A stretch of DNA of 64,000 nt. It comes from Streptantibioticus rubrisoli. Its GTDB lineage: Bacteria; Actinomycetota; Actinomycetes; Streptomycetales; Streptomycetaceae. Within the stretch, counting starts at the first letter, position 1, and each line of letters begins with the position of its first letter. The stretch is taken from positions 1 through 64,000 of the forward strand of contig NZ_JANFNH010000019.1 of NCBI RefSeq assembly GCF_024436055.1, given 5' to 3'. The position numbers were made by a program, and so were the translations under genes. The notes below the pieces were generated by a model. It made no database searches and was not told where the DNA came from. It saw nothing but the letters and a program-made list of their open reading frames with translations. This document shows, piece by piece, positions 1 to 64,000 of this stretch.

Positions 1-715
1 TCTTGATCTCGTCGAACATCAGCGCCGTGCCCACCGTCCGAAACGCGGCGAGGGCCTCCGCCTCCGGCAGCTCAAGAGTCCCGGGCCACCGACGCAGCAC
101 CGCTGCGGCAATCTCCTCGATGTACGCGCCGCTGTAGCCGTCCTCGGGCCCCGGCCAGCTGTGCGCCGCGGCGAACAGCGAGCGGGCGAAGCGGTCGATC
201 TGCACCCCGGCATCGTTGAAGTAGTACTCCCGCGACACATCCGCACCCGCGGCCTCGAGCAGCCGAGCAAGCACGTCACCCACCACCGCCCACCGGGCCC
301 CTCCGATGTGCACCGGCCCGGTGGGATTCGCCGAGACGAACTCCAAATTCAACCGAAGGCCGCCGAGCCGGTCCGTACGGCCATAGGCGTCACCGGCCAG
401 GACGATGTCGCGCGCCAGGGTGCCTATCGCCGAGTTTTCCAGCGTGATGTTGAGGAATCCGGGTCCCGCGACTTCGGCCTTAGCGACTCCGTCGGCCGCG
501 CTCACCAGTGGGGCCAGCACTTCGGCAACGGCACGGGCGGACAGACCGGCGGACTTGGAGAGTTGCATCGCAACGTTCGTCGAGTAGTCGCCATGGCGAC
601 GGTGGCGAGGGCGCTCCACACGGATCTCCTCGGGCACCTCTGCCGAGATGCGTCCGGACTGGATGGCCAGGTGAACGCCGTCGGAGATGACGGCCGCGAG
701 ATCTGCTGGAGTCAC
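1..715 (-). CDS. argS: Arginyl-tRNA synthetase, N-terminal part (runs off window)
   Basis: Charges tRNA-Arg with arginine in the cytoplasm. About 238 codons are visible, read leftwards from a GTG at 715; the rest lies outside the window. The first ~100 residues match the ArgS-specific N-terminal tRNA-binding (Add-1) domain. The class I catalytic domain follows, with NPTGPVHIGG and REYYFNDAG, and then ADVSREYY-type Rossmann sequence. The HIGH signature reads HIGG, which I recall as usual for actinobacterial ArgS rather than a defect. No competing start with the right N-terminus is visible. Streptomycetes may carry a second argS, and an accessory setting could fit that, but the window cannot settle it. 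Confidence 0.93.
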   Translation of the reverse strand, partial: MTPADLAAVISDGVHLAIQSGRISAEVPEEIRVERPRHRRHGDYSTNVAMQLSKSAGLSARAVAEVLAPLVSAADGVAKAEVAGPGFLNITLENSAIGTLARDIVLAGDAYGRTDRLGGLRLNLEFVSANPTGPVHIGGARWAVVGDVLARLLEAAGADVSREYYFNDAGVQIDRFARSLFAAAHSWPGPEDGYSGAYIEEIAAAVLRRWPGTLELPEAEALAAFRTVGTALMFDEIK

Positions 716-1505
716 GGCCGCGACGCTACCGGGGCGGACATCATCGCAGACACCGATTAATTGGGCGGAGCCTCAGCCTCCCCGCACCACCCCATCGCCC
801 ACGGCGATCCCCTCCTCGACGCGGGCGGCCGCCCCAGTGCGCAGCAGGGCCGCCGACTCGGGCGGACGCGGCGGCGCCGTATGCGGGCGACGTCGCCGAT
901 GGCGGCGAGCGCGGCGGAGCCGAAACCGGCAAGGCACACGCCACGGACGCGTACGCGGCGCGCCATGAACCCCCCCGAAACGGTACGGATCCGCAGTCGG
1001 TAACACGGACGACAGCACTCGCCGCTGAGTCAGAAGAACGCCTCGCCGAGGCAACAGGCCAGGTCGGTCCCCCTCCCAGACCGCAGCCGGTCACGACCGA
1101 CCCTTCCAACTGCCGCCGTTCCACCACCGTCTGTTTCACGGAACCGCGGTCAGATCCTTGAAAATCTCCTGCCCGCTCTTCGTCCTAGTTGGTTGCGAAC
1201 TCAACAGGGGATTGTCCAACTCATAGACGGCGTGTACCGACAACCGCACCACCATGCCACTGTGGCTGGTCTCGCGGCGTGGAAGCAATCCTGGTCAGCG
1301 CGTGCCTGCGTGGGGTGCCGTGCTCGAAGAGTGCCACACCGCACTGATCGCCCGGGCTCTCCTACCTCTCGGTCACCCCGACGATCCGCGCCTCACAGTG
1401 CGACCCCCGCAATTCAGGGCCCTCACGTGCCGCCCGCCGTACCGGGAGGCTCCGCTGCGATGGTGGTTGAACGGAGGCGATGAGCACGCTTCCGCGCGGT
1501 GCCCG
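716..1505. other. Intergenic stretch without a supportable gene
   Basis: Nearly 800 bases between the argS start and the 3' end of the DUF1963-type gene. Several open frames cross it on both strands, but none has a recognisable domain, good start context or consistent codon bias. A minus-strand frame near 773-860 (reading EEGIAVGDGVVRGG) has some protein character and may be a gene remnant. The argS promoter should lie in the first part. Confidence 0.5.
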
Positions 1506-2399
1506 TTATTGGGTGAAGTACAGCGCCCGGTGCCGTGGGTCCGCGGAGCAGACGTAGATTCCGGCTTCCGCGACGTCGTCCACCCGGAAGCCGGTTGCCT
1601 CCCGGGTGAGCGTGAACTCCTCGGTCCCCCAGACCAGGTGCTGTCCGGTCACCGTGTCGAGATACGTGTGCGGGTTCTCTGATATGAGCGGCAGGCCCTC
1701 GTAAGAGTCCACTTGGAGCAGCAGGACGAGAGGCGCGGCGCACTCGGGGCAGTGCAGGCTCTCGGGCATGTCGCTGGAGGCCCAGGACTTGCTTCCGCCG
1801 ACCTTCCAGCCGTCCGTCAGGCTCTCGCCCCAGTACAGATCGCGCAACTCCTCCGAGTTCTCCAACTGTTGCCGAAGGTCGGCGGGCAGCTCCTCCCACC
1901 AGGGATACTCCACGACCCGCTCGGGGTGCACGGCGCACGGCCGGGGGACCTCGTCCCACTCAGCGTCCCAGTGCTCCCAGGGGTCGGGCTGCGCCGTAGG
2001 CTCATGGACGACCTCGCTGGAGCGCCGCCAGAAGACGCGGCAGTCCTTGCCCAGGAACGACGGCTCCGGCAGGTCATGCGGCTCGGGACACCACACGATC
2101 TGCACCACGTCACTGCCCTTGGGGAAGGCGATCTCCGGGACGTCGGCGGCGTACAACTGGGCCACGGACACCATCGGCACCGCGTCGACCGCACTTCCGT
2201 GGTCCGCGTCCCCACAGTGCGGCCAGGGCTCGTCGACCGGCCAGAGCATCGGACCGCCGACATGGCTTTCCCGTATGCCGGGGTTGCCGCGTCGCGGACG
2301 GAGCCTGACGACGGTGCGGGCGAACGAGGAAAGCCCCGGCATGGCTGCCAGAAGGCGAGCCAAGTCGTCCGTTTCGCGGACCTGCGCAGTATCGTGCAT
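1506..2399 (-). CDS. DUF1963/YwqG-like protein
   Basis: 297-residue cytoplasmic protein of unknown function. VGGPMLWP followed by a proline/tryptophan-rich stretch near residues 45-60 is typical of DUF1963 (YwqG) proteins. A CPEC pair (with C-S-A-D-P near the C-terminus) may bind metal. The start is the ATG at 2399 giving MHDTAQVRE; the frame stays open upstream to 2822 but those residues look non-coding. A partial second copy of the last ~95 residues, broken by a frameshift, lies at 28093-28380. The family is scattered in streptomycetes and has no agreed role. Confidence 0.8.
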   Translation of the reverse strand: MHDTAQVRETDDLARLLAAMPGLSSFARTVVRLRPRRGNPGIRESHVGGPMLWPVDEPWPHCGDADHGSAVDAVPMVSVAQLYAADVPEIAFPKGSDVVQIVWCPEPHDLPEPSFLGKDCRVFWRRSSEVVHEPTAQPDPWEHWDAEWDEVPRPCAVHPERVVEYPWWEELPADLRQQLENSEELRDLYWGESLTDGWKVGGSKSWASSDMPESLHCPECAAPLVLLLQVDSYEGLPLISENPHTYLDTVTGQHLVWGTEEFTLTREATGFRVDDVAEAGIYVCSADPRHRALYFTQ

Positions 2400-2888
2400 G
2401 CGTGAATTCTCGCGGACACCACTGACATTGACCGAGTGCGGGCGCGACAACGGCTGGGTCCCGCACCCAACCATTGACCGCACCGGATCCACCTCAGGCG
2501 CGGCTTCCGTGACGCGATCTACGCACGGGCTCTTTGTAGTAGCCGATGAGTCCTCCCCGGTCCTAGGCATAGAAGGTGGCGCCCGTTTGTCCCTGGGCGC
2601 TGGGCCGGAGGGCGTTGATGGTCCCGTCGTGTGCGGTAGGCGACGGCGCCCGTGTGCGTACCGACCGGGGCGGAGACGAGGAGGGTGACCCCGTGGTCGC
2701 AGTCCCGGCTGGCCATCAACAAACATCAGCGAGCGGAGGGGAGAACCCGGTTCGATGGCTCCGGCGGGTCTCCGCCGGAGCCATCGGCCGTGGCCGCCAA
2801 CAACCGCTGCGCTAGCCGCCACGGTCCATCGCGACCTCGTCAGTCGGCCGGGACCGATCGTGCATTCAGTGTCGAGGCCGCCATGGCT
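2400..2888. other. Intergenic stretch with a strong hairpin
   Basis: No gene is supported here. The long 15-bp hairpin at 2753-2786 (separate entry) is the only clear structure. The promoter of the DUF1963-type gene should lie near 2400-2500. Confidence 0.5.
2753..2786 (-). terminator. 15-bp perfect hairpin, probable terminator
   Basis: CGATGGCTCCGGCGG at 2753-2767 pairs perfectly with its complement at 2772-2786 around a 4-base loop. It lies about 100 bases downstream of the minus-strand His-rich gene ending at 2889. It has no T run, as is common for streptomycete terminators. Confidence 0.7.
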
Positions 2889-3140
2889 TTAGCGCCAGTG
2901 GCCGCGGTCGTGCCACCATCCGCCGCGGCGAAAGTCGCCACGGTCGTGCCACCATCCGCCGCGGCGAAAGTCGTCACGGTCGTGGCGCCAGCCGGGGTGG
3001 TGCCTCCATCCGTCATCGCAGTTGCGGTAGTGACAGCCATGTTCGTGGCCGGACTCTGAGGCGGAAGCGGGAAGTGCGCCCGCTCCGATCAGGGCGCCAG
3101 CCATTAGCACGGCGGCGATGATGTGCTTTCGGTAGGACAT
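2889..3140 (-). CDS. Small secreted His/Arg/Trp-rich repeat protein
   Basis: 83 residues. A typical Sec signal peptide covers about residues 1-30 (MSYRKHIIAAVLMAG, then an Ala-rich region ending in PASASE). The mature part is short and made of a 12-residue unit of the type GGWWHDRGDFRR, present in three versions. I prefer the ATG at 3140 over the in-frame ATG at 3158 because AAGGGA lies about 9 bases upstream of it. His, Trp and Arg enrichment suggests metal or polyanion binding at the cell surface; that is inference only. No family is recognised. The gene stands alone with a strong hairpin downstream. Confidence 0.65.
   Translation of the reverse strand: MSYRKHIIAAVLMAGALIGAGALPASASESGHEHGCHYRNCDDGWRHHPGWRHDRDDFRRGGWWHDRGDFRRGGWWHDRGHWR
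2901..3000. repeat. 36-bp tandem repeat inside the His-rich gene
   Basis: The unit beginning CGGTCGTGCCACCATCC occurs twice almost identically with a 36-base period, followed by a partial diverged third unit. It encodes the 12-residue repeat of the small secreted protein. The near-identity of the two complete units points to a recent duplication. Confidence 0.75.
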
Positions 3141-3968
3141 ACCAGAGATTCCCTTCATGGCCGGATGCGGCGAGAGCCTCGCCGATCACGATGCGGAACT
3201 GTCGGCGATCGCCGATGAAGGGAATACTCCGAGCAAATACGTCAAAGTACCGGTTAACGCTCCGTAGATTGCCAAACCGAAACAACGTCCGCTTTTCGTT
3301 CCAGCATCGTTAGACGCGGAGTGTCGCTGCCGCTGGCTGACAGACGTGTGCTCGTGATCCGCCGGACGCGGACTGCGCGGCAGGAAATGGTCCCCGGCGG
3401 CGCTCTCATCCTTGCCGGGTGTGCCCAGCCCCCTCAGCTGTTCACGACCGCCGAACCAGGCCGCGCCGCTGACCCGCGCTGCCCACGCCACCGAGGACGG
3501 CGAGCAGCCGATCGGGCATGCGCGGAATCATCGAGATGGTAACCCCATCGGCATGCTACCGAAAGGGAGTTGAGGAATTCTCTCACCTTCGGCGTCGGTC
3601 GTGGTGCCATGGCCTCGGTTGATCTGGGGGGTGACAGGGAGGTTTTGCATCTGAGAGCAGCTGGGATACGGACTCGCCAATGCTGGCGATGGCGCGGATC
3701 CAGCTGTCGGCTGGTTTCCGAGCCATGACCCACTCGCCCGATGCCAGGGCTGGTGGTTCTGCCGCTGGTGATGGAGGGAGCGGCGGCGACCGGCCCGGAG
3801 GCAGCACGACTTCGATCAAGACAGTCAGGGGCTTACCAGCAATCTGCCGGGGTCGGCCGTAGCCGGGCCTGTGGTGAGCGAATTGGCGTGTCGATACAGG
3901 AGGTTGGGGTGGCAATTCGTTGCCGAGTCGCTGCACGAAGATGCTTTCCGGTGCCCGGACGACCGCCA
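3141..3968. other. Stretch without a supportable gene
   Basis: Open frames on both strands are short and unrecognisable. A minus-strand frame around 3583-3800 reads protein-like (KPADSWIRAIASIGESVSQLL) and may be the remnant of a lost gene. A minus-strand frame at 3186-3491 ends in a hydrophobic tract but has no start context. The promoter of the His-rich gene should lie just above 3140. Confidence 0.4.
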
Positions 3969-4170
3969 TCAACCGCAGCCGCTATACAGAGACCGGCGCG
4001 CTCAACTGGCCAGCCCGGCATCGACCAATACGTGGTCCCCGGCGGGGGGCTGGACTCCTTCGCCTACCGCTTGGAACTGACCGGCCACAGCCGCGTTTTC
4101 GAGGTCGGCCAACCCACAACCCAGCAGTGGAAGCGGATACGGCTGACCGCGACGCAGACGGCTCGACCGC
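3969..4170 (+). pseudogene. Remnant of a class I SAM-dependent methyltransferase (TIGR00027/leucine carboxyl methyltransferase type)
   Basis: About 50 codons around 4017-4163 read GIDQYVVPGGGLDSFAYRL followed by RVFEVGQPTTQQWKR. This matches the SAM-binding motif I and the following acidic strand of TIGR00027-type methyltransferases, which normally have V-V-L-G-A-G-L-D and F-E-V-D-x-P. A piece just upstream in another frame (SRYTE) fits the same family, so a frameshift separates them. A complete protein would have about 270-300 residues; the N- and C-terminal parts are missing. It is a dead fragment. Confidence 0.6.
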
Positions 4171-4622
4171 ACGTGCAAGCCGCGGGGTGTTGGCGAAGAA
4201 AGACTCCCCGGTTATTCCAGGGTGCTCATCATCCACCGGCGGACGGCAGGATCCCGGTGGCGCAGGGCGAGTTTGAGGAAGTCGACCAGGTGCTCCCGGT
4301 GCACGTCCATGCGCGTGGCTTTGTGCGCGAGAACGGGAGTCGTTTGTCGGTGTCCCGACCGTGCCGGTGCTCGCGGGATGGGCGCAATGCCACCCTGACT
4401 GAACCTGGCGGAGGCACTTGATAGTGCGTCAACTGACTGACGGACAGGGGCGCGTCCAGGCGCATAACCCTCTGCGTAGCCGTCGCCCTCTGCCGCTGAA
4501 GAGTACAGGCCGCATCTTGCTGTCGACCAGAACCACATTTCGCGAGGGCTTCTTCGGACGTGGCCTTGAGTCTGGCAAGGCAGCGTGCCGATAAGGCCGG
4601 AGGGGACATCCTGAGTCGGCCG
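4171..4622. other. Decayed stretch with an unrecognised C-terminal coding fragment
   Basis: A minus-strand frame ending at 4212 closes with MDVHREHLVDFLKLALRHRD and a further dozen residues. It has a clear protein-like composition and its own stop, so it is probably the 3' end of a lost gene, but I do not recognise the family. The rest up to the MFS gene shows nothing. Confidence 0.35.
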
Positions 4623-5873
4623 CTAGCAAGGCAGTTCGGCATGCCGCAGGGACGGGGCGCACAGTCCGATGCCAGATCCGAGCGCCACGATGGCGGCGCT
4701 GGCGGTGAACACTGGTCGTGTTCCCCAGGCGGCGATGGCTGCGCCGGTGAGGGGATATGTCAGTGGGCCGATGCCGAGTGAAAATAAGCTGGACACGGCG
4801 GTGATCCGGCCGAAATATGCTGGATCGGCGGCCGTCTGCAGGAGCGCCGAGCCTAGCGCGCTGTTGAGTCCGGCGGTGAGTCCGATGCCGATGGCGACCC
4901 CGACGGCGACAGCCAGTGACGGCACGAAGGCGAGCGCGGCGAGCGCGGTGGCGCTGAGGGCCAGGCACCCTTGCTGAACCAGCCCGGCGTGCGGGATCCG
5001 GCCGCGTACGGCCAGAACGAGGGCGGCAGTGGCCGCGCCGCCGCCGAAGCCGCCGACGATCCAGCCGAGCCCGGCGGCACCCCAGCCGCGTTCACCGGTC
5101 AGCAGGGTCACGCCGATGTTCAGCGGGCCGGTGAAGCCCATTTCACTGATCGTCAGGACGAGTACCAGCAGGGCGAGTACTCGATTGCGGCGGATGTGCC
5201 GCAGACCGGCGGCCAAGTCCTGCCAGGGGGTGCTCGCAGCGGCGGCGCGGTGGTGGTCTGGGAGAGGCACCATTCGCACGGTGATCAGCAACGGCAGTGA
5301 CACGGCGAACAGCGTCCCGGCGACGGCGAAGGCCACTGGCGAGCCGCCCAGCGCCATGGCCAGTCCCCCGAGGAGCGAACCCCCAATAGTGGCCACCCTC
5401 GATGCCAGACCTCGCAGGCCCTGCACCCGGGCCAGTTGGTCCAGGGTGGTAATACGCGCTGGCAGAGCGCCGACCGCCGGTAGGAACAGGGCATCCACGG
5501 TGCCGAAGACCAGCCCCACCACCATCAGCAGCCACACACGGGGGTGGGCCACCGCCAGCACTCCTGCCACCGCCAGGATCACCACGCAGCGCATCAGATC
5601 GCTACCGATCACCACTTTGCGAGGACCGAACCGGTCGGCGACCACTCCACCGCCGAGCATGAGCACCGCCCTTGGCACTGATGCGGCGGCGAGCACCAGC
5701 CCTGCCTGTGCCGGGCTACCGGCGCGGGTGGCCGCCCAGGACAGGGTGAGGAAGTAGACGTTGTCGCCCAGCAGCGAGGCGACGAACGCGCCCAGCCAGC
5801 GCAGCACGTTCGGGTCCCGATGGGCGGGCGGTAAGTCCGGTGGTGCCTGCAGCGTGGTCGCTGTCGCAGTCAC
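4623..5873 (-). CDS. MFS transporter, probable drug/metabolite exporter
   Basis: 416-residue inner-membrane protein with about 12 predicted membrane segments. The conserved loop between segments 2 and 3 reads G-G-G-V-V-A-D-R-F-G-P-R-K, the MFS motif A. It resembles the EntS/MFS_3 drug:H+ antiporter group. I chose the GTG at 5873 because a perfect GAGGAGG lies 6 bases upstream; the ATG at 5906 would overlap the regulator and has no such site. It begins 10 bases after the ArsR-type gene, so the two form an operon and the regulator probably controls export. The substrate is unknown. Confidence 0.88.
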   Translation of the reverse strand: MTATATTLQAPPDLPPAHRDPNVLRWLGAFVASLLGDNVYFLTLSWAATRAGSPAQAGLVLAAASVPRAVLMLGGGVVADRFGPRKVVIGSDLMRCVVILAVAGVLAVAHPRVWLLMVVGLVFGTVDALFLPAVGALPARITTLDQLARVQGLRGLASRVATIGGSLLGGLAMALGGSPVAFAVAGTLFAVSLPLLITVRMVPLPDHHRAAAASTPWQDLAAGLRHIRRNRVLALLVLVLTISEMGFTGPLNIGVTLLTGERGWGAAGLGWIVGGFGGGAATAALVLAVRGRIPHAGLVQQGCLALSATALAALAFVPSLAVAVGVAIGIGLTAGLNSALGSALLQTAADPAYFGRITAVSSLFSLGIGPLTYPLTGAAIAAWGTRPVFTASAAIVALGSGIGLCAPSLRHAELPC

Positions 5874-5883
5874 TGACGCCTCC

Positions 5884-6474
5884 TCAAGGCCGGTAGGGGA
5901 ATCCATAAAGATGGAGTGCGATGTGCTCGCGGCCTTCGGTGTCTCCGGCCGCCTCGGCCGCTCGGCCGCGCTTCTGCCAGCGCCGGACGAGCGCGTGGAT
6001 CTCCTCCCCCAACTCGGCCAACTCAGCGGCCGTCAGCCGTGACAGGTACTCGGAACTGAACGACGCGTCCGTCCACTCCTTCGGCCACGCCGCCTGCTGG
6101 TCGAGGTAGGCGCCGTGCCATTCGGCGCGCGTCGCGAGCAACTGCCGGGTCACCTGGCCGACCACCGCCGCACCCTCCGGATCACCAACGAAGTCAGAAC
6201 TGCGGAAGCTCCAGCCCTTCTCGGAGGCCGGCTTCCACCACCGCTCACGCGCGTCCGTGCTCAGCTCCGGTGCCTCGACGATGAATCCGTGCGCCGCCAT
6301 CTTCCGCAGGTGGTAGCTGACGAGGGACACCGTTTCCTCGACCTGCTCCGCAAGCTGCGACGCGGTCGCCGAACGCGCTGCGTGCAGCGCCCGGTAGAGC
6401 GCAATTCGCAGTGGGTGCGTGAAGACTTTCAGCGCTTCTAGGTCGGTGACGGTGGGAGTCGGTTCCTTCGCCAT
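5884..6474 (-). CDS. ArsR-type winged-helix transcriptional regulator
   Basis: 196 residues. The N-terminal ~90 residues form a winged HTH (HTH_20/ArsR type: FTHPLRIALYRAL, ATASQLAEQ, VSYHLRKMAAHGFI). The C-terminal half is helical and contains RWWKPAS and a long amphipathic region, as in a common streptomycete group of ArsR-like repressors paired with MFS pumps. It has no ArsR metal-binding cysteine pair, so the ligand is more likely organic. It is transcribed first in an operon with the MFS gene. Two palindromes just upstream (6502-6525) are likely operators. Confidence 0.88.
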   Translation of the reverse strand: MAKEPTPTVTDLEALKVFTHPLRIALYRALHAARSATASQLAEQVEETVSLVSYHLRKMAAHGFIVEAPELSTDARERWWKPASEKGWSFRSSDFVGDPEGAAVVGQVTRQLLATRAEWHGAYLDQQAAWPKEWTDASFSSEYLSRLTAAELAELGEEIHALVRRWQKRGRAAEAAGDTEGREHIALHLYGFPYRP

Positions 6475-6501
6475 GCGCCGAGCCTAGATACGAAGGGAAA
6501 C

Positions 6502-6525
6502 TTGCGCAATAAAAGTTGTGCAACT
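6502..6525. promoter_or_regulatory. Candidate operator of the ArsR-type regulator
   Basis: TTGCGCAA (6502-6509) is a perfect palindrome. AGTTGTGCAACT (6514-6525) is a 5+5 inverted repeat around two bases. Both lie 28-51 bases upstream of the regulator start and share the half-site TTGYGCAA, as expected for autoregulation. This is inference from position and symmetry. Confidence 0.5.
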
Positions 6526-6980
6526 GCCCGTGTGGGTTCCACATCTCGACTACGCCCACTACCACCGACACCGCTCGCGTGATGTCGGCGAACGCAAGCC
6601 GTCCGGCGAGGTCGGTTCGCAGGTAACTGATGCCGTTGCGGCACCGGATGATCGGCGACAAGGCCACGAGTCCTCCCGTCCGACCTGCTGGCTACGCATC
6701 CGCCCACTGCCGGAGGAGGGCCAGGCTTTCCAAGACCGCTGGAACGCGGAAACAGCGGAAACACATCGTGGAACTGGAACGTGTTCCGACACGAAAACGC
6801 AGTCTGGGCAGTCCTGGAACGGCCGCATGAGGACGCGGGCCAAGTGGAGCGGCAGCTGCGCTGTTTCGGCACCGACCCCGTCGAGCTTCCGGACCCCGCC
6901 GCGGGCGTCCTGTGAACGCGGCGGCCCCTGGCGCCACAGCTGTTCGGTGTCCGCGGGCGGGGACTGGCCCCGTACTGAAG
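6526..6980. other. Stretch with one possible gene remnant
   Basis: About 450 bases between the regulator promoter and the IS630 element. A plus-strand frame ending at a TGA near 6915 reads WNWNVFRHENAVWAVLERPH and continues to PDPAAGVL. Its composition is protein-like and it may be the 3' end of a gene, but no start or family is recognisable. Confidence 0.35.
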
Positions 6981-6983
6981 CTA

Positions 6984-8209
6984 GTGCCGCATCAAGCTAC
7001 GTTCGCCCTGTCGTGATGTGTCGCTCAGTTGCTGCGCCGGGAAGTACCAGACGGCCAGAATGATCACGTGGCTGAACGCGTGCGGGTCCGGGAAATTGAT
7101 GACGACGAGGGCAGGCGGTTGCTGCGGATCATCCGCAGAGGCACTGGTTCGGTGGTGACCTGGCGGCGGGCTCAGATGGTGCTGTTATCCGCGCAGGGCA
7201 TGCCCGTGGCGAAGATCGCCGAGGTGACGTTCACCAGCCCGGACCGAGTCCGCGACGTGATCCACAACTTCAACGCGGACGGCTTCGACTCGCTTTATCC
7301 CAAGTACAAGGGTGGTCGGCCGAAGACCTTCACCCTCCCGGAACGCCGGGAGATCAAGAAGATGGCCAAGTCGAAGCCGGCCGAGCACGGCCTGCCCTTC
7401 TCGACCTGGAGCCTGGCCAAGCTGGCCGACTTCCTGGTCGCCGAGGGGGTGGTCGACGACATCAGCCACGAGGGCCTGCGCATCCTGCTCCGTGAGGAGG
7501 GCGTCTCGTTTCAACGCGTGAAGACCTGGAAGACCTCACGAGACCCCGACTACGCGGCCAAGAAGGCCCGTGTCGAACACCTCTACGCGATCGCCGATGG
7601 CGAGGTCATACCGGAGGAAGGCGAGCCCGAAGTCATCTTCTGCGTGGATGAGTTCGGCCCGCTCAACCTCCAGCCGCACCCCGGCCGGCACTGGGCCGAA
7701 CGCGGCGGCAGGCACAAGGACCCCCACCGAGATCCCCGGCCTCGCCGCCGGGCGACCTACACCCGCCCGCACGGGGTCCGGCACTTGTTCGCCGCCTACG
7801 ACCTGGTCAAGGACCAGCTCTACGGGCACATAAAGAAGACCAAGAACAGGTCGAAGTTCCTGGAGTTCTGCCGTTACCTGCGCTCGCTGCACCCGATGGA
7901 CGTACGCATTGCGATCGTCTGCGACAACTACTCACCACACCTGACGACGAGGCGGTGTCAGCGAGTTGGCACGTGGGCGGCGACGAACAACGTGGAGATC
8001 GCCTACACCCCGACCACCAGTTCCTGGCTCAACCGGATCGAGGCCCAGTTCACCGCCCTGCGCTACTTCGCACTGGATGGCACCGACCACGCCAGCCACA
8101 AGGAGCAGGGAAGCATGATCCGTCGCTACATCATCTGGCGGAACAAGCATGCCGCCGACGACCGCCTCCGTGATGTGGTGAACAGGGCGAACGTAGCTTG
8201 ATGCGGCAC
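6984..8209 (+). mobile_element. Complete IS630-family insertion sequence
   Basis: The element is bounded by perfect inverted repeats: GTGCCGCATCAAGCTACG at 6984 onward matches the complement ending at 8209. Counting the flanking bases, the match runs 31 bases (6981-7011 against 8182-8212). TA dinucleotides at 6982-6983 and 8210-8211 fit the TA target duplication of IS630/Tc1 elements. The single transposase gene uses part of the right repeat for its last codons and stop. Both ends and the transposase are intact, so it may be active. Confidence 0.93.
7068..8201 (+). CDS. IS630-family transposase
   Basis: 377 residues from the GTG at 7068 (an in-frame ATG at 7029 is possible but precedes the conserved sequence). 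An N-terminal HTH region (about residues 25-70: TWRRAQMVLLSAQGM, IAEVTFTSPDRVRDVI) is followed by the DDE catalytic domain. The acidic triad is visible as FCVDEFGP, IVCDNYSPHL and SWLNRIEAQF. It performs cut-and-paste transposition into TA. Length and motifs are complete. The stop lies inside the right terminal inverted repeat. Confidence 0.93.
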   Translation: MAERVRVREIDDDEGRRLLRIIRRGTGSVVTWRRAQMVLLSAQGMPVAKIAEVTFTSPDRVRDVIHNFNADGFDSLYPKYKGGRPKTFTLPERREIKKMAKSKPAEHGLPFSTWSLAKLADFLVAEGVVDDISHEGLRILLREEGVSFQRVKTWKTSRDPDYAAKKARVEHLYAIADGEVIPEEGEPEVIFCVDEFGPLNLQPHPGRHWAERGGRHKDPHRDPRPRRRATYTRPHGVRHLFAAYDLVKDQLYGHIKKTKNRSKFLEFCRYLRSLHPMDVRIAIVCDNYSPHLTTRRCQRVGTWAATNNVEIAYTPTTSSWLNRIEAQFTALRYFALDGTDHASHKEQGSMIRRYIIWRNKHAADDRLRDVVNRANVA

Positions 8210-8300
8210 TAGGAGGCGGGGAAGGCCAGGTTTGTGGTGGGACCGGCTCTCCGCATGGGCCACGTGGCTTCGTTCGCGGCGTGCGGACGAAAGGCGGTGG

Positions 8301-8323
8301 CCCCGGGCGAAAGGTGCCCGGGG
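8301..8323 (-). terminator. Hairpin downstream of the S33 peptidase gene
   Basis: CCCCGGGC (8301-8308) pairs with GCCCGGGG (8316-8323) around a 7-base loop, about 100 bases beyond the stop of the minus-strand peptidase gene. Probable terminator without a T run. Confidence 0.55.
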
Positions 8324-8424
8324 TCATCGACCGAAGCTGGCGGTGCCGGGCGATCACGTAGAACGAGTCGCGGTCCAAGATGGGGGCGGCCGCGGCCCAT
8401 CGTGTACGCATGGTGGGAAGTCAG

Positions 8425-9942
8425 TCAGGCGCCGCAGCGGTCGGATACGGGCAGTTTGCCGGTGATGAGGTAGGCCGTCTCCGCGTTACGGGCGCAGCCG
8501 GAGTTGAAGTAGGCCGTGTGGCCTGTGACATCGGCGATGAGTAGGGCGCTGCCAGTGATCTCGCGGTGCAGCCCCTGCGCCCATACCAGTGGCGTCGACG
8601 GGTCGTAGCGTGTGCTGGCCACCAGGATCGGCGGGGTGCCGGTGATCTTCTGCGGCCCCCACGGATCGGTGGACGGCAGCGGCCAGCCCGCGCACAGGTC
8701 CGTGATCAGCCAGGCCTCAGAGGCGGCGCCGGTGTGCGGGGACAGGGCGCGGGCCTGCTTCAACCGCCTGGCGGCGTCGGCATAACCACGCACCTGCGTC
8801 GGGAAGTCCATGCAGCCCACTGCCGCATAGGCGTCCTGAGGCTGACCGACGTCGGAGTTTTCGGCCATCAACGAGGCGTCGCCCGCTTGTGCTTGGGCGA
8901 TCGCCCTGCCCAACTCCGGCCAACTGGAGGGGACCAGCGAACTGGTCGGCCCGAACAGCAGCAGGTTCGGCAGTACCATCCGGATCGCGTCGGCGTTGAC
9001 CGTCGTCGCACCACCCCCCGCGTGCGGTGCGGGGATCGGCGTGCGGGCCGCGCGGGCCAGCAGCCCGTCCCAGATCGCGGTCACGTCCTTGCCGTGCAGC
9101 GCGCACGACTTCGACGCCGTGCACCACCGGGCGAACCGGCCGAAGACCTCCGACAGCGAGGACGCCTCCTCGTCCAGGAAGGCAGCCGGGCTGACCGCGT
9201 GGTCCATCGCGCCGTCGAGCACCATCGTCTGGACCCGGTGCGGGAACAGGCGGGCATAAGTCTGGCCGAGGAACGTACCGTACGACACGCCCAGGTAGCT
9301 GATCTTCTGCTGCCCCAGCGCGACGCGGATCACATCCATGTCACGGGCCGCGCTGACGGTGTCGACGTTGGCGACCAGGCCGGGCGCCGAATGCTTGATG
9401 CAGGAGCTACCGTAGGCCGCGCTCTGCCGCCGCACGGCCGCGAACTGCCCTTTGGAGTCAGGGAAGACCGCGACCTTCGGCGACAACGCCGCGCCGGTGC
9501 ACGTCACGGCGGTACTGTCCCCCACCCCGCGCGGGTCGAAGCCGATGATGTCGAAGCGCCGCTGCAACTCGGCGGGCATCAGCGACCGCCCGCTCTCGGA
9601 GATCACCTCGGCACCCGGCCCGCCAGGACCGCCCGGGTTGAACAGCAAAACCCCCAGCCGATGTTTCGAATCCAGAGCCGCCAGCCGCGACAGGCGCAGG
9701 GAAATGGTCGGCCCCTGGGGACGGGCCCACGACAGCGGCACTCGAATGTCCGCGCACTGCGCGGGGCCCGCTCCCGGCGCCGCATCAGCGCACTTGGTCC
9801 ACTTCGGCGCGGCCGCCACGAACGGCGGCGTGGACGGCCCAGCGGAGGGCACCGCCGCGGCGTACCCGGACCACGGACCCACACCCGCGGCTACCACCAG
9901 CAGCGACACGACACCACGCGCCACCCTACGTAATCTCACCAT
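8425..9942 (-). CDS. Secreted alpha/beta hydrolase, tripeptidyl aminopeptidase (S33) family
   Basis: 505 residues, close to the usual length of the Streptomyces Tap/SlpD/SlpE group, which removes N-terminal tripeptides from extracellular proteins. A signal peptide with basic start (MVRLRRVARG) and hydrophobic core covers residues 1-30. The oxyanion region is NPGGPGGPG. The nucleophile elbow is GVSYG with Ser about 220. The C-terminal TAP domain carries STRYDPSTPL (Asp) and VTGHTAYF (His), completing the triad. C-terminal cysteines (SGCARN, SDRCGA) could form a disulfide. It is monocistronic between two insertion sequences. Exact specificity is not predictable. Confidence 0.9.
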   Translation of the reverse strand: MVRLRRVARGVVSLLVVAAGVGPWSGYAAAVPSAGPSTPPFVAAAPKWTKCADAAPGAGPAQCADIRVPLSWARPQGPTISLRLSRLAALDSKHRLGVLLFNPGGPGGPGAEVISESGRSLMPAELQRRFDIIGFDPRGVGDSTAVTCTGAALSPKVAVFPDSKGQFAAVRRQSAAYGSSCIKHSAPGLVANVDTVSAARDMDVIRVALGQQKISYLGVSYGTFLGQTYARLFPHRVQTMVLDGAMDHAVSPAAFLDEEASSLSEVFGRFARWCTASKSCALHGKDVTAIWDGLLARAARTPIPAPHAGGGATTVNADAIRMVLPNLLLFGPTSSLVPSSWPELGRAIAQAQAGDASLMAENSDVGQPQDAYAAVGCMDFPTQVRGYADAARRLKQARALSPHTGAASEAWLITDLCAGWPLPSTDPWGPQKITGTPPILVASTRYDPSTPLVWAQGLHREITGSALLIADVTGHTAYFNSGCARNAETAYLITGKLPVSDRCGA

Positions 9943-10120
9943 GCCTGCAGACGCTACTGGTCCGCCCCCTCTCCATCATCGGCTCGCGGACCGATGACCA
10001 CCCACCCGATCCTCCTTCCGCGGAGCGACGATCACTCATCCTGCCGGATGATGCCCGTTCACCGGTCCCGCGGGTCACCCATCAGTCATGCCGCATCAGC
10101 GCGTCTCATGGCCCGCAGCG

Positions 10121-11228
10121 CTAACGACGTGGTCGGCGATTGCGGTTGGTGCGTGTTGCCTGGTGGCGTGGCTGGTGTCGCTCAGCGGGCTGTTTGCTGG
10201 ACGAGGACGAGTTCGGTGCTCGGTTTGCGGGTGGAGGTTCGGGTGGCAGCGCGATCGGAGACCAAAGCGGCGATGGCGCGATGGGTGTCCGCGTAGGTCT
10301 CCCGCCGTCCGGTGTACCGCTGGAGTGGACGCCACTGCCTGTGTTCGGCGTTGGCGTGCTCGACGCAGATGCGGCGTGATGGCTGGCGGCGCCGATACTC
10401 ACGCCACGCGTACCGCTCCCCGAGTGGCGCGTCGTCCTTTGGCTTCTTCGGCGGTGCGTTGACTTGGTCGGGGAACTGGTTGGCCAGGCTCCGGTAGCCC
10501 TCGTCGACCTCGGCCTTCACGGTGGGACGCAGGCGAAGCTGCTCGGCGATGCCTTCGGAGCGCATCGCTGTTTGGTCGTGCATCCGGCCGGGTCGATCGG
10601 CCCCGGACCACAGCGTTCGTCCCTGCCCGTCGCTGATCGTGGTGGTCTTGATGGTGTTCTGCCTCTTCTTGCCGGAGATGAAGGCCCGGCGTCCGGGGCG
10701 GTGTGCTGGTGGGCAGCGGACCTGGGTCTCGGTGCCGTCGATGCGCAGGTGGATGCCTTCGGCTTCGGCGTAGGCGAACACGTCTGCCAGCGTGTGCAGC
10801 CGCAGGCCTGGACGGTCGGGTACGGCGAATCCACTCGTGGCGAGCAAGGGGCGGATCTGTGCGATCGCTTCGCTGATCGTCGAGCGGCCCAGGCCGTACA
10901 GCTCAGCGAGGGCCGCGTGCGGCAAGTTGGTACGGAGATGGACCATGGTGACCAGGACGCGGTCGGTGAGTGTCAGCTCAGGCTTCGGTCCAGCGCCGGC
11001 AGCACGCCGACGGGCACCGCCGCGACGCTCGTGCAGCACGGACTGTCTGCGGGCCTGCCACGGAGCGGCCAACTCTTCGATCAAAACGCCGAGATGTGCA
11101 CGAGACAGGCCGCAGAAGGCAGGATGAGACAAGGCCGCACGGGCCCACTTCTTGGTCACACTCGAAGAACCCATGCGGCCGCCGTCACGTCACGGCCCAA
11201 CACGATCAATCGCCGACCACGTCGTTAG
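10121..11228 (-). mobile_element. Complete IS5-family-like insertion sequence
   Basis: Perfect 22-base inverted repeats (CTAACGACGTGGTCGGCGATTG) lie at 10121-10142 and, inverted, at 11207-11228. They enclose a single intact transposase gene. The outermost bases include TA on both sides, so the true element may start two or three bases further in. A truncated copy of the same element, keeping only the 3' part of the transposase and one end, lies at 26920-27214. Confidence 0.9.
10182..11174 (-). CDS. IS5-family transposase (DDE_Tnp_4 type)
   Basis: 330 residues. An N-terminal helix-turn-helix (Tnp_4 type: LTDRVLVTMVHLRTNLPH, GRSTISEAIAQIRPLL) precedes a DDE superfamily domain with LRIDGTETQVRCP (Asp), KTTTISDGQGR, the second Asp region LWSGADRPGRMHDQTA, and a C-terminal HANAEHRQWR (Glu). 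It ends with an R/T-rich tail. The reading frame is uninterrupted and the element's inverted repeats flank it closely, so it is probably functional. Confidence 0.9.
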   Translation of the reverse strand: MGSSSVTKKWARAALSHPAFCGLSRAHLGVLIEELAAPWQARRQSVLHERRGGARRRAAGAGPKPELTLTDRVLVTMVHLRTNLPHAALAELYGLGRSTISEAIAQIRPLLATSGFAVPDRPGLRLHTLADVFAYAEAEGIHLRIDGTETQVRCPPAHRPGRRAFISGKKRQNTIKTTTISDGQGRTLWSGADRPGRMHDQTAMRSEGIAEQLRLRPTVKAEVDEGYRSLANQFPDQVNAPPKKPKDDAPLGERYAWREYRRRQPSRRICVEHANAEHRQWRPLQRYTGRRETYADTHRAIAALVSDRAATRTSTRKPSTELVLVQQTAR

Positions 11229-12371
11229 ACGTGCCGCCTTCCGTCTCCTTCTCCAGTACCACGAGGAGTTCACGCAGGACGGCGTTGAGTTGGGTACGCG
11301 GTGGCAGGTCGTCCATGCTGATCAGGCTCGGGTCGTTGCGTATCTGGCGGTGCATCACGTCGTCACCGGTGGTGCGGTAGGCGGCAAGCCGCTTGGCGTG
11401 GCTGCCGTCGGTCTGACTGCTCCAGCCGTGGCTGCTGACCACACCGGCAAAGGTGCGCTGGCCGAACGCTGGGGGGATGTGATCGATGATCGCCCGAACC
11501 AGGGCCTGGCACGGGTAGGGGTGTCCGGCGATGTAGTTGACATTCAGCTCGTGGGCCAGGTCTAGGAGCTTGTCCAGGCTCCACGTTGTCTTCTCGCCGA
11601 TCTCCCCCAGGCGATCCAGCAGGTCTGTGTCCACGTATGCCCCCGCTCGGGCTCGGCGGCGGCCGGGCCGCCGCTGGCGAGGAGTGGGGCGATGCCCGGC
11701 TGCGCGCGAGATGCCTTCAGGATGATGTCGCAGACGGTGGCGACGTAGCTGTCGATGGTCTTGGCCTGGCGGAACCGCAGCACTCCTTGGCCGACGTACC
11801 GGGTCCAGGTATCGCGGTTTGAGGAGCCTCCGCCGATATCGAGTGCCGGTTCGTAGTCGAGGATCTCTGGGAGTGCGGCAATGAACTGCGGCTTCAGCCA
11901 CGGAAGGTCGGCGTGCGACTAGGCGGAAGTCACTGTCGGGCGGGTGATCTCGTGCGGTGAAACCGGCGTGTCAGTATACACCTTGATGGCGTGGTGGAGC
12001 ACGCGCAGGAACGGGGCACCCACGACGAGGTTGAAGTCGGGCAGCACCAGGCAGGCAGCGATGGTCAGGCGTGCCGGGGCCTGTTCGTACATGGCGGGTT
12101 GGGCGGAGATGGTGAACCCGTAGCTTTGGCTGCTGCCTGCGGGAACTCGCGGCAGCGACCGCAGCACGTCGTGGGCATCCAGTTCGCGTTCGCTCATCTT
12201 GCGCTCGACGTAGTGCCACAGTGGCCAGCGGCCGTCGCGCACGAACGGTTCGGCGATGGTGCGCAGCAGGCAATCCTGCTCTGCGGAGAGTTGGCGAGGC
12301 AGAGTGTTCAGGGGGGCATCTTCTCTTGGACGCGGCGGGATGGGCTCGGATGCTCCGTTTTGTCGATGCGC
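11206..12371 (-). pseudogene. Broken gene for a conserved hypothetical protein (C-terminal IDHIPP-type domain)
   Basis: Three frame-separated blocks read as one protein. The first runs from 12371 to a TAG at 11919-11921 and contains LPRQLSAEQDCLLRTIAEPF and WPLWHYVERKM. The same frame continues past the TAG as DLPWLKPQFIAALPEIL and DIGGGSSNRDTWTRYVGQG. Near 11640 a frameshift leads into the last block: LDKLLDLAHELNVNYIAGHP, ALVRAIIDHIPPAFGQ and MHRQIRNDPSLISMDDLPP. The last block resembles the helical C-terminus of hypothetical proteins I have seen, but I cannot name the family. The stop at 11206 overlaps the IS5 right end, so insertion may have trimmed the 3' end. Alternatively the TAG marks a true gene boundary. 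Confidence 0.5.
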
Positions 12372-12429
12372 TCACAGCGCGGGAGGCGGGCGAACCGCAG
12401 CTAGCACCAGATGACTTGGGGGGTGATCG

Positions 12430-12720
12430 CCTTATGCTGACCACCCGCGTCCGCTGGTTCCCGTAGAACCGTGCCAAACTCCGGTGCTCGTGCAGCAGTT
12501 CCGTGTACAGCTCGTGCGCGTCACGCACCGCCTCCAGCGCCGCCGGGTGGGGGCCGGACTGCCATCAGCCGATGTCGCGCACCTTGGCCATGATGACCGG
12601 CCAGCCCTAGCCGGGACCGCGCTCGTCGGCGCGGGCGTAGTACAGGGAGCCGATCCGACCCGTGGCATCCACCAAGTCGAAGAACTCCGGTCTGCTGGTC
12701 ACCTCGAACTCCATTCTCAT
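12430..12720 (-). pseudogene. Broken small gene with two in-frame stop codons
   Basis: From the ATG at 12720 the frame reads MRMEFEVTSRPEFFDLVD and on to RIGSLYYARADERGPG, then TAG (12607-12609). It continues GWPVIMAKVRDIG, then TGA (12565-12567), then PAALEAVRDAHELYTELLHE and SLARFYGNQRTRVV. Coding-like composition continues through both stops without a frame change, which suggests nonsense mutations in a once intact gene. AGAAGGGG lies about 9 bases upstream of the ATG. It sits between two other remnants on the same strand, apparently a former operon. The family is not recognised. Confidence 0.45.
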
Positions 12721-12737
12721 CAACGGGGACCCCTTCT

Positions 12738-12890
12738 CTACTGGCTGCGCATCTGTGGCCTCTCGATACCCTCCAGCGAGCCGACCGCCCGCTGGTTGGA
12801 CGCAAGGAGTTCCCGCAAGGGGGCCAATTTACCCGTACTGCGGCTGTCCGTCTGGAGCTGCACCCGATCCCGCCGTCGGCTGAGATGGGA
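12738..12890 (-). pseudogene. C-terminal remnant of an unknown protein
   Basis: A minus-strand frame ending with TAG at 12738 reads LAPLRELLASNQRAVGSLEG and ends IERPQMRSQ. It stops 17 bases before the next gene remnant, so it looks like the 3' end of the first gene of the former operon. The 5' part has been replaced by the oppositely oriented gene at 12962. No family recognised. Confidence 0.35.
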
Positions 12891-12961
12891 GTGATCGAGG
12901 GGCTGGCCTGGGCCCGGCAGCCTGAACCCCCGAGCGCTGGACCTCTCAAAGGTGGTGACCA

Positions 12962-13436
12962 ATGGTCCACAACCGAACCGTGGCCGCGCGGGACGACCTC
13001 GCAGGCTACGCATGGGAGGAAGGCCAGGCGGCTCTCGCGGGGCGGATCGCGCATCTCAGGCGCCCGACTCATGGAGCCTGGGTACTCAACCAACTCGTTC
13101 GCGAGTACCGACGGGAAGCCGAGGACCTTGCGCGGCTGGGCGAGACCCTGCGCCAGGCCCAGGCGGAGCGATCCGGAGACCGCATGCGGGCGGCGACAGC
13201 CCAACGCCGCGAGATCGTCCAGTCCCTCATGCAGCACACCCGAGACCTGACCGCCCAGCGCGGTGTCCGGTTCAGTGACGAGGTCGAGCGCCAGGTCAGC
13301 GCGTCGCTGGAGGCCGCTCTTTGCCGACCCACAGGCCGCCGCCCGATTCGAGGACGGTTGCCTGACCGAGGCCCTGCGCTCGCCAGCGCACCTCGACGGG
13401 CCCGACGCACCACGTCGAGCCGTGACGCCTAACTGA
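12962..13436 (+). pseudogene. Frameshifted hypothetical protein
   Basis: The frame from the ATG at 12962 (preceded by AAAGGTGG) reads AARDDLAGYAWEEGQAALAG, RRPTHGAWVLNQLVREY and QRREIVQSLMQHTRDL up to ASLEAAL. A one-base deletion near 13316-13321 shifts the frame. The correct continuation, FADPQAAARFEDGCLTEALR, ends with TGA at 13434-13436. The pattern L-R-R-P-T-x-x-A-W followed by a coiled-coil-like helical region is, as I recall, shared with a common uncharacterised actinobacterial family. As written the product would be out of frame after residue ~120. Confidence 0.6.
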
Positions 13437-13930
13437 TCGCGCCATGACGGTCTGACTTCCCGACCGAACCACCTCCTCCACCATGGGACCGTCGAGTCCC
13501 CGGCGGCGAACGGGGGGCCAAGCTCCCTGAGCGTTGGTCAGGCTGGCGACGGCCTGGTCGTCCCCAGAGCCGCCCCTGGGCGATCCAACCTGCGAAGCTC
13601 TCGTTGAGGACCCTCGGACAGCTCAGAGACGGGCCGAGTAATGCTGTCGTGGCCCGTCTCCTGATGCCCACCCTGGCCTTTTATGCCGGACTCCATGCCC
13701 CGTTCGATATTAGCCACGGGTGTGTGCGCACTGTGGCCTGCCCTGGTGTGCTGAGGTGGGGTGTCCCGAGTAGCGTGGAGAGGAGGCCGTACTGAACGGC
13801 TGCCTTTCACCAATATCGCCCTCGCCCTCACGGCCGTTCACTGCTGGTCGGACGTGGTACTCACTTGCCCGGATCGGGCGCTGAATGGCCATGAAGGGTG
13901 GAGTTCCGAACAAGTGCTAGCGAGGCGATC
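13437..13930. other. Intergenic stretch without a recognisable gene
   Basis: No supportable gene on either strand. It should hold the promoter of the hydrolase gene that starts at 13931. Confidence 0.5.
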
Positions 13931-14758
13931 ATGGGCTTTGCCGCTGCCAAGGACGGCACGCAGATCTACTTCAAGGACTGGGGGGCAGGTCAGCCGGTGG
14001 TGTTCTCCCACGGCTGGCCACTAATCGCGGACGCGTGGGATCCGCAGCTGAAGCTGATGGCGGACAACGGTTTCCGGGCCGTGGCCCACGACCGACGTGG
14101 AGGCGGACGGTCCGACCAGCCGTGGATGGGAAACGACCTGGACACGTATGCCGACGACCTGGCATCGGTCCTGGAGAACCTCGATCTCCACGACGCCATC
14201 CTGGTCGGTCACTCGACGGGCGGCGGAGAGGTGACGCGCTACATCGGCCGGCACGGCTCGAGGCGTGTGGCCAAAGTGGTTCTGCTCGGCGCGATCCCTC
14301 CGTTGATGCTCAGGACGGAAGCGAACCCGGAGGGGCTGCCGATCGAGGTCTTCGACGAGATCCGGCAAGGTGTGCTGACGGACCGGTCCCAGTACTACAA
14401 GGACCTCAGCGCTCCGTTCTACGGTGCCAACCGCGAAGGCTCGACCGTGTCGCAGGGGACCCGTGACGAGTTCTGGCTCTGGAGCATGACGGTGGGCGTC
14501 AAGAGCGCCTACGACTGCGTCAAAGCGTTCTCTGAGACTGACCTCACGGAGGACCTAAAGGAGTTCGACGTCCCCACGCTGATCATTCACGGCGACGACG
14601 ACCAGATTGTGCCCATCGTGGCATCCGCGAAAAAATCGTCGCAACTGGTCAAGGACGTGACTTTCAAGGTCTATTCCGGTGCCCCGCACGGCCTCTCGAT
14701 GGTGCCGGAGTTCGCGGAGCGGTTCAACGACGACCTCCTTGAATTCGCACGCGGCTGA
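13931..14758 (+). CDS. Cofactor-free (non-heme) chloroperoxidase-like alpha/beta hydrolase
   Basis: 275 residues, the same size as the Streptomyces bacterial chloroperoxidase/perhydrolase group, which forms peracids from acetate and peroxide and in vivo may act as an esterase. The start is the ATG at 13931 ([18 protein letters not shown]) with GAGG upstream; an in-frame ATG at 13898 is less likely. Triad residues are Ser95 in GHSTGG, Asp224 in GDDDQIVP and His253 in GAPHGLS. The oxyanion motif is SHGWPL. It is followed 84 bases downstream by a SnoaL-type cyclase and then a flavin hydroxylase, but no biosynthetic core enzyme is present. Confidence 0.9.
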
Positions 14759-14842
14759 CCGACCAGGTGTCGTTTCACCGGCCTTCCCGCGTTCACGCGG
14801 TCGGCGACAGACCGGTGGCCGACACGAGTCCGAGGAGTGCCC

Positions 14843-15251
14843 ATGTCTCAGCGAACGAACATCGCCGCACAGACCGCTTTCGCAGAGGCGGTCATACCTC
14901 GCAGCCCTCGACGAGATCGTCGCACCCGACTCGATCGACCATGATCCAGCCCCAGGGCGGCTGCCGGGGGCCGAAGGGTACAAGGCCATGTTTGCCGATC
15001 CGCGGGCAGCCTTTCCCGACCTGCACGTCGCGGTGGAGCACCTGGTGGCCACCGACGACGAGTTGGCCTTTGCCTACACCATCACCGGAACGCGTCTGGG
15101 GCCGCTGATGGGACGACCGGCGACCGGCAGGAAGGCAAGCTACCGAGGCATGCGGATCAGCCGCTTCGACAGCGACGGAAAGCTCGTCGAACGCTGGGGC
15201 AGCAGCGACGAACTCGGCATGCTACGCCAACTCGGACTCACCGAGGTGTGA
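14843..15251 (+). pseudogene. SnoaL-like polyketide cyclase/ester cyclase, frameshifted near the N-terminus
   Basis: The ATG at 14843, with GAGGAG 6 bases upstream, begins MSQRTNIAAQTAFAEAV, a typical N-terminus of this family. The rest of the protein is in a different frame from about 14890: LAALDEIVAPDSIDHDPAPG, AFPDLHVAVEHLVATDD and RWGSSDELGMLRQLG. A small deletion in the V-N-x-G-(D/N)-L loop accounts for both pieces. SnoaL-like proteins are small NTF2-fold enzymes; relatives close the last ring of aromatic polyketides, but most genomic members are uncharacterised. As written the product is inactive, unless the indel is a sequencing error. Confidence 0.75.
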
Positions 15252-15338
15252 CCCCAAGAGCGGGATTTCCGATGGTACCGAGAACAACCAGCTCGCACGC
15301 GATAGCGAATCCGACAAGCGGGGCTGATACTGACAAAT

Positions 15339-16847
15339 ATGGATGCTAGCAGCCGGTCGGTTCGCGGCTCTTCGGGCCAACACGGAGCATCAGTGGTGGA
15401 TGTTCTGGTGGTCGGGGCCGGCCCAACCGGGCTTCTGCTGGCGGGCGACCTCGCCGAGTCCGGGGTCAACGTCACGCTGATGGAGCGGCGCGATCACGAA
15501 TCCAACCTGAGCCGCGCCTTCAGCATCCACGCACGAACCATGGAGGAACTCGACGCCCGGGGCCTGGCCGACGAACTACTCGCTCTCGGCTCACCGGTCC
15601 GGGCGTTGCATCCGTTCGGCCGCATCCGTATCGACTTCTCCGGTCTTCGCACACGCTTTCCGTTCCTGCTGATAGTTCCTCAATGGCAGGTGGAGCGCCT
15701 TCTGCTGCGCCGGGCCGAGGAAGCGGGGGCGACGATAGTGCGGGGGACCCGGGTTACAGGGATACGGCAGGACCCAGGCGGCGTGGACGTGGAGACGAAC
15801 CATCCGGACGGTGCCACGGCCACGCTTCGAGCGCGCTACCTGGTCGGCGCCGACGGAGCGAGCAGCACTGTCCGGCAGAGCCTGGGCATGCCGTTCCCCG
15901 GCAAGTCGGCCATCCGCTCCGTGATGCTGGCCGATGTACTGCTTGAACGCGCACCTGACGAAGCTTTCAATTTCGCCTCGAACCAGCACGGTTTCACCTT
16001 CTTCGCGCCGTTCGGGGACGGCTGGTACCGGGTCATCGCCTGGGACCGGCAACAGCAGCAGCTGCCCGACGATGCACCGGTCACGATGGAGGAGGTCCGG
16101 GACATCACGAGGCGGACCATCGGTGACGACCTCGGGATGCACGATGCCCGTTGGGTTTCCCGCTTCCACAGCGACGAACGACAGGTACCCCGCTACCGGC
16201 AAGGGCGTGTCTTCCTGTCGGGCGACGCCGCGCACGTCCACTCGCCCGCCGGGGGCATGGGCATGAACACCGGGATGCAGGACGCCGCCAACCTCGGCTG
16301 GAAACTGGCAGCCGTTGCGCACGGCTGGGCTGATGACGAGTTGCTGGACAGCTACCACACCGAGCGCCATCCGGTGGCCCGAAGGGTGCTGCACGTCAGT
16401 CACGCACTCCTCACGGCCGTCATCACCGGGTCACCAGCAGTCCGCGCGTTGCGTGCCTCGTTGGCCGCCATCGCGCACCAGCTACGTGTCATAGAGCCGC
16501 GTGCATCCCGCAGCATCTCCGGCATCGGGATCACCTACCCCGCACCCTGGGGCTCCCACCCGCTTGCCGGGCGCCGCGTACCGGACCTCCGACTGGCAGG
16601 GGAACCAGCACGGCTGTATGAGGCCCTGCGGCAAGGCACGTTCGTACTGGTGGGCCGCGACACCGCCGCAGTCGCCGCGCCGTGGGACGGGCGGGTGGTG
16701 ACCGCCTCCCCAGCAGCCGGCCTGCGCCCCACGCTACTGGTCCGACCCGACGGTTACGCCGCCTGGGCAGCCAAGGACCCCGATCCCGACGAGGTACGCG
16801 AGACCTTGACGCGGTGGTTGGGCGAGGCGGTCGGACAAATCCCTTAA
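15339..16847 (+). CDS. FAD-dependent aromatic hydroxylase (PheA/TfdB monooxygenase family)
   Basis: 502 residues, normal for group A flavin hydroxylases that add OH to phenols or polyketide rings using NAD(P)H and oxygen. The FAD dinucleotide fold VDVLVVGAGPTGLLLAGDLA is near residue 22. The DG motif is VGADGASSTVR near 170. The GD motif FLSGDAAHVHSPAGGMGMN near 290 contacts the FAD ribityl chain. A C-terminal thioredoxin-like domain is suggested by GTFVLVGRD. The start is the ATG at 15339. An IS5-type fragment begins immediately after the stop at 16847. The substrate is unknown; the neighbouring cyclase remnant hints at an aromatic compound. Confidence 0.9.
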   Translation: MDASSRSVRGSSGQHGASVVDVLVVGAGPTGLLLAGDLAESGVNVTLMERRDHESNLSRAFSIHARTMEELDARGLADELLALGSPVRALHPFGRIRIDFSGLRTRFPFLLIVPQWQVERLLLRRAEEAGATIVRGTRVTGIRQDPGGVDVETNHPDGATATLRARYLVGADGASSTVRQSLGMPFPGKSAIRSVMLADVLLERAPDEAFNFASNQHGFTFFAPFGDGWYRVIAWDRQQQQLPDDAPVTMEEVRDITRRTIGDDLGMHDARWVSRFHSDERQVPRYRQGRVFLSGDAAHVHSPAGGMGMNTGMQDAANLGWKLAAVAHGWADDELLDSYHTERHPVARRVLHVSHALLTAVITGSPAVRALRASLAAIAHQLRVIEPRASRSISGIGITYPAPWGSHPLAGRRVPDLRLAGEPARLYEALRQGTFVLVGRDTAAVAAPWDGRVVTASPAAGLRPTLLVRPDGYAAWAAKDPDPDEVRETLTRWLGEAVGQIP

Positions 16848-16885
16848 GACCGTGTCCTACATGGTGAGGCGGACGTTGACCCGGT

Positions 16886-17131
16886 ATGGACCGGGGAACG
16901 TGGAGCTGGATCGTGCCGGACGGCTTGTGGGAGATCGCCAAGCCGCTGATCCCGGAGCAACGAACACGGCCGCAGGGCGGCGGAACAGCGAACACTCCTG
17001 ATGAGACGCTGTTCGCGGCCATCATCTACGTACTGGTCAGCGGCTGTGCATGGCGGGCGTTGTCGGCGGCGAGAACGTTTCCGGCAGCCACCGAAAGGCT
17101 GTGCTGCGTCGGACAGCCCGCGCGCCGGTGA
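16886..17131 (+). pseudogene. N-terminal fragment of an IS5-family transposase
   Basis: The first ~60 codons read WIVPDGLWEIAKPLIPEQ and GGGTANTPDETLFAAIIYVL, ending VSGCAWRAL. This is the conserved N-terminal DUF4096 region of IS5-type transposases in streptomycetes. After about 17065 the sequence becomes unrelated, so the catalytic domain is missing. The element is different from the IS at 10121-11228. The upstream sequence from 16850 probably includes its left end. Confidence 0.8.
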
Positions 17132-17352
17132 AGCGTGGGCGTCGTTGACGGCCATCGGGTGAGAGACGTGCAGGCCCGCGCCGCCTCCGAGTTTCGCGGC
17201 CGCCTGGCGCTGCTGTTCCTCGGTCATCTCGCGGCCGTCGGCCGATCCCGGCTCGCACGCCACCGCGGTGCTGCCCTGCGACAGGCGGCGGATGGCCGCG
17301 CCTGCCAGCACCGGGACGAAACCTGCCCCGCGCAAATCGGTGCTGGCAGTCT
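17132..17352. other. Short stretch with a protein-like minus-strand frame
   Basis: A minus-strand frame beginning MTEEQQRQAAAKLGGGAGLH at 17227 looks protein-like but runs into the transposase fragment and has no recognisable family. It may be a remnant. No clear terminator follows the fumarase gene. Confidence 0.3.
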
Positions 17353-18812
<1,460 letters not shown>

Positions 18813-18816
<4 letters not shown>

Positions 18817-20489
18817 GCTGTGGCTCCGTCGGTGTAGACCGGCTGCCACATGGCCTCCCGGACAGCCTGTGCGGTGTCGATCGGCTTGGAGGTGGCCACG
18901 CCGTCGTCGAGTGCCGCCTTGACCACTGCAGTCGCAGTGATCGCAGAGGACTCTCGAAGGTTGTCCACGGGCGGCAGCAAAGAGGCACCCGGCCCCGACG
19001 GGTCGACCTGATCCGCGACAGCCTGTGCAGCCGCGAGCAGCATGCCCGCGGTTACCTGGGACGCACCGGAGACGACCGTGCCCAGGCCCAAGCCTGGGTA
19101 CAGCAGCGCGTTGTTGGCCTGCCCGATGCGGTAGCTCACGCCGTCGTATTCCACGGGCGCGACGGGGATGCCGGTTGCGACGAGCGCCTTACCCCCGGAC
19201 CAGGCGATGACGTCGGCAGGCATGGCCTCGATACGGGATGTGGGGTTGGAGATGGGGAAGATGATCGGCCGTTCCGTCCCCTCGGACATGGCTTGGACGA
19301 CCTCACGCGTGAAGGCGCCGTGCACGGTGGAGGTGCCCAGCAGGATCGTCGGCTTGACGCGACGCACCGTTTCCAGTAGCGAGTTCTTCCCGTCGCTCCC
19401 CCTTGCCCAGTCTGCGACCTCGGCCGGATCGCGCGCATAGGGCTGCTGGAAGTCACGCAGATCGGCCATGTCCCGAGTGAGAAGGCCCTGCTTGTCGATC
19501 AGCCATACCTGGGTGGCGGCCTGCTCCGGATCCGCGCCGTCGCGAATCATCGCGTCGCGCAACTGGTCGGCGATGCCGACCCCGGCGGTACCGGCACCGA
19601 AGACGACCAGCTTCTGCTCCCGCATCCGCACACCGCTGACCTTGACGGCGGACAGGGCCGCGGCCAGCGTGATGGCCCCGGTGCCCTGCATGTCGTCGTT
19701 GAAGATCCGGTAGCGTTCCCCGTACTGCTCCAGGATCCGTCGTGCGTTGCTGGGGCCGAAGTCCTCGAAGTGCAAGAGCGCGTCGGGGAACGTGCACGAT
19801 GCCGTCTCCAGGTACTTCTCGATGAACGCGTCGTAGTCGGCGCCCCGGACCCGGGGGTGCCGGTTGCCCAGGTACAACGGGTCCTCCAGCAGCGACTCTC
19901 GGTCCGTGCCCACATCCAGCGAGACGGGCACGACGCGGCGTGGGTCGATGCCTGCGGCCGCCGTGTACACCGCGAGCTTGCCCACCGAGATCTGGATTCC
20001 TCCCACGCCCCAGTCCCCGATGCCCAGGATCTCCTCGGCATCGGTGCACACGATCAAGTCGACGTCTTCGGGCCCGAGTTGAAGCGTGGTGAAGGCTTTC
20101 TCCATGTCGTCGGGCCGGTCGATGGACAGGAAGATGCCGCGCGGGCGTCGGTACTCGTGGGAGTACTTCTCGATCGCCTCGCCCACGGTGGGGTCGTAGA
20201 CGATCGGTAGCAGCTCGACGAGGTGCTCGGCGAGAACCTTGAAGTACAGGGTTTCGTTGCGATCGTGCAGCTGTTCCAGATACACGTTCTTGGCCAGGTC
20301 GCTGCCTTGTACCTGCATCTGCTGGTAGGCGCGCTGAGCCTGTCGCTCAAGCGTGAACACTCCGGATGGCAGGCGTCCCGTAAGACCGAGGGCCGCCCTT
20401 TCCTCCGGTGTAAAGGCCACGTCACGGTTACGCAGCGGATCCACTAGGACGCTGGGGGTGGCAGGGGTCCGCGCGTGGGTTTCGGTCAT
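18813..20489 (-). CDS. NAD-dependent malic enzyme
   Basis: 558 residues; oxidatively decarboxylates malate to pyruvate. Length and motifs match the large (SfcA/MaeA) class rather than the ~400-residue MaeB class. Visible are VYDPTVGEAIEKYSHEYRRP (active-site Tyr region), FEDFGPSNARRILEQY and NDDMQGTGAITLAAAL (metal site), the Rossmann motif VVFGAGTAGVGIADQL, and FPISNPTSRIEA with GQANNALLYPGLGLG. The start is the ATG at 20489 because GGGAG lies about 7 bases upstream; the ATG at 20516 lacks one. First gene of an operon with fumC. Confidence 0.92.
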
Positions 20490-20919
20490 GAGAATCTCCC
20501 TCTGAGCGAATGCCATGTCGGCCCTGACGGGGTCACGCGGACACGCTCCAGACCACGACCGCCGACAGGTCGAGGGGTGGCGGGGACCTCCGCGCCCGTC
20601 CCGCAGACAGGTGGCTGCGACATCGCCCCCACAGGTCGACGAGAGTGCGCCCTGGCCGGAACTCGTGAATGGTCCGGGCGGCCCCGGTGCCCGGCGATGA
20701 ACGTATGAGACCGGCGTCCCGACGTGAGCGGCTACCTCGGAATTGCCGCCGCTCAGGTGCGCAGCACACGCTGGCAGGCGCCATGTCGCTGCCGCTGTAC
20801 GAATTCAGGCTAACTACCGGCCGACGGGCTACGCGACTGCACTCGCCGGCACGTAGGACGACCAGCGTGGCCGACGTCGTCGAAGTGGTCCGCCGCGACC
20901 GCAGCGTCCAGGATGCGGA
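20490..20919. other. Intergenic stretch
   Basis: Upstream region of the malic enzyme/fumarase operon, presumably containing its promoter. No gene can be supported. The plus-strand frame entering the IS21 remnant starts somewhere near its right end. Confidence 0.45.
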
Positions 20920-21376
20920 CCGCTGTTTCCGCCAGGGCCTATGGCTCTCCGGGCCCTCGCACCACAAGACGCCGGACGAGTACGTCTTCTCCTTCCAGCA
21001 CGACCTCGGCCCGCGCGAGGTGAAGGACCCGGCCACCTTGTCTTGCGTCGAGGCCGAGGCCGACGCGGCTCTGCTGGGGCCGCTTGGGCTCGGCAAGACG
21101 CACCCCGCCGTCGCTCCCGCGGTCGCCGCCTGCCGGGCCGGCGCCCCTGGAACGCGCCGAGGCGGACCTTGTCTCCCAGGTCATCTCAAGCGATACGAAA
21201 AAGGCTCGATCATCCGCACGTCGATCAAGACCTTCAGCGAGTGGGATCAGGCCTTCGATGACGAGGTCCTCGCCACCGCTGTCCTCGATCGCCTCCTGCA
21301 CCACTGCGAAGTGATGTCCACCCACGGCCCCCGTTCCCGCCTCATGGCCATCGAGCAGGAGACCGGTGTGGCTTGA
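20920..21376 (+). pseudogene. Remnant of an IS21-family IstB helper ATPase
   Basis: The frame reads DEYVFSFQHDLGPREVKDPA, then a Walker A (LLGPLGLGKTH) and AACRAG. About 80 residues normally present are then missing. The C-terminal part resumes: RYEKGSIIRTSIKTFSEWDQ and FDDEVLATAVLDRLLHHCEV. These match the N-terminal and C-terminal parts of IstB, the AAA+ partner of IS21 transposases. An internal deletion with a local frameshift around 21150-21190 and loss of the Walker B region inactivate it. No IstA gene or IS21 ends are visible nearby. Confidence 0.8.
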
Positions 21377-21728
21377 CAGCCGCCGGGGATCTTCGCCCGT
21401 ACGCGACTGGCGAGAAAAGCAACCTCGTGCACCGACAATCGGGCATGCCGAGCGAACGCGCCTTCGCGGGCCCTGCCGGTCATCTGGGGTGGACTTTGCG
21501 CAGGCCCACGCACCGCTCCGGAGGCCTGCCGAAGCTCGGGCCCTGGTGGCGTTGACGGAGACGACGGCGCGCCGCTGGCACCGCATCCGACCAATGCCGC
21601 CTACGTACTCCGGTTCGTACAGACCGTTGCGCACGAGGACCCCGGTAGCCCCTTTGTGGAATGGCTGCAGCAGGCCTTGTGGGGCCGATGGCGCAATCCC
21701 GCGATACAGGGAGCGCGTCCGGATCTCT
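21377..21728. other. Intergenic stretch without a recognisable gene
   Basis: Open frames are short. A minus-strand stretch near 21580-21670 reads HKGATGVLVRNGLYEPEYVG and may be a remnant, but no family is recognised. Confidence 0.4.
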
Positions 21729-22310
21729 TCAGCTCGCCACGATGCCGTGCAGGAGCAGGCCGATGAGTCTGGTGGCCAGGTCACGCTGATCTTCGCTGGC
21801 GGCGATGAGGCTGATCCCGCCGAGAGCCATCAGTACGTCCTGGGCCCTGACCCCTGGCCGCGCCAGTGCCTCGCTCTCCACTGCGCTGAGCAGGTGGGCG
21901 ATGGCGTCGGCGAGCAGGGCCCGGGTGTGCAGCTTCTCACTGTCGTCGGTCAGCACCACGGCCAGCGCTTCGGCCATGCCGTGCTTGGTGGCCATGAAGT
22001 CGATGAAGCGCTCCATCCAGGTCCGCAGTGCGTCCACCGGCGGATGGGTGGCCGTGAGGTCCGGTGCCGCCTCGCACAGGCGCTGCACTTCTTGCCGGTA
22101 GATCGCTTCGATCAGCAGTTCCTTGGACGGGAACCGGCGATAGAGCGTGCCGACACCGACGCCGGCCGCGCGGGCGATGTCCTTGACCGAGGCCGCCGCA
22201 CCCTCGCGGGCGAAGGCGGCCGCTGCCGCCTCCAGCAACCGGTCCTCGTTGCGCTGCGCGTCCGCGCGCAGCGGCCTGCGCTGCCCAGCGTCCCCCTCGT
22301 GGCCAGTCAC
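21729..22310 (-). CDS. TetR-family transcriptional repressor
   Basis: 193 residues. The N-terminal TetR HTH (about residues 20-65) reads RLLEAAAAAFAREGAAASVK, IARAAGVGVGTLYRRFPSKE. The helical ligand-binding domain follows (IDFMATKHGMAEALAVVL). It is divergent from an SDR gene, and two near-identical palindromes lie in the gap at 22341-22388, so it probably represses itself and the SDR/AKR genes. The ligand is likely a substrate or inducer of those reductases. Confidence 0.9.
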   Translation of the reverse strand: MTGHEGDAGQRRPLRADAQRNEDRLLEAAAAAFAREGAAASVKDIARAAGVGVGTLYRRFPSKELLIEAIYRQEVQRLCEAAPDLTATHPPVDALRTWMERFIDFMATKHGMAEALAVVLTDDSEKLHTRALLADAIAHLLSAVESEALARPGVRAQDVLMALGGISLIAASEDQRDLATRLIGLLLHGIVAS

Positions 22311-22340
22311 TCACGACTCCCTTCCTGCCACACTTGCAAC

Positions 22341-22388
22341 CGGAACCAGTTCCGCTTACTGTCGAACTCGAACCGGAACCAATTCCGG
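22341..22388. promoter_or_regulatory. Twin palindromic operators between TetR and SDR genes
   Basis: CGGAACCAGTTCCG (22341-22354) and CGGAACCAATTCCG (22374-22387, extended to CCGGAA...TTCCGG) are inverted repeats that differ at one central base. Their centres are 33 bases apart, about three helical turns. They sit in the divergent promoter region, 31 bases from the TetR start and 85 from the SDR start. Expected binding sites of the adjacent TetR protein; inference from symmetry and position. Confidence 0.75.
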
Positions 22389-22472
22389 ATACGAGATTAC
22401 GGCGGCACCTCGCCTCCGCGCCACCGGCCGCGCGCTCGCCGCCCCGTTCCACCGTCTTTCTGGAAGAGCCCC

Positions 22473-24519
<2,047 letters not shown>

Positions 24520-24523
<4 letters not shown>

Positions 24524-25458
24524 CGCACGACCTCATCACCAGCTCGTTCAACGCAGCCTCCACCGCAGCCGAAGTGGTCGACGGGAACGACCTCCACAGC
24601 AAACGATTGATCGTCACCGGCGGTTCCTCCGGCATCGGCATCGAGACCGCACGCGCACTGGCCGGTGCCGGCGCCGACGTCCTCATCGCCGCGCGCAACC
24701 CGGAGGCCGGCCACGGCGTGGCCGACGACATCAACACCGGCCTCGACTCCCCCCGCGTCACGGTCGCGCGGCTCGACCTCGCAGACCCCTCCTCGGTGCG
24801 ACGCTTCGCCGCCGAGTGGGACAAGAAGCCCCTGCACGCCCTGATCCACAACGCCGAGCATCATGGCGACCCCGTTGACGCGGACCGCGCCCGGCTGGGA
24901 GCTCCAGTTCGCCACCAACCACCTCGGCCATTTCGCACTCGCCAACGCCCTCCACGACGCCCTGGCGGCCGCGAACGGCGCCCGGATCGTCTCGGTCAGT
25001 TCCCGCGGCCACCTGCGCTCGCCCGTCATGTTCGACGACATCAACTTCCTCGAGCGCGCGTACGATCCGTGGCTGGCCTATGGACAGTCCAAGACCGCCA
25101 ACGTGCTCTTCGCCGTCGAGGCGAACCGGCGCTGGGCTGACGACGGGATCACCGCGAACGCACTGCACCCCGGAGGGATCATGACAAACCTGGTCCGCCA
25201 CCTGCCCGAACACGTGATCGAGGGCTTTCGCACGGACCCTGCAGCTGTGTACAAAACCCCGGAACAAGGAGCCGCGACATCCGTGTTCGTGGCCACGTCA
25301 CCCTGCTCGAGCAAATAGGCGGCCGTTACTTCGAGGACTGCAACCAGGCCCTGCCCTACGACGGCGGCCCGGAGCCTGTCGGCGTGGCCGACCATGCCCT
25401 CGACCCCGAGGCGGCATTGCGCCTCTGGGACGTCTCGGAGCACGCCATCAGCAGGTGA
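24520..25458 (+). pseudogene. Second SDR, broken by two single-base indels
   Basis: The ATG at 24520 overlaps the AKR stop (ATGA). The frame reads MTHDLITSSFNAASTAAEVV, cofactor motif TGGSSGIG and LHALIHNA. An extra A near 24856 shifts the frame. The continuation, IMATPLTRTAPGWELQFATN and YGQSKTAN, runs until a lost C in CCC at 25301-25303 shifts it again. The true C-terminus, [20 protein letters not shown] to SEHAISR, ends with TGA at 25456. It is a close paralogue of the SDR at 22473 (same N-terminus and same FEDCN motif), apparently a tandem duplication around the AKR. Confidence 0.85.
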
Positions 25459-25478
25459 GGCGCTCGGGCCGCGAGGTC

Positions 25479-26531
25479 TCACATGCGGTCAGCATCCAGG
25501 ACCGCACGGACGAACGCCTCGGGCGCCTCCTGCGGCACGTTGTGGCCGACGCCCTGCAGCGTGCGGTGGGCGTAGGGACCGGTGAACTTGCTGCGGTAGG
25601 CGGCTCCGTTACCAGTAGGGGTGAAGGGGTCCAGCGCGCCGTCGAGGGTGACGGTGGGCACGTGAACGGGCGGGCCTTCGGCGAGCTTCGCCTCGAGGCC
25701 GTCGTAGCGCGGGTCGCCCGGTGCGAGACCGAGACGCCAGCGGTAGTTGTGGATCACGATGGGAACGTAGTCCGGGTTGTCGAAGGCCCGGGCCGTGCGG
25801 TTGAAGGTGGCGTCGCTGAAGTGCCAGGTCGGCGAGACGTTGCGCCAGATGAGCTTGGCGAAGTCGTCCCGGTACTTCGCGAGCCCCAGCTCGCCCCGAG
25901 CGATGGAGAAGTAGTACTGGTACCACCACGCCCACTCGGCCGTCGGAGGCAGCGGCTGCTGCTGGGCCTTCCGGTTGGTTATGAGATAGCCGCTCACGGA
26001 AACCAGAGCCTTGCAGCGTCGTGGCCACAGAGCGGCGATGATGTCGGCGGCGCGGGATCCCCAGTCGAAACCGCCGAGGACTGCTCGCTCGATCCGCAGG
26101 ACATCCATCAGCGCGATGATGTCCTGCGCGAACACCACCTGCTCCGCGTTACGGAACGTCTTGCCGGACAGGAAGGTAGTCGTCCCGTAGCCGCGCAGGT
26201 AGGGCACGATGACGCGGTAGCCGTGCCCGGCCAGCAGCGGGGCCACCTCGACATAGCTGTGGATGTCGTACGGCCAGCCGTGCAGCAGGATCACCACGGG
26301 GCCATGGGCGGGTCCCGTTTCCGCGTAGCCGATGTTCAACTCGCCGGCGTGGATCTGCCCCACCACCCCGAAGGACGGAACACGTGAAGTCTTGTCAATC
26401 TCACTCGCCGGCGCGCGCGTCTGAACGGCCGCCGAGGCCGAGGAGGGGTCGGACGTCCTCCCACATGAGGCAGCCGCTGTGCTCACCGTGACCATGCCCA
26501 GGGCCTTGCCGAAATTCCGCCTGCCTATCAC
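25479..26531 (-). CDS. Exported alpha/beta hydrolase, epoxide hydrolase-like
   Basis: 350 residues. The N-terminus GRRNFGKALGMVTVSTAAASCG has a twin-arginine-like pair and a possible lipobox cysteine near residue 23, suggesting Tat export and lipid anchoring. The fold begins with VVILLHGWPYD (oxyanion loop). The nucleophile elbow is GGFDWGS, with Asp instead of Ser, as in epoxide hydrolases and haloalkane dehalogenases. The C-terminal DGALDPF and GVGHNVPQEAP supply the acid and His. A tyrosine-rich cap (WAWWYQYYFS) is present. It converges with the TetR-controlled reductase operon. The substrate is unknown. Confidence 0.87.
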   Translation of the reverse strand: MIGRRNFGKALGMVTVSTAAASCGRTSDPSSASAAVQTRAPASEIDKTSRVPSFGVVGQIHAGELNIGYAETGPAHGPVVILLHGWPYDIHSYVEVAPLLAGHGYRVIVPYLRGYGTTTFLSGKTFRNAEQVVFAQDIIALMDVLRIERAVLGGFDWGSRAADIIAALWPRRCKALVSVSGYLITNRKAQQQPLPPTAEWAWWYQYYFSIARGELGLAKYRDDFAKLIWRNVSPTWHFSDATFNRTARAFDNPDYVPIVIHNYRWRLGLAPGDPRYDGLEAKLAEGPPVHVPTVTLDGALDPFTPTGNGAAYRSKFTGPYAHRTLQGVGHNVPQEAPEAFVRAVLDADRM

Positions 26532-26919
26532 CTGAGAACCGTCCTAACGTGTCCACTGGCCTGGGGGATGCCGCACGCGACAAGAGGCACGGATGCGGTC
26601 ATCAACCCGGGGAGCTGGCGGGTCTTGCGCACCGGCCGCGCACAGCCGGCAACGACTCCACGCGCGCCTCGCCGTCCTAACCAGTCTCAAAGACGACTCT
26701 CGCAATGCCACGGATAAGGCGCCCACAGACCGCGTCCGAACGGGGTACAGCTGCCACACCTCGCGTCCACCGACCGGTGTTCCCACGAGTGCAGTCTGCT
26801 CGGAGGTCCACGAACAATCGATCAAGCTGCAACGATCCGCCGAGGGAACCGCTTTCGCCCGAGGGCGAGTGCGGGGTGCGCTGCCGCTCCCGCACGATGC
26901 CCTGCACTCCCGGCCCGGC
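26532..26919. other. Intergenic stretch
   Basis: No supportable gene. A minus-strand frame at 26640-26825 (TALVGTPVGGREVWQLYPVR) is protein-like and may be a remnant interrupted by the adjoining IS fragment. Confidence 0.35.
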
Positions 26920-27214
26920 GGTACGCGTGGCGTGAGTATCGGCGCCGCCAGTCATCACGCCGCATCTGCGTCGAGCACGCCAACGCCGAACACAGGCAGT
27001 GGCGCCCACTCCAGCGGTACACCGGACGGCGGGAGACCTACGCGGACACCCATCGGGCCATCGCCGCTTTGGTCTCCGATCGCGCTGCCACCCGAACCTC
27101 CACCCGCAAACCGAGCACCGAACTCGTCCTCGTGCAGCAAACAGCCCGCTCAGCGACACCAGCCACGCCACCAGGCAAGCACGCACCAACCTCAATCGCC
27201 GACCACGTCGTAAC
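26920..27214 (+). mobile_element. Truncated copy of the IS5-like element (3' end only)
   Basis: The sequence matches the complement of about 10122-10405 with only scattered differences. It keeps the last third of the transposase gene (including the HANAEH region) and the terminal repeat CAATCGCCGACCACGTCGT. The 5' two-thirds of the transposase and the other end are missing, so it cannot move by itself. Confidence 0.85.
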
Positions 27215-27600
27215 TGGTACTTGGTCTATGGCTCATACTCGTTCAGGGCTTTAGGGAGCTCCTGCGCCCGTTCTCTGTTGGGTGTTCCACTCTCCAAGTA
27301 GCACGCAGAGAGGCCGCCTTGGCCTTGATCGAGGTTCTGGATCGTCGTAGATGACGAACACTGGGGCGACCTGACGGCGGATCAGCGCTGAGCTTGTCGC
27401 CCGGGCTCCCGCTGAAGACGTTGACCCTCAGCGACGACTCAGCCGAAACTCAACTACCGCCTCACTGCCAGCACTTGCCGACTGCGCCGCGTCTGCATGG
27501 CGCGGCATACATCCGCGGCCTGGGGGCAGCCATGGGGCTGGGGCGAGGCATCGAGGTATGCGCAGGCCGTGGAAGCTTCGCGGGGAAGGGGCAGGTAGGT
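27215..27600. other. Intergenic stretch without a recognisable gene
   Basis: Lower GC than the surroundings around 27215-27300. No coding region is supported. It holds the upstream region of the small zinc-ribbon gene. Confidence 0.45.
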
Positions 27601-27825
27601 ATGGAACACGAAATGCGAGCGGAGTACGAGGAAGGCGTATCCCCTCAGCAAGAAGGCGCTACGGTCAAGATTTGGCACATGGTGCGTCTGGGGGGCACCA
27701 CGGCGATGTGCGGGCGGGAACTGGACCCAGCCGCTGCCACACAGCCTGCCGACGCCTGGGGCACCCCGAAGGGGGAGCCCTTCTGTCATTCCTGCGGCGC
27801 GCTGTACCTGCGTGAGGTGCCATAA
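27601..27825 (+). CDS. Small CxxC (zinc-ribbon-like) protein
   Basis: 74 residues from the ATG at 27601, preceded by GGGGCAGGTAGG. The upstream part of the open frame has poor codon bias. It contains KIWHMVRLGGTTAMCGREL and a C-terminal PFCHSCGALYLREV. The C...CxxC spacing suggests a small zinc-binding fold. I recall such short proteins, with the C-H-x-C-G-x-L-Y-L ending, as common in streptomycetes and uncharacterised. It is isolated between remnants. Confidence 0.6.
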   Translation: MEHEMRAEYEEGVSPQQEGATVKIWHMVRLGGTTAMCGRELDPAAATQPADAWGTPKGEPFCHSCGALYLREVP

Positions 27826-27889
27826 CCAACGGCGTCGCGAGCCGCGCATGTGTCCGGGCCCGACGCAGAGTGGCTGTACGAGTGGCGCC

Positions 27890-28084
27890 GCAATCCAGGC
27901 GGCGCTGGGCGTGGACCGCCTCGAGTGAGGCAGCGCGTCTTCCGGAACCGTCTCGGTTTCGGGGGTTGAGCTCGTCCCCGATCGTCCTCGGCGGCGACAG
28001 TCCGTAGTGCGCGGTATAGCGGGCCGCATCATCCACCAGCTGCGGGAGGAGACGCGCATGCTTGTGCGCGATGCCCGTCATCGC
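27890..28084 (-). other. Possible small coding remnant
   Basis: From an ATG at about 28078-28084, preceded by GGGA, a minus-strand frame with strong GC3 bias reads MTGIAHKHARLLPQLVDDAA and GLSPPRTIGDELN. It follows the DUF1963 remnant on the same strand. No stop or family supports a precise gene, so treat it as tentative. Confidence 0.25.
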
Positions 28085-28092
28085 GATTCCCG

Positions 28093-28380
28093 TCAGTGGA
28101 TCAAGGACAACGCCCGGTGCCGCGGGTCCGCGGAGCAGACGTGGATTCCGGCGTACGGGACGTCGTCCGGCCGGAAGCCAGTCTTCTGGCAGGTGAGCGT
28201 GCGCTCCTCGGTCGCCCACACCAGGTGCCGTCCGGCCGTGTCCGGGTATATGTCCGGGTTCCCCGATCCGATATGAGCGGCAGGCCCTCATAGGAGTCCA
28301 CCTGCGGCAGGAGGACGAGAGGTGCGGCACACTCGGGGTAGGCCAGACTCTCGGGCCAGCCCCGTTCGCCGGAGGCGTGA
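28093..28380 (-). pseudogene. Second, degenerate copy of the DUF1963 gene 3' end
   Basis: About 95 codons match the C-terminus of the gene at 1506-2399. They read PECAAPLVLLPQVDSYEGLP up to a one-base frameshift near 28262, then PDTAGRHLVWATEERTLTCQ and HVCSADPRHRAL with stop TGA at 28093-28095. The copies are similar but clearly diverged (for example VWATEERTLTCQKTG versus VWGTEEFTLTREATG), so this is an old duplication or a separately acquired paralogue. The N-terminal two-thirds is absent. Confidence 0.85.
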
Positions 28381-28464
28381 GATGTGCGGGCTCGATCATT
28401 CCCCTGGCTTGAGTGACCGGAGTCCGGTGGACTGCGGGGCCCTCACCGAGGGCACATTCGGTTC

Positions 28465-29388
28465 ATGAGGGACAGTCCAGACACAGCCGCGCAGCAGGCC
28501 GACGCGGCGCCGAACCCGGCGTCCGGGCGCGAGCCGGCGAGCCCCGCCCGTGCCTTCGTGCTCGGCGGCGGCGGGGCGCTGGGAGCGCACGAGGTGGGGA
28601 TGCTGAAGGCACTGCTGGAGGCCGGCCTGCGCCCCGATCTCGTGGTGGGCACTTCCGTCGGAGCCATCAACGGAGTCGTGGTCGCCGCCGATCCGGCGTG
28701 TTCGGCGGTGGACCGCTTGGCCGACCTGTGGTCGAAGCTCGGACACGCGGGCGTCTTCACCGGCTCGCTGCTGGAGCGGCTCGGCACCGTCGTCCGCAGC
28801 GGTACCCACCTGCACTCCGCGGCACCGCTGCGCGCACTTCTGGAGACCCACCTTCCCGTTGATCGACTTGAGGACCTGGCGGTGCCGTTCCAGTGCGTGG
28901 CGTCGAGCATCGAACGCGCCGCGGAGCACTGGTTCGACGAAGGCCCTCTGGCCGACGCCGTCCTCGCCTCCTGCGCGGTGCCGGGGCTGCTGCCTCCGGT
29001 GCGGGTGGGCGACGAGCACTACCTGGACGGCGGTCTCGTCAACAGCATCCCGGTCGGGCGCGCGGTAGCCCTCGGCGCACGCGAGATCTACGTGCTCCAG
29101 GTCGGCCGCATCGAGTCTCCGCTCAGCCCGCCGCGACTGCCCTGGCAGGTCGCCATGGTCGCCTTCGAGATCGCGCGTCGCCACCGCTTCGCACGGGACA
29201 TGGCCGACCTGCCGCCCGACGTGGCCGTGTACGTGCTGCCCAGCGGCGCTCTCGTCGGAGAGCCGCGCGGAACACTTCGGCAGCTGCGGTACAGGAGGTT
29301 CGGCGAGACCGCACAGCGCATCGAACGCGCTTATGCCGCGTCGTCCCGCTACCTGAGCGCTCTGCCCCTCGACAGCGGGCGACGATGA
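28465..29388 (+). CDS. Patatin-like phospholipase (RssA/NTE group)
   Basis: 307 residues; lipid acyl hydrolase with a Ser-Asp dyad. The oxyanion loop is LGGGGALGAHEVGML near residue 33, the nucleophile elbow GTSVGAING near 60 and the catalytic Asp LDGGLVNSIP near 190. No signal peptide, so it is cytoplasmic or membrane-associated. Its stop overlaps the start of the next gene (ATGA), coupling it to a PlsC-like acyltransferase. The pair may act in phospholipid deacylation and reacylation; that role is inference. Confidence 0.9.
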   Translation: MRDSPDTAAQQADAAPNPASGREPASPARAFVLGGGGALGAHEVGMLKALLEAGLRPDLVVGTSVGAINGVVVAADPACSAVDRLADLWSKLGHAGVFTGSLLERLGTVVRSGTHLHSAAPLRALLETHLPVDRLEDLAVPFQCVASSIERAAEHWFDEGPLADAVLASCAVPGLLPPVRVGDEHYLDGGLVNSIPVGRAVALGAREIYVLQVGRIESPLSPPRLPWQVAMVAFEIARRHRFARDMADLPPDVAVYVLPSGALVGEPRGTLRQLRYRRFGETAQRIERAYAASSRYLSALPLDSGRR

Positions 29389-30419
29389 CCGGCGCCCGGG
29401 GCGATGGCCCCATCAGAGCCGCCCGCGTATCGGTGCTGACCGGGATACGCCGGATCGTCACCACCACGCTGACGGCATGCCTGGTGCCCGTGACGGCCGC
29501 GCTGCTGCTGGTGGTCAGCGTGCTCACCACACCCGTCTCGGCGTTGCGCCACGGTCGCTGGCGGCTGGTGCGGATCTTCACCTTCGCCCTGCTCTACCTC
29601 CTGGTTGACTTGTTCGGGGTGGTGGCGGCCGGGTGGGTGTGGCTGCGGTACGCGCCCGGCACGCGCGATGCCCGCAATCGGCGCACGGCGGCCACCTTCG
29701 CCTTGCTGGACCGCCTGCTGCGGGTGCTGCGGCTGGCCGCGGAGCCGATGTTCGGGCTGGCGGTGCGGGTGACGCCCGCTGTACCGCGAGCCACCAACGC
29801 CACACCCCCGGTGATCGTCCTCGTGCGGCACGCCGGGGTCGGCGACTCGTTCCTCGTGCTCCATCTGCTGCTCGACCGGGCCGGGCTGCGCCCGCACACC
29901 GTCCTCAAGCGGATGCTCCGCTTCGACCCTTGCCTTGACGTGATCATCGGACGGCTGCCGCACTGTTTCCTGCCACCGCGCAGAGGCAGCACCGCGGAGG
30001 ACGCGGTGCGGAAGCTGGCGGGTGGACTGCGCCGCGGCGACGCCCTGGTGCTCTTTCCCGAAGGAGGCAACTACAGCGAGCGGCGGCACCGCAGGGCCGT
30101 GGCATCGCTGCGGCGGCGAGGCAAGGCCCGCACCGCTGCGCGGGCGGCCCTCATGCGTCATGTGCTGCCACCGCACGCCGCGGGAACGCTGGGGGCGCTG
30201 GCGGCGGCGCACGGAGCTGACGTGGTCTTCGTCGCCCACACCGGCCTCGACACCATCGTCTCGCTGCCCACCCTGTGGGCGGGGATTCCGCTTCGCGAAC
30301 CGGTCCGCGTGCACTGGTGGCGGGTTCCGGCAGCTGATGTGCCCGACGGGGACCGGGCCCGCGAGGAGTGGCTGCTCACCCAGTGGGGCCAGGTCGACCG
30401 TTGGATCGCCGACCACTGA
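29385..30419 (+). CDS. PlsC-like 1-acylglycerol-3-phosphate acyltransferase family protein
   Basis: 344 residues. Two hydrophobic segments in the first ~110 residues (TLTACLVPVTAALLLVVSVL; TFALLYLLVDLFGVVAAGWV) anchor it. The acyltransferase domain has block I as VRHAGVGDSF (H-x4-D), an F-x-R-equivalent region at LKRMLRFDP, and block III as LFPEGGNYS. The start is the ATG at 29385, overlapping the patatin stop. It probably transfers acyl chains to a lysophospholipid or related alcohol. It converges with the gas vesicle cluster. Confidence 0.88.
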   Translation: MTGARGDGPIRAARVSVLTGIRRIVTTTLTACLVPVTAALLLVVSVLTTPVSALRHGRWRLVRIFTFALLYLLVDLFGVVAAGWVWLRYAPGTRDARNRRTAATFALLDRLLRVLRLAAEPMFGLAVRVTPAVPRATNATPPVIVLVRHAGVGDSFLVLHLLLDRAGLRPHTVLKRMLRFDPCLDVIIGRLPHCFLPPRRGSTAEDAVRKLAGGLRRGDALVLFPEGGNYSERRHRRAVASLRRRGKARTAARAALMRHVLPPHAAGTLGALAAAHGADVVFVAHTGLDTIVSLPTLWAGIPLREPVRVHWWRVPAADVPDGDRAREEWLLTQWGQVDRWIADH

Positions 30420-30543
30420 CCGGCACGCTCCGGGCCGTCGTCGTGCGGCCGCTCCCGTTCCCGTCCGAGCACTGGCCCACGAGGCCGCGGATGTGCCCAG
30501 GTCTGAACGGTGCCAACGTCCTGTTGTCGCTGCTGGACACCGC

Positions 30544-30894
30544 CTACTGGTCACCTCTGAGGGAATGGTCACCGGTGCGCGGCAGTAGCGACCCCAGTGG
30601 TCCCAGATCAAGGTTCAAGTCGTCCATCGTCAGCCCGTAGCGGCTGCACAGCGCGGACATTCGGTCCTCCAAGAGCATCAGCGTCACACCGATCCGCTCT
30701 TCCTGGTCCTCGCTCAGGTCGCCGATGTCGACGCGATGGAGCGCGGTGCGCTCCATGAGCTGGCGGAGCAACTCCACGACGGTCAAGACGAGCCTGACCA
30801 GGTCGCGTTCGACGGTGTCCGGGTCTAGGGCGAGTCTTTCGGCGGCCTCACTGTGGGGATGGCACCGGCAACTCGGTTCGGTTGGTTCGGACAT
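30544..30894 (-). CDS. gvpK: Gas vesicle protein GvpK
   Basis: 116 residues, the usual size. The GvpK core reads LDPDTVERDLVRLVLTVVEL, LLRQLMERTALHRVD, GDLSEDQEERIGVTLMLLED and YGLTMDDLNLDLGPLG. It is a minor, essential accessory of gas vesicle assembly. The start at 30894 lies one base after the gvpS stop, with GGGAGGGG overlapping the end of gvpS. Last gene of the cluster. Confidence 0.93.
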   Translation of the reverse strand: MSEPTEPSCRCHPHSEAAERLALDPDTVERDLVRLVLTVVELLRQLMERTALHRVDIGDLSEDQEERIGVTLMLLEDRMSALCSRYGLTMDDLNLDLGPLGSLLPRTGDHSLRGDQ

Positions 30895-30895
30895 C

Positions 30896-31126
30896 TCAAG
30901 TCCCCTCCCAAGAGCCGACACCGCTGTCAGTGATCGACTCGATGACTGCGCGCAGGTTGATCCGCACCAGGTCAACGTCGGCGATGGACAACACCAAATC
31001 CCCGGCCAGCACCACACCTCCGGCCAGCAGTCGGTCCAGCAGGTCGATGAGCGCGACCTGCCGACCGACGGCGCAGGTGTCGGCGTCGCGGACGGGCGCG
31101 CCCGGCGCGGTTGGTTCAATGCCCAT
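30896..31126 (-). CDS. gvpS: Gas vesicle protein GvpS (GvpA-like minor shell protein)
   Basis: 76 residues. The GvpA-like core reads ALIDLLDRLLAGGVVLAGDL and IADVDLVRINLRAVIESI. The N-terminus is a short variable extension. By position (between gvpL and gvpK) and shortness it corresponds to GvpS of the streptomycete clusters. It overlaps the 3' end of gvpL by 11 bases. Confidence 0.9.
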   Translation of the reverse strand: MGIEPTAPGAPVRDADTCAVGRQVALIDLLDRLLAGGVVLAGDLVLSIADVDLVRINLRAVIESITDSGVGSWEGT

Positions 31127-31946
31127 GGGCGTCCGCGGGTGTCGAACCGTCGTGGGCGGCCGTCGTGGAGGTGGAGAACGAGTACGGAGCCCACGGCCCG
31201 GTGATCTCGATCCTGACGCCCACCATGCCGTCGGCCTGGGAGCGCACGGCCCGTTGGAACCGCTGCGTGTGCTGCGAACGCACTAGGAACGCGTAGTTGG
31301 CCACGTTCTCACCCGACCCGGCGGCCACAGCGCCGTTTTGCTGTGGGCGGTGCGCGACACCCGCAGTGGCGACTTCGCCCGCGGCCTCGGCCACCCTGGC
31401 GGCAACCGCTTCCGCCGCGTGCACCACGTGCTCGTGCACGCGGCGTCGCGCGCGGCGCTGCCGGAGGTAGTCCCGGCCGGGACCGGCGCCGGTCGTGCCG
31501 CTGGGCACCGGTGCTGCGGGGGTGGGCGCGCCATGGGGGTCGGCATAGACCTTCACCCCCCACTCCACGTGTCCCTCCAGTTGCCCGAGCAGCCGCGCCA
31601 GTTCGTCGGCACGGTTCCGCAGCATGTCGGCGACCCGGGCGTCGTCGAGGAACACCGTGGCCAGCCGCATCGGCAGTACGGTCGTCTCCTCCCATGCCGC
31701 GGCCACCACGGCGTGATGTGCACGGGCGATGGCTTCGAGCTGATCGAGGCTCTCCAGCTGGGACTTGACTCCCTCCTCGCTGAACTGGTCGGCAGGCACG
31801 CTGGACACCAGCGCGCCCAACTGGCCTCCGAACACCGCGCGCAGCCCGCGGTGGCCGGATGCCGCGGTGCCAGCGGCGGCGGCCGACTCCAGTGCCGGAC
31901 CGCGCTGTCCGACGGCGTACACATAGCTCACGCAGTCATCGCTCAT
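31116..31946 (-). CDS. gvpL: Gas vesicle protein GvpL (GvpL/GvpF family)
   Basis: 276 residues. The N-terminus VSYVYAVGQRGP and the regions FGGQLGALVSSVPADQF, TTVLPMRLATVFLDDARVAD and YAFLVRSQHTQRFQRAV are typical of GvpL/F assembly proteins. The C-terminal GPWAPYSF matches the family G-P-W-P-P-Y-S-F. A hydrophilic Ala/Arg-rich insert lies at about residues 155-215. It overlaps gvpJ by 11 bases upstream and gvpS by 11 bases downstream. Confidence 0.92.
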   Translation of the reverse strand: MSDDCVSYVYAVGQRGPALESAAAAGTAASGHRGLRAVFGGQLGALVSSVPADQFSEEGVKSQLESLDQLEAIARAHHAVVAAAWEETTVLPMRLATVFLDDARVADMLRNRADELARLLGQLEGHVEWGVKVYADPHGAPTPAAPVPSGTTGAGPGRDYLRQRRARRRVHEHVVHAAEAVAARVAEAAGEVATAGVAHRPQQNGAVAAGSGENVANYAFLVRSQHTQRFQRAVRSQADGMVGVRIEITGPWAPYSFSTSTTAAHDGSTPADAHGH

Positions 31947-32304
31947 GTTCTGTCTCCACCGCTCGCAGCCGATTCACCTCGGCGCGCAGCCGCTCGTTCT
32001 CCACGGCGAGTCGCTCGGACCCCGAAGTCACCTCGCCGTCTGCCCCGCGGGCGCGAGAGGAGAGGGAAGGGTCGTGCTCCCACCAGTCGATTCCCATCTC
32101 CTTTGCCTTGTCGACCGACGCGACCAGTAGCCGGAGTTTGATGGTCAGCAGTTCGATGTCGAGGAGGTTGATCCGGATGTCGCCCGCGATCACCACCCCT
32201 TTGTCCAGGACCCGTTCCAGGATGTCCGCGAGGTTCGCCCCCGACCCCTGCTGGTGGTAGGGCGACATGCTTGAGGAGGCGCGGCCCGGAAACATGTCAG
32301 CCAT
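31936..32304 (-). CDS. gvpJ: Gas vesicle protein GvpJ (GvpA-like)
   Basis: 122 residues. The GvpA-like core reads ANLADILERVLDKGVVIAGD, INLLDIELLTIKLRLLVASV, DKAKEMGIDWWEHDP. The C-terminus is a charged, coiled-coil-like tail (ERLAVENERLRAEVNRLRAV). It is a probable minor shell or tip component. The ATG at 32304 overlaps the previous gene's stop by 8 bases; the ATG at 32268 (MSPYHQQGSG) is an alternative start closer to the family N-terminus. Confidence 0.92.
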   Translation of the reverse strand: MADMFPGRASSSMSPYHQQGSGANLADILERVLDKGVVIAGDIRINLLDIELLTIKLRLLVASVDKAKEMGIDWWEHDPSLSSRARGADGEVTSGSERLAVENERLRAEVNRLRAVETEHER

Positions 32305-32659
32305 GTGCCATCAGCCCCATCGGCTCGTTACCGTCGGCGGGCGCGCTCCGCTCGGGCGGTACGGCCACGACCGGCGCCGTCGCGCCGTCCCGCCTCGCCG
32401 CCGCGCCGTCGTGTTCGTGCGGGACGGGCTCCCTGGACTCGTCCACCTCGTCGGCCAGGTCGCGTATCCCGCCGCGCCCGACCGAGCGGCTGACCCCGCT
32501 GCCGCGCCACGCCCCTGCCTCATTCCTGTCGGCCCGCTCAGTGCGGTCCCCGTATGCCTTTGGGAACATGCCCGGCCCGATGTCCGTCTTGGTCTTCTTC
32601 GTGTGCCCGAGGAAATATTCCCCGACGACGGCGAGGCCGATGTTGGCGTTGGTGGTCAT
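32297..32659 (-). CDS. Short GvpY-like protein of the gas vesicle cluster
   Basis: 120 residues at the gvpY position between gvpG and gvpJ. The N-terminus NIGLAVVGEYFLGHTKKTKT and GPGMFPKA resembles streptomycete GvpY-type proteins (an N-I-G-x-x-x-V-G-x-Y-x-L-G-R-T-K-K pattern). The remainder is low-complexity and hydrophilic, rich in Arg, Glu and Ala. It is shorter than I would expect for GvpY, so it may be a reduced form. No gvpZ homologue follows. GTG/ATG overlaps with gvpJ indicate coupling. Confidence 0.6.
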   Translation of the reverse strand: MTTNANIGLAVVGEYFLGHTKKTKTDIGPGMFPKAYGDRTERADRNEAGAWRGSGVSRSVGRGGIRDLADEVDESREPVPHEHDGAAARRDGATAPVVAVPPERSAPADGNEPMGLMAHG

Positions 32660-32713
32660 CTGTCGTCCACCTCGTTCTCCTTAGCCCTCAAGGCGGTTGG
32701 CGCGGGCAATGGG

Positions 32714-32962
32714 TTATGCGCTGCCGCGGCGACGCGCTTCCAGCCACTCGATCTGGTCGAGCAACTCGTCCTCGCGCCTGTCGAATTCGGCCTCGTCGAT
32801 CCGCCCATCGATCAACTGACGTTCCAGTTCGGCAAGTTGCCGCCGAAGGGGCGCCGGGTCGTAACATTGCCGCTCGGCCGCGAGTACCAATTGGTCGATC
32901 ACCCATACCGTCCCCTCCACGGGGGCGAACGGAAGTGTCAGAATCCGTGTCACCAGGCCCAT
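32714..32962 (-). CDS. gvpG: Gas vesicle protein GvpG
   Basis: 82 residues. Typical GvpG: an N-terminal hydrophobic MGLVTRILTLPFAPVEGTVW, then a helical charged part with LAELERQLIDGRIDEAEFDR and EDELLDQIEWLEARR. It is an assembly accessory that in other systems interacts with GvpF/GvpL. It lies 10 bases after gvpF. Confidence 0.93.
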   Translation of the reverse strand: MGLVTRILTLPFAPVEGTVWVIDQLVLAAERQCYDPAPLRRQLAELERQLIDGRIDEAEFDRREDELLDQIEWLEARRRGSA

Positions 32963-32972
32963 CGCGCAGGCC

Positions 32973-33686
32973 TCAGACGAAGCTGTACGGCGGCAAAGGG
33001 CCGTTCAGGCTGAGCGAGTACTCCGCTCCGCGCCGCTCGGCCTCTTCCCACACGGCCTGTGAGAACGGCTCCGCGTTGTCCCGCTTCACCAGGAACGAGA
33101 CGTTCAGGAAGTTCGCGTCCTGCTGCTCGGCGGCGCGGTGCCGTACCGCGAGGGATTCCAGCTGGGCCACGATGCGTTGGGCCTCTACCAGGTTTCGGCT
33201 GTCGATCTCAGCGGACAGCAGCTCGCCGAGCGCGACCTTCTGTTCGTGCGCGTCAGGGTTCTGCCGGGTGAACTCGTTGAGCCGACGCACCTCCTCCGAC
33301 TCGGCGACGATCTCCCGCAACAAGGCGTCCTCGTCGCGGGAGGCCTTGAGGTTGAACTCCACACAGCCGTCGAGTTCCCTCAGCCGTTCCACAAAGGCGT
33401 CGCGCTGGTTGTCCAACGCGGTGAGCACCTGCTCGTCGTCCGGGGCCACCAGACCGAACCGCATCGGCAGCACCGCGCCGTCGGCGAGCAGCCGTTCCAG
33501 CACACCCTGGTGGGCGGCGAGATCACGGCGTTTGGCTCGCAGCCCTACCGGGGCGTCGCTGACGACCGCGCTCAGTGCCTGCGTCCCGAGGGCGCGCAGT
33601 TCACCGGCTGGATCCCCGACGCCCTTCACGCCGTTGAGCCGGAGCGGGTGGTCCGCCGATGTGATCGCGTAGACGTAGGTGGACAC
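32973..33686 (-). CDS. gvpF: Gas vesicle protein GvpF
   Basis: 237 residues, normal GvpF length. It begins MSTYVYAITSADHP, contains VLPMRFGLVAPDDEQV, LDGCVEFNLKASRDEDALLR and NFLNVSFLVKRDNAEPFSQA, and ends SLNGPLPPYSFV, the family C-terminal motif. GvpF binds GvpA during assembly in other organisms. The start is 3 bases after the gvpA stop. Confidence 0.95.
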   Translation of the reverse strand: MSTYVYAITSADHPLRLNGVKGVGDPAGELRALGTQALSAVVSDAPVGLRAKRRDLAAHQGVLERLLADGAVLPMRFGLVAPDDEQVLTALDNQRDAFVERLRELDGCVEFNLKASRDEDALLREIVAESEEVRRLNEFTRQNPDAHEQKVALGELLSAEIDSRNLVEAQRIVAQLESLAVRHRAAEQQDANFLNVSFLVKRDNAEPFSQAVWEEAERRGAEYSLSLNGPLPPYSFV

Positions 33687-33689
33687 CGC

Positions 33690-34124
33690 TCAGTCCTCCC
33701 GCTTGCGTGCGGTTCGACGGCTCGACGACGCCGTGCTGCCGCGCTCCGACTGGCTCTCGGGCTCCGAATCGCCGCCCCGCCGCAGGGAATCACCCAGCGC
33801 CTCCACCGCTCCGGCCAGGGCGCCCTTGGACTTGCCCTTCGCTCCGTTCTCCGTCGCCTCCCCGACGATGTCGGTCAGCTGCGTCGGTGCCTTGCGGCCC
33901 GACTCCAGGTCCAGGCGGTTGCACGCTTCGGCAAACCGCAGATAGGTGTCCACACTGGCGACGACGACGCGCACGTCGATCTTGAGTATCTCGATGCCGA
34001 CCAAGGAGACGCGCACGAACGCGTCGATGACCAGCCCCCGGTCCAGGATCAGTTCGAGGATGTCGTACAGGTTGCCGGTTCCACTTCCGGCCACTGCTGG
34101 ATTTTGTTGCGGAACAACCGTCAT
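33690..34124 (-). CDS. gvpA: Gas vesicle structural protein GvpA
   Basis: 144 residues. The core GNLYDILELILDRGLVIDAF, VRVSLVGIEILKIDVRVVVA, SVDTYLRFAEACNRLDLE is the wall-forming GvpA/GvpJ fold; Y-L-R-F-A-E-A is diagnostic. It carries a ~75-residue hydrophilic C-terminal extension rich in Ser, Lys, Arg and Glu. That is longer than cyanobacterial GvpA (~70) but, as I recall, usual for streptomycete GvpA. It would face outward or affect packing. Confidence 0.94.
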   Translation of the reverse strand: MTVVPQQNPAVAGSGTGNLYDILELILDRGLVIDAFVRVSLVGIEILKIDVRVVVASVDTYLRFAEACNRLDLESGRKAPTQLTDIVGEATENGAKGKSKGALAGAVEALGDSLRRGGDSEPESQSERGSTASSSRRTARKRED

Positions 34125-34157
34125 GGCTCCCTTGCCCTCCCATGTTTCGTGTCGCGC

Positions 34158-34475
34158 CTAGCGGTCCAGTTGGCCTCGTGCATAGCGGTGCGTCCGTTCA
34201 TAGCTGACGAGTTCGCCGTCACTGTCGAGTGCCACCCGGTAGGAGGCCATCACGCTGGTGGTATCCGGGATACGCTCGATCTCCACGACTTCGACGTTCG
34301 CTGACCAGCCCTCCTCGGTGGCTTTGATCGCGGACACCTGAATCGCCTGGCACTGCAGTAGTTCGCTCAGTTGACTTGCGGCGGCACGCATCGCCACGCC
34401 CAGCGGGGTCCCGTTCTCCCGCGGCCTGCGCTGGTGGGTTTGCCGGTTGTCGTGCTGGTGATCTGTGGTGGTCAT
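34158..34475 (-). CDS. gvpO: Gas vesicle protein GvpO
   Basis: 105 residues. The family core reads AASQLSELLQCQAIQVSAIK, GWSANVEVVEIERIPDTTSV and SYRVALDSDGELVSYERTHR, with a final YARGQLDR. It has an N-terminal His/Arg-rich hydrophilic stretch. First gene of the cluster (gvpO-A-F-G-Y-J-L-S-K), so its promoter lies above 34475. The ATG at 34475 has GGAGG only one base upstream, an unusually short spacing. Confidence 0.93.
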   Translation of the reverse strand: MTTTDHQHDNRQTHQRRPRENGTPLGVAMRAAASQLSELLQCQAIQVSAIKATEEGWSANVEVVEIERIPDTTSVMASYRVALDSDGELVSYERTHRYARGQLDR

Positions 34476-34679
34476 GCCTCCGCCCAATCGATCACGCGTC
34501 GGGGTGCTGTTTAGGGGGCACCGATTCCTGTTCGCGAACCCCCATCGGCTGCCGAACGCCTGCCCGAGCGAGGAGAAGGTATGCACCGGGAGGCGCGTTG
34601 GGGACGGGCGACGGTGTCCGTTGCGCGAGGCCACTGGTGAGGAATGCGCCAGTGGACACCCGGAGTTGACGGTCACACT

Positions 34680-34968
34680 CATCGTGATCAGCCGGGGAAA
34701 TCGCGCCGCGATGGCCACACGCCGAAACCTGGAACCGGGCGACCGCGTCCTGCTCTACACCGACGGTGTCGTGGAGGCTCGCGACGAGGACGGTGCGGAG
34801 TTCGGCCTCGACAAGTTCACTGACTTCATCATCCGCTCCTCCGCCGCTGGCGAGTGCCCGGCCGAGGTGCTGCGGCTGCTCATCCACTCCATCCTGGAGC
34901 ACCAGCCCAACCAACTGCGGGACGACGCCACCATCCTGCTCTTCGAGTGGCGCCCGCAGTCCCGGTGA
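34680..34968 (+). pseudogene. C-terminal fragment of a SpoIIE/RsbU-type PP2C phosphatase
   Basis: The last ~85 codons read NLEPGDRVLLYTDGVVEARD, FGLDKFTDFIIRSSAAGE and NQLRDDATILLFEWRP. This is the C-terminal third of the PP2C domain of streptomycete PAS/GAF-PP2C phosphatases that act on anti-anti-sigma factors. D-G-V-V-E-A-R-D and R-D-D-A-T supply metal-binding aspartates, but the N-terminal metal site is missing. The sequence upstream, antisense to the gvpO promoter region, is unrelated. Remnant left by a deletion. Confidence 0.85.
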
Positions 34969-34974
34969 CGCGTA

Positions 34975-35150
34975 TTGCGTCGCGGCTCGCTGTGCTCGTC
35001 CGCGTCGGCATGCGTGGTCTTCTCGGGAAGCGCCCCTTCGGCGAACACCGCGCGGCTGAAGTTCTCGAACGCCTCGTTGACGGCCGGGGCCAGCTGCGCC
35101 CGCCGGGCGCCGATCTCTGGTGCGGCCGGGTGGTAGACGGACTCGCTCAT
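34975..35150 (-). pseudogene. N-terminal fragment of a carboxymuconolactone decarboxylase/AhpD-like protein
   Basis: From the ATG at 35150, with a good GGAGGT 4 bases upstream, the frame reads MSESVYHPAAPEIGARRAQL, NEAFENFSRAVFAEGALPEK. This matches the N-terminus of AhpD-like carboxymuconolactone decarboxylase proteins, which continue with the C-x-x-C active site. Here the match ends at E-K-T and the sequence turns into non-homologous, charged residues without the cysteines. The fragment ends next to the truncated phosphatase, marking a deletion junction near 34970-35010. Confidence 0.65.
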
Positions 35151-35934
35151 CACTACCTCCGAGGGTGATCGGGTGGCGGTCGGGTCCACCGGTCGCGGTG
35201 CCCTGCTACACGGCGGTGCCTCCCCCAGATCTTCAGAGTCGCACCTCCGATGCGCCCGACCCTGTCGCTGGCTTCTGTCGGTATCCAAGGCGTCTCGTCA
35301 GCACGCTGACGCGCCCTACCCGCCCTGACACCAAACTGATCGCCAAGCCGACCGAGTCGGAGCCGGCCCCTGTCATCCGGGTGACCCTCCGTCCGGCACC
35401 GAGCTGATCGGCCGCCGCGGGGGACGAGCCCAGGAAGAGCTGCGGATGGCACATCTTCGGCACTTTCCCGGCCTGCGGCGTCGCGCGGGTGATGGGCCAG
35501 TCCGGTGTTCGCCGCCTTGTAGATGGCTGACGGCCCCAGGGGCGGCTGCGGTGCCGGATGGGTGACCGAGCCGCAAGGGCGTTCGGCCGTGGGCGGTAGC
35601 CAGAAGGTCCGCGCCCCCCTGGGCGTCGACCGGCTGGAACCGTTCGTCGAGCCGTCGCTGTGCCTGGCCCACCTGCCCCCCTCGAACAGCGACCAGGCCG
35701 TGCGAAGAAACCGCGCGCCCAGCACTGACCAACACCCGAACCCACGGAATGCTCATCGGCTACACCTCGCCCGTCCGCGGCCCCGACGGATCAGCGGTTC
35801 AGCGGTCGCTGCCCCGCCGTGGATCAGCACGGCCACAGCCCACTCCGGTCCCCACGCCCAGTCCGGGGGACCCTCTGTGCTTGGCGTACCGGTGGCACTA
35901 AGGTGCGGGCCCGTCGGATGTCAAGGGGTGCGTC
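35151..35934. other. Stretch without a supportable gene
   Basis: Nearly 800 bases. Minus-strand frames at 35233-35500 have some protein-like tracts (MCHPQLFLGSSPAAADQL), but no start, stop pattern or family supports a gene. The promoter for the gene at 35935 lies at the right end. Confidence 0.4.
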
Positions 35935-36783
35935 ATGAGCGGCTTCGATCCTGGGGCCGAGCACGCGAAGTGCCGTGCAGCGCTGCGGGTCACCATCGCG
36001 CGCCTGGCGCGCCTGCTGCGTGAGATATCCGATCAGGACGCACCGTCCGGGGTGCCGATCTGGACGGTGGGGGACGTCGCCGCCCACCTCGGTACCGTGT
36101 ACCTCGCGTTCTGCTCCGCTCTCACTGGTGAGTTCGAGGACTGGGCGGGCATCCTGCCGCCGGACGAAGGCACGTTCGGCGATCGTCTCGCGGCCTTGAA
36201 CGCCTCAGCCGTGCGCCTCTTCGACAGGGACGAGCGTCGGCGTCTCGCGGACTTCGTCGCCGAGCGGGGCGAGACCTTCCTCCGCGTGACGGAAGGCCTC
36301 GGCCCGGACGCCCCGTTCGCCGCACCGTGGTACGGGCAGGGGACGGTGCTGACGCTGGCGACGGCCACCGGGCTGCTGCTCAGCGAGAGCCTGCTGCACG
36401 GACTCGACATCACGCGCCGTAGCAAGCTGGCGTGGGCGATCGAATCGGACCATGCGCGGTTGGTACTGGGCCAGGTGATGCCGACGATGATGCCGCTGAC
36501 GCTGGACGCGTCGCGGGCGCGGGGTGTGAACGTCGCGTACGACGTCGTCATCAGGGGCGGCCCACGGCTCGCGGTGGTCATCGACGGCGGCGCGGCGACG
36601 GTCGTCCGGGACGCGCCGCCGCGTGCCTATGACTGCCGGATCTCAGCGACGCCTCTGGCTTTCCTGCTGGTTGCCTTCCGGCGCACGCCCGCCTGGAAAC
36701 CGCTCGTGCGCGGCCAGATGCGAGCGGGTGGCCGCAGGCCGTGGCTGGCCCCGCGGCTCACCCGCCTCATCACGAGCCCGTGA
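35935..36783 (+). CDS. Maleylpyruvate isomerase-type (mycothiol-dependent, DinB-like) protein
   Basis: 282 residues. The N-terminal DinB-like domain has WTVGDVAAHLGTVYLAFCSA (W-T-V-x-x-V-x-A-H-L, metal-binding His), with the second His region at LLLSESLLHGLDITRR. The C-terminal part (residues 185-280) fits the SCP2-like domain seen in this family. Members include mycothiol-dependent maleylpyruvate isomerase, but most genomic paralogues (TIGR03083) are uncharacterised. AAGGGG lies 7 bases before the ATG. Monocistronic. Confidence 0.82.
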   Translation: MSGFDPGAEHAKCRAALRVTIARLARLLREISDQDAPSGVPIWTVGDVAAHLGTVYLAFCSALTGEFEDWAGILPPDEGTFGDRLAALNASAVRLFDRDERRRLADFVAERGETFLRVTEGLGPDAPFAAPWYGQGTVLTLATATGLLLSESLLHGLDITRRSKLAWAIESDHARLVLGQVMPTMMPLTLDASRARGVNVAYDVVIRGGPRLAVVIDGGAATVVRDAPPRAYDCRISATPLAFLLVAFRRTPAWKPLVRGQMRAGGRRPWLAPRLTRLITSP

Positions 36784-36922
36784 CGGGTGCCCGCCCGGTG
36801 CCAGCGGCATGCGCCTGGCCATCGACGGCCACCTCGCAGGCGCATTGTCGACCACGCCGCCGCAGCAATCCTGAGGCCTCAGTGCCTTGCGCACAGCCCA
36901 GAACGGCGAGGAGGCCGTCGTG

Positions 36923-38620
36923 TCAGGGGATTTCCTCGATGCGTTCGCGGTTGAGCAGGTACGTGGGTAGATGCGGCTGCTTCGGGTCGATGGGGAAACC
37001 GTAGTCGTAGGCAAGGCTCGCCATCGCGAGCGGTCCGAGTGCTACCCGGGCGCGCGGCGCCGCCGACTCACCCCAGTAACTCCCGTGCTCCGCAAGGGCT
37101 TCGGCGAGCGCTTGGCTGAAGGCGTTGCGGTCGCCCGTGATGAGTCGGTGGAACAGGGCGACCGGCTGGTAGTCGATCCGGTTGACGAAGTCCTTCGGCG
37201 CGTGGGTCAGGGAGCCGGGCACCGATGTCTCCATGGTGGCGAGCAGCTTCTTCACGACCTCGTCCATGGAGGGGCCGGAGAAGTAGGTCTGCAGGGTGTC
37301 GATCCAGTGCAGAACGTACTCGTCGACACCATCGTCCTGTCGCAGTGTGGTCAGCGGCACCTGGCACAGCCGATTGATCCGGTCCTTCTGGCGGCACACG
37401 ATCGCGAGGTAGAGGGCGTCGAGCCAGGCACGGGCGTTCGCGGGCGGTTCGGCGGGCGTGGCGGGCAACTGCCTGACGAGGTCCTCGCCCAGGTGGCATT
37501 CCTGCGGCTGCGTGCCGGTGAACAGTGCGGTTCCGAGTTGTACGGAGGTGGCCCAGGCGTCCCAGGTGGTCAGGTGCGCGGCGTCGGGATCGGTGCCGCA
37601 GTGGGCGTGCGCGAGTGCGAGGGCGGAGGTGAAAGCGTCGCCCAGTCCTGCCGGGTCCTGGGTGAGGCGTGCTATGGACTCGGCTGTGGCGTTGGTGAGT
37701 TCGGCGATGTTCGGAGCCTTGGCTGCGGCGCGGGTGGCGAGTCGGCCGGTGCGGTCGAGGCGGACCAGGCCCCTCATCAGGCCGAGCAGTTGCGGCGGCG
37801 GCTGCAGGGAGAAGGTGCGGGTGGCGTGGTCGATGACGGTGAGCGAGGTCAGGCTGCCGCGGTACCACCAGTAGACCCGCGGGGACAGTGCGCCCGGCCC
37901 GTCCTCGTGCGCGCGCAACGCGTATGCCGCAAGGCCGTTGATGGCATCGGCCACGGAGCCGTCGGCGATCGGGTGGTATGCCAGCAGGTGCCGGTTCGGC
38001 ACGGCGACGAGGGCACCGGCGTCCGGCAGCGGCTCGCCGACCAGTTGCTGGGCCACTTCGGACAGGAACAGCGCCTTGCTGGCGGTGAACGGCGAGTCTC
38101 CGTAAACGGAGTGCAGTCTCGCCCGCCCCTCGATGGACACTTCCTCGTGTTCGACGGGTACGCGCATCAGGTTCTCGTAGGCCGCCTGCCCCAGTTCCTC
38201 CAGCCCGGCGCGCTCCACGTCTTCGTCGGTGAGGATCCGCACGCTGGTCGGCCCGTCGAGGGCGTAGGCGTAGACAAGCCCTTCGGCCACCACGCGGGCG
38301 TAGCGCATGGCGTTGGCGAGTTCAGGCGTGAACGACTCGACGGGCAGCAGCCGGGCGTGTACGCCACGCAGCAGTTCCTCGGCGCTCTCGCCACCCCGGC
38401 TTGCCCGCCGCAGAGCGGCGAAGTGGTCGGCAACCAGGTCGGGCCAACGGTCCTGCGGCGCGTGGCGGCACTTGTGCGCCAAGTTGTGCAGGGAGTGGTG
38501 GTGACCGTCCTGGGAGTAGGGCGCGGCAAGTGCCCGTAGCCGCGCGGCCTGCGCGGAAGTCAGCATGGGCAGGCCGGGGTCGGGGGCGTGCGTGGCGTTG
38601 GAGGTGTCGTCGTGTTTCAT
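36923..38620 (-). CDS. Imm49-family immunity-like protein
   Basis: 565 residues. The C-terminal ~230 residues show the Imm49 pattern: ARAWLDALYLAIVCRQKDRI, LCQVPLTTLRQDDGVDEYVL, HWIDTLQTYFSGPSMDEVVK and RVALGPLAMASLAYDYGFPI. Imm49 proteins are predicted antitoxins of polymorphic toxin systems. The N-terminal ~300 residues form a second region (EGLVYAYALDGPTSVRILTD, YWWYRGSLTSLTVIDHATRT) not recognised. No toxin gene is adjacent, so it may be an orphan immunity protein, or the family may have another role in streptomycetes. Confidence 0.75.
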   Translation of the reverse strand: MKHDDTSNATHAPDPGLPMLTSAQAARLRALAAPYSQDGHHHSLHNLAHKCRHAPQDRWPDLVADHFAALRRASRGGESAEELLRGVHARLLPVESFTPELANAMRYARVVAEGLVYAYALDGPTSVRILTDEDVERAGLEELGQAAYENLMRVPVEHEEVSIEGRARLHSVYGDSPFTASKALFLSEVAQQLVGEPLPDAGALVAVPNRHLLAYHPIADGSVADAINGLAAYALRAHEDGPGALSPRVYWWYRGSLTSLTVIDHATRTFSLQPPPQLLGLMRGLVRLDRTGRLATRAAAKAPNIAELTNATAESIARLTQDPAGLGDAFTSALALAHAHCGTDPDAAHLTTWDAWATSVQLGTALFTGTQPQECHLGEDLVRQLPATPAEPPANARAWLDALYLAIVCRQKDRINRLCQVPLTTLRQDDGVDEYVLHWIDTLQTYFSGPSMDEVVKKLLATMETSVPGSLTHAPKDFVNRIDYQPVALFHRLITGDRNAFSQALAEALAEHGSYWGESAAPRARVALGPLAMASLAYDYGFPIDPKQPHLPTYLLNRERIEEIP

Positions 38621-38961
38621 CGACGCGACTCTACGAGGCGCAGGTGACGGCGGGGCGCCGAGGTGTACTCACAGACCTGGCGAGGAGCCGGAAGCTCAAC
38701 TCAAGCTCGACGGCCAGCCGTTAGCACGGGGTTCGGCGCCGCACCGAGGGCTCGCCGACGGCGCGGGGGCGCCCGCAGTCCGCCGTGTCCAGCACAGCCC
38801 GCCGCTCCACTGCCTGCGCCGCCACCCGCGTCCAGGCCGTCCCATCCCCCACTTCCCGAACGGGCCTGCGGACCACGCGCTGACACGATTCGGTCAACCC
38901 TGGCCTGATCGTCTAGGGTCAGGGGCCGTTGTCCGTCCACAGACACTCACGGGGGAAATCC
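38621..38961. other. Divergent intergenic region
   Basis: About 340 bases between the Imm49 gene and the zinc-ribbon membrane protein gene, transcribed away from each other. It should contain both promoters. No gene is recognised. Confidence 0.45.
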
Positions 38962-39549
38962 ATGGCCATGCCTCCGCAGCAATACCCGCCGCAGTACGGC
39001 CCCAACGCACAGCCGGGCGGCCCCAATCCGTACCAGCAGCAGCACCCGCAGCAGTTCGCCCCGTACCCCGCGCCGCACGGCGTACCGAACCCCGGTCCGT
39101 ACGGCGCCCCCGGTCCGTATGCCGCCCCTGGCCCGTACGTCGCGCCGCAGCCCGGTCAGGTGGCCAACTGCTTGGTGTGCGGTGGCTTTCCGGCGGTGAA
39201 CGTCACCATTCGCGGCCATCAGGGTGTGCTCGTCGTGATGCGGTTCATCTACAAAAGGGGCTTCTTCTGCCGGACTTGCGGCACGGCCGTGCGCCGCGAC
39301 ATGACCGGCAGGACGCTCTGGCAGGGCTGGTGGAGCCCGCTGTCGCTCGTGATCTTCACCCCGTTCACGCTCATCTGGAACCTTTTCATGCGGGCCAAGC
39401 TCAACAAGCTCCAGCCGCCCGCCCCGGGGACGCACGGTAGGCAGTTCGACCCGGGTGCGCCGCTGCTCAGGCGTGCCCAGGCGCTGGGGTTGCTGGTGCC
39501 GGTGCTCTGGCTGGTCTTCATCTGCGTTGGGTACGCGCGGGGGCAGTAG
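38962..39549 (+). CDS. Pro/Tyr/Gln-rich membrane protein with zinc-ribbon cysteines
   Basis: 195 residues from the ATG at 38962 with GGGGG upstream. Residues 1-70 are a low-complexity proline/glycine/tyrosine/glutamine tract (QQYPPQYGPNAQPGGPNPYQ). CLVCGG and FFCRTCGTAV form a C2C2 zinc-ribbon-like unit at about 72-120. Two hydrophobic segments follow (PLSLVIFTPFTLIWNLFMRA and LGLLVPVLWLVFICVGYARG). I recall this architecture in streptomycete proteins of unknown function. It may be a membrane adaptor; no role is assignable. Confidence 0.75.
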   Translation: MAMPPQQYPPQYGPNAQPGGPNPYQQQHPQQFAPYPAPHGVPNPGPYGAPGPYAAPGPYVAPQPGQVANCLVCGGFPAVNVTIRGHQGVLVVMRFIYKRGFFCRTCGTAVRRDMTGRTLWQGWWSPLSLVIFTPFTLIWNLFMRAKLNKLQPPAPGTHGRQFDPGAPLLRRAQALGLLVPVLWLVFICVGYARGQ

Positions 39550-39666
39550 GGCAGACCCGGAGCGACCGAGCCGTGCGCGGCCGGTGTTCGGCCTCGCCAT
39601 CCGAGAGCTGAACCCACGTCCGGCGACGCATGCAGCATTCGACCGCCTCACTGCCCTGGAAGTCAC

Positions 39667-39690
39667 AAGCACCTCCCCGAGTAGGTGCTT
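39667..39690. terminator. Bidirectional-type hairpin between convergent genes
   Basis: AAGCACCT (39667-39674) pairs with AGGTGCTT (39683-39690) around an 8-base loop. It lies between the + strand gene ending at 39549 and the - strand gene ending at 39725, so it could end transcription from both. Confidence 0.55.
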
Positions 39691-39724
39691 TCACCTCAGG
39701 CCGTAAGGCCAGGGGGCAGCCACG

Positions 39725-40360
39725 TCAGGGGGCGGTCGGCGGGATGTTGTGGTTGAGGCGGAACAGGTTGCCCGGATCGTAAATGGCCTTCAGTTCGGCG
39801 AGTCGACGGTACGCGGCGGGGTCGTAGGCGCCGCGCACCTGGTCGGCGGTGGCGTTCGTGCCGTACAGGAAGTTCAGGCTCTGTCCCGCCGACCACGGCT
39901 GTGTCACCTTGAGCAGTCGCTCGTGGAGGGCCAGGACACCGGTGAGGTCAGTTCCCGGGGCGAGCTTCGACAGGAAGCCCACGACGTAGCGCGCATCGCG
40001 GTTGCCGACGGCGTTGGGTACGGCGGGCCGCCGGGCCAGCGCACCACCGAGATGCCGGATCTCCACGATGCACCGGTCGGGCGCGCCGGGTCCTGCCAAA
40101 GCGAGCAGGGAGTTCACCGCGTCGGCGTCCAGTTCGCGGACGAGCGTGCTGCTCGCGTGGTAACTCATCGGCTGGGACGGCTCGTTGTGGATGGATCCGC
40201 AGGCGCCGTACGGCATGTCGGCCACGGTGTCGATCAGGCGGGGCCCGACCGCGCGCAGCGGGGCGACCAGTCGTTCCCCCTCGGCCGCATCGCCCGCGTG
40301 GATGATGCGCACGTGGGCGACATGGCGGCCGCGCAGCGGTGCCGGGAACGCCCTTCCGGT
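39725..40360 (-). pseudogene. C-terminal part of a berberine-bridge-type FAD oxidoreductase
   Basis: About 200 codons match the C-terminal substrate and BBE region of FAD-linked oxidases: HVRIIHAGDAAEGERLVAPL, VADMPYGACGSIHNEPSQP and finally AYRRLAELKAIYDPGNLFRL, NHNIPP. The N-terminal FAD-binding domain (about 220 residues with the P-loop and His attachment site) is missing. Upstream, a Streptomyces intergenic repeat begins at 40424, so the 5' part was lost by a rearrangement at or near the repeat. It cannot bind FAD as written. Confidence 0.82.
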
Positions 40361-40423
40361 GGCCGCGCGGGGCCAAGCGCTCCGCTGGGAGTGCGGCGAC
40401 GTCCCGTCGATCGCCTGCACGCC

Positions 40424-40465
40424 ATTGTGGCTGGTCGCGTAGTTCCCCGCGCCCCTTCAGGGCGC
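40424..40465 (-). repeat. Widespread Streptomyces intergenic repeat element
   Basis: Read on the minus strand the sequence contains GGGGCGCGGGGAACTACGCG followed by ACCAGCCACAAT. I recognise this as the element found in many copies in Streptomyces intergenic regions. It includes a GCGCCC/GGGCGC hairpin. Its function is not established; it may act as a terminator or structured RNA. Here it abuts the truncated oxidase gene. Confidence 0.65.
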
Positions 40466-40767
40466 TGCCGAACCGCAGCGGACTTCGCCCGGCCTGCTCA
40501 CTCCGTGCTGGCCTCTGCACCGTGGTCGGACCGCGCCGAGGACGGTGCGAGCGCCAGGTCCAGGGCGCCAGCGCAGGGGACCGTAGCGCCGCGCGCCAGG
40601 TCGCCCCATCACGCCCCTCCACGAGCACGCACAGTGCCATGCGGCCGCGCCCGGCCTCACCGCTCACGCGGGCCCGAATCCAGGCCCATGCGGTGCCCCG
40701 CCGACCGCGCCCCGCCGGTCACGGATAATCGGGCGGGACCCAACGAACGAGGAAGCAGCACACGGCC

Positions 40768-42288
40768 ATGACGGCGACCGCCGAACACCAGCACACCGAC
40801 GACCAGCCAGACGCCACGAACGGCGACACCCCACCCGAATTCGGGCCGGGCCTGGACCCCAAGCGCCTGCAGCTGTGCCTTGAGGTCCTCGCCGAGCTGG
40901 ACGACCTGCCCATCGACCACCCGGACGCCATCACCGTCCGCAAAGCCGTCGCCCACATCTTCCGCACGATCAAGCAGCGCCGCCGCCAAGAGAGCCGGGC
41001 GCGCAAGACGGCCCACGACCGCGCGGTCACGGCCGCCACCGCCACCGGCGCGCCCGGCAGGATCGACGACGAGACCGCGGGCGTCTTCGGGCTCACCAGC
41101 CCCACCACCGGCGAGATAGCAGGCATCCTGCAGCGCCCGCGCTCCTGCTACATCTGCAAGGCGCGCTACGTCGAGGTGGACGCCTTCTACCACCAGCTGT
41201 GCCAGGACTGCGCCGCCCACAACCGCGCCCGTCGCGACGCGCGTACCGACCTGACCGGCCGCCGCGCGCTCCTCACGGGCGGCCGGGCCAAGATCGGCAT
41301 GTACATCGCGCTGCGGCTCCTGCGCGACGGCGCGCACACCACCATCACCACCCGCTTCCCCAACGACGCCATCCGCCGCTTCACCGCGATGCCCGACAGC
41401 GCCGACTGGCTGCACCGGCTCAAGATCGTCGGGATCGACCTGCGTGACCCGGCCCAAGTCGTCGCGCTCGCCGACTCGGTGGCCGCCGCGGGTCCGCTGG
41501 ACATCCTCATCAACAACGCCGCACAAACCGTGCGCCGCTCCCCCACCGCCTACGCCGAACTCGTCGCGGCCGAGTCCGCGCCCCTGCCCGCCGGACAGCT
41601 GCCCGCCAGCGAGGTCATCGGCCGGTTCGGCAGCGGCAGCATCGAGCACCCAGCCCTGCTGCCCAGCCAGGCGAGCGGAGAACACGACCGCCTGGGCGCG
41701 CAGAAGGTCACCGCGCTGGCGCTGGTCACCGGTTCCGCCTCCCCGGAGAGGATCGCGGCCGGTACCGCCATCGACGCGGGCGGGCTCATACCTGATCTGG
41801 CCGACTCCAACAGCTGGGTGCAAACCGTCTCCGAAGTCGAGCCCGTCGAGATGCTCGAAGTCCAACTGTGCAACTCCGTCGCGCCGTTCATACTCGTCAG
41901 CCGACTGCGCCCGGCGCTGGCGGCGTCGTCGGCGAGGCGCAAGTACGTGGTGAACGTCTCCGCGATGGAAGGCAAGTTCAGCCGTGGCTACAAAGGCGCC
42001 GGACACCCCCACACCAACATGGCCAAAGCCGCGCTCAACATGCTCACCCGCACCAGCGCGCAGGAGATGTACCACACCGACCGCATCCTGATGACCGCCG
42101 TCGACACCGGCTGGATCACCGACGAACGCCCCCACCCCGACAAGACCCGCCTGGCCGAAGCTGGCTTCCATGCACCCCTCGACCTCGTCGACGGCGCTGC
42201 ACGCGTCTACGACCCGATCATCAGAGGCGAACAGGGCGAGGACCTCTACGGATGCTTCCTGAAGGACTACGCACCCACACCGTGGTGA
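40768..42288 (+). CDS. SDR-family protein with N-terminal zinc-ribbon domain and no catalytic Tyr
   Basis: 506 residues. Residues 1-120 are helical and charged. A C2C2 zinc-ribbon-like unit (CYICKARYVEVDAFYHQLCQDC) occupies about 129-150. The SDR Rossmann domain starts near 163 with ALLTGGRAKIGMYIALRLLR (G-G-R-x-x-x-G rather than the classic T-G-x-x-x-G-x-G), followed by ILINNAAQT. At the usual Y-x-x-x-K position the sequence reads HTNMAKAALNML, so Lys is kept but Tyr is Thr. I recall H-T-N-M-A-K in uncharacterised SDR-like proteins of other phyla. Catalysis may be altered or lost. Monocistronic. Confidence 0.82.
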   Translation: MTATAEHQHTDDQPDATNGDTPPEFGPGLDPKRLQLCLEVLAELDDLPIDHPDAITVRKAVAHIFRTIKQRRRQESRARKTAHDRAVTAATATGAPGRIDDETAGVFGLTSPTTGEIAGILQRPRSCYICKARYVEVDAFYHQLCQDCAAHNRARRDARTDLTGRRALLTGGRAKIGMYIALRLLRDGAHTTITTRFPNDAIRRFTAMPDSADWLHRLKIVGIDLRDPAQVVALADSVAAAGPLDILINNAAQTVRRSPTAYAELVAAESAPLPAGQLPASEVIGRFGSGSIEHPALLPSQASGEHDRLGAQKVTALALVTGSASPERIAAGTAIDAGGLIPDLADSNSWVQTVSEVEPVEMLEVQLCNSVAPFILVSRLRPALAASSARRKYVVNVSAMEGKFSRGYKGAGHPHTNMAKAALNMLTRTSAQEMYHTDRILMTAVDTGWITDERPHPDKTRLAEAGFHAPLDLVDGAARVYDPIIRGEQGEDLYGCFLKDYAPTPW

Positions 42289-42429
42289 CGACGATGCCCC
42301 CAGCACCGTGCCAGTCGGCTGGAGGCTGAAGGACTCGGCGTGGGCGCTGCCGAGGGCATCGGCGGCGCCCACCAGACGGCGGTCGAGCACACGTGGACCG
42401 TGCGTGGCTCACCGAGCTCGGCCGACGTC

Positions 42430-42846
42430 TTACTTCGCGAGCGGCTGCGTGAAACGCAGTAGGTTGCCGGCCGGGTCGCGGAAGGCACAGTCGCGGACGC
42501 CGTAGAACTGGTCCATCGGCTCCTGCAGTACCTCGCCGCCCGCCGCGCTGATGCGCTCGAAGGTGGCGTCGCAGTCGTCGGTCGAGAAGATGACGCCGCG
42601 CAGCAGGCCCTTGGCCAGCAACTCCGCCATGACTTGTTTGTCGGCTGGCGAGGCGTTCGGGTTCGCCAAGGGCGGTTCCAGGACGATGTTCACATCCGGC
42701 TGCGACGGTGCCCCCACGGTCACCCAGCGCATCCCCTCGAACGCAACGTCATTGCGTACCTCAAGGCCGAGTACATCCCGGTAGAAGGCGAGCGCCTTGT
42801 CGTGGTCGTCGACGGCGATGAAGCAATCGGAAAGCCTGATGTCCAT
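42430..42846 (-). CDS. VOC (glyoxalase/dioxygenase fold) protein
   Basis: 138 residues from the ATG at 42846. One full beta-alpha-beta-beta-beta pair: DIRLSDCFIAVDDHDKALAF, YRDVLGLEVRNDVAFEGMRW, then VRDCAFRDPAGNLLRFTQPL. Small VOC proteins bind or transform small molecules, often as resistance or detoxification proteins; the metal ligands are not clear here. It follows the AraC-type regulator by 10 bases (operon). It is a clear paralogue of the VOC gene at 43462, which is divergent from the regulator. Confidence 0.85.
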   Translation of the reverse strand: MDIRLSDCFIAVDDHDKALAFYRDVLGLEVRNDVAFEGMRWVTVGAPSQPDVNIVLEPPLANPNASPADKQVMAELLAKGLLRGVIFSTDDCDATFERISAAGGEVLQEPMDQFYGVRDCAFRDPAGNLLRFTQPLAK

Positions 42847-42856
42847 GCCGTTCACA

Positions 42857-43285
42857 CTACGGTCGAGCAGCGGCGTCCGCTCCTCCACGTCTGACCGGCC
42901 GCGTGTGGATCTTCGCGACGCATGCCGGAATGACGGCGCCGTGATCATGGCTGCGGGCCCGGTAGGCGCTCGGGCTCTCCCCGACCAGCTGGGTGAAGCG
43001 CGAGCTGAACGACCCCAGTGACGTACAGCCGACCGCGTAGCAGACTTCCGTCACCGTGAGGTCGCCGCGCCGCAGCAGCGCTTTCGCCCGCTCGATCCGG
43101 CGGGTCATCAGGTAGCCGTACGGCGTCTCGCCGAAGGCAGCGCGGAAGCAGCGGGAGAAGTGGCCCGGCGACATCAGGGCGTCACGCGCCAGCGCCGGTA
43201 CGTCCAGCGGCTCGGCGTAGTCGCGGTCCATCCGGTCGCGGGCCCGGCGCAGCCGGACGAGGTCCTCGAGGTCCTGCCGTTTCAC
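42857..43285 (-). CDS. Minimal AraC-family regulator (DNA-binding domain only)
   Basis: 142 residues from the GTG at 43285. Two HTH motifs of the AraC domain: LARDALMSPGHFSRCFRAAF and TVTEVCYAVGCTSLGSFSSR, with FTQLVGESPSAYR at the end. There is no ligand-binding domain, as in SoxS/MarA-like or glyoxalase-linked regulators. It heads an operon with the downstream VOC gene and is divergent from a second VOC gene at 43462, so it probably controls both. Confidence 0.87.
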   Translation of the reverse strand: MKRQDLEDLVRLRRARDRMDRDYAEPLDVPALARDALMSPGHFSRCFRAAFGETPYGYLMTRRIERAKALLRRGDLTVTEVCYAVGCTSLGSFSSRFTQLVGESPSAYRARSHDHGAVIPACVAKIHTRPVRRGGADAAARP

Positions 43286-43461
43286 CGGGTCAGTTTCCCA
43301 CACCACCGCAGTGCGGTACCGGGAGATCGCGGACGAAGGGCCGGGGTGATCGCCCCGGTGCACGCCACGGCGGAGATGCCGTCGTGCCTGGCGCGGCAGG
43401 TGGGCAGACCGATCAGGAATGGAGAAGCGCTGGTCACCGAGCCGCACCTAGCCTGATCGTC

Positions 43462-43872
43462 ATGGACATCGCCATTCACTGGACCTTCCTCCCGCACAAC
43501 GACCCGGACGCCTCCCTGGCCTTCTACCGCGACACCCTCGGATTCGAGGTCCGCAACGACGTCGGATACGGCGAGATGCGCTGGATCACGGTCGGCCCCG
43601 CCGAACAGCCCCACACGTCCATCGTCCTGGAGCCGCCAGCCGCGGCCCCCGGCATCACCGACGACGAGCGCCGCACCATCGTGGAGATGATGGCCAAGGG
43701 CAGCTACGCCCGTATCGCCCTGGCCACCGCCGACCTCGACGCCACCTTCGCGCGGCTGCGGGCCAGCGGCGCCGACGTCGTCCAGGTGCCGACCGAGCAG
43801 CCGTACGGGATCCGCGACTGCGCCTTCCGCGATCCCGCGGGCAACCTGATCCGCATCAACGAACTGCGCTGA
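43462..43872 (+). CDS. VOC (glyoxalase/dioxygenase fold) protein
   Basis: 136 residues. It begins MDIAIHWTFLPHNDPDASLA, with FYRDTLGFEVRNDVGYGEMR and a C-terminal YGIRDCAFRDPAGNLIRINE. It shares E-V-R-N-D-V, M-R-W-(V/I)-T-V-G and R-D-C-A-F-R-D-P-A-G-N-L with the VOC protein at 42430, so the two arose by duplication. It is divergent from the AraC-type regulator and probably regulated by it. Ligand unknown. Confidence 0.87.
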   Translation: MDIAIHWTFLPHNDPDASLAFYRDTLGFEVRNDVGYGEMRWITVGPAEQPHTSIVLEPPAAAPGITDDERRTIVEMMAKGSYARIALATADLDATFARLRASGADVVQVPTEQPYGIRDCAFRDPAGNLIRINELR

Positions 43873-44111
43873 GCGGTCCGGCGAGCGCAGCCGAAATCCC
43901 CGCACCTCGCGCCACATCCCGGCTTGGCGTGAGATGAACGAGATGCCAGGTCGCGAGCTAGTATGCGCGACGGTCGCTCGTTGGTCCGAAGCCCGGCCGG
44001 ACGCGCCCCCGGCCGGGACCCAGTACCGACTGCTCGAAGCTGGTCAGAGAGCCAGGCGACGCCGACGGGAACCGCGAAGGCGGCCCCGCGCAACAGATGG
44101 AGACACCCAGC

Positions 44112-46496
<2,385 letters not shown>

Positions 46497-46964
46497 CCAA
46501 CTACCCTGTGGGGACCGTGAGTTCGCGTTCGGTGAGGTGTTGACGCGGTACCTGGCGAGGTGCGTCGGGCAGTGCGGCGAGAGGGCGCGGCGCTGGTGTC
46601 GGTGCGCAAGTGCCGTGCTGGCAAGGGTAGTTGCTCTCGGGATCGAGAGGCTGCGCCGTCCCGCCGCAGTGTGAACTGCGCGGCTCCGTAGGCAGTTTCG
46701 CGCCAAAAGTGGCTAACTGCGGCGGGTAAGTGCGCCCGATATCGCCGCGTTGATCACGGAGTTTCGGCACACGAGCGGCACGCGGGCACATCTCGTCGAC
46801 ATTCCTGTGACAATCCTGTGATTCGCTTGTGCGCATACTGGCCGAGCTTCTGCGAGGTCAATTCCTCCGTATGCAGCAGCAGAGCCATCCCCGCACGAGA
46901 GGACGCTGCCCTGCTCACGGCCGCCCGCACGCACAGCAGACACCGCACCCGACGCCGGGCCGAC
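46497..46964. other. Region upstream of the pgs-like operon
   Basis: About 470 bases. The open frame of the following gene extends back to a GTG at 46818, but codon bias is poor before about 46910, so most of this is probably untranslated. It is the expected site of the operon promoter, although no convincing -35/-10 pair was found. CCTGTGA is directly repeated near 46804-46820. Confidence 0.45.
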
Positions 46965-49283
46965 ATGCCTCTGCTCGGCGGTGTACGGCCACCGATCGCC
47001 GCACTGGCCTGCCTGCTGCTGGCAGTTGCCGCGTTCACGGCGCTCGGTTTCGAAACCATCCATGAACAGGACGTGCCGCAGGCGGTACGGGACGCGGAAC
47101 GCCGGATCGCCGAGGATGCCGCGGTTTCCGTCGGGACTTCGATAGGGGCCAAGGCCACCTCGCTGCGCCACTTTGCCGCGTCGCCCCCGGTCGCCGCCGA
47201 AGAGACGCCGACGACCGTGGTCAAGTCCCTTCTGCGGAAGATGACTTCCGTGCGCGGTGGTGTGCTGCTCGACCCGCACACGGGCAGAACGCTGGCCGCA
47301 GCCGGGGAACCGGTGCCGCTGACCGGGGTGGACACGACGGGACTCGCCCACGCTGGCACCGCCAACGTGCCACCCCGACTGGCACATTCGGGTACCACCA
47401 AACCCCGACTGCTGCTCTTCGCACGGGTTACCGTGCCAGCAGCGAGCGGGAATCGGGACGAAAACCAGGACCAGGCAATCGACTTGGTGCGGGACCAGGC
47501 GCCCGAACGTGAACTCCTGCTGGTCGCCTCCGAGCAGATCACCGCCCCCCCGGTGTTCGGCGCCGGTCGCACCGGTCAACTGGTGGACCGGAACGGAAGG
47601 GTGCTGGCCGCCGTCGGCACCGCCAGCACGGCCCTGGCACCCGGTGCTGGCGACCGCGCGCTGCCCGCCGCCGCGGCGAGTGCCGCCAAGGCCGTGCCGC
47701 ACACCGCTGGCGCCTCCGGCAGCATGCTCGGCGAGAGTGCCAACGGACTGCGTCGCGTCGCCGGTTGGGCATCCATCAGCGTGGCGCACGGCAAGGACGA
47801 CACCGCCGATCTGGGCCTGACCGTGCTCACGTACAAGGGCGTGGCCCCTACGAGGGGCAACGCCGACCACACCCGGTTCGCGCTCGCCGCGGCAGTCACG
47901 CTGGCGGTGATCGCCGTGCTGGTGACCTTACTTCTGTGGGCAGCCGTGCAGCACCCACTGCTGCGGCTCCATTTGTCCGCCGCCCGGCTGGCCAAGGGCG
48001 CCTGCGACACGGAAGCGCGCGAGGGGCTGGATCGGCCGGTGCCGGTCCCCGCGTTCGGTGAGCCCCGCAGGGCCGGGCGAGCCCTTGAGTCCATACGCCG
48101 TCAACTCCTGGGCGAGGCCGGGCCGGAGACTGTTCGGCCGGTGCGCCGCCGCCCGGGTGTACGGCCGCTGGTCCTTGTCTGCGCGCTACTGGTCGCCGCG
48201 TGGGGAGTACCACTGATGTTCCTGGTCAACCGCGTGCAGGCGGCCAAGGCCATACCGGCAACGACCGTTGCCGACCAGCAGGCACGCACCGAGTCCGCGG
48301 CGGACCGGCTGCGGCAGTCCCTCGGCCAGAGCTACACCGACCTGGCGGAGGTGGCCTCGCGCATCTCCGGTGAGCCGAGGGGCCGGGAGGCGGACACGCT
48401 GCGGCGCGCCCTTGCCGAACACCCCAAGTATCGTTCGCTGTACGTGCTGGATCGCACCGGCGCCATCGTGCTGCGGGTGGGCAAGCGGCCGTTGCGCACG
48501 ATCGTCCACGCACCGACCGGTGACGGGATCACCAAGGTCAACACCTCGGGCAAGATCCCCGCGATCGCCGCCTATGCCCAGATCCCGGCGGCGAAGTCCG
48601 CGAGGGCCACCACCACGGGCGCCCCCGCCGTGCTCTTCGCGGAGATCGACGTGAACGCGCTGAACAGCCTGTTGCCCCGGCCGAGCCTCGGTAACGTCTG
48701 GCTCGTCGACGACCACCATGAGGTGCTCGCGGCGAGCGTCGGCTTCCGTGCCTTCCAGTCCCTGCCCAGCCATGGCCTCACACGCCTCGCCGCCAGGACA
48801 AAGAGCACCGGCGGGACCGCGGGCAGCCCGGCGTCGGCCGTGCTGAACGCGGAGACGGCACCGGGCGCGGGCCCGTCGGTCGCGGCCGCAGCTCCACTGA
48901 CGCGATTCGGACCCGCCGCCGGGCTCGGCTGGCGGGTGGTCTCCGCCGAGCCCGCGGCCGCCCTCAAGCTGACGCCCTACCAGGTCCGGTCGCACACCAT
49001 GCTGGCCGGTCTGCTGGCCCTGACCGTGGGCGTCGCCTGCCTGAGCTGGCTGCACATCGTGGTGGTCAGACCACTGCGGGCCCTCACCGGGCACGCGGAA
49101 CGGCTGGCTGGTGGCGATCGCCGGACCGTGCTGTACCCGGTCCACCAGGATGAGTGCGGTTCGGTGACGCGCAGTCTGGAACTGCTCCGGCAGGCGTTGG
49201 CCGAGCGGGATCGCCGCGCTCGACCTGACCCGGCGTCCCCCTCGGCTCCGTCATCCTCGCCCGACAGCGCGCCGCAGCCGTAG
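46965..49283 (+). CDS. Membrane protein with two extracellular sensor-HAMP modules and no output domain
   Basis: 772 residues if started at the ATG at 46965; a GTG at 46818 would give 821. Module 1 has TM1 (AALACLLLAVAAFTALGF), an extracellular domain of ~290 residues, TM2 (AAVTLAVIAVLVTLLLWAAV) and a HAMP-like linker. Module 2 has TM3 (PLVLVCALLVAAWGVPLMFL), a second extracellular Cache-like domain (RSLYVLDRTGAIVLRVG), TM4 (LAGLLALTVGVACLSWLHIV) and a HAMP (RPLRALTGHAERLAGGDR, ECGSVTRSLELLRQAL). The C-terminus is a Pro/Ser tail, with no kinase, cyclase or methyl-accepting domain. It sits 15 bases before pgsB, so it probably serves polymer synthesis as a sensor or scaffold (inference). Confidence 0.8.
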   Translation: MPLLGGVRPPIAALACLLLAVAAFTALGFETIHEQDVPQAVRDAERRIAEDAAVSVGTSIGAKATSLRHFAASPPVAAEETPTTVVKSLLRKMTSVRGGVLLDPHTGRTLAAAGEPVPLTGVDTTGLAHAGTANVPPRLAHSGTTKPRLLLFARVTVPAASGNRDENQDQAIDLVRDQAPERELLLVASEQITAPPVFGAGRTGQLVDRNGRVLAAVGTASTALAPGAGDRALPAAAASAAKAVPHTAGASGSMLGESANGLRRVAGWASISVAHGKDDTADLGLTVLTYKGVAPTRGNADHTRFALAAAVTLAVIAVLVTLLLWAAVQHPLLRLHLSAARLAKGACDTEAREGLDRPVPVPAFGEPRRAGRALESIRRQLLGEAGPETVRPVRRRPGVRPLVLVCALLVAAWGVPLMFLVNRVQAAKAIPATTVADQQARTESAADRLRQSLGQSYTDLAEVASRISGEPRGREADTLRRALAEHPKYRSLYVLDRTGAIVLRVGKRPLRTIVHAPTGDGITKVNTSGKIPAIAAYAQIPAAKSARATTTGAPAVLFAEIDVNALNSLLPRPSLGNVWLVDDHHEVLAASVGFRAFQSLPSHGLTRLAARTKSTGGTAGSPASAVLNAETAPGAGPSVAAAAPLTRFGPAAGLGWRVVSAEPAAALKLTPYQVRSHTMLAGLLALTVGVACLSWLHIVVVRPLRALTGHAERLAGGDRRTVLYPVHQDECGSVTRSLELLRQALAERDRRARPDPASPSAPSSSPDSAPQP

Positions 49284-49297
49284 GAGGATCAACTGAC

Positions 49298-50635
49298 GTG
49301 CTCTTCCTGTACCTTGTGCTGCTCTTGAGTTGTGCCGTGCTGCTGGTCGCCGGAGTGCTGGAGCAGCGGCGCCACTACGCCTCGCTGGAGCAGATCCCGA
49401 CCCGGGTGCTGGTCAACGGCATCCGGGGCAAGAGCTCGATCACCCGGTTGTGCGCGGGGGCGCTGCGCGGCGGTGATGTGGCCACCGTCGCCAAGACCAC
49501 CGGCACCGCGGCCCGGTTCATCCACCCGGACGCCACCGAGGAACCGGTGTACCGGAAGTTCGGGATCGCCAACGTCGTCGAGCAGATAGGCATCGTCCGA
49601 CGGGCCGCGGCGTACCGGCCGGACGCCCTGGTGATCGAGTGCATGGCGGTGATGCCCGCGCTTCAGGAGATCAACCAGGAGAAGCTGATCCGCTCCACCA
49701 TCGGCGTGCTGTGCAACGTACGCGAGGACCATCTCGCCGAGATGGGGCCGACGTTGGACGATGTGGCTCGCTCGCTGTCCCGGTCGATGCCGGTCGGCGG
49801 GGTCTGTGTCACCGCGGAGCGGGAGCGGCTGCACATCCTCAAGGAGGAGGCGGACCGGCGCGACTGCCGCCTGGTCGCGGTCGATCCCGACTCGGTGACC
49901 GACGCCGAGTTACGCGGCTTCAGCTGGTTCACCTTCAAGGAGAACGTGGCCATCGCGCTGGCGGTGGCGGAACTGCTGGGTGTGGACCGGCGGACCGCGC
50001 TTCGCGGCATGTGGGACGCTCCGCCGGACCCCGGCGTGCTCTCCGTCGAACGCTACCGCACACCAGACGGCAAGCGGTTGCGCTTCGCCAACGTCTTCGC
50101 CGCGAACGACCCCGAGTCAACCCTGATGAACGTCCGACAGCTGGAGGATCTCGGCGCCATACACCGACCGCTGAACGTGGTCATCAACTGCCGCCCCGAC
50201 CGGGTGGAACGCAACGGGCAGATGGGCGCGATCGTCCCCGAGCTCAACCCGGAGACGGTCTTCCTGATCGGGCATCCCACCAAGAGCGCCCGAGACGGCA
50301 TCCCCGCGCGCTGGTCGTCGGGGCGGGTGGTGGACCTGGGCGGTGACCGGCGCGCCGCACAGGAGCTGACGGACGCCATCCTCGCCGAACTGGCCCCGGA
50401 TTCCTCGTTGGTGGCCGTCGGCAACATCCACGGTCAGGGCGAACTGTTCCTGGAGCGGCTGGGCTCACTGCCGCCGGACAGCGCCAAGGAGCCGCCCGCT
50501 GGCGCCCGTCCGCCCGAGCCGGAGCCGTTCGCCTCGGTGGCTTCGCTGGACGGTCCGGCGCTCGACGCACACATCCCACGAACCACCCCTGCGGACCGCG
50601 ACCTCACGCACGACCCGACAAGGAAACCGTTGTGA
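49298..50635 (+). CDS. pgsB: Poly-gamma-glutamate synthase subunit PgsB/CapB-like
   Basis: 445 residues; amide ligase of the Mur-ligase-like CapB family that polymerises glutamate using ATP at the membrane. An N-terminal membrane segment (LFLYLVLLLSCAVLLVAGVL) is followed by the P-loop RVLVNGIRGKSSITRL, ECMAVMPALQEIN and CNVREDHLAEMGPT, the family equivalents of the Mur ligase core. The first ~395 residues match the usual length; a Pro-rich ~50-residue C-terminal tail is extra. GGAGG precedes the start. The stop overlaps the GTG of pgsC (GTGA), as expected for a B-C complex. Confidence 0.9.
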   Translation: MLFLYLVLLLSCAVLLVAGVLEQRRHYASLEQIPTRVLVNGIRGKSSITRLCAGALRGGDVATVAKTTGTAARFIHPDATEEPVYRKFGIANVVEQIGIVRRAAAYRPDALVIECMAVMPALQEINQEKLIRSTIGVLCNVREDHLAEMGPTLDDVARSLSRSMPVGGVCVTAERERLHILKEEADRRDCRLVAVDPDSVTDAELRGFSWFTFKENVAIALAVAELLGVDRRTALRGMWDAPPDPGVLSVERYRTPDGKRLRFANVFAANDPESTLMNVRQLEDLGAIHRPLNVVINCRPDRVERNGQMGAIVPELNPETVFLIGHPTKSARDGIPARWSSGRVVDLGGDRRAAQELTDAILAELAPDSSLVAVGNIHGQGELFLERLGSLPPDSAKEPPAGARPPEPEPFASVASLDGPALDAHIPRTTPADRDLTHDPTRKPL

Positions 50636-51114
50636 TCCCCGTCAACGTCACCCCGCAGACCGCCGCGCTGGGGATCGCCGTCGGCCTGGTCTTCTCGCTG
50701 GTCTGCTATCTGACCACCAATCTCTCCCCCGGTGGCATGATCACCCCCGGCTGGCTGGCGCTGACCCTGGTCACCGATACGGGCCGGGCCGGGATGATGA
50801 TCGGCGTCACGGCGCTCACCTTCGTCGCGACCAAACTCCTCCAGCGCCATGTGATCCTGTACGGCAAGCGGCTGTTCGCCGCCGTGGTGTTGTGCGCGGT
50901 GCTGCTGCAGACCACGGTGATGCTCGCGCTCCAGCACGAGTTCCCGCTGCTGTACGGCGCCCAGACCCTTGGCTTCATCGTGCCGGGGCTGATCGCCTAT
51001 CAGCTGGTCCGGCAGCCGGTCGCGGCCACCGCCATCTCCACCACCGCGGTGACCCTGGGCAGCTATGTGGTGCTCGTCGCCGGGTTGCTGCTGGGGGCAC
51101 TACCCATGGGCTGA
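50632..51114 (+). CDS. pgsC: PgsC/CapC-like membrane protein
   Basis: 160 residues, slightly longer than the ~150 of Bacillus PgsC. It has four or five hydrophobic segments (AALGIAVGLVFSLVCYLTTN; LALTLVTDTGRAGMMIGVTA; LFAAVVLCAVLLQTTVMLAL; ISTTAVTLGSYVVLVAGLLL). The region LSPGGMITPGWLAL matches the conserved loop of the family (G-G-(L/M)-(V/I)-x-P-G-Y-x-A). CapC partners CapB in polymerisation. It starts at a GTG overlapping the pgsB stop. Confidence 0.88.
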   Translation: MIPVNVTPQTAALGIAVGLVFSLVCYLTTNLSPGGMITPGWLALTLVTDTGRAGMMIGVTALTFVATKLLQRHVILYGKRLFAAVVLCAVLLQTTVMLALQHEFPLLYGAQTLGFIVPGLIAYQLVRQPVAATAISTTAVTLGSYVVLVAGLLLGALPMG

Positions 51115-51165
51115 CCGAGCCGGGGCATTCGCGTCCGCCATCCACCCGCCCCTGAGGAGGTTTCC

Positions 51166-52212
51166 GTGGGCATCGATCGCACCCCGCGCCGTGGGCCCAG
51201 TCGGCGTCAGGTCCTGGGTGCCGTCGGACTGGCCGCCGCCGGGGCGGTCGGCGGATACGCGTGGGACCGCTTGCTCGGCGGCGGACCAGGCGGCCCTTTC
51301 GGCGATGGCCCGGTGCCGACCAGCGGCTACCGGTTCGAGCGCCGTCACGCGCCCGCCCGTACGGTGGTACACGCCCCCGATGGCCAAGTCGTCGCCACCC
51401 TCACCGACGGTGCCCGCACCGCGCTGCTGGTCGGCCCGACCCGTACCTGGGACGAGCCGCGTACCACCAGCGCGGTGGTGCGCAGCAACGCATGGGTACG
51501 GCTGATGCCCGGCGCATGGCGGGCTGGCAAGGAGCAGTCCCCGTGGTTCCGGGAGTGGCTCCCCAAGGCCCTCGCCGACCGCAGCCCGGACGCCATCGGG
51601 GTGGCCTTCGAGTACGGCGACGGGGCGCACGACCACCGCACCGCGTCCGGCCTGCGTTACGCGGGCAAGGCCCACTTCGGTCCACGAGTTCCCGGGCGGT
51701 CGCCGACATCGTTCCACTACCTCGACGAACAGTCCGACTTCTACGACTACCTCGGCACCCCCTGGACCTTTCCGGACGGCACCCGCAGGTACCCGCAGCA
51801 GGCGCGCTACGGCGACGTGGACTGCTCCGGCTTCATGCGCCTGGTCTGGGGCTACCGCATGGGCTATCCCATGCACGCCAGCAACGCCCCGGGTATCGGC
51901 CTGCCACGCCGGGCCTACGCCATCGCCACCCGGGCCCCGGGTGTGCTGTTGATCGAGGACAGCGGTCGGCGGCCCACCGACATCAGTCCGCTGCAACCGG
52001 GCGACCTGGTCTTCTTCTCCATCGACATCGGCCGACCGCACGGCATCGACCACTGCGGCATGTATCTGGGGCCGGACGAGGAGGGGCATCCGCGCTTCTA
52101 CTCCAGCCGTTCCCGGGCCAACGGGCCCACCATGGGCGACCTGGCGGGCCGCGCGACGCTGGACGGCGACGGCTTCTACGCCCAGGGGCTGCGGATGGCC
52201 CGCCGCCTGTGA
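51166..52212 (+). CDS. Tat-exported NlpC/P60-family (C40) peptidase
   Basis: 348 residues. The N-terminus RRGPSRRQVLGAVGLAAAGA is a twin-arginine signal. A beta-rich region at about 50-190 follows (VVHAPDGQVVATLTDGARTA), then the NlpC/P60 core: DVDCSGFMRLVWGYRMGYPM with Cys220, a GDLVFFSID strand and GIDHCGMYLG with His296. C40 peptidases cleave gamma-glutamyl bonds in peptidoglycan and, in PgdS-type enzymes, poly-gamma-glutamate. Placed 51 bases after pgsC, it is a candidate polymer hydrolase or release factor. Cell-wall hydrolysis is the alternative. Confidence 0.87.
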   Translation: MGIDRTPRRGPSRRQVLGAVGLAAAGAVGGYAWDRLLGGGPGGPFGDGPVPTSGYRFERRHAPARTVVHAPDGQVVATLTDGARTALLVGPTRTWDEPRTTSAVVRSNAWVRLMPGAWRAGKEQSPWFREWLPKALADRSPDAIGVAFEYGDGAHDHRTASGLRYAGKAHFGPRVPGRSPTSFHYLDEQSDFYDYLGTPWTFPDGTRRYPQQARYGDVDCSGFMRLVWGYRMGYPMHASNAPGIGLPRRAYAIATRAPGVLLIEDSGRRPTDISPLQPGDLVFFSIDIGRPHGIDHCGMYLGPDEEGHPRFYSSRSRANGPTMGDLAGRATLDGDGFYAQGLRMARRL

Positions 52213-52271
52213 ACCGCCCGAAGCCGTCGTCGTACCCCGGCCGATTGCCGTTTCCCACGAGAGAACCCGCC

Positions 52272-54164
52272 ATGGCCACCACTCAGGACCGGAGAGACCA
52301 CCGGCGCCCCTTCACCCGCGACAGGCACTGCCAAACGGCCTTTGACCACTGGGAGTTGCCCGCACTGCTGCTGATCCTGGGGGTGGCCGCGGTGCTCTAC
52401 GCCTGGGGCATCGACCGGGCCGCGATACACCCGTACTACGGCGCCGCCGTGCGGTCGATGGCGGCGAGCTGGCACGCCTTCGCCTTCGGCGGGCTGGACC
52501 CGAGCGGCTCGGTCACCGTGGACAAGATCCCCGGGGCGCTGTGGCCGCAGGCGCTCTGCGTGAGGTGTTTCGGGCCGCACAACTGGGCTGTAGCGCTGCC
52601 GCAGGTGGTGGAAGGCGTACTCGCCGTCTGGGCACTCCACCGGATCGTACGCGCCTGGGCAGGCGCACCGGCCGGGCTGCTCGCCGCCCTGGTACTCACC
52701 CTCACCCCGATCACCGTCGCACTGGATCGGCACACCATTCCGGACACCTTGCTCGTGCTGCTGCTGGTCCTCGCGGCCGGATCACTGCAGAGGGCCGTCA
52801 GCACCGACAGGTTGCTGCCGCTGCTCGCCTGCGGAGCATGGGTGGGGCTGGCCTTCCAGGCCAAGATGCTCCAGGCGTGGCTCGTGCTACCGGTCTTCGC
52901 CGTGGTGTACCAACTGGCCGCGTCCGGCCCCCGGTTGCACCGGATCGGCAGGTTGCTGCTCGCCGGTTGCACCACGCTCGCCGTCTCCTGCTCCTGGCTG
53001 CTGCTGGTGTGGGTGACTCCCGCCGCACACCGTCCCTACCTCGACGGAACCACGAACAACAGCCCCTTCACCCTGGTCTTCGGCTACAACGGGCTCAGCC
53101 GTTTCGGCCACGACCAGCAGGCACTGGGCGCCGTCGCGGGCACCGCCGCCAGCCGCAGCACCGGCAACACCGGTTGGACCATGCTCGTCAACCAGACCGT
53201 GGGACCGCAGATCGCCTGGTTCCTGCCGCTCGCGGTACTGGCTTTGGTGCTCGGCCTGTTGTGGCGTGCCGGGCAGCCGCGCACCGACAGACTGCGGACG
53301 GGACTGCTGCTCTGGGGCGGCTGGCTGGTCGTGCATGCCGTGGTCTTCAGCGCCTCCAACGGCAACCACGGCTACTACACCGCCGTACTGGCCCCGGCTC
53401 TGGCCGCCCTGACCGGCGGTGGACTGGCCCTGTTCTGGCGCGAGTACCGCGATGGGGGGCCGCGCCGGGCCGCGCTGCCCGCCGGAGTCGCACTGACCGT
53501 ACTGTGGGCCGCGGCGATCGACGGCCCGCACGGCGGATCCGCGCCCTGGCTGCTGCCGGTGGTGCTGATGCTCGGCCTGTGCGGGGCCGTCGGCCTGTGG
53601 TCGCGTGGGCCGCGCACAACGCGGCGCGCGTTGTGCGGTGCGCTCGCTGCGAGCCTGGCGTCCGTGCTCCTCGCTCCGGCCGTCTGGGCGGCCGCGTGCC
53701 TGGATCCGCTGTACGGCGGCTCGTCGATCTCGCCGCTGGCCGGACCGGTAGGCGCCGGGTACCACGACATGCGCCACCACCCATCCAGGGTCCAGCGCAA
53801 CGCCCTGAACGCCCCGTCCGCGCGGGACAGCGCGCTGCTGCACTACCTCGCCGCACACCACTCCCGGGAGAGGTACCTGCTCGCCACCCAGGCCGCCTAC
53901 GGCGCCGAGCCGTTGTTGCGGGCCACTCCTCAACCCATGCTGGTCATGGGTGGCTTCACCGGACTGACCCCGCACCCAACCGCGCCGCAGCTCACAGCGC
54001 TGGTCTCCGCCCACCAGTTGCGCTACGCACTACTGACCACGCGCCGCCCGTCCATACCGGCAACGGTCTGGGTGAAGAGGCACTGCACCCGCATACCACC
54101 GCGCGCGTACGGCCGGACCTCGGACGGAAGCTTCACCCTCTACGACTGCGCCCCGGGCAGCTGA
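52272..54164 (+). CDS. GT39-type membrane glycosyltransferase (ArnT/PMT-like)
   Basis: 630 residues with about 11 membrane segments. The first lumenal loop reads YYGAAVRSMAASWHAFAFGG and DPSGSVTVDKIPGALWPQAL, the pattern of actinobacterial GT39 enzymes that use polyprenyl-linked sugars. The acidic residue at its start (GIDRAAIHPYY) fits the catalytic base position. The C-terminal part is periplasmic (QLTALVSAHQLRYALLTTRR). It is 59 bases after the NlpC/P60 gene and on the same strand. Sugar modification of an exported polymer or of a surface component is the simplest reading (inference). Confidence 0.87.
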   Translation: MATTQDRRDHRRPFTRDRHCQTAFDHWELPALLLILGVAAVLYAWGIDRAAIHPYYGAAVRSMAASWHAFAFGGLDPSGSVTVDKIPGALWPQALCVRCFGPHNWAVALPQVVEGVLAVWALHRIVRAWAGAPAGLLAALVLTLTPITVALDRHTIPDTLLVLLLVLAAGSLQRAVSTDRLLPLLACGAWVGLAFQAKMLQAWLVLPVFAVVYQLAASGPRLHRIGRLLLAGCTTLAVSCSWLLLVWVTPAAHRPYLDGTTNNSPFTLVFGYNGLSRFGHDQQALGAVAGTAASRSTGNTGWTMLVNQTVGPQIAWFLPLAVLALVLGLLWRAGQPRTDRLRTGLLLWGGWLVVHAVVFSASNGNHGYYTAVLAPALAALTGGGLALFWREYRDGGPRRAALPAGVALTVLWAAAIDGPHGGSAPWLLPVVLMLGLCGAVGLWSRGPRTTRRALCGALAASLASVLLAPAVWAAACLDPLYGGSSISPLAGPVGAGYHDMRHHPSRVQRNALNAPSARDSALLHYLAAHHSRERYLLATQAAYGAEPLLRATPQPMLVMGGFTGLTPHPTAPQLTALVSAHQLRYALLTTRRPSIPATVWVKRHCTRIPPRAYGRTSDGSFTLYDCAPGS

Positions 54165-54278
54165 CCTGCTGAGCACGCACGCTGTGGGCCGCTTTGCGGA
54201 ACGACCCTCAACGCGTCCGCGGGCCGGGCGACGGTCGCCCACCCGAAGACCCAGACCCCGGCGAGCGTCGGCTGCCTC

Positions 54279-55217
54279 CTACCTCGCGTCCGCGGCGCGC
54301 CCGAGTCGGGTGCGTACGGCGGTACCGGCGCAGGCGACCACGGTGAAGCCGCCGAGAATCGTGGGCCAGGTGATCTGCTCGCGCAGGAACAGCGCGGCCC
54401 AGCAGATGGTCAACACCGGCTGAACCAACTGGATCTGACTGACCTGCGCCATCGGGCCGACCGCCAGTCCGCGGTACCAGGCGAAGAAGCCCAGGAACAT
54501 GCTCACCACACCGAGGTAGGCGAACGCCGCCCACTGGACCGGGGTCCCGGCCGGAGCATGCCGGGCCATCGAGACGCCCGCGAGGCCGATCATCAGCGGT
54601 GCCGAGAGCACGAGCGCCCAGGAGATGGTCTGCCAGGCCCCGAGCTCGCGAGCGAGGAGCCCCCCTTCGGCGTACCCGGTCCCGGCCGCCAGGACGGCGC
54701 TGAGCAAGAGCAGGTCGGCCCAGTGCAGACCACCGAACCCATCACCTTGCAGCGAGGCGAACCCCACGGCGGCGATCGCGCCGACGGTCGCCATGGCCCA
54801 GAAAGCCCTCGGGGGTCGTTCGTGCCCGCGGAGCACCGCCATCACCGCGGTCGCGGCTGGCAGGAGCGCGATCACGACGGCACCATGGCTGGCCGAGGCC
54901 GTAGTGAGCGCGAAGGAGCTCAGCAGCGGGAACCCGACGACCACACCGGCGGCGACGACGCTCAGACGGGCCCACTGGACGCCGCGGGGCAGACGCTGCC
55001 TGGTGATCGCCAGCGCAGCCGCCGCCAGCAACGCGGCTATGACCGCACGGCCAGAGCCGACGAAGAGCGGGGATATCCCGCCACCGGCGACGGCGACACG
55101 GGTGAACGGGACGGTGAACGAGAACGCCGTGACGCCGAGCAGCCCCCAACCGAGTCCTGCGGACGACGCCGATAGCACCGGCGGCTCAGCGAGAGTAGCG
55201 CTACTATCATTTCTCAT
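54279..55217 (-). CDS. EamA-family (DMT) exporter
   Basis: About 312 residues with ten membrane segments in two EamA repeats: LGWGLLGVTAFSFTVPFTRV ... and LLLLSAVLAAGTGYAEGGLL ..., the second with VSMFLGFFAWYRGLAVGPMA and QLVQPVLTICWAALFLRE. It exports metabolites or amino acids. It is divergent from a MocR-type regulator whose start codon overlaps the ATG at 55217, so the real start may be the in-frame GTG at 55178. This pairing suggests control by the regulator, perhaps in pyridoxal or amino acid homeostasis. Confidence 0.87.
   Translation of the reverse strand: MRNDSSATLAEPPVLSASSAGLGWGLLGVTAFSFTVPFTRVAVAGGGISPLFVGSGRAVIAALLAAAALAITRQRLPRGVQWARLSVVAAGVVVGFPLLSSFALTTASASHGAVVIALLPAATAVMAVLRGHERPPRAFWAMATVGAIAAVGFASLQGDGFGGLHWADLLLLSAVLAAGTGYAEGGLLARELGAWQTISWALVLSAPLMIGLAGVSMARHAPAGTPVQWAAFAYLGVVSMFLGFFAWYRGLAVGPMAQVSQIQLVQPVLTICWAALFLREQITWPTILGGFTVVACAGTAVRTRLGRAADAR
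55194..55217. promoter_or_regulatory. Compact divergent promoter/operator
   Basis: The perfect 12-base palindrome AGTAGCGCTACT (55194-55205) is followed by TACTAT (55202-55207), a good -10 hexamer. Its downstream spacing would start transcription at the A of the MocR ATG (55216), implying a leaderless mRNA. The inverted pair CTATC...GATAG also flanks the start. Likely site of MocR autoregulation; inference. Confidence 0.5.
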
Positions 55218-56631
55218 GCATGACGATAGCAGCTCGCGAATCGTCGCGGGACTCCGGGAGTGGATCGCGACCGCCGCGCCGGGTGCGAAGCTGCCGTCCA
55301 CTCGGTCGCTGGTGTCCCAGTACGCGGCAAGCCCGGTCACGGTGCAGAAGGCGCTTCGGGCTCTGGCGGCCCAGGGGATGGTGGAGAGCCGACCCGGCGT
55401 CGGGACCTTCGTCCGCGCGACCAGGGCGGCTCGCCCGAACGACTACGGGTGGCAGACGGCGGCCCTCGGGTCACCGCGCAACCGCATTCCGCAGCTGTCA
55501 CGGGCGTTGCGGACCTTCCCGAACGATGTGATCGCGTTGCACTCGGGCTACCCGGACCGGGAGCTGCTGCCCGAGCGCCTGGTGCGGACCGCCTTCACCC
55601 GGGCGGCTCGCAGCGATGCCACCGTCAACCGCCCGCCAGCCGCGGGGCTGCCGGAGCTGCAGGCCTGGTTCGCCACCGAACTCGGCTCGGTCACGTCGCC
55701 CGGTGCCATGCCTCCGGTAGCGAGCGACGTCACCGTCTTCCCCGGCAGTCAAAGCGGCCTCAGCACCGCGTTCCGAGCACTCGTCGGCGCAGGCCGCCCC
55801 CTGCTGGTGGAGTCGCCGACGTACTGGGGTGCGCTCCTCGCCGCAGCGCAGGCAGGCGTACAGGTCGTACCCATCCCCAGTAGCGCTCACGGGCCGGACC
55901 CGGACGAACTGGCGCGGGCCTTCGAGCAGACCGGAGCGCGAGCGTTCTACGCCCAACCCAACTTCGCCAACCCCACCGGCGCCCAGTGGTCAACCGAGCT
56001 CGGCAACCGGGTACTTGAAGTCGTTCGCGCGCACGGCGCGTTCCTGATCGAGGACGACTGGGCACACGACTTCGGCATCGAAGCAGCCCCGGTCCCGCTC
56101 GCCGCACGCGACGACGGGGGCCATGTGGTCCACCTACGGTCCCTGACCAAGAGCGTGTCACCGGCCGTTCGTATCGCCGGTCTCGTCGCCCGCGGCCCGG
56201 CCCGGACGCGGATCCTCGCCAGCGCCCAGGCCGAGTCCATGTACGTCAGCGGCCTCCTGCAAGCGGTCGCCCTCGACGTGGTCACCCAGCCCGCCTGGCG
56301 CACACACCTGCGCAACCTCGGCCACCAACTCGCCACCCGCCGCGACCTTCTCGTCAACGCACTGCGGGACCACGTGCCTGGCGCGCGCCTGGAAGCAGTG
56401 CCCCGGGGAGGGCTGAACCTCTGGCTGCAACTGCCGGACACCACTGACCTGCCGCGACTCGTCCGTGACTGCGAAACCGCGAGTGTCGTCATCGCCCCGG
56501 GCAATGAGTGGTTCCCGGCCGAACCGACCGGCGTGTACCTCCGGCTCAACTACGCCGGACCGAACCCCGGGGCGTTCCCCGACGGCGCACGCATCATCGG
56601 TCAGGCACTCGCGCAACAACAGGCCCAGTAG
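55216..56631 (+). CDS. MocR/PdxR-type regulator (GntR HTH fused to aminotransferase-like domain)
   Basis: 471 residues. The N-terminal GntR winged HTH (residues 1-75) reads GAKLPSTRSLVSQYAASPVT, VQKALRALAAQGMVESRPGV and GTFV. A fold-type I PLP domain follows: AGLPELQAWFATELGS, FPGSQSGLSTAFRALV, YAQPNFANPTGAQWS, FLIEDDWAHDF, and the PLP lysine in HLRSLTKSVSPAVRIAG. MocR proteins sense PLP or amino compounds. The start overlaps that of the divergent EamA exporter, its probable target. Confidence 0.92.
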   Translation: MHDDSSSRIVAGLREWIATAAPGAKLPSTRSLVSQYAASPVTVQKALRALAAQGMVESRPGVGTFVRATRAARPNDYGWQTAALGSPRNRIPQLSRALRTFPNDVIALHSGYPDRELLPERLVRTAFTRAARSDATVNRPPAAGLPELQAWFATELGSVTSPGAMPPVASDVTVFPGSQSGLSTAFRALVGAGRPLLVESPTYWGALLAAAQAGVQVVPIPSSAHGPDPDELARAFEQTGARAFYAQPNFANPTGAQWSTELGNRVLEVVRAHGAFLIEDDWAHDFGIEAAPVPLAARDDGGHVVHLRSLTKSVSPAVRIAGLVARGPARTRILASAQAESMYVSGLLQAVALDVVTQPAWRTHLRNLGHQLATRRDLLVNALRDHVPGARLEAVPRGGLNLWLQLPDTTDLPRLVRDCETASVVIAPGNEWFPAEPTGVYLRLNYAGPNPGAFPDGARIIGQALAQQQAQ

Positions 56632-56945
56632 CGGTGGACCGCTGCGGCTGCGGTGGTGAGCGGGTCCTGCCCACTGCTGGCTGTCGGCAGACCGGCGGCC
56701 CGCCGTTCGGTGGGCCGTATCGACGACATAGAGCTCGGCGATTTCTGAACCGATCGTCGCCCCCTGAACTCTTGTCGACTTCTGACCCCCTGATCGTCCC
56801 AAGCAAGCCCGCTCGCTCGCTCGCGTTCCATGACGCGCGCTCACGTGCAGTGACTCCAGAGCGTTGGGGAACGCCCGCCTGATCACGCCCTGACGATTTC
56901 GGGACAGCTGAGGTGTGGGCTGCGCTTCACGGGTAGGCGAAGGGG
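56632..56945. other. Intergenic stretch without a recognisable gene
   Basis: No coding region is supported. The upstream region of the P-type ATPase-like gene should lie at the right end. Confidence 0.45.
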
Positions 56946-58844
56946 GTGGCTGGAAGTGCTGCGTCGCTGCTGAGCGTGCCGGTTCGGACGCTGGGCCGTC
57001 TGGCTCCGACGGATCAGGCGCGCGGCACGCTGTTGACTGTGACCCGAGCAGGGACTGGCGGGATGGAAGCGCTCGGCAGGGCAGGCTTCCGTGCGACCGG
57101 GAGCGTTGCGACGATGGCCGCCAAGACGGCTGGCGGGGCGATGGCCGGGGTGACCAGGGCGGGGCTGCGCACCGCGGGAGGGACGGCGCGCATGGCGGTG
57201 TCGACGGCCCGGTACGGTGCCACGACGGCTGCGGGGATGCCTGGCCGCGCGGCGCGGGCTGGGCGCGCCCTGGTCGACTTTCATCCGCGGCGGCGCGCCC
57301 GTCGCGTCTGGACGGGGCATGACCGTGCGCACATCGAGGTACGGGGTCTTGAGCACGGAGGCCGCAGGCGGGAGCGGCTGGCCACAGGGGTGACCAGGTC
57401 GCTGCGGCGGCTGAACGGGGTGCGCTGGGCGGAGGTCAACGCCGTGACCGGTCAGGTGCTGCTGTCGTTCGACGAACGCCGGATCGGTGTCGACCGGTTG
57501 CTGGAGGCGGTCAGGTCCGCCGAGAAGGCACAGGGCGTCCAGGACGATGAGTTCGCGTGGGCACAGCCCGTCACTCCGGGCGACGACGCGGCAGTCGCCG
57601 CCACGGCGATGGAACTGCTGGTCGACTGTGCCGCGGTATCCGCCGCGGCGGTGCTGCGGATCTTCCGTTTGCCATCGCTGCCCCGGGGAGTGCCCGCACT
57701 CGTGGCCGCGCTGGAGCTGGAACGGGAGCTGCGGGGGCCGTTGGTGCGTCGCATCGGACCGTTCGAGACCGACTTCCTGCTCTCGCTGGTGAGCACGACA
57801 GTCAACGGGCTGTCCGATGGGATCGGCATGCCAGCGGTCGACGCGGTCAACCGGATGCTGTTGCTCGGCGAGGCCAGGGCCCGACGTCAGGTGTGGGAGG
57901 GACGTGAGCGGGACCTGTGCCCGGGTCCGAACTGCGTGCCGCACACCAGGCCGCCGAGGCACATGCGCGGCAGGGCCCGGCCGCCCGGCCCCGTCGAGCA
58001 GTGGGAGCAGTTGCTGGCGCCGTTCGCCCCGCTCACTGCGGCTTCGGTACTCGTGCTGACCGGTAGCCCTGGACGGGCGGCGGACGCGTTGCTCGCCGCC
58101 GTGCCGCGGGCCGCACGCTACGGCCGAGAGGGTTTCGCCTCGGCGGTCGGACGCGACCTGGCCCGGCGCGGCGTCGTACCGCTCGACCCGTCGGTGCTCC
58201 GCCTGCTCGACCTGGTCTCCGCCATCGTGATCGACTCCGACGTTCTCCTCGACGGCCAGCCAGTCGCCGAGCGCAGGCTCAACCCGCTGGCCGCCTCGGT
58301 ACTGGTCGCGGCGCGCTCGGGCAGGGCGCGGGTCGTGCTCACCGATGACGACCGCATCGGGAATCTACTCTCGGCGGCCGACCAGATCACCGATCCCGCC
58401 GAGCCCCTCGCCGACCGGGTACGCGACCTGCAGCGGCAGGGCGAGGGCGTGCTGGCGGTCTCGGGCACGGACGCCGAGGCACTGGCCGCCGCGGATGTCG
58501 CCGTCGCGGTGCCCGAAACCCCCGGCGCCGAGGCCTCGTGGTCGGCGGACCTGGTCTGCGCGGCCGGCCTGGAGGACGTGTGGCGCATCCTGCGCGCGGT
58601 GGCGGCGGCCGACCCGGTCTCACAGCGCTCGGTACGGTGCGCGCTGGCGGGGTCCGCGTTCGGAACGCTGTTCGCCCTCGTCGGGAGGCGGCGAGGCATT
58701 ACACACGCCATGACGCCTGTGCACACAGCAAGCCTGATCGCCCTACTGTGGGGGGCTACGACTGGCCGCCGCGCCACCCGAGGGCCTGCGCCCACTCCTG
58801 GCGTTTCGAGGAGCGCCAACCGGGAGGACACAAGCCGCCGCTGA
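56946..58844 (+). CDS. N-terminal half of a CtpI-like P-type ATPase (lacks the catalytic half)
   Basis: 632 residues from the GTG at 56946 (start uncertain). Residues 130-200 resemble a heavy-metal-associated-like domain (RLNGVRWAEVNAVTGQVLLS). Hydrophobic helices follow, then VLRLLDLVSAIVIDSDVLLD in the place of the P-type D-K-T-G-T phosphorylation loop, and DAEALAAADVAVAVPETPGA resembling the hinge G-D-G-x-N-D region. Mycobacterial CtpI-like proteins (~1500 residues) have such a degenerate first half followed by an active ATPase. Here the frame ends at the expected junction (HAMTPVHTASLIALLWGATT) and no second half follows. Probably truncated and non-transporting. Confidence 0.65.
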   Translation: MAGSAASLLSVPVRTLGRLAPTDQARGTLLTVTRAGTGGMEALGRAGFRATGSVATMAAKTAGGAMAGVTRAGLRTAGGTARMAVSTARYGATTAAGMPGRAARAGRALVDFHPRRRARRVWTGHDRAHIEVRGLEHGGRRRERLATGVTRSLRRLNGVRWAEVNAVTGQVLLSFDERRIGVDRLLEAVRSAEKAQGVQDDEFAWAQPVTPGDDAAVAATAMELLVDCAAVSAAAVLRIFRLPSLPRGVPALVAALELERELRGPLVRRIGPFETDFLLSLVSTTVNGLSDGIGMPAVDAVNRMLLLGEARARRQVWEGRERDLCPGPNCVPHTRPPRHMRGRARPPGPVEQWEQLLAPFAPLTAASVLVLTGSPGRAADALLAAVPRAARYGREGFASAVGRDLARRGVVPLDPSVLRLLDLVSAIVIDSDVLLDGQPVAERRLNPLAASVLVAARSGRARVVLTDDDRIGNLLSAADQITDPAEPLADRVRDLQRQGEGVLAVSGTDAEALAAADVAVAVPETPGAEASWSADLVCAAGLEDVWRILRAVAAADPVSQRSVRCALAGSAFGTLFALVGRRRGITHAMTPVHTASLIALLWGATTGRRATRGPAPTPGVSRSANREDTSRR

Positions 58845-58995
58845 GCCCGTCTTTTCCTGTCGCCGCTAAACGCTTGCTTCCTGCCCGAACCTCATGACCA
58901 GCAACACCTAGGTCAGCGCGATCGACGAGGCCGAGGAGTCAGAGGGCGCCGGTACGTTCGTACCGCCGCGAGGAGGACAAGGCCGTTCTTCCCCG

Positions 58996-59318
58996 TCAAG
59001 CGGAGAAGAACCTCCTGCTAGCCCTACCTGACTCGCCGTCACCTCTGGCTCCCAATAGTGCTGCTCCCAAACGGGCGAAAGCTATCCAGGGGTGATGGGC
59101 GTGACACAGGACGATCCTCTCGCCTGCGCCTCCGACGACCGTTGCGCTGTGGAAGGTCCGGGGGTACGCCTGTTCCTCCACCTCACCCACTTTGCCTCCG
59201 GCGAGGCGGGCAGCGGCATACAGAGCGGCGCGGAACGCCCGCAAGTCAGTCTTCGGGAGCGGGCCCTCCTTCGTCGCCCCCCGCGGCAGCGCCTCTGTGA
59301 CGGAGCACAGGATCAGAC
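58996..59318 (-). pseudogene. Remnant of a small conserved hypothetical gene
   Basis: A minus-strand frame opening after a TGA near 59320 reads LILCSVTEALPRGATKEGPL, DLRAFRAALYAAARLAGGKV, HSATVVGGAGERIVLCHAHH and PWIAFA. Composition and codon bias are those of a real protein. There is no ATG or GTG start, only a TTG at 59244. After P-W-I-A-F-A the sequence degenerates to an Arg/Gly/Ser-rich tail. It appears truncated at both ends. I recall similar short streptomycete proteins but cannot name the family. Confidence 0.45.
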
Positions 59319-59773
59319 GAAGCCGCCTTCATGTCCGCCGAACCGCGAAAGCACTGATCAAGTTCGGGACGCGTTCGATGCCGGACCTTAAGCAAGGACC
59401 TTAAGCAACAAGCTACTGTGATCCGGGTTTTCAGGCAGAGCTTCAGCGGGCGGATGTCGACGTCAGAGTCCGGCGGGGCGGCACGTCCACCGGGCCGGTG
59501 CTACCGGGCGGAAGGTTCCTCCCAACCACACGGGTCAGACTCGCGCCCGCCCCCTACCCGCGTCGGCCAACGCCTGTGCCCGCCCACCAAGTTCGGATCG
59601 CGGCCGGGGCACAGGATGGATCCGATGAACGTCTCCGGGTGGATTGCGGGTAGCGGCGCGGAGGCCTCCACGGTGGCGTTGCAAGGCATGGACCGGCCAC
59701 CGACCGTTGAGCCCTTGGCCATTGGTCCATGTCATGATCATGGGGCAGCCGATCCTCCAGGGGGACCATGCCC
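59319..59773. other. Intergenic stretch with a short tandem repeat
   Basis: No gene supported. A 13-base direct tandem repeat GGACCTTAAGCAA occupies 59383-59395 and 59396-59408. The promoter for the GT2 gene lies at the right end. Confidence 0.45.
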
Positions 59774-60505
59774 ATGCGAACCATCAGCGTCATCACCGCC
59801 GTACACAACGGCGGCCACCAGTTCCTCGGTGACGTCTACGAATCCCTCCGCGAGCAAAAGCTACCGGACGACTGGCAATGGCAATGGTGTGTGCAGGAGG
59901 ACGGCACATCCGGTATTCCCGCGAACAGCCTCCCCGATGACCCCAGGATCACGCTGGGCACAGGACTGCCAGCGCGCATCGCGGTGACGCGCACTCACGC
60001 CCTCGCCCGCGCGACAGGAGAACTGATCCGGACGCTGGACGCGGACGACATGCTGCTGCCGGGTGCGCTGGAGCGGGACATAGAGACGCTCGAACGCGTT
60101 CCGTGGTGCGTGTCCGCCTGCGTCGACCTCCATGAGGATGGCAGCACCGCACCCGGCCCCTACGATCCTCCGGGCGGCCCGGTGGAGCCCGGGCGTTTCT
60201 ACCGTGAGGTGATGGAAGGCCGCCTGTCCGTCCAGGCGGTCACATTCGCCGCCCACCGGCGCCTAGTGCTCGCGCTGGGCGGCTGGCAGGCGTTGTCCGG
60301 AGCCGAGACCGTGGCCCTGCTCCTTGCCGCGGAAGCCGTGGCACCCGGCGAGTTCATAGCGGAGCCGAGCGTGCTGTACCGCAAGCATCCCAACCAGACG
60401 ACGGCGTCGGACCACTACTGGGAGCCGACTGAAGCGGCAACTCGAATAGAGGCCCTTTTGCAACGTGCCAGCGCGCTACGGGAGTTGGGCTGGGCGTGGC
60501 ATTAG
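59774..60505 (+). CDS. GT2-family glycosyltransferase
   Basis: 243 residues from the second ATG (59774), which has AGGGGG about 9 bases upstream; the ATG at 59768 lies only 2-3 bases from that site. GT-A fold: TISVITAVHNGGHQFLGDVY at the nucleotide-binding start, then TRTHALARATGELIRTLDAD with D-A-D-D as the DxD metal site. It is truncated relative to many GT2 enzymes but complete for the compact group. The acceptor is unknown. It stands alone between small genes. Confidence 0.82.
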   Translation: MRTISVITAVHNGGHQFLGDVYESLREQKLPDDWQWQWCVQEDGTSGIPANSLPDDPRITLGTGLPARIAVTRTHALARATGELIRTLDADDMLLPGALERDIETLERVPWCVSACVDLHEDGSTAPGPYDPPGGPVEPGRFYREVMEGRLSVQAVTFAAHRRLVLALGGWQALSGAETVALLLAAEAVAPGEFIAEPSVLYRKHPNQTTASDHYWEPTEAATRIEALLQRASALRELGWAWH

Positions 60506-60755
60506 CCGTGCCGTTCTCTCCTGGTCGTTCGCTGCTTCGCGCTCGTTCGCGGCTGTCCGCCACGCGGTGCCGCCGACCCGCACGGTCGCCCGGTGGCAGG
60601 GCGGTGGCGGCGCCCGGCGTGCGCCACGTCGAGCGCGGACCAGGCCTGCGGCCCGGTCGAGGGAGGAAAGTCTGCGAGGCGCCCGGGCATAGGCGAGCCC
60701 CGCCCCAGCAGGACGCGACTGTGCACGGCCGCCCGACACGTCCGAGTATTGAAGG

Positions 60756-61415
60756 GTGAGGGATGACTGCCACGGACGGCATGAGCCCGGCCCGGAGGAC
60801 CTGGTAAGGGCCGCGTGCGCTGCTGGCGTAGCCGATGAGCACGTCCTCGAAGCGCTACGCCGTACCCCGCGAGCCGCCTTCGTCCCCGCCACCCACCAGG
60901 CCATGGCGTACCAGGACGTGCCGGTCCCCCTCCCCCACAGCCAGGTGACCACCCAACCTTCGCTCACCGCGCAGATGGTCGCGGCCTTGCAACTCACCGG
61001 CACCGAACACGTGCTGGAGGTCGGCACAGGCTATGGGTTCCAAACCGCGCTCCTCGGCTGCCTCGCGGCCGAGGTCGTCAGCGTGGAGCGGTGGCCGGAC
61101 ATGGCCGAAGAGGCCCGCCGCGCCCTGGCCGGGCAGGGCCTGGAGAACGTCGAGATCATCGTCGGCGACGGCACGCTCGGCGTGGCGGCCCGCGCTCCGT
61201 ACGACGCCATTGTCGTTTCTGCCGCCTTCCCGCATGTACCGCCGCCGTTGGTCGAGCAGCTTCGGATCGGCGGACGGCTCGTTCAGCCGATAGGGCCGGG
61301 AGGCCAGGAGGCGGTCGAGCGGTACGAGCGCGGTGCGCACGGCCTGGGATCTCCGCGGTTCATCACCTCGGCGTGCTTCGTACGCCTCTATGGTGAGCAC
61401 GGCTACCCGCCATGA
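60756..61415 (+). CDS. Protein-L-isoaspartate O-methyltransferase-like
   Basis: 219 residues from the GTG at 60756. The Pcm fold has RRTPRAAFVPATHQAMAYQD, the acceptor-binding QPSLTAQMVAALQLTGTEHV and the SAM motif VLEVGTGYGFQTALLGCLAA. EVVSVERWPDMAEEARRAL, EIIVGDGTLG and YDAIVVSAAFPHVPPPLVEQ follow. It repairs isoaspartyl residues in damaged proteins, or in streptomycetes serves in RiPP or other peptide methylation. No RiPP precursor was seen nearby. Confidence 0.88.
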   Translation: MRDDCHGRHEPGPEDLVRAACAAGVADEHVLEALRRTPRAAFVPATHQAMAYQDVPVPLPHSQVTTQPSLTAQMVAALQLTGTEHVLEVGTGYGFQTALLGCLAAEVVSVERWPDMAEEARRALAGQGLENVEIIVGDGTLGVAARAPYDAIVVSAAFPHVPPPLVEQLRIGGRLVQPIGPGGQEAVERYERGAHGLGSPRFITSACFVRLYGEHGYPP

Positions 61416-61645
61416 ACAGGCCGCGTGCAACACACGACAGCCGCCTGCTGCTCCGCCACCGTGGTCGGGTGGTTCTGATGCCGCTCGCATCCTCACACCT
61501 CCGCCAAGCATCGGGGCTGGGCAGCGATCAGCTGTGCAGCGATCCCAAATCAACTCCGCGTCCGATGAAGGGCGTTGGATGCGGGGCTTGCAACGGGCGT
61601 TGCGAGAGCGCCGATCGCGATGCGTCATGCGTAAGGTGGTGAACC

Positions 61646-62044
61646 ATGGCTGGCGAAAGTGATCTGCAGAAGTTGCTGAGCGGCATGCGCCCTGAGCTGA
61701 ATCCGGGCCGGTATGTGTTCACCACGGTCGAGGGCCGAGTGCCGTCCGGCGTCCCCCCTGTGGTCACGGTTGCAGAGCAGGAGGGGCTGACCGTGGTCGC
61801 CCACCAGGAAGAAGCGGATGCGGCTGGGTTGGCGTACGACTACGTATCCGGGTGGATCACATTGCGTATCCACTCCGCGCTTGAGGCGGTCGGGTTGACC
61901 GCCGCAGTCTCGAAGGAACTAGCTGCCGCCGGTCTGAGCTGCAACGTCGTGGCCGGGTTCCACCACGACCACCTGTTCGTGCCCTACGAGAACGCCGACG
62001 AGGCGGTAGCCATCCTGGAGACTCTGGCGCGGCGCTCCTCCTGA
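61646..62044 (+). CDS. ACT-domain protein (DUF2241 type)
   Basis: 132 residues. LQKLLSGMRPELNPGRYVFT (N-terminus), TVEQ-type strand VVTVAEQEGLTVVAHQEEAD, ITLRIHSALEAVGLTAAVSK and CNVVAGFHHDHLFVPYENAD match the paired ACT-like fold of the DUF2241 family. Members may bind amino acids. The start is the ATG at 61646. Monocistronic; function unknown. Confidence 0.87.
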   Translation: MAGESDLQKLLSGMRPELNPGRYVFTTVEGRVPSGVPPVVTVAEQEGLTVVAHQEEADAAGLAYDYVSGWITLRIHSALEAVGLTAAVSKELAAAGLSCNVVAGFHHDHLFVPYENADEAVAILETLARRSS

Positions 62045-62197
62045 CCCGCCGTGCGCCGGATGGGCTGTCGAGGGGCGGCTGCTGGAGAGATGTCCAGCAG
62101 CGCAGGAGTGACAGGGAACCGAACACAGCACCCGCGGCAGGCACCATCACGGCGGCCGTCCCGCTGCGGCGCTTGCCCTCCTCCATATGCTGGTCCC

Positions 62198-62677
62198 ATG
62201 GCCGACACACACAGCTATCAAGTCACGGTCGAGTGGACGGGCAACCTCGGTTCGGGAACCGGCAGTTACCGCTCATACAGCCGCGATCACGAGATCCTGG
62301 CAGACGGCAAGACGCCGATCGCTGCCTCATCCGATCCGGCCTTCCGTGGTGACCGGAAGCGCTGGAACCCGGAGGAGTTGCTGGTTGCGTCCGTCGCCCA
62401 GTGCCACATGCTCTGGTATCTCCACCTCTGCGCCACCGACGGCGTGGTCGTCGTTGACTACGAGGATCGCGCTCACGGGGTCATGACCATGGACGAGAGC
62501 GGCGGGGGCGGCCAGATCACAGAGGTTGTTCTGAGTCCTGAGGTGACCGTCACTGACCCATCGATGGTGGAGAAGGCTCTCGCGCTCCACGGTGATGTGC
62601 ACTCGGTGTGTTTCATCGCCCGGTCGGTGAACTTTCCCATCCGCCACAGCCCTGTGATCCGGGTTCAACGCGACTGA
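62198..62677 (+). CDS. OsmC-family peroxide-resistance-like protein
   Basis: 159 residues, normal for OsmC/Ohr-like proteins. It reads YQVTVEWTGNLGSGTGSYRS, WNPEELLVASVAQCHMLWYL with the first redox Cys, and HGDVHSVCFIARSVNFPIRH with the second, so both catalytic cysteines of thiol-dependent hydroperoxide reduction are present. The start is the ATG at 62198. It lies alone after the ACT-domain gene. Confidence 0.9.
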   Translation: MADTHSYQVTVEWTGNLGSGTGSYRSYSRDHEILADGKTPIAASSDPAFRGDRKRWNPEELLVASVAQCHMLWYLHLCATDGVVVVDYEDRAHGVMTMDESGGGGQITEVVLSPEVTVTDPSMVEKALALHGDVHSVCFIARSVNFPIRHSPVIRVQRD

Positions 62678-63075
62678 GGCGTGTTGCCGAAGGGACCACG
62701 CCACGCAGAAGTCGTTGCGTGCTGGCAGCTTCTCACCGGCGTTTACCCTCGGGCACGTCATCGAAAGACAGCCGCCGCCCGCGGTCGATCCCACCTGCTT
62801 CGAGGACGATCACTCCCATGACTGCCGTCGACCCCTTCGGCTCTAGCCACCTCCCTTGAGTCCTGGACCTCTGCTGGAACGAGGGGTGGTTCACCTCCCC
62901 GCCAATCCGGAACTCGCAAGGCCAGCCTGACCGCACCAGGCGTGCTGGCGCTCGTCGCGGTCGATGGCAGGCGGGTTGTCGGCTACGAAAGACGGGCGCT
63001 GGCCTCGATTCGTCTGTACGCCCTCGCTACGCGCAGGCGTACCAGTGGATCGGCCGACCGCACCGCCCCATGGGC
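62678..63075. other. Intergenic stretch without a recognisable gene
   Basis: About 400 bases between the OsmC gene and the 3' end of the convergent sugar porter gene. No coding region is supported, and no strong terminator hairpin was found. Confidence 0.45.
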
Positions 63076-64000
63076 TCACCGCCCGCTGGATCGACGGCGA
63101 AGTGACGCGGGTGTGAGGCGCGCCTGCGCTTCGTACAGGTGGATGATCTCGTCGACCGAGAGCCCCTTCGTCTCCGGCAAGAACATGTAGATGAAGCCGA
63201 CCGCCATGACGGCCAGGCCCGAGAAGCAGACCAGCACCCAGGCCAGGCCGATCCCGCTCTGCCAGGTGGGGAACACCTCGATGACGGCGAAGTTCGCCAG
63301 CCAGTCCACAGCCGCCCCGATAGCGGCCGCGCGGCCGCGTACCGCTGTCGGGAACGTCTCGCCCTGGATGAGCCACCCTGTGCCGCCGACACCCACCGCG
63401 AAGGAGGCGATGAACAGATTGAGCCCGACCATCACCACGATGATCTGCGCCGTACCGTGCAGACGCCCCAGTCCGAAAGCGGCGATCAGGGCTGATACCG
63501 CCATACCACTGTAGCCGCCCATCGACATCAGGCGGCGGCCGAGCCGGTCGATGTACTTGAACCCGAAGTACGTCGCACCGACGTTGAGCGCCGACATGAT
63601 CGCGGTGACCTCCACCCCGGCGATCGCCGAGTCCACCGTCGCTCCGTGGCCGCCCGACTGGAACAGCGGTGCCAGCACGTGTGGGCCGTAGTAGAGCGGC
63701 ACGTTGATGCCGGTGATCTGCTGGAAGGTGAAGAACCCGCAGATCACCACCAGCGCCCGGCGCACTCCCGGAGTCCAGTCGCTGATCCGGGCGTCTCCCT
63801 TGCGGGCCTGCTCCTCCACACGCAGTTGCGCCGCCGTACGTTCCACCTGCTCGATCGTCACCTCGACGCCCAGTTGCCCCATGGCCTTCTTGACGCCGGC
63901 GTAGCGCCCCTTCTCCAGCAGCCACCGCGGTGACTCGGGCATCCTCGTACGCAGTACCAGCCCGACAAATGCCGGGACGGCTCCCAGGCCGAAGATGAGC
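63076..64000 (-). CDS. Sugar porter (MFS), C-terminal part (runs off window)
   Basis: About 308 codons are visible; the start lies beyond the window. It carries MPESPRWLLEKGR (PESPRWL, the sugar porter motif at the end of the first half), FQQITGINVPLYYGP and GETFPTAVRGRAAAIG, and ends with YMFLPETKGLSVDEI (PETKG). These are diagnostic of the sugar porter family that imports monosaccharides or polyols with protons. Six or more membrane segments are visible. Substrate not predictable. Confidence 0.93.
   Translation of the reverse strand, partial: LIFGLGAVPAFVGLVLRTRMPESPRWLLEKGRYAGVKKAMGQLGVEVTIEQVERTAAQLRVEEQARKGDARISDWTPGVRRALVVICGFFTFQQITGINVPLYYGPHVLAPLFQSGGHGATVDSAIAGVEVTAIMSALNVGATYFGFKYIDRLGRRLMSMGGYSGMAVSALIAAFGLGRLHGTAQIIVVMVGLNLFIASFAVGVGGTGWLIQGETFPTAVRGRAAAIGAAVDWLANFAVIEVFPTWQSGIGLAWVLVCFSGLAVMAVGFIYMFLPETKGLSVDEIIHLYEAQARLTPASLRRRSSGR

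What the first reader, a model, noticed from the sequence alone, without database searches (positions are those of the whole stretch)
46965..54164. A poly-gamma-glutamate-like polymer operon in a streptomycete, without capA/pgsA
Five tightly spaced + strand genes encode a duplicated sensor-HAMP membrane protein, PgsB/CapB, PgsC/CapC (GTGA overlap), a Tat-exported NlpC/P60 peptidase and a GT39 glycosyltransferase. In Bacillus, CapB and CapC act with CapA/PgsA and CapE. Here CapA is absent from the locus, and a glycosyltransferase and an output-less sensor take its place. This suggests a modified or sugar-decorated anionic polymer, or an otherwise different export route.
Basis: partly seen in the sequence, partly recalled or inferred. 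Interest (0 to 1): 0.78.

Follow-up and report, generated by a model that had tools for sequence, protein, structure and literature searches.

The report
Polyglutamate operon with glycosyltransferase replacing CapA
A streptomycete carries genes for a polyglutamate-type surface polymer in which the usual partner protein CapA is missing and a membrane sugar-transferring enzyme sits in its place, a recurring arrangement that may mean a sugar-decorated polymer.

Summary
The five genes are real: a tandem dCache-HAMP membrane protein (S), PgsB, PgsC, NlpC/P60 and GT39. A second, diverged copy of the set lies elsewhere in the genome. In 37 sampled Streptomycetaceae loci S, PgsB and PgsC are always together, NlpC in 36. 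Beside them stands CapA (14), this GT39 (13) or neither (10), never both. The GT39 loci are not one clade: gained more than once, or lost repeatedly; in six loci GT39 sits where CapA sits elsewhere. This GT39 clade was found only in genomes with pgs genes. This genome's two CapA-family proteins are not of the pgs-linked clade, and 7 of 14 GT39-type genomes have no CapA family match. CapA loci also have S, so S does not replace CapA; GT39 probably does. CapA-type and bare loci carry a secreted protein whose predicted fold best matches gamma-polyglutamate hydrolases, supporting a gamma-glutamyl product. Best reading: a CapA-free PgsBC polymer, probably L-rich, modified outside the membrane by GT39. 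No chemistry is shown. New variant of a known kind.

The parts
46818..49283 (+). S: membrane protein with two successive TM-dCache-TM-HAMP units and no output domain found; start at GTG 46818 or ATG 46965 undecided
   Evidence: HAMP PF00672; AlphaFold mean pLDDT 80.7; Foldseek and VIA-align best matches are chemoreceptor dCache domains, Z up to 16.8; start discussed
49298..50635 (+). PgsB/CapB-type Mur-ligase-family amide ligase; P-loop NGIRGKSSITRL
   Evidence: TIGR04012 377 bits, above the equivalog cut-off; P-loop invariant in 11 of 11 aligned PgsB
50632..51114 (+). PgsC/CapC-type membrane protein, overlapping pgsB by 4 bases
   Evidence: PF14102 116 bits; TIGR04011 below its cut-off
51166..52212 (+). 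Probably exported NlpC/P60 cysteine peptidase with twin-arginine motif; Cys220 and His296 present
   Evidence: PF00877; catalytic residues compared over 81 loci; alignment
52272..54164 (+). GT39/GT-C membrane glycosyltransferase (PMT_2 plus YkcB_C), of a clade found only in genomes with pgs genes
   Evidence: PF13231 and PF24878; the only PDB sequence match is ArnT, weak, E 0.016; distribution
49275..49300 (+). Shine-Dalgarno-like AGGAGG before pgsB; a like GAGGAGG precedes nlpC near 51154
   Evidence: read from sequence

Best explanation
The locus is a poly-gamma-glutamate-type synthase of an architecture that is common in Streptomycetaceae. PgsB (cytoplasmic ATP-dependent amide ligase) and PgsC (membrane partner) make and export a gamma-linked glutamyl polymer (inferred from families). 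The tandem dCache-HAMP protein S is a constant part of this architecture and probably senses an extracellular ligand and gates the synthase through its HAMP domains (inferred). NlpC/P60 trims the polymer or the wall outside (inferred). CapA, reported elsewhere to be linked to D-glutamate content, is absent, so the polymer should be L-rich (inferred). In its stead a GT39 enzyme transfers a sugar from a polyprenyl-phosphate donor, outside the membrane, to the polymer or its anchor (inferred). Shown here: gene content, conservation of the core, exclusivity of CapA and this GT39 in Streptomycetaceae, GT39 loci that are not one clade, and the absence of pgs-linked CapA from this genome.
For: S, PgsB and PgsC occur together in all 37 sampled loci, NlpC in 36 and cut off by a contig end in one; CapA 14, GT39 13, neither 10, both 0 (Fisher p 0.00035, not corrected for relatedness). 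The core trees reject one clade of GT39 loci: S+B+C, AU p 2e-49; PgsB alone with the mixture model and without L082 and L085, p 0.00014. GT39-clade hits above 830 bits: 16 in 37 PgsB-bearing genomes, 15 of them beside pgsB, and 2 in one of 37 PgsB-negative genomes, both beside pgsC at contig ends. Second complete copy in the same genome. PghP-like fold of the protein beside CapA-type and bare loci. PgsBC alone made L-rich PGA in B. subtilis (PMC6029982). A CapA relative, MslH, is a peptide epimerase (PMC9266682 passages).
Against: No product, transcript or activity data. PgsC is under the NCBIfam equivalog cut-off. Ten of 37 loci have neither CapA nor GT39, so neither is required. That GT39 loci are not one clade can mean repeated loss instead of repeated gain. 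Outside the family one locus (L200) has B, C and CapA together with a distant GT39-family gene (211 bits) and an h5-like match, so CapA and a GT39 relative can be neighbours. The NlpC/P60 enzyme known to cut PGA (PgdS) cuts D-L bonds (PMC5880399 passage), an awkward partner for an all-L polymer. One GT39 of the clade is not near pgs genes (G054, 15 kb read). The GT39 tree alone does not reject the upstream GT39s lying outside the others (AU p 0.134). The PghP-like protein is not in this locus, only elsewhere in this genome. The discussion of PMC6029982 also reports earlier work in which PgsBC without PgsA made no PGA.
Confidence: 0.5

Rival explanations
1. An ordinary PgsBCA system whose CapA acts from elsewhere in the genome (one of the two PF09587 proteins on contigs C75 and C27).
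For: Two PF09587 proteins above cut-off exist in this genome. All 10 genomes whose locus has neither partner have a PF09587 protein somewhere, as do 125 of the 150.
Against: The two score 52 and 25 bits against the pgs-linked CapA profile, linked ones 560-783. Of 14 GT39-type genomes, 7 have no PF09587 match.
Confidence: 0.12
2. GT39 is a neighbour that decorates another surface molecule (protein, teichoic-type polymer, lipid) and has nothing to do with the PgsBC product.
For: GT39/PMT enzymes have diverse acceptors (recalled); more distant GT39 relatives are common in these genomes (35 of 37 PgsB-negative genomes match the profile).
Against: This particular clade was found only in genomes with pgs genes, its loci are not one clade, it sits in three different positions beside the core and it avoids CapA.
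Confidence: 0.2
3. PgsBC here make a different amide polymer (another amino acid or linkage), so neither CapA nor a classic hydrolase fits.
For: PgsC under the equivalog cut-off; genomes with GT39-type loci only rarely have the PghP-like protein (3 of 13, against 23 of 24 others).
Against: PgsB is well above the equivalog cut-off and 78-83% identical to PgsB of three CapA-type loci (L047, L063, L089), a kind of locus that carries a protein with the fold of gamma-PGA hydrolases.
Confidence: 0.15
4. S, the output-less sensor, replaces CapA.
For: S stands just upstream of pgsB in this window.
Against: S stands in all CapA-containing loci too: 26 of 26 and 14 of 14.
Confidence: 0.03

Closest known systems
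Bacillus pgsBCAE / capBCAE poly-gamma-glutamate synthase with PgdS
   Same: PgsB ligase and PgsC membrane protein in tandem; an NlpC/P60 peptidase in the locus (PgdS is an NlpC/P60 gamma-PGA hydrolase: PMC5880399 passages; that its gene follows pgsBCAE is recalled)
   Different: No CapA/PgsA in the locus; a constant tandem dCache-HAMP protein; a GT39 enzyme; NlpC has one domain where PgdS has three
Engineered B. subtilis with pgsBC and no pgsA (PMC6029982, abstract and discussion read)
   Same: PgsBC without PgsA; reported to make much PGA, D/L 5/95 against 75/25 with pgsA
   Different: Artificial overexpression; no sensor and no glycosyltransferase
Glutaminylglycan of Natronococcus occultus (PMC4243693 section 7 and PMC11915815 passages read)
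   Same: A gamma-linked polyglutamyl/glutaminyl wall polymer that is glycosylated; the proposed genetic basis includes CapB
   Different: Haloarchaeal; no link to a GT39 gene seen in what I read; polymer of this locus not known
YkcB / ArnT / PMT-type GT-C glycosyltransferases
   Same: PMT_2 and YkcB_C domains above Pfam cut-offs; weak PDB match to ArnT
   Different: A distinct clade tied to pgs loci; acceptor and donor unknown
CapA-family peptide epimerase MslH (PMC9266682 passages read)
   Same: Relative of the CapA that GT39 replaces; one linked CapA (L063) matches the MslH model weakly (45 bits, cut-off 700)
   Different: Absent from this locus; shown on lasso peptides

Membership tests
PgsBCA/CapBCA poly-gamma-glutamate synthase | PgsB/CapB ligase | tested here: met
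   TIGR04012 377.3 bits, cut-off 222.7
PgsBCA/CapBCA poly-gamma-glutamate synthase | PgsC/CapC membrane protein | tested here: met
   PF14102 115.6 bits, cut-off 27; the stricter NCBIfam equivalog TIGR04011 is not reached (73.3 of 96.45 bits)
PgsBCA/CapBCA poly-gamma-glutamate synthase | CapA/PgsA encoded in the locus | tested here: not met
   No CapA in the locus; genome copies unlinked and of other clades
PgsBCA/CapBCA poly-gamma-glutamate synthase | small PgsE/CapE protein | not tested
   not searched for
PgsBCA/CapBCA poly-gamma-glutamate synthase | product is gamma-linked polyglutamate | not testable with these tools
   needs chemistry
PgdS-type gamma-PGA hydrolase | NlpC/P60 domain with catalytic Cys and His | tested here: met
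   PF00877 above cut-off; Cys220, His296
PgdS-type gamma-PGA hydrolase | three tandem NlpC/P60 domains | tested here: not met
   one stretch only
GT39/PMT-YkcB glycosyltransferase | PMT_2 and YkcB_C domains | tested here: met
   74.6 and 63.4 bits, both above cut-off
GT39/PMT-YkcB glycosyltransferase | lipid-linked sugar donor and identified acceptor | not testable with these tools
   needs biochemistry
dCache-HAMP transmembrane receptor | extracytoplasmic dCache domain | tested here: met
   two predicted; Z up to 16.8, rmsd 3.5, 213 aligned
dCache-HAMP transmembrane receptor | cytoplasmic output domain | tested here: not met
   sequence ends 26 residues after the last HAMP match, no output family found
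PghP-type gamma-PGA hydrolase (h5 of sister loci, not in the window) | PghP fold | tested here: met
   3a9l rank 1: E 2.9e-6; Z 14.4, rmsd 3.2, 176 aligned, tied within 1 with N-formylglutamate amidohydrolase entries
PghP-type gamma-PGA hydrolase (h5 of sister loci, not in the window) | sequence match to a curated hydrolase family | tested here: not met
   no Pfam family at E 0.01 for one member (L059); no NCBIfam family at E 0.001 for another (L050)

The most novel reading that the evidence does not exclude
A bacterial glycosylated L-gamma-polyglutamate: streptomycetes use two interchangeable modules on one PgsBC core, a CapA module (D-residues by epimerisation, with a PghP-like hydrolase) and a GT39 module (sugar decoration of an L-polymer), under a constant tandem dCache receptor that gates synthesis. 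It would be a bacterial counterpart of the haloarchaeal glutaminylglycan, with a named gene for the sugar step.
Probability: 0.27. Interest if true: 0.85.

Novelty: new variant of a known kind. Interest (0 to 1): 0.6.

Why it matters
About a quarter of sampled Streptomycetaceae (37 of 150) carry a polyglutamate-type synthase, and the paper searches named in Tried and rejected listed no study of one there. The CapA/GT39 exchange gives a natural experiment on what CapA does, names a gene for possible sugar decoration of polyglutamate, and links a receptor-like protein to polymer synthesis. It could also yield new L-rich or glycosylated polyglutamates.

Tried and rejected
Rejected: S as CapA's substitute (present in CapA loci). 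Rejected: CapA acting in trans as the general rule. Considered and left open: that the GT39 of the 'upstream' loci (Gu) was passed from the 'downstream' kind (Gd). The rooted GT39 tree nests it there (two 97* branches) but the AU test does not reject the alternative (p 0.134). What stands is that the core trees reject one clade of GT39 loci; gain against loss is not settled by that, only favoured by the three positions of the gene.

A promoter/terminator scan gave nothing above chance (0 promoter-like, 0.2 expected; 2 terminator-like, 1.9 expected); streptomycete promoters are poorly covered. phmmer found no relative of PgsB among solved structures. PgsC was not found in viral contigs. My ORF caller in GC-rich DNA includes shadow frames, and the NlpC profile drifted onto such frames, so NlpC counts come. 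In one search four loci (L141, L143, L151, L153) showed no PgsC; one search found it in all four. In one search the row for L201 was taken from a wrong frame; one search corrects it. A regex check of the NlpC cysteine saw only 23 loci, all GT39-type; one search replaces it. For the folds of h5 and S a family not listed is not excluded.

The amino-acid-binding motif of chemoreceptor dCache domains was only looked for by eye and from memory, and not seen in S; not a test. The 80 named loci are the 80 most like the query out of 361, so their counts are biased; one search is the even sample, and the two sets overlap in organisms.

Papers: searches (and 91, 102 for precedents) listed no study of a streptomycete PgsBC locus or of GT39 with PgsBC. 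Several lists were capped: one search showed 20 of 26, 20 of 22, 10 of 26, 12 of 3,208, 12 of 40, 10 of 6,950. Only open-licence PubMed Central papers are searched. Passages of PMC5751247, PMC4497714 and PMC13082233 were also seen; the first two do not contain words beginning Streptomyces or actinobacteria, the third none beginning Streptomyces.
Full report
WHAT IS THERE. The window is bases 1-64000 of contig C15 of a 7.26 Mb genome. Gaps are 14, -4, 51 and 59 bases. PgsB passes the NCBIfam equivalog model (377 bits, cut-off 222.7). PgsC passes Pfam (116 bits, cut-off 27) but stays under the NCBIfam equivalog cut-off (73 of 96 bits). NlpC/P60 and GT39 (PMT_2, YkcB_C) pass Pfam cut-offs. The Tat motif is visible by eye, and the Tat model is just under its cut-off.

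A SECOND COPY. The same genome holds a second complete S-B-C-N-G set on contig C38, 57, 82, 81, 64 and 68% identical for S, B, C, N and G. It is followed by h6, a hydrolase of the PAF-acetylhydrolase family (family named from a relative, L024; the gene in L203). In the S+B+C tree the C38 copy groups with loci of Streptomyces sp. RPT161 and Streptantibioticus ferralitis, and the window copy with nine loci including those of S. natalensis, S. lydicus and S. nigrescens. Two unnamed same-genus genomes have contigs of the same length as those of RPT161 and S. ferralitis, so the window's genome is probably of that genus (inference). The window copy has lower third-position GC (0.84-0.93) than the C38 copy (0.92-0.96), which fits a separate, perhaps imported, lineage.

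THE CORE AND ITS ALTERNATIVE PARTNERS. PgsB above cut-off was found in 37 of 150 Streptomycetaceae genomes, this one included. I fetched up to 20 kb round the 37 loci of the 36 other genomes and read their gene order. S and PgsC are in 37 of 37, NlpC in 36; in the last (L136) the contig ends inside pgsC. CapA stands upstream of S in 14, GT39 of this kind beside the core in 13, neither in 10, both in none (Fisher p 0.00035; not corrected for relatedness). Including the two own loci: 14, 15, 10, 0. The 80 named loci most like the query give the same picture: with the C38 copy 26 CapA, 39 GT39, 16 neither, 0 both; these are the 80 best of 361 and are biased. S is in all CapA loci, so it is not a stand-in for CapA. 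NlpC was not found in three named GT39 loci (L014, L015, L037) and one bare locus (L082), so it is not strictly required.

OUTSIDE THE FAMILY. In 396 genomes of the phylum 21 had PgsB above cut-off. Of 17 loci outside Streptomycetaceae, 14 show B, C and CapA together; one (L198) shows B and C near the contig start; two of one family (L193, and L167, a 3.2 kb contig) show S and B with a protein like h5 (below), and C in L193. So S-B-C is an architecture apart from the common B-C-A. A result against a strict rule: L200, one of the 14, also matches the GT39 profile at 211 bits and the h5 profile at 111 bits, so CapA and a distant GT39 relative can be neighbours outside the family.

GT39 IS TIED TO pgs GENES. 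A profile of the locus GT39s gave 16 hits above 830 bits in 15 of the 37 PgsB-bearing genomes. Fifteen are beside pgsB; the other (G054:C431) has no core gene in the 15 kb read, in a genome whose own locus has neither CapA nor GT39. In 37 of the 113 PgsB-negative genomes only one, G028, had such hits (two), and both lie beside pgsC and nlpC at contig ends, so that genome has the locus, broken by assembly. Counted that way the clade is in 16 genomes of 38 with pgs genes and 0 of 36 without (p 4e-6); as first scored, 15 of 37 against 1 of 37 (p 1e-4). The 37 were low-numbered handles without a PgsB match, not a random draw, and relatedness is not corrected for. Core trees reject one clade of GT39 loci: S+B+C, AU p 2e-49 (simple model, with a long-branch warning for L082 next to the Gu loci); PgsB alone, mixture model, L082 and L085 left out, p 0.00014. 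So GT39 was gained more than once or lost repeatedly. Its three positions (downstream; upstream on the same strand; upstream on the opposite strand) favour separate gains. The six same-strand upstream loci (Gu) have it in the position CapA has in the CapA loci. The rooted GT39 tree nests Gu among the downstream kind but the test does not reject the alternative (p 0.134).

CapA IN THIS GENOME. Two PF09587 proteins are encoded on other contigs. Against a profile of pgs-linked CapA they score 52 and 25 bits; the 14 linked CapAs score 560-783 and a second, unlinked group in other genomes 277-340. Of the 14 GT39-type genomes 7 have no PF09587 match.

A HYDROLASE THAT POINTS TO THE PRODUCT. In CapA-type and bare loci a protein of about 330 residues with an N-terminal hydrophobic segment (h5) stands next to the core: 23 of 24 non-GT39 loci and 1 of 13 GT39 loci (p 9e-8). 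No Pfam or NCBIfam family matched the members tested. Its AlphaFold model (mean pLDDT 86) best matches the phage poly-gamma-glutamate hydrolase PghP (E 2.9e-6; Z 14.4, rmsd 3.2 over 176 residues), tied with N-formylglutamate amidohydrolase entries and close to YndL in complex with PGA (Z 13.4). A shared fold does not prove activity, but this is support from outside PgsBC that the core makes a gamma-glutamyl polymer. By genome, h5 is in 23 of 24 with CapA-type or bare loci and in 3 of 13 with GT39-type loci only, this genome among the three, on contig C16 (a 23-bit match in G026 not counted).

S. The model of S (mean pLDDT 80.7, 41 sequences) shows two successive TM-dCache-TM-HAMP units. Best solved matches are amino-acid chemoreceptor ligand domains (CtaA, PctA, Mlp37; Z about 16.8, rmsd 3.2-4.2 over 208-222 residues). 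No output domain was found. Since S accompanies PgsBC in every Streptomycetaceae locus sampled, gating of the synthase is my inference.

NlpC. Cys220 and His296 are kept in 27 of 30 Gd loci (in the other three the gene was not found), 3 of 3 opposite-strand (Gr) and 26 of 26 CapA loci, and 11 of 16 bare ones. The cysteine is serine in all 6 Gu loci and in 3 bare loci of the same clade, and alanine in L059 (tree). The protein has probably lost peptidase activity in some lineages.

HOW IT MOST LIKELY WORKS. Shown: the gene facts above. Known from papers: overexpressed PgsBC without PgsA made 26 g/L PGA with D/L 5/95 against 75/25 with PgsA (PMC6029982, abstract and discussion; that discussion also reports earlier contrary results); a CapA-family protein, MslH, is a peptide epimerase, and a cited title speaks of peptide epimerisation in PGA biosynthesis (PMC9266682 passages; the cited paper itself not read); Natronococcus has a glycosylated gamma-linked polyglutamine wall (PMC4243693 section 7; PMC11915815 passages). 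Inferred: the window operon makes an L-rich gamma-glutamyl polymer, and GT39 adds a sugar from a lipid carrier to it or to its anchor, in the functional niche that CapA holds in sister loci.

WHAT IT IS AND IS NOT. By PgsB and PgsC it belongs with the PGA synthases; by the lack of CapA it is not a PgsBCA system in the strict sense. PMC11915815 (passages) reports CapB only in Gammaproteobacteria, Bacilli, Synergistota and some Archaea in its own genome set, so its presence in a quarter of sampled Streptomycetaceae seems under-reported, although an NCBI model names it. I rate it a new variant of a known kind.

Noticed in passing
L050:5122-6096 (-) and 32 relatives in sister loci; own genome G000:C16:13325-14149 (-): A protein family with an N-terminal hydrophobic segment (no Pfam match for the member tested) whose predicted fold best matches the phage gamma-PGA hydrolase PghP; in sister pgsBC loci with CapA or with neither partner, and on another contig in this genome.
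   Followed up: yes
L048, L049, L051, L056, L068, L069, L058, L078, L087 (NlpC/P60 gene): The catalytic cysteine of the NlpC/P60 protein is serine in one clade of loci (alanine in L059), suggesting loss of peptidase activity.
   Followed up: partly
L005 / L203:2-1582 (G000:C38): A complete second S-B-C-N-GT39 operon in the same genome, followed by a PAF-acetylhydrolase-like enzyme whose relatives stand beside 26 of 40 GT39-type loci.
   Followed up: yes
G028 contigs C18 and C56 (L209, L210): Two pgsC-nlpC-GT39 sets each ending at pgsC with a contig end, so the genome scores as PgsB-negative; probably an assembly break between similar copies.
   Followed up: partly
L200 (outside the family): A locus with PgsB, PgsC and a weak CapA match (66 bits) together with a distant GT39-family gene (211 bits) and an h5-like match (111 bits).
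   Followed up: no
window 44097-46496 (+): A short UvrA-like protein (below the UvrA equivalog cut-off) directly upstream of the operon; a similar 805-residue gene lies near one sister locus (L072).
   Followed up: no
window 36923-38620 (-): A 565-residue protein whose last part is an Imm49 immunity domain (163 bits), suggesting a toxin-immunity context.
   Followed up: no
window 7029-8201 (+): A DDE-type transposase-like gene; the window has lower GC (0.686) than the C38 region (0.71), in keeping with a mobile chromosome part.
   Followed up: no
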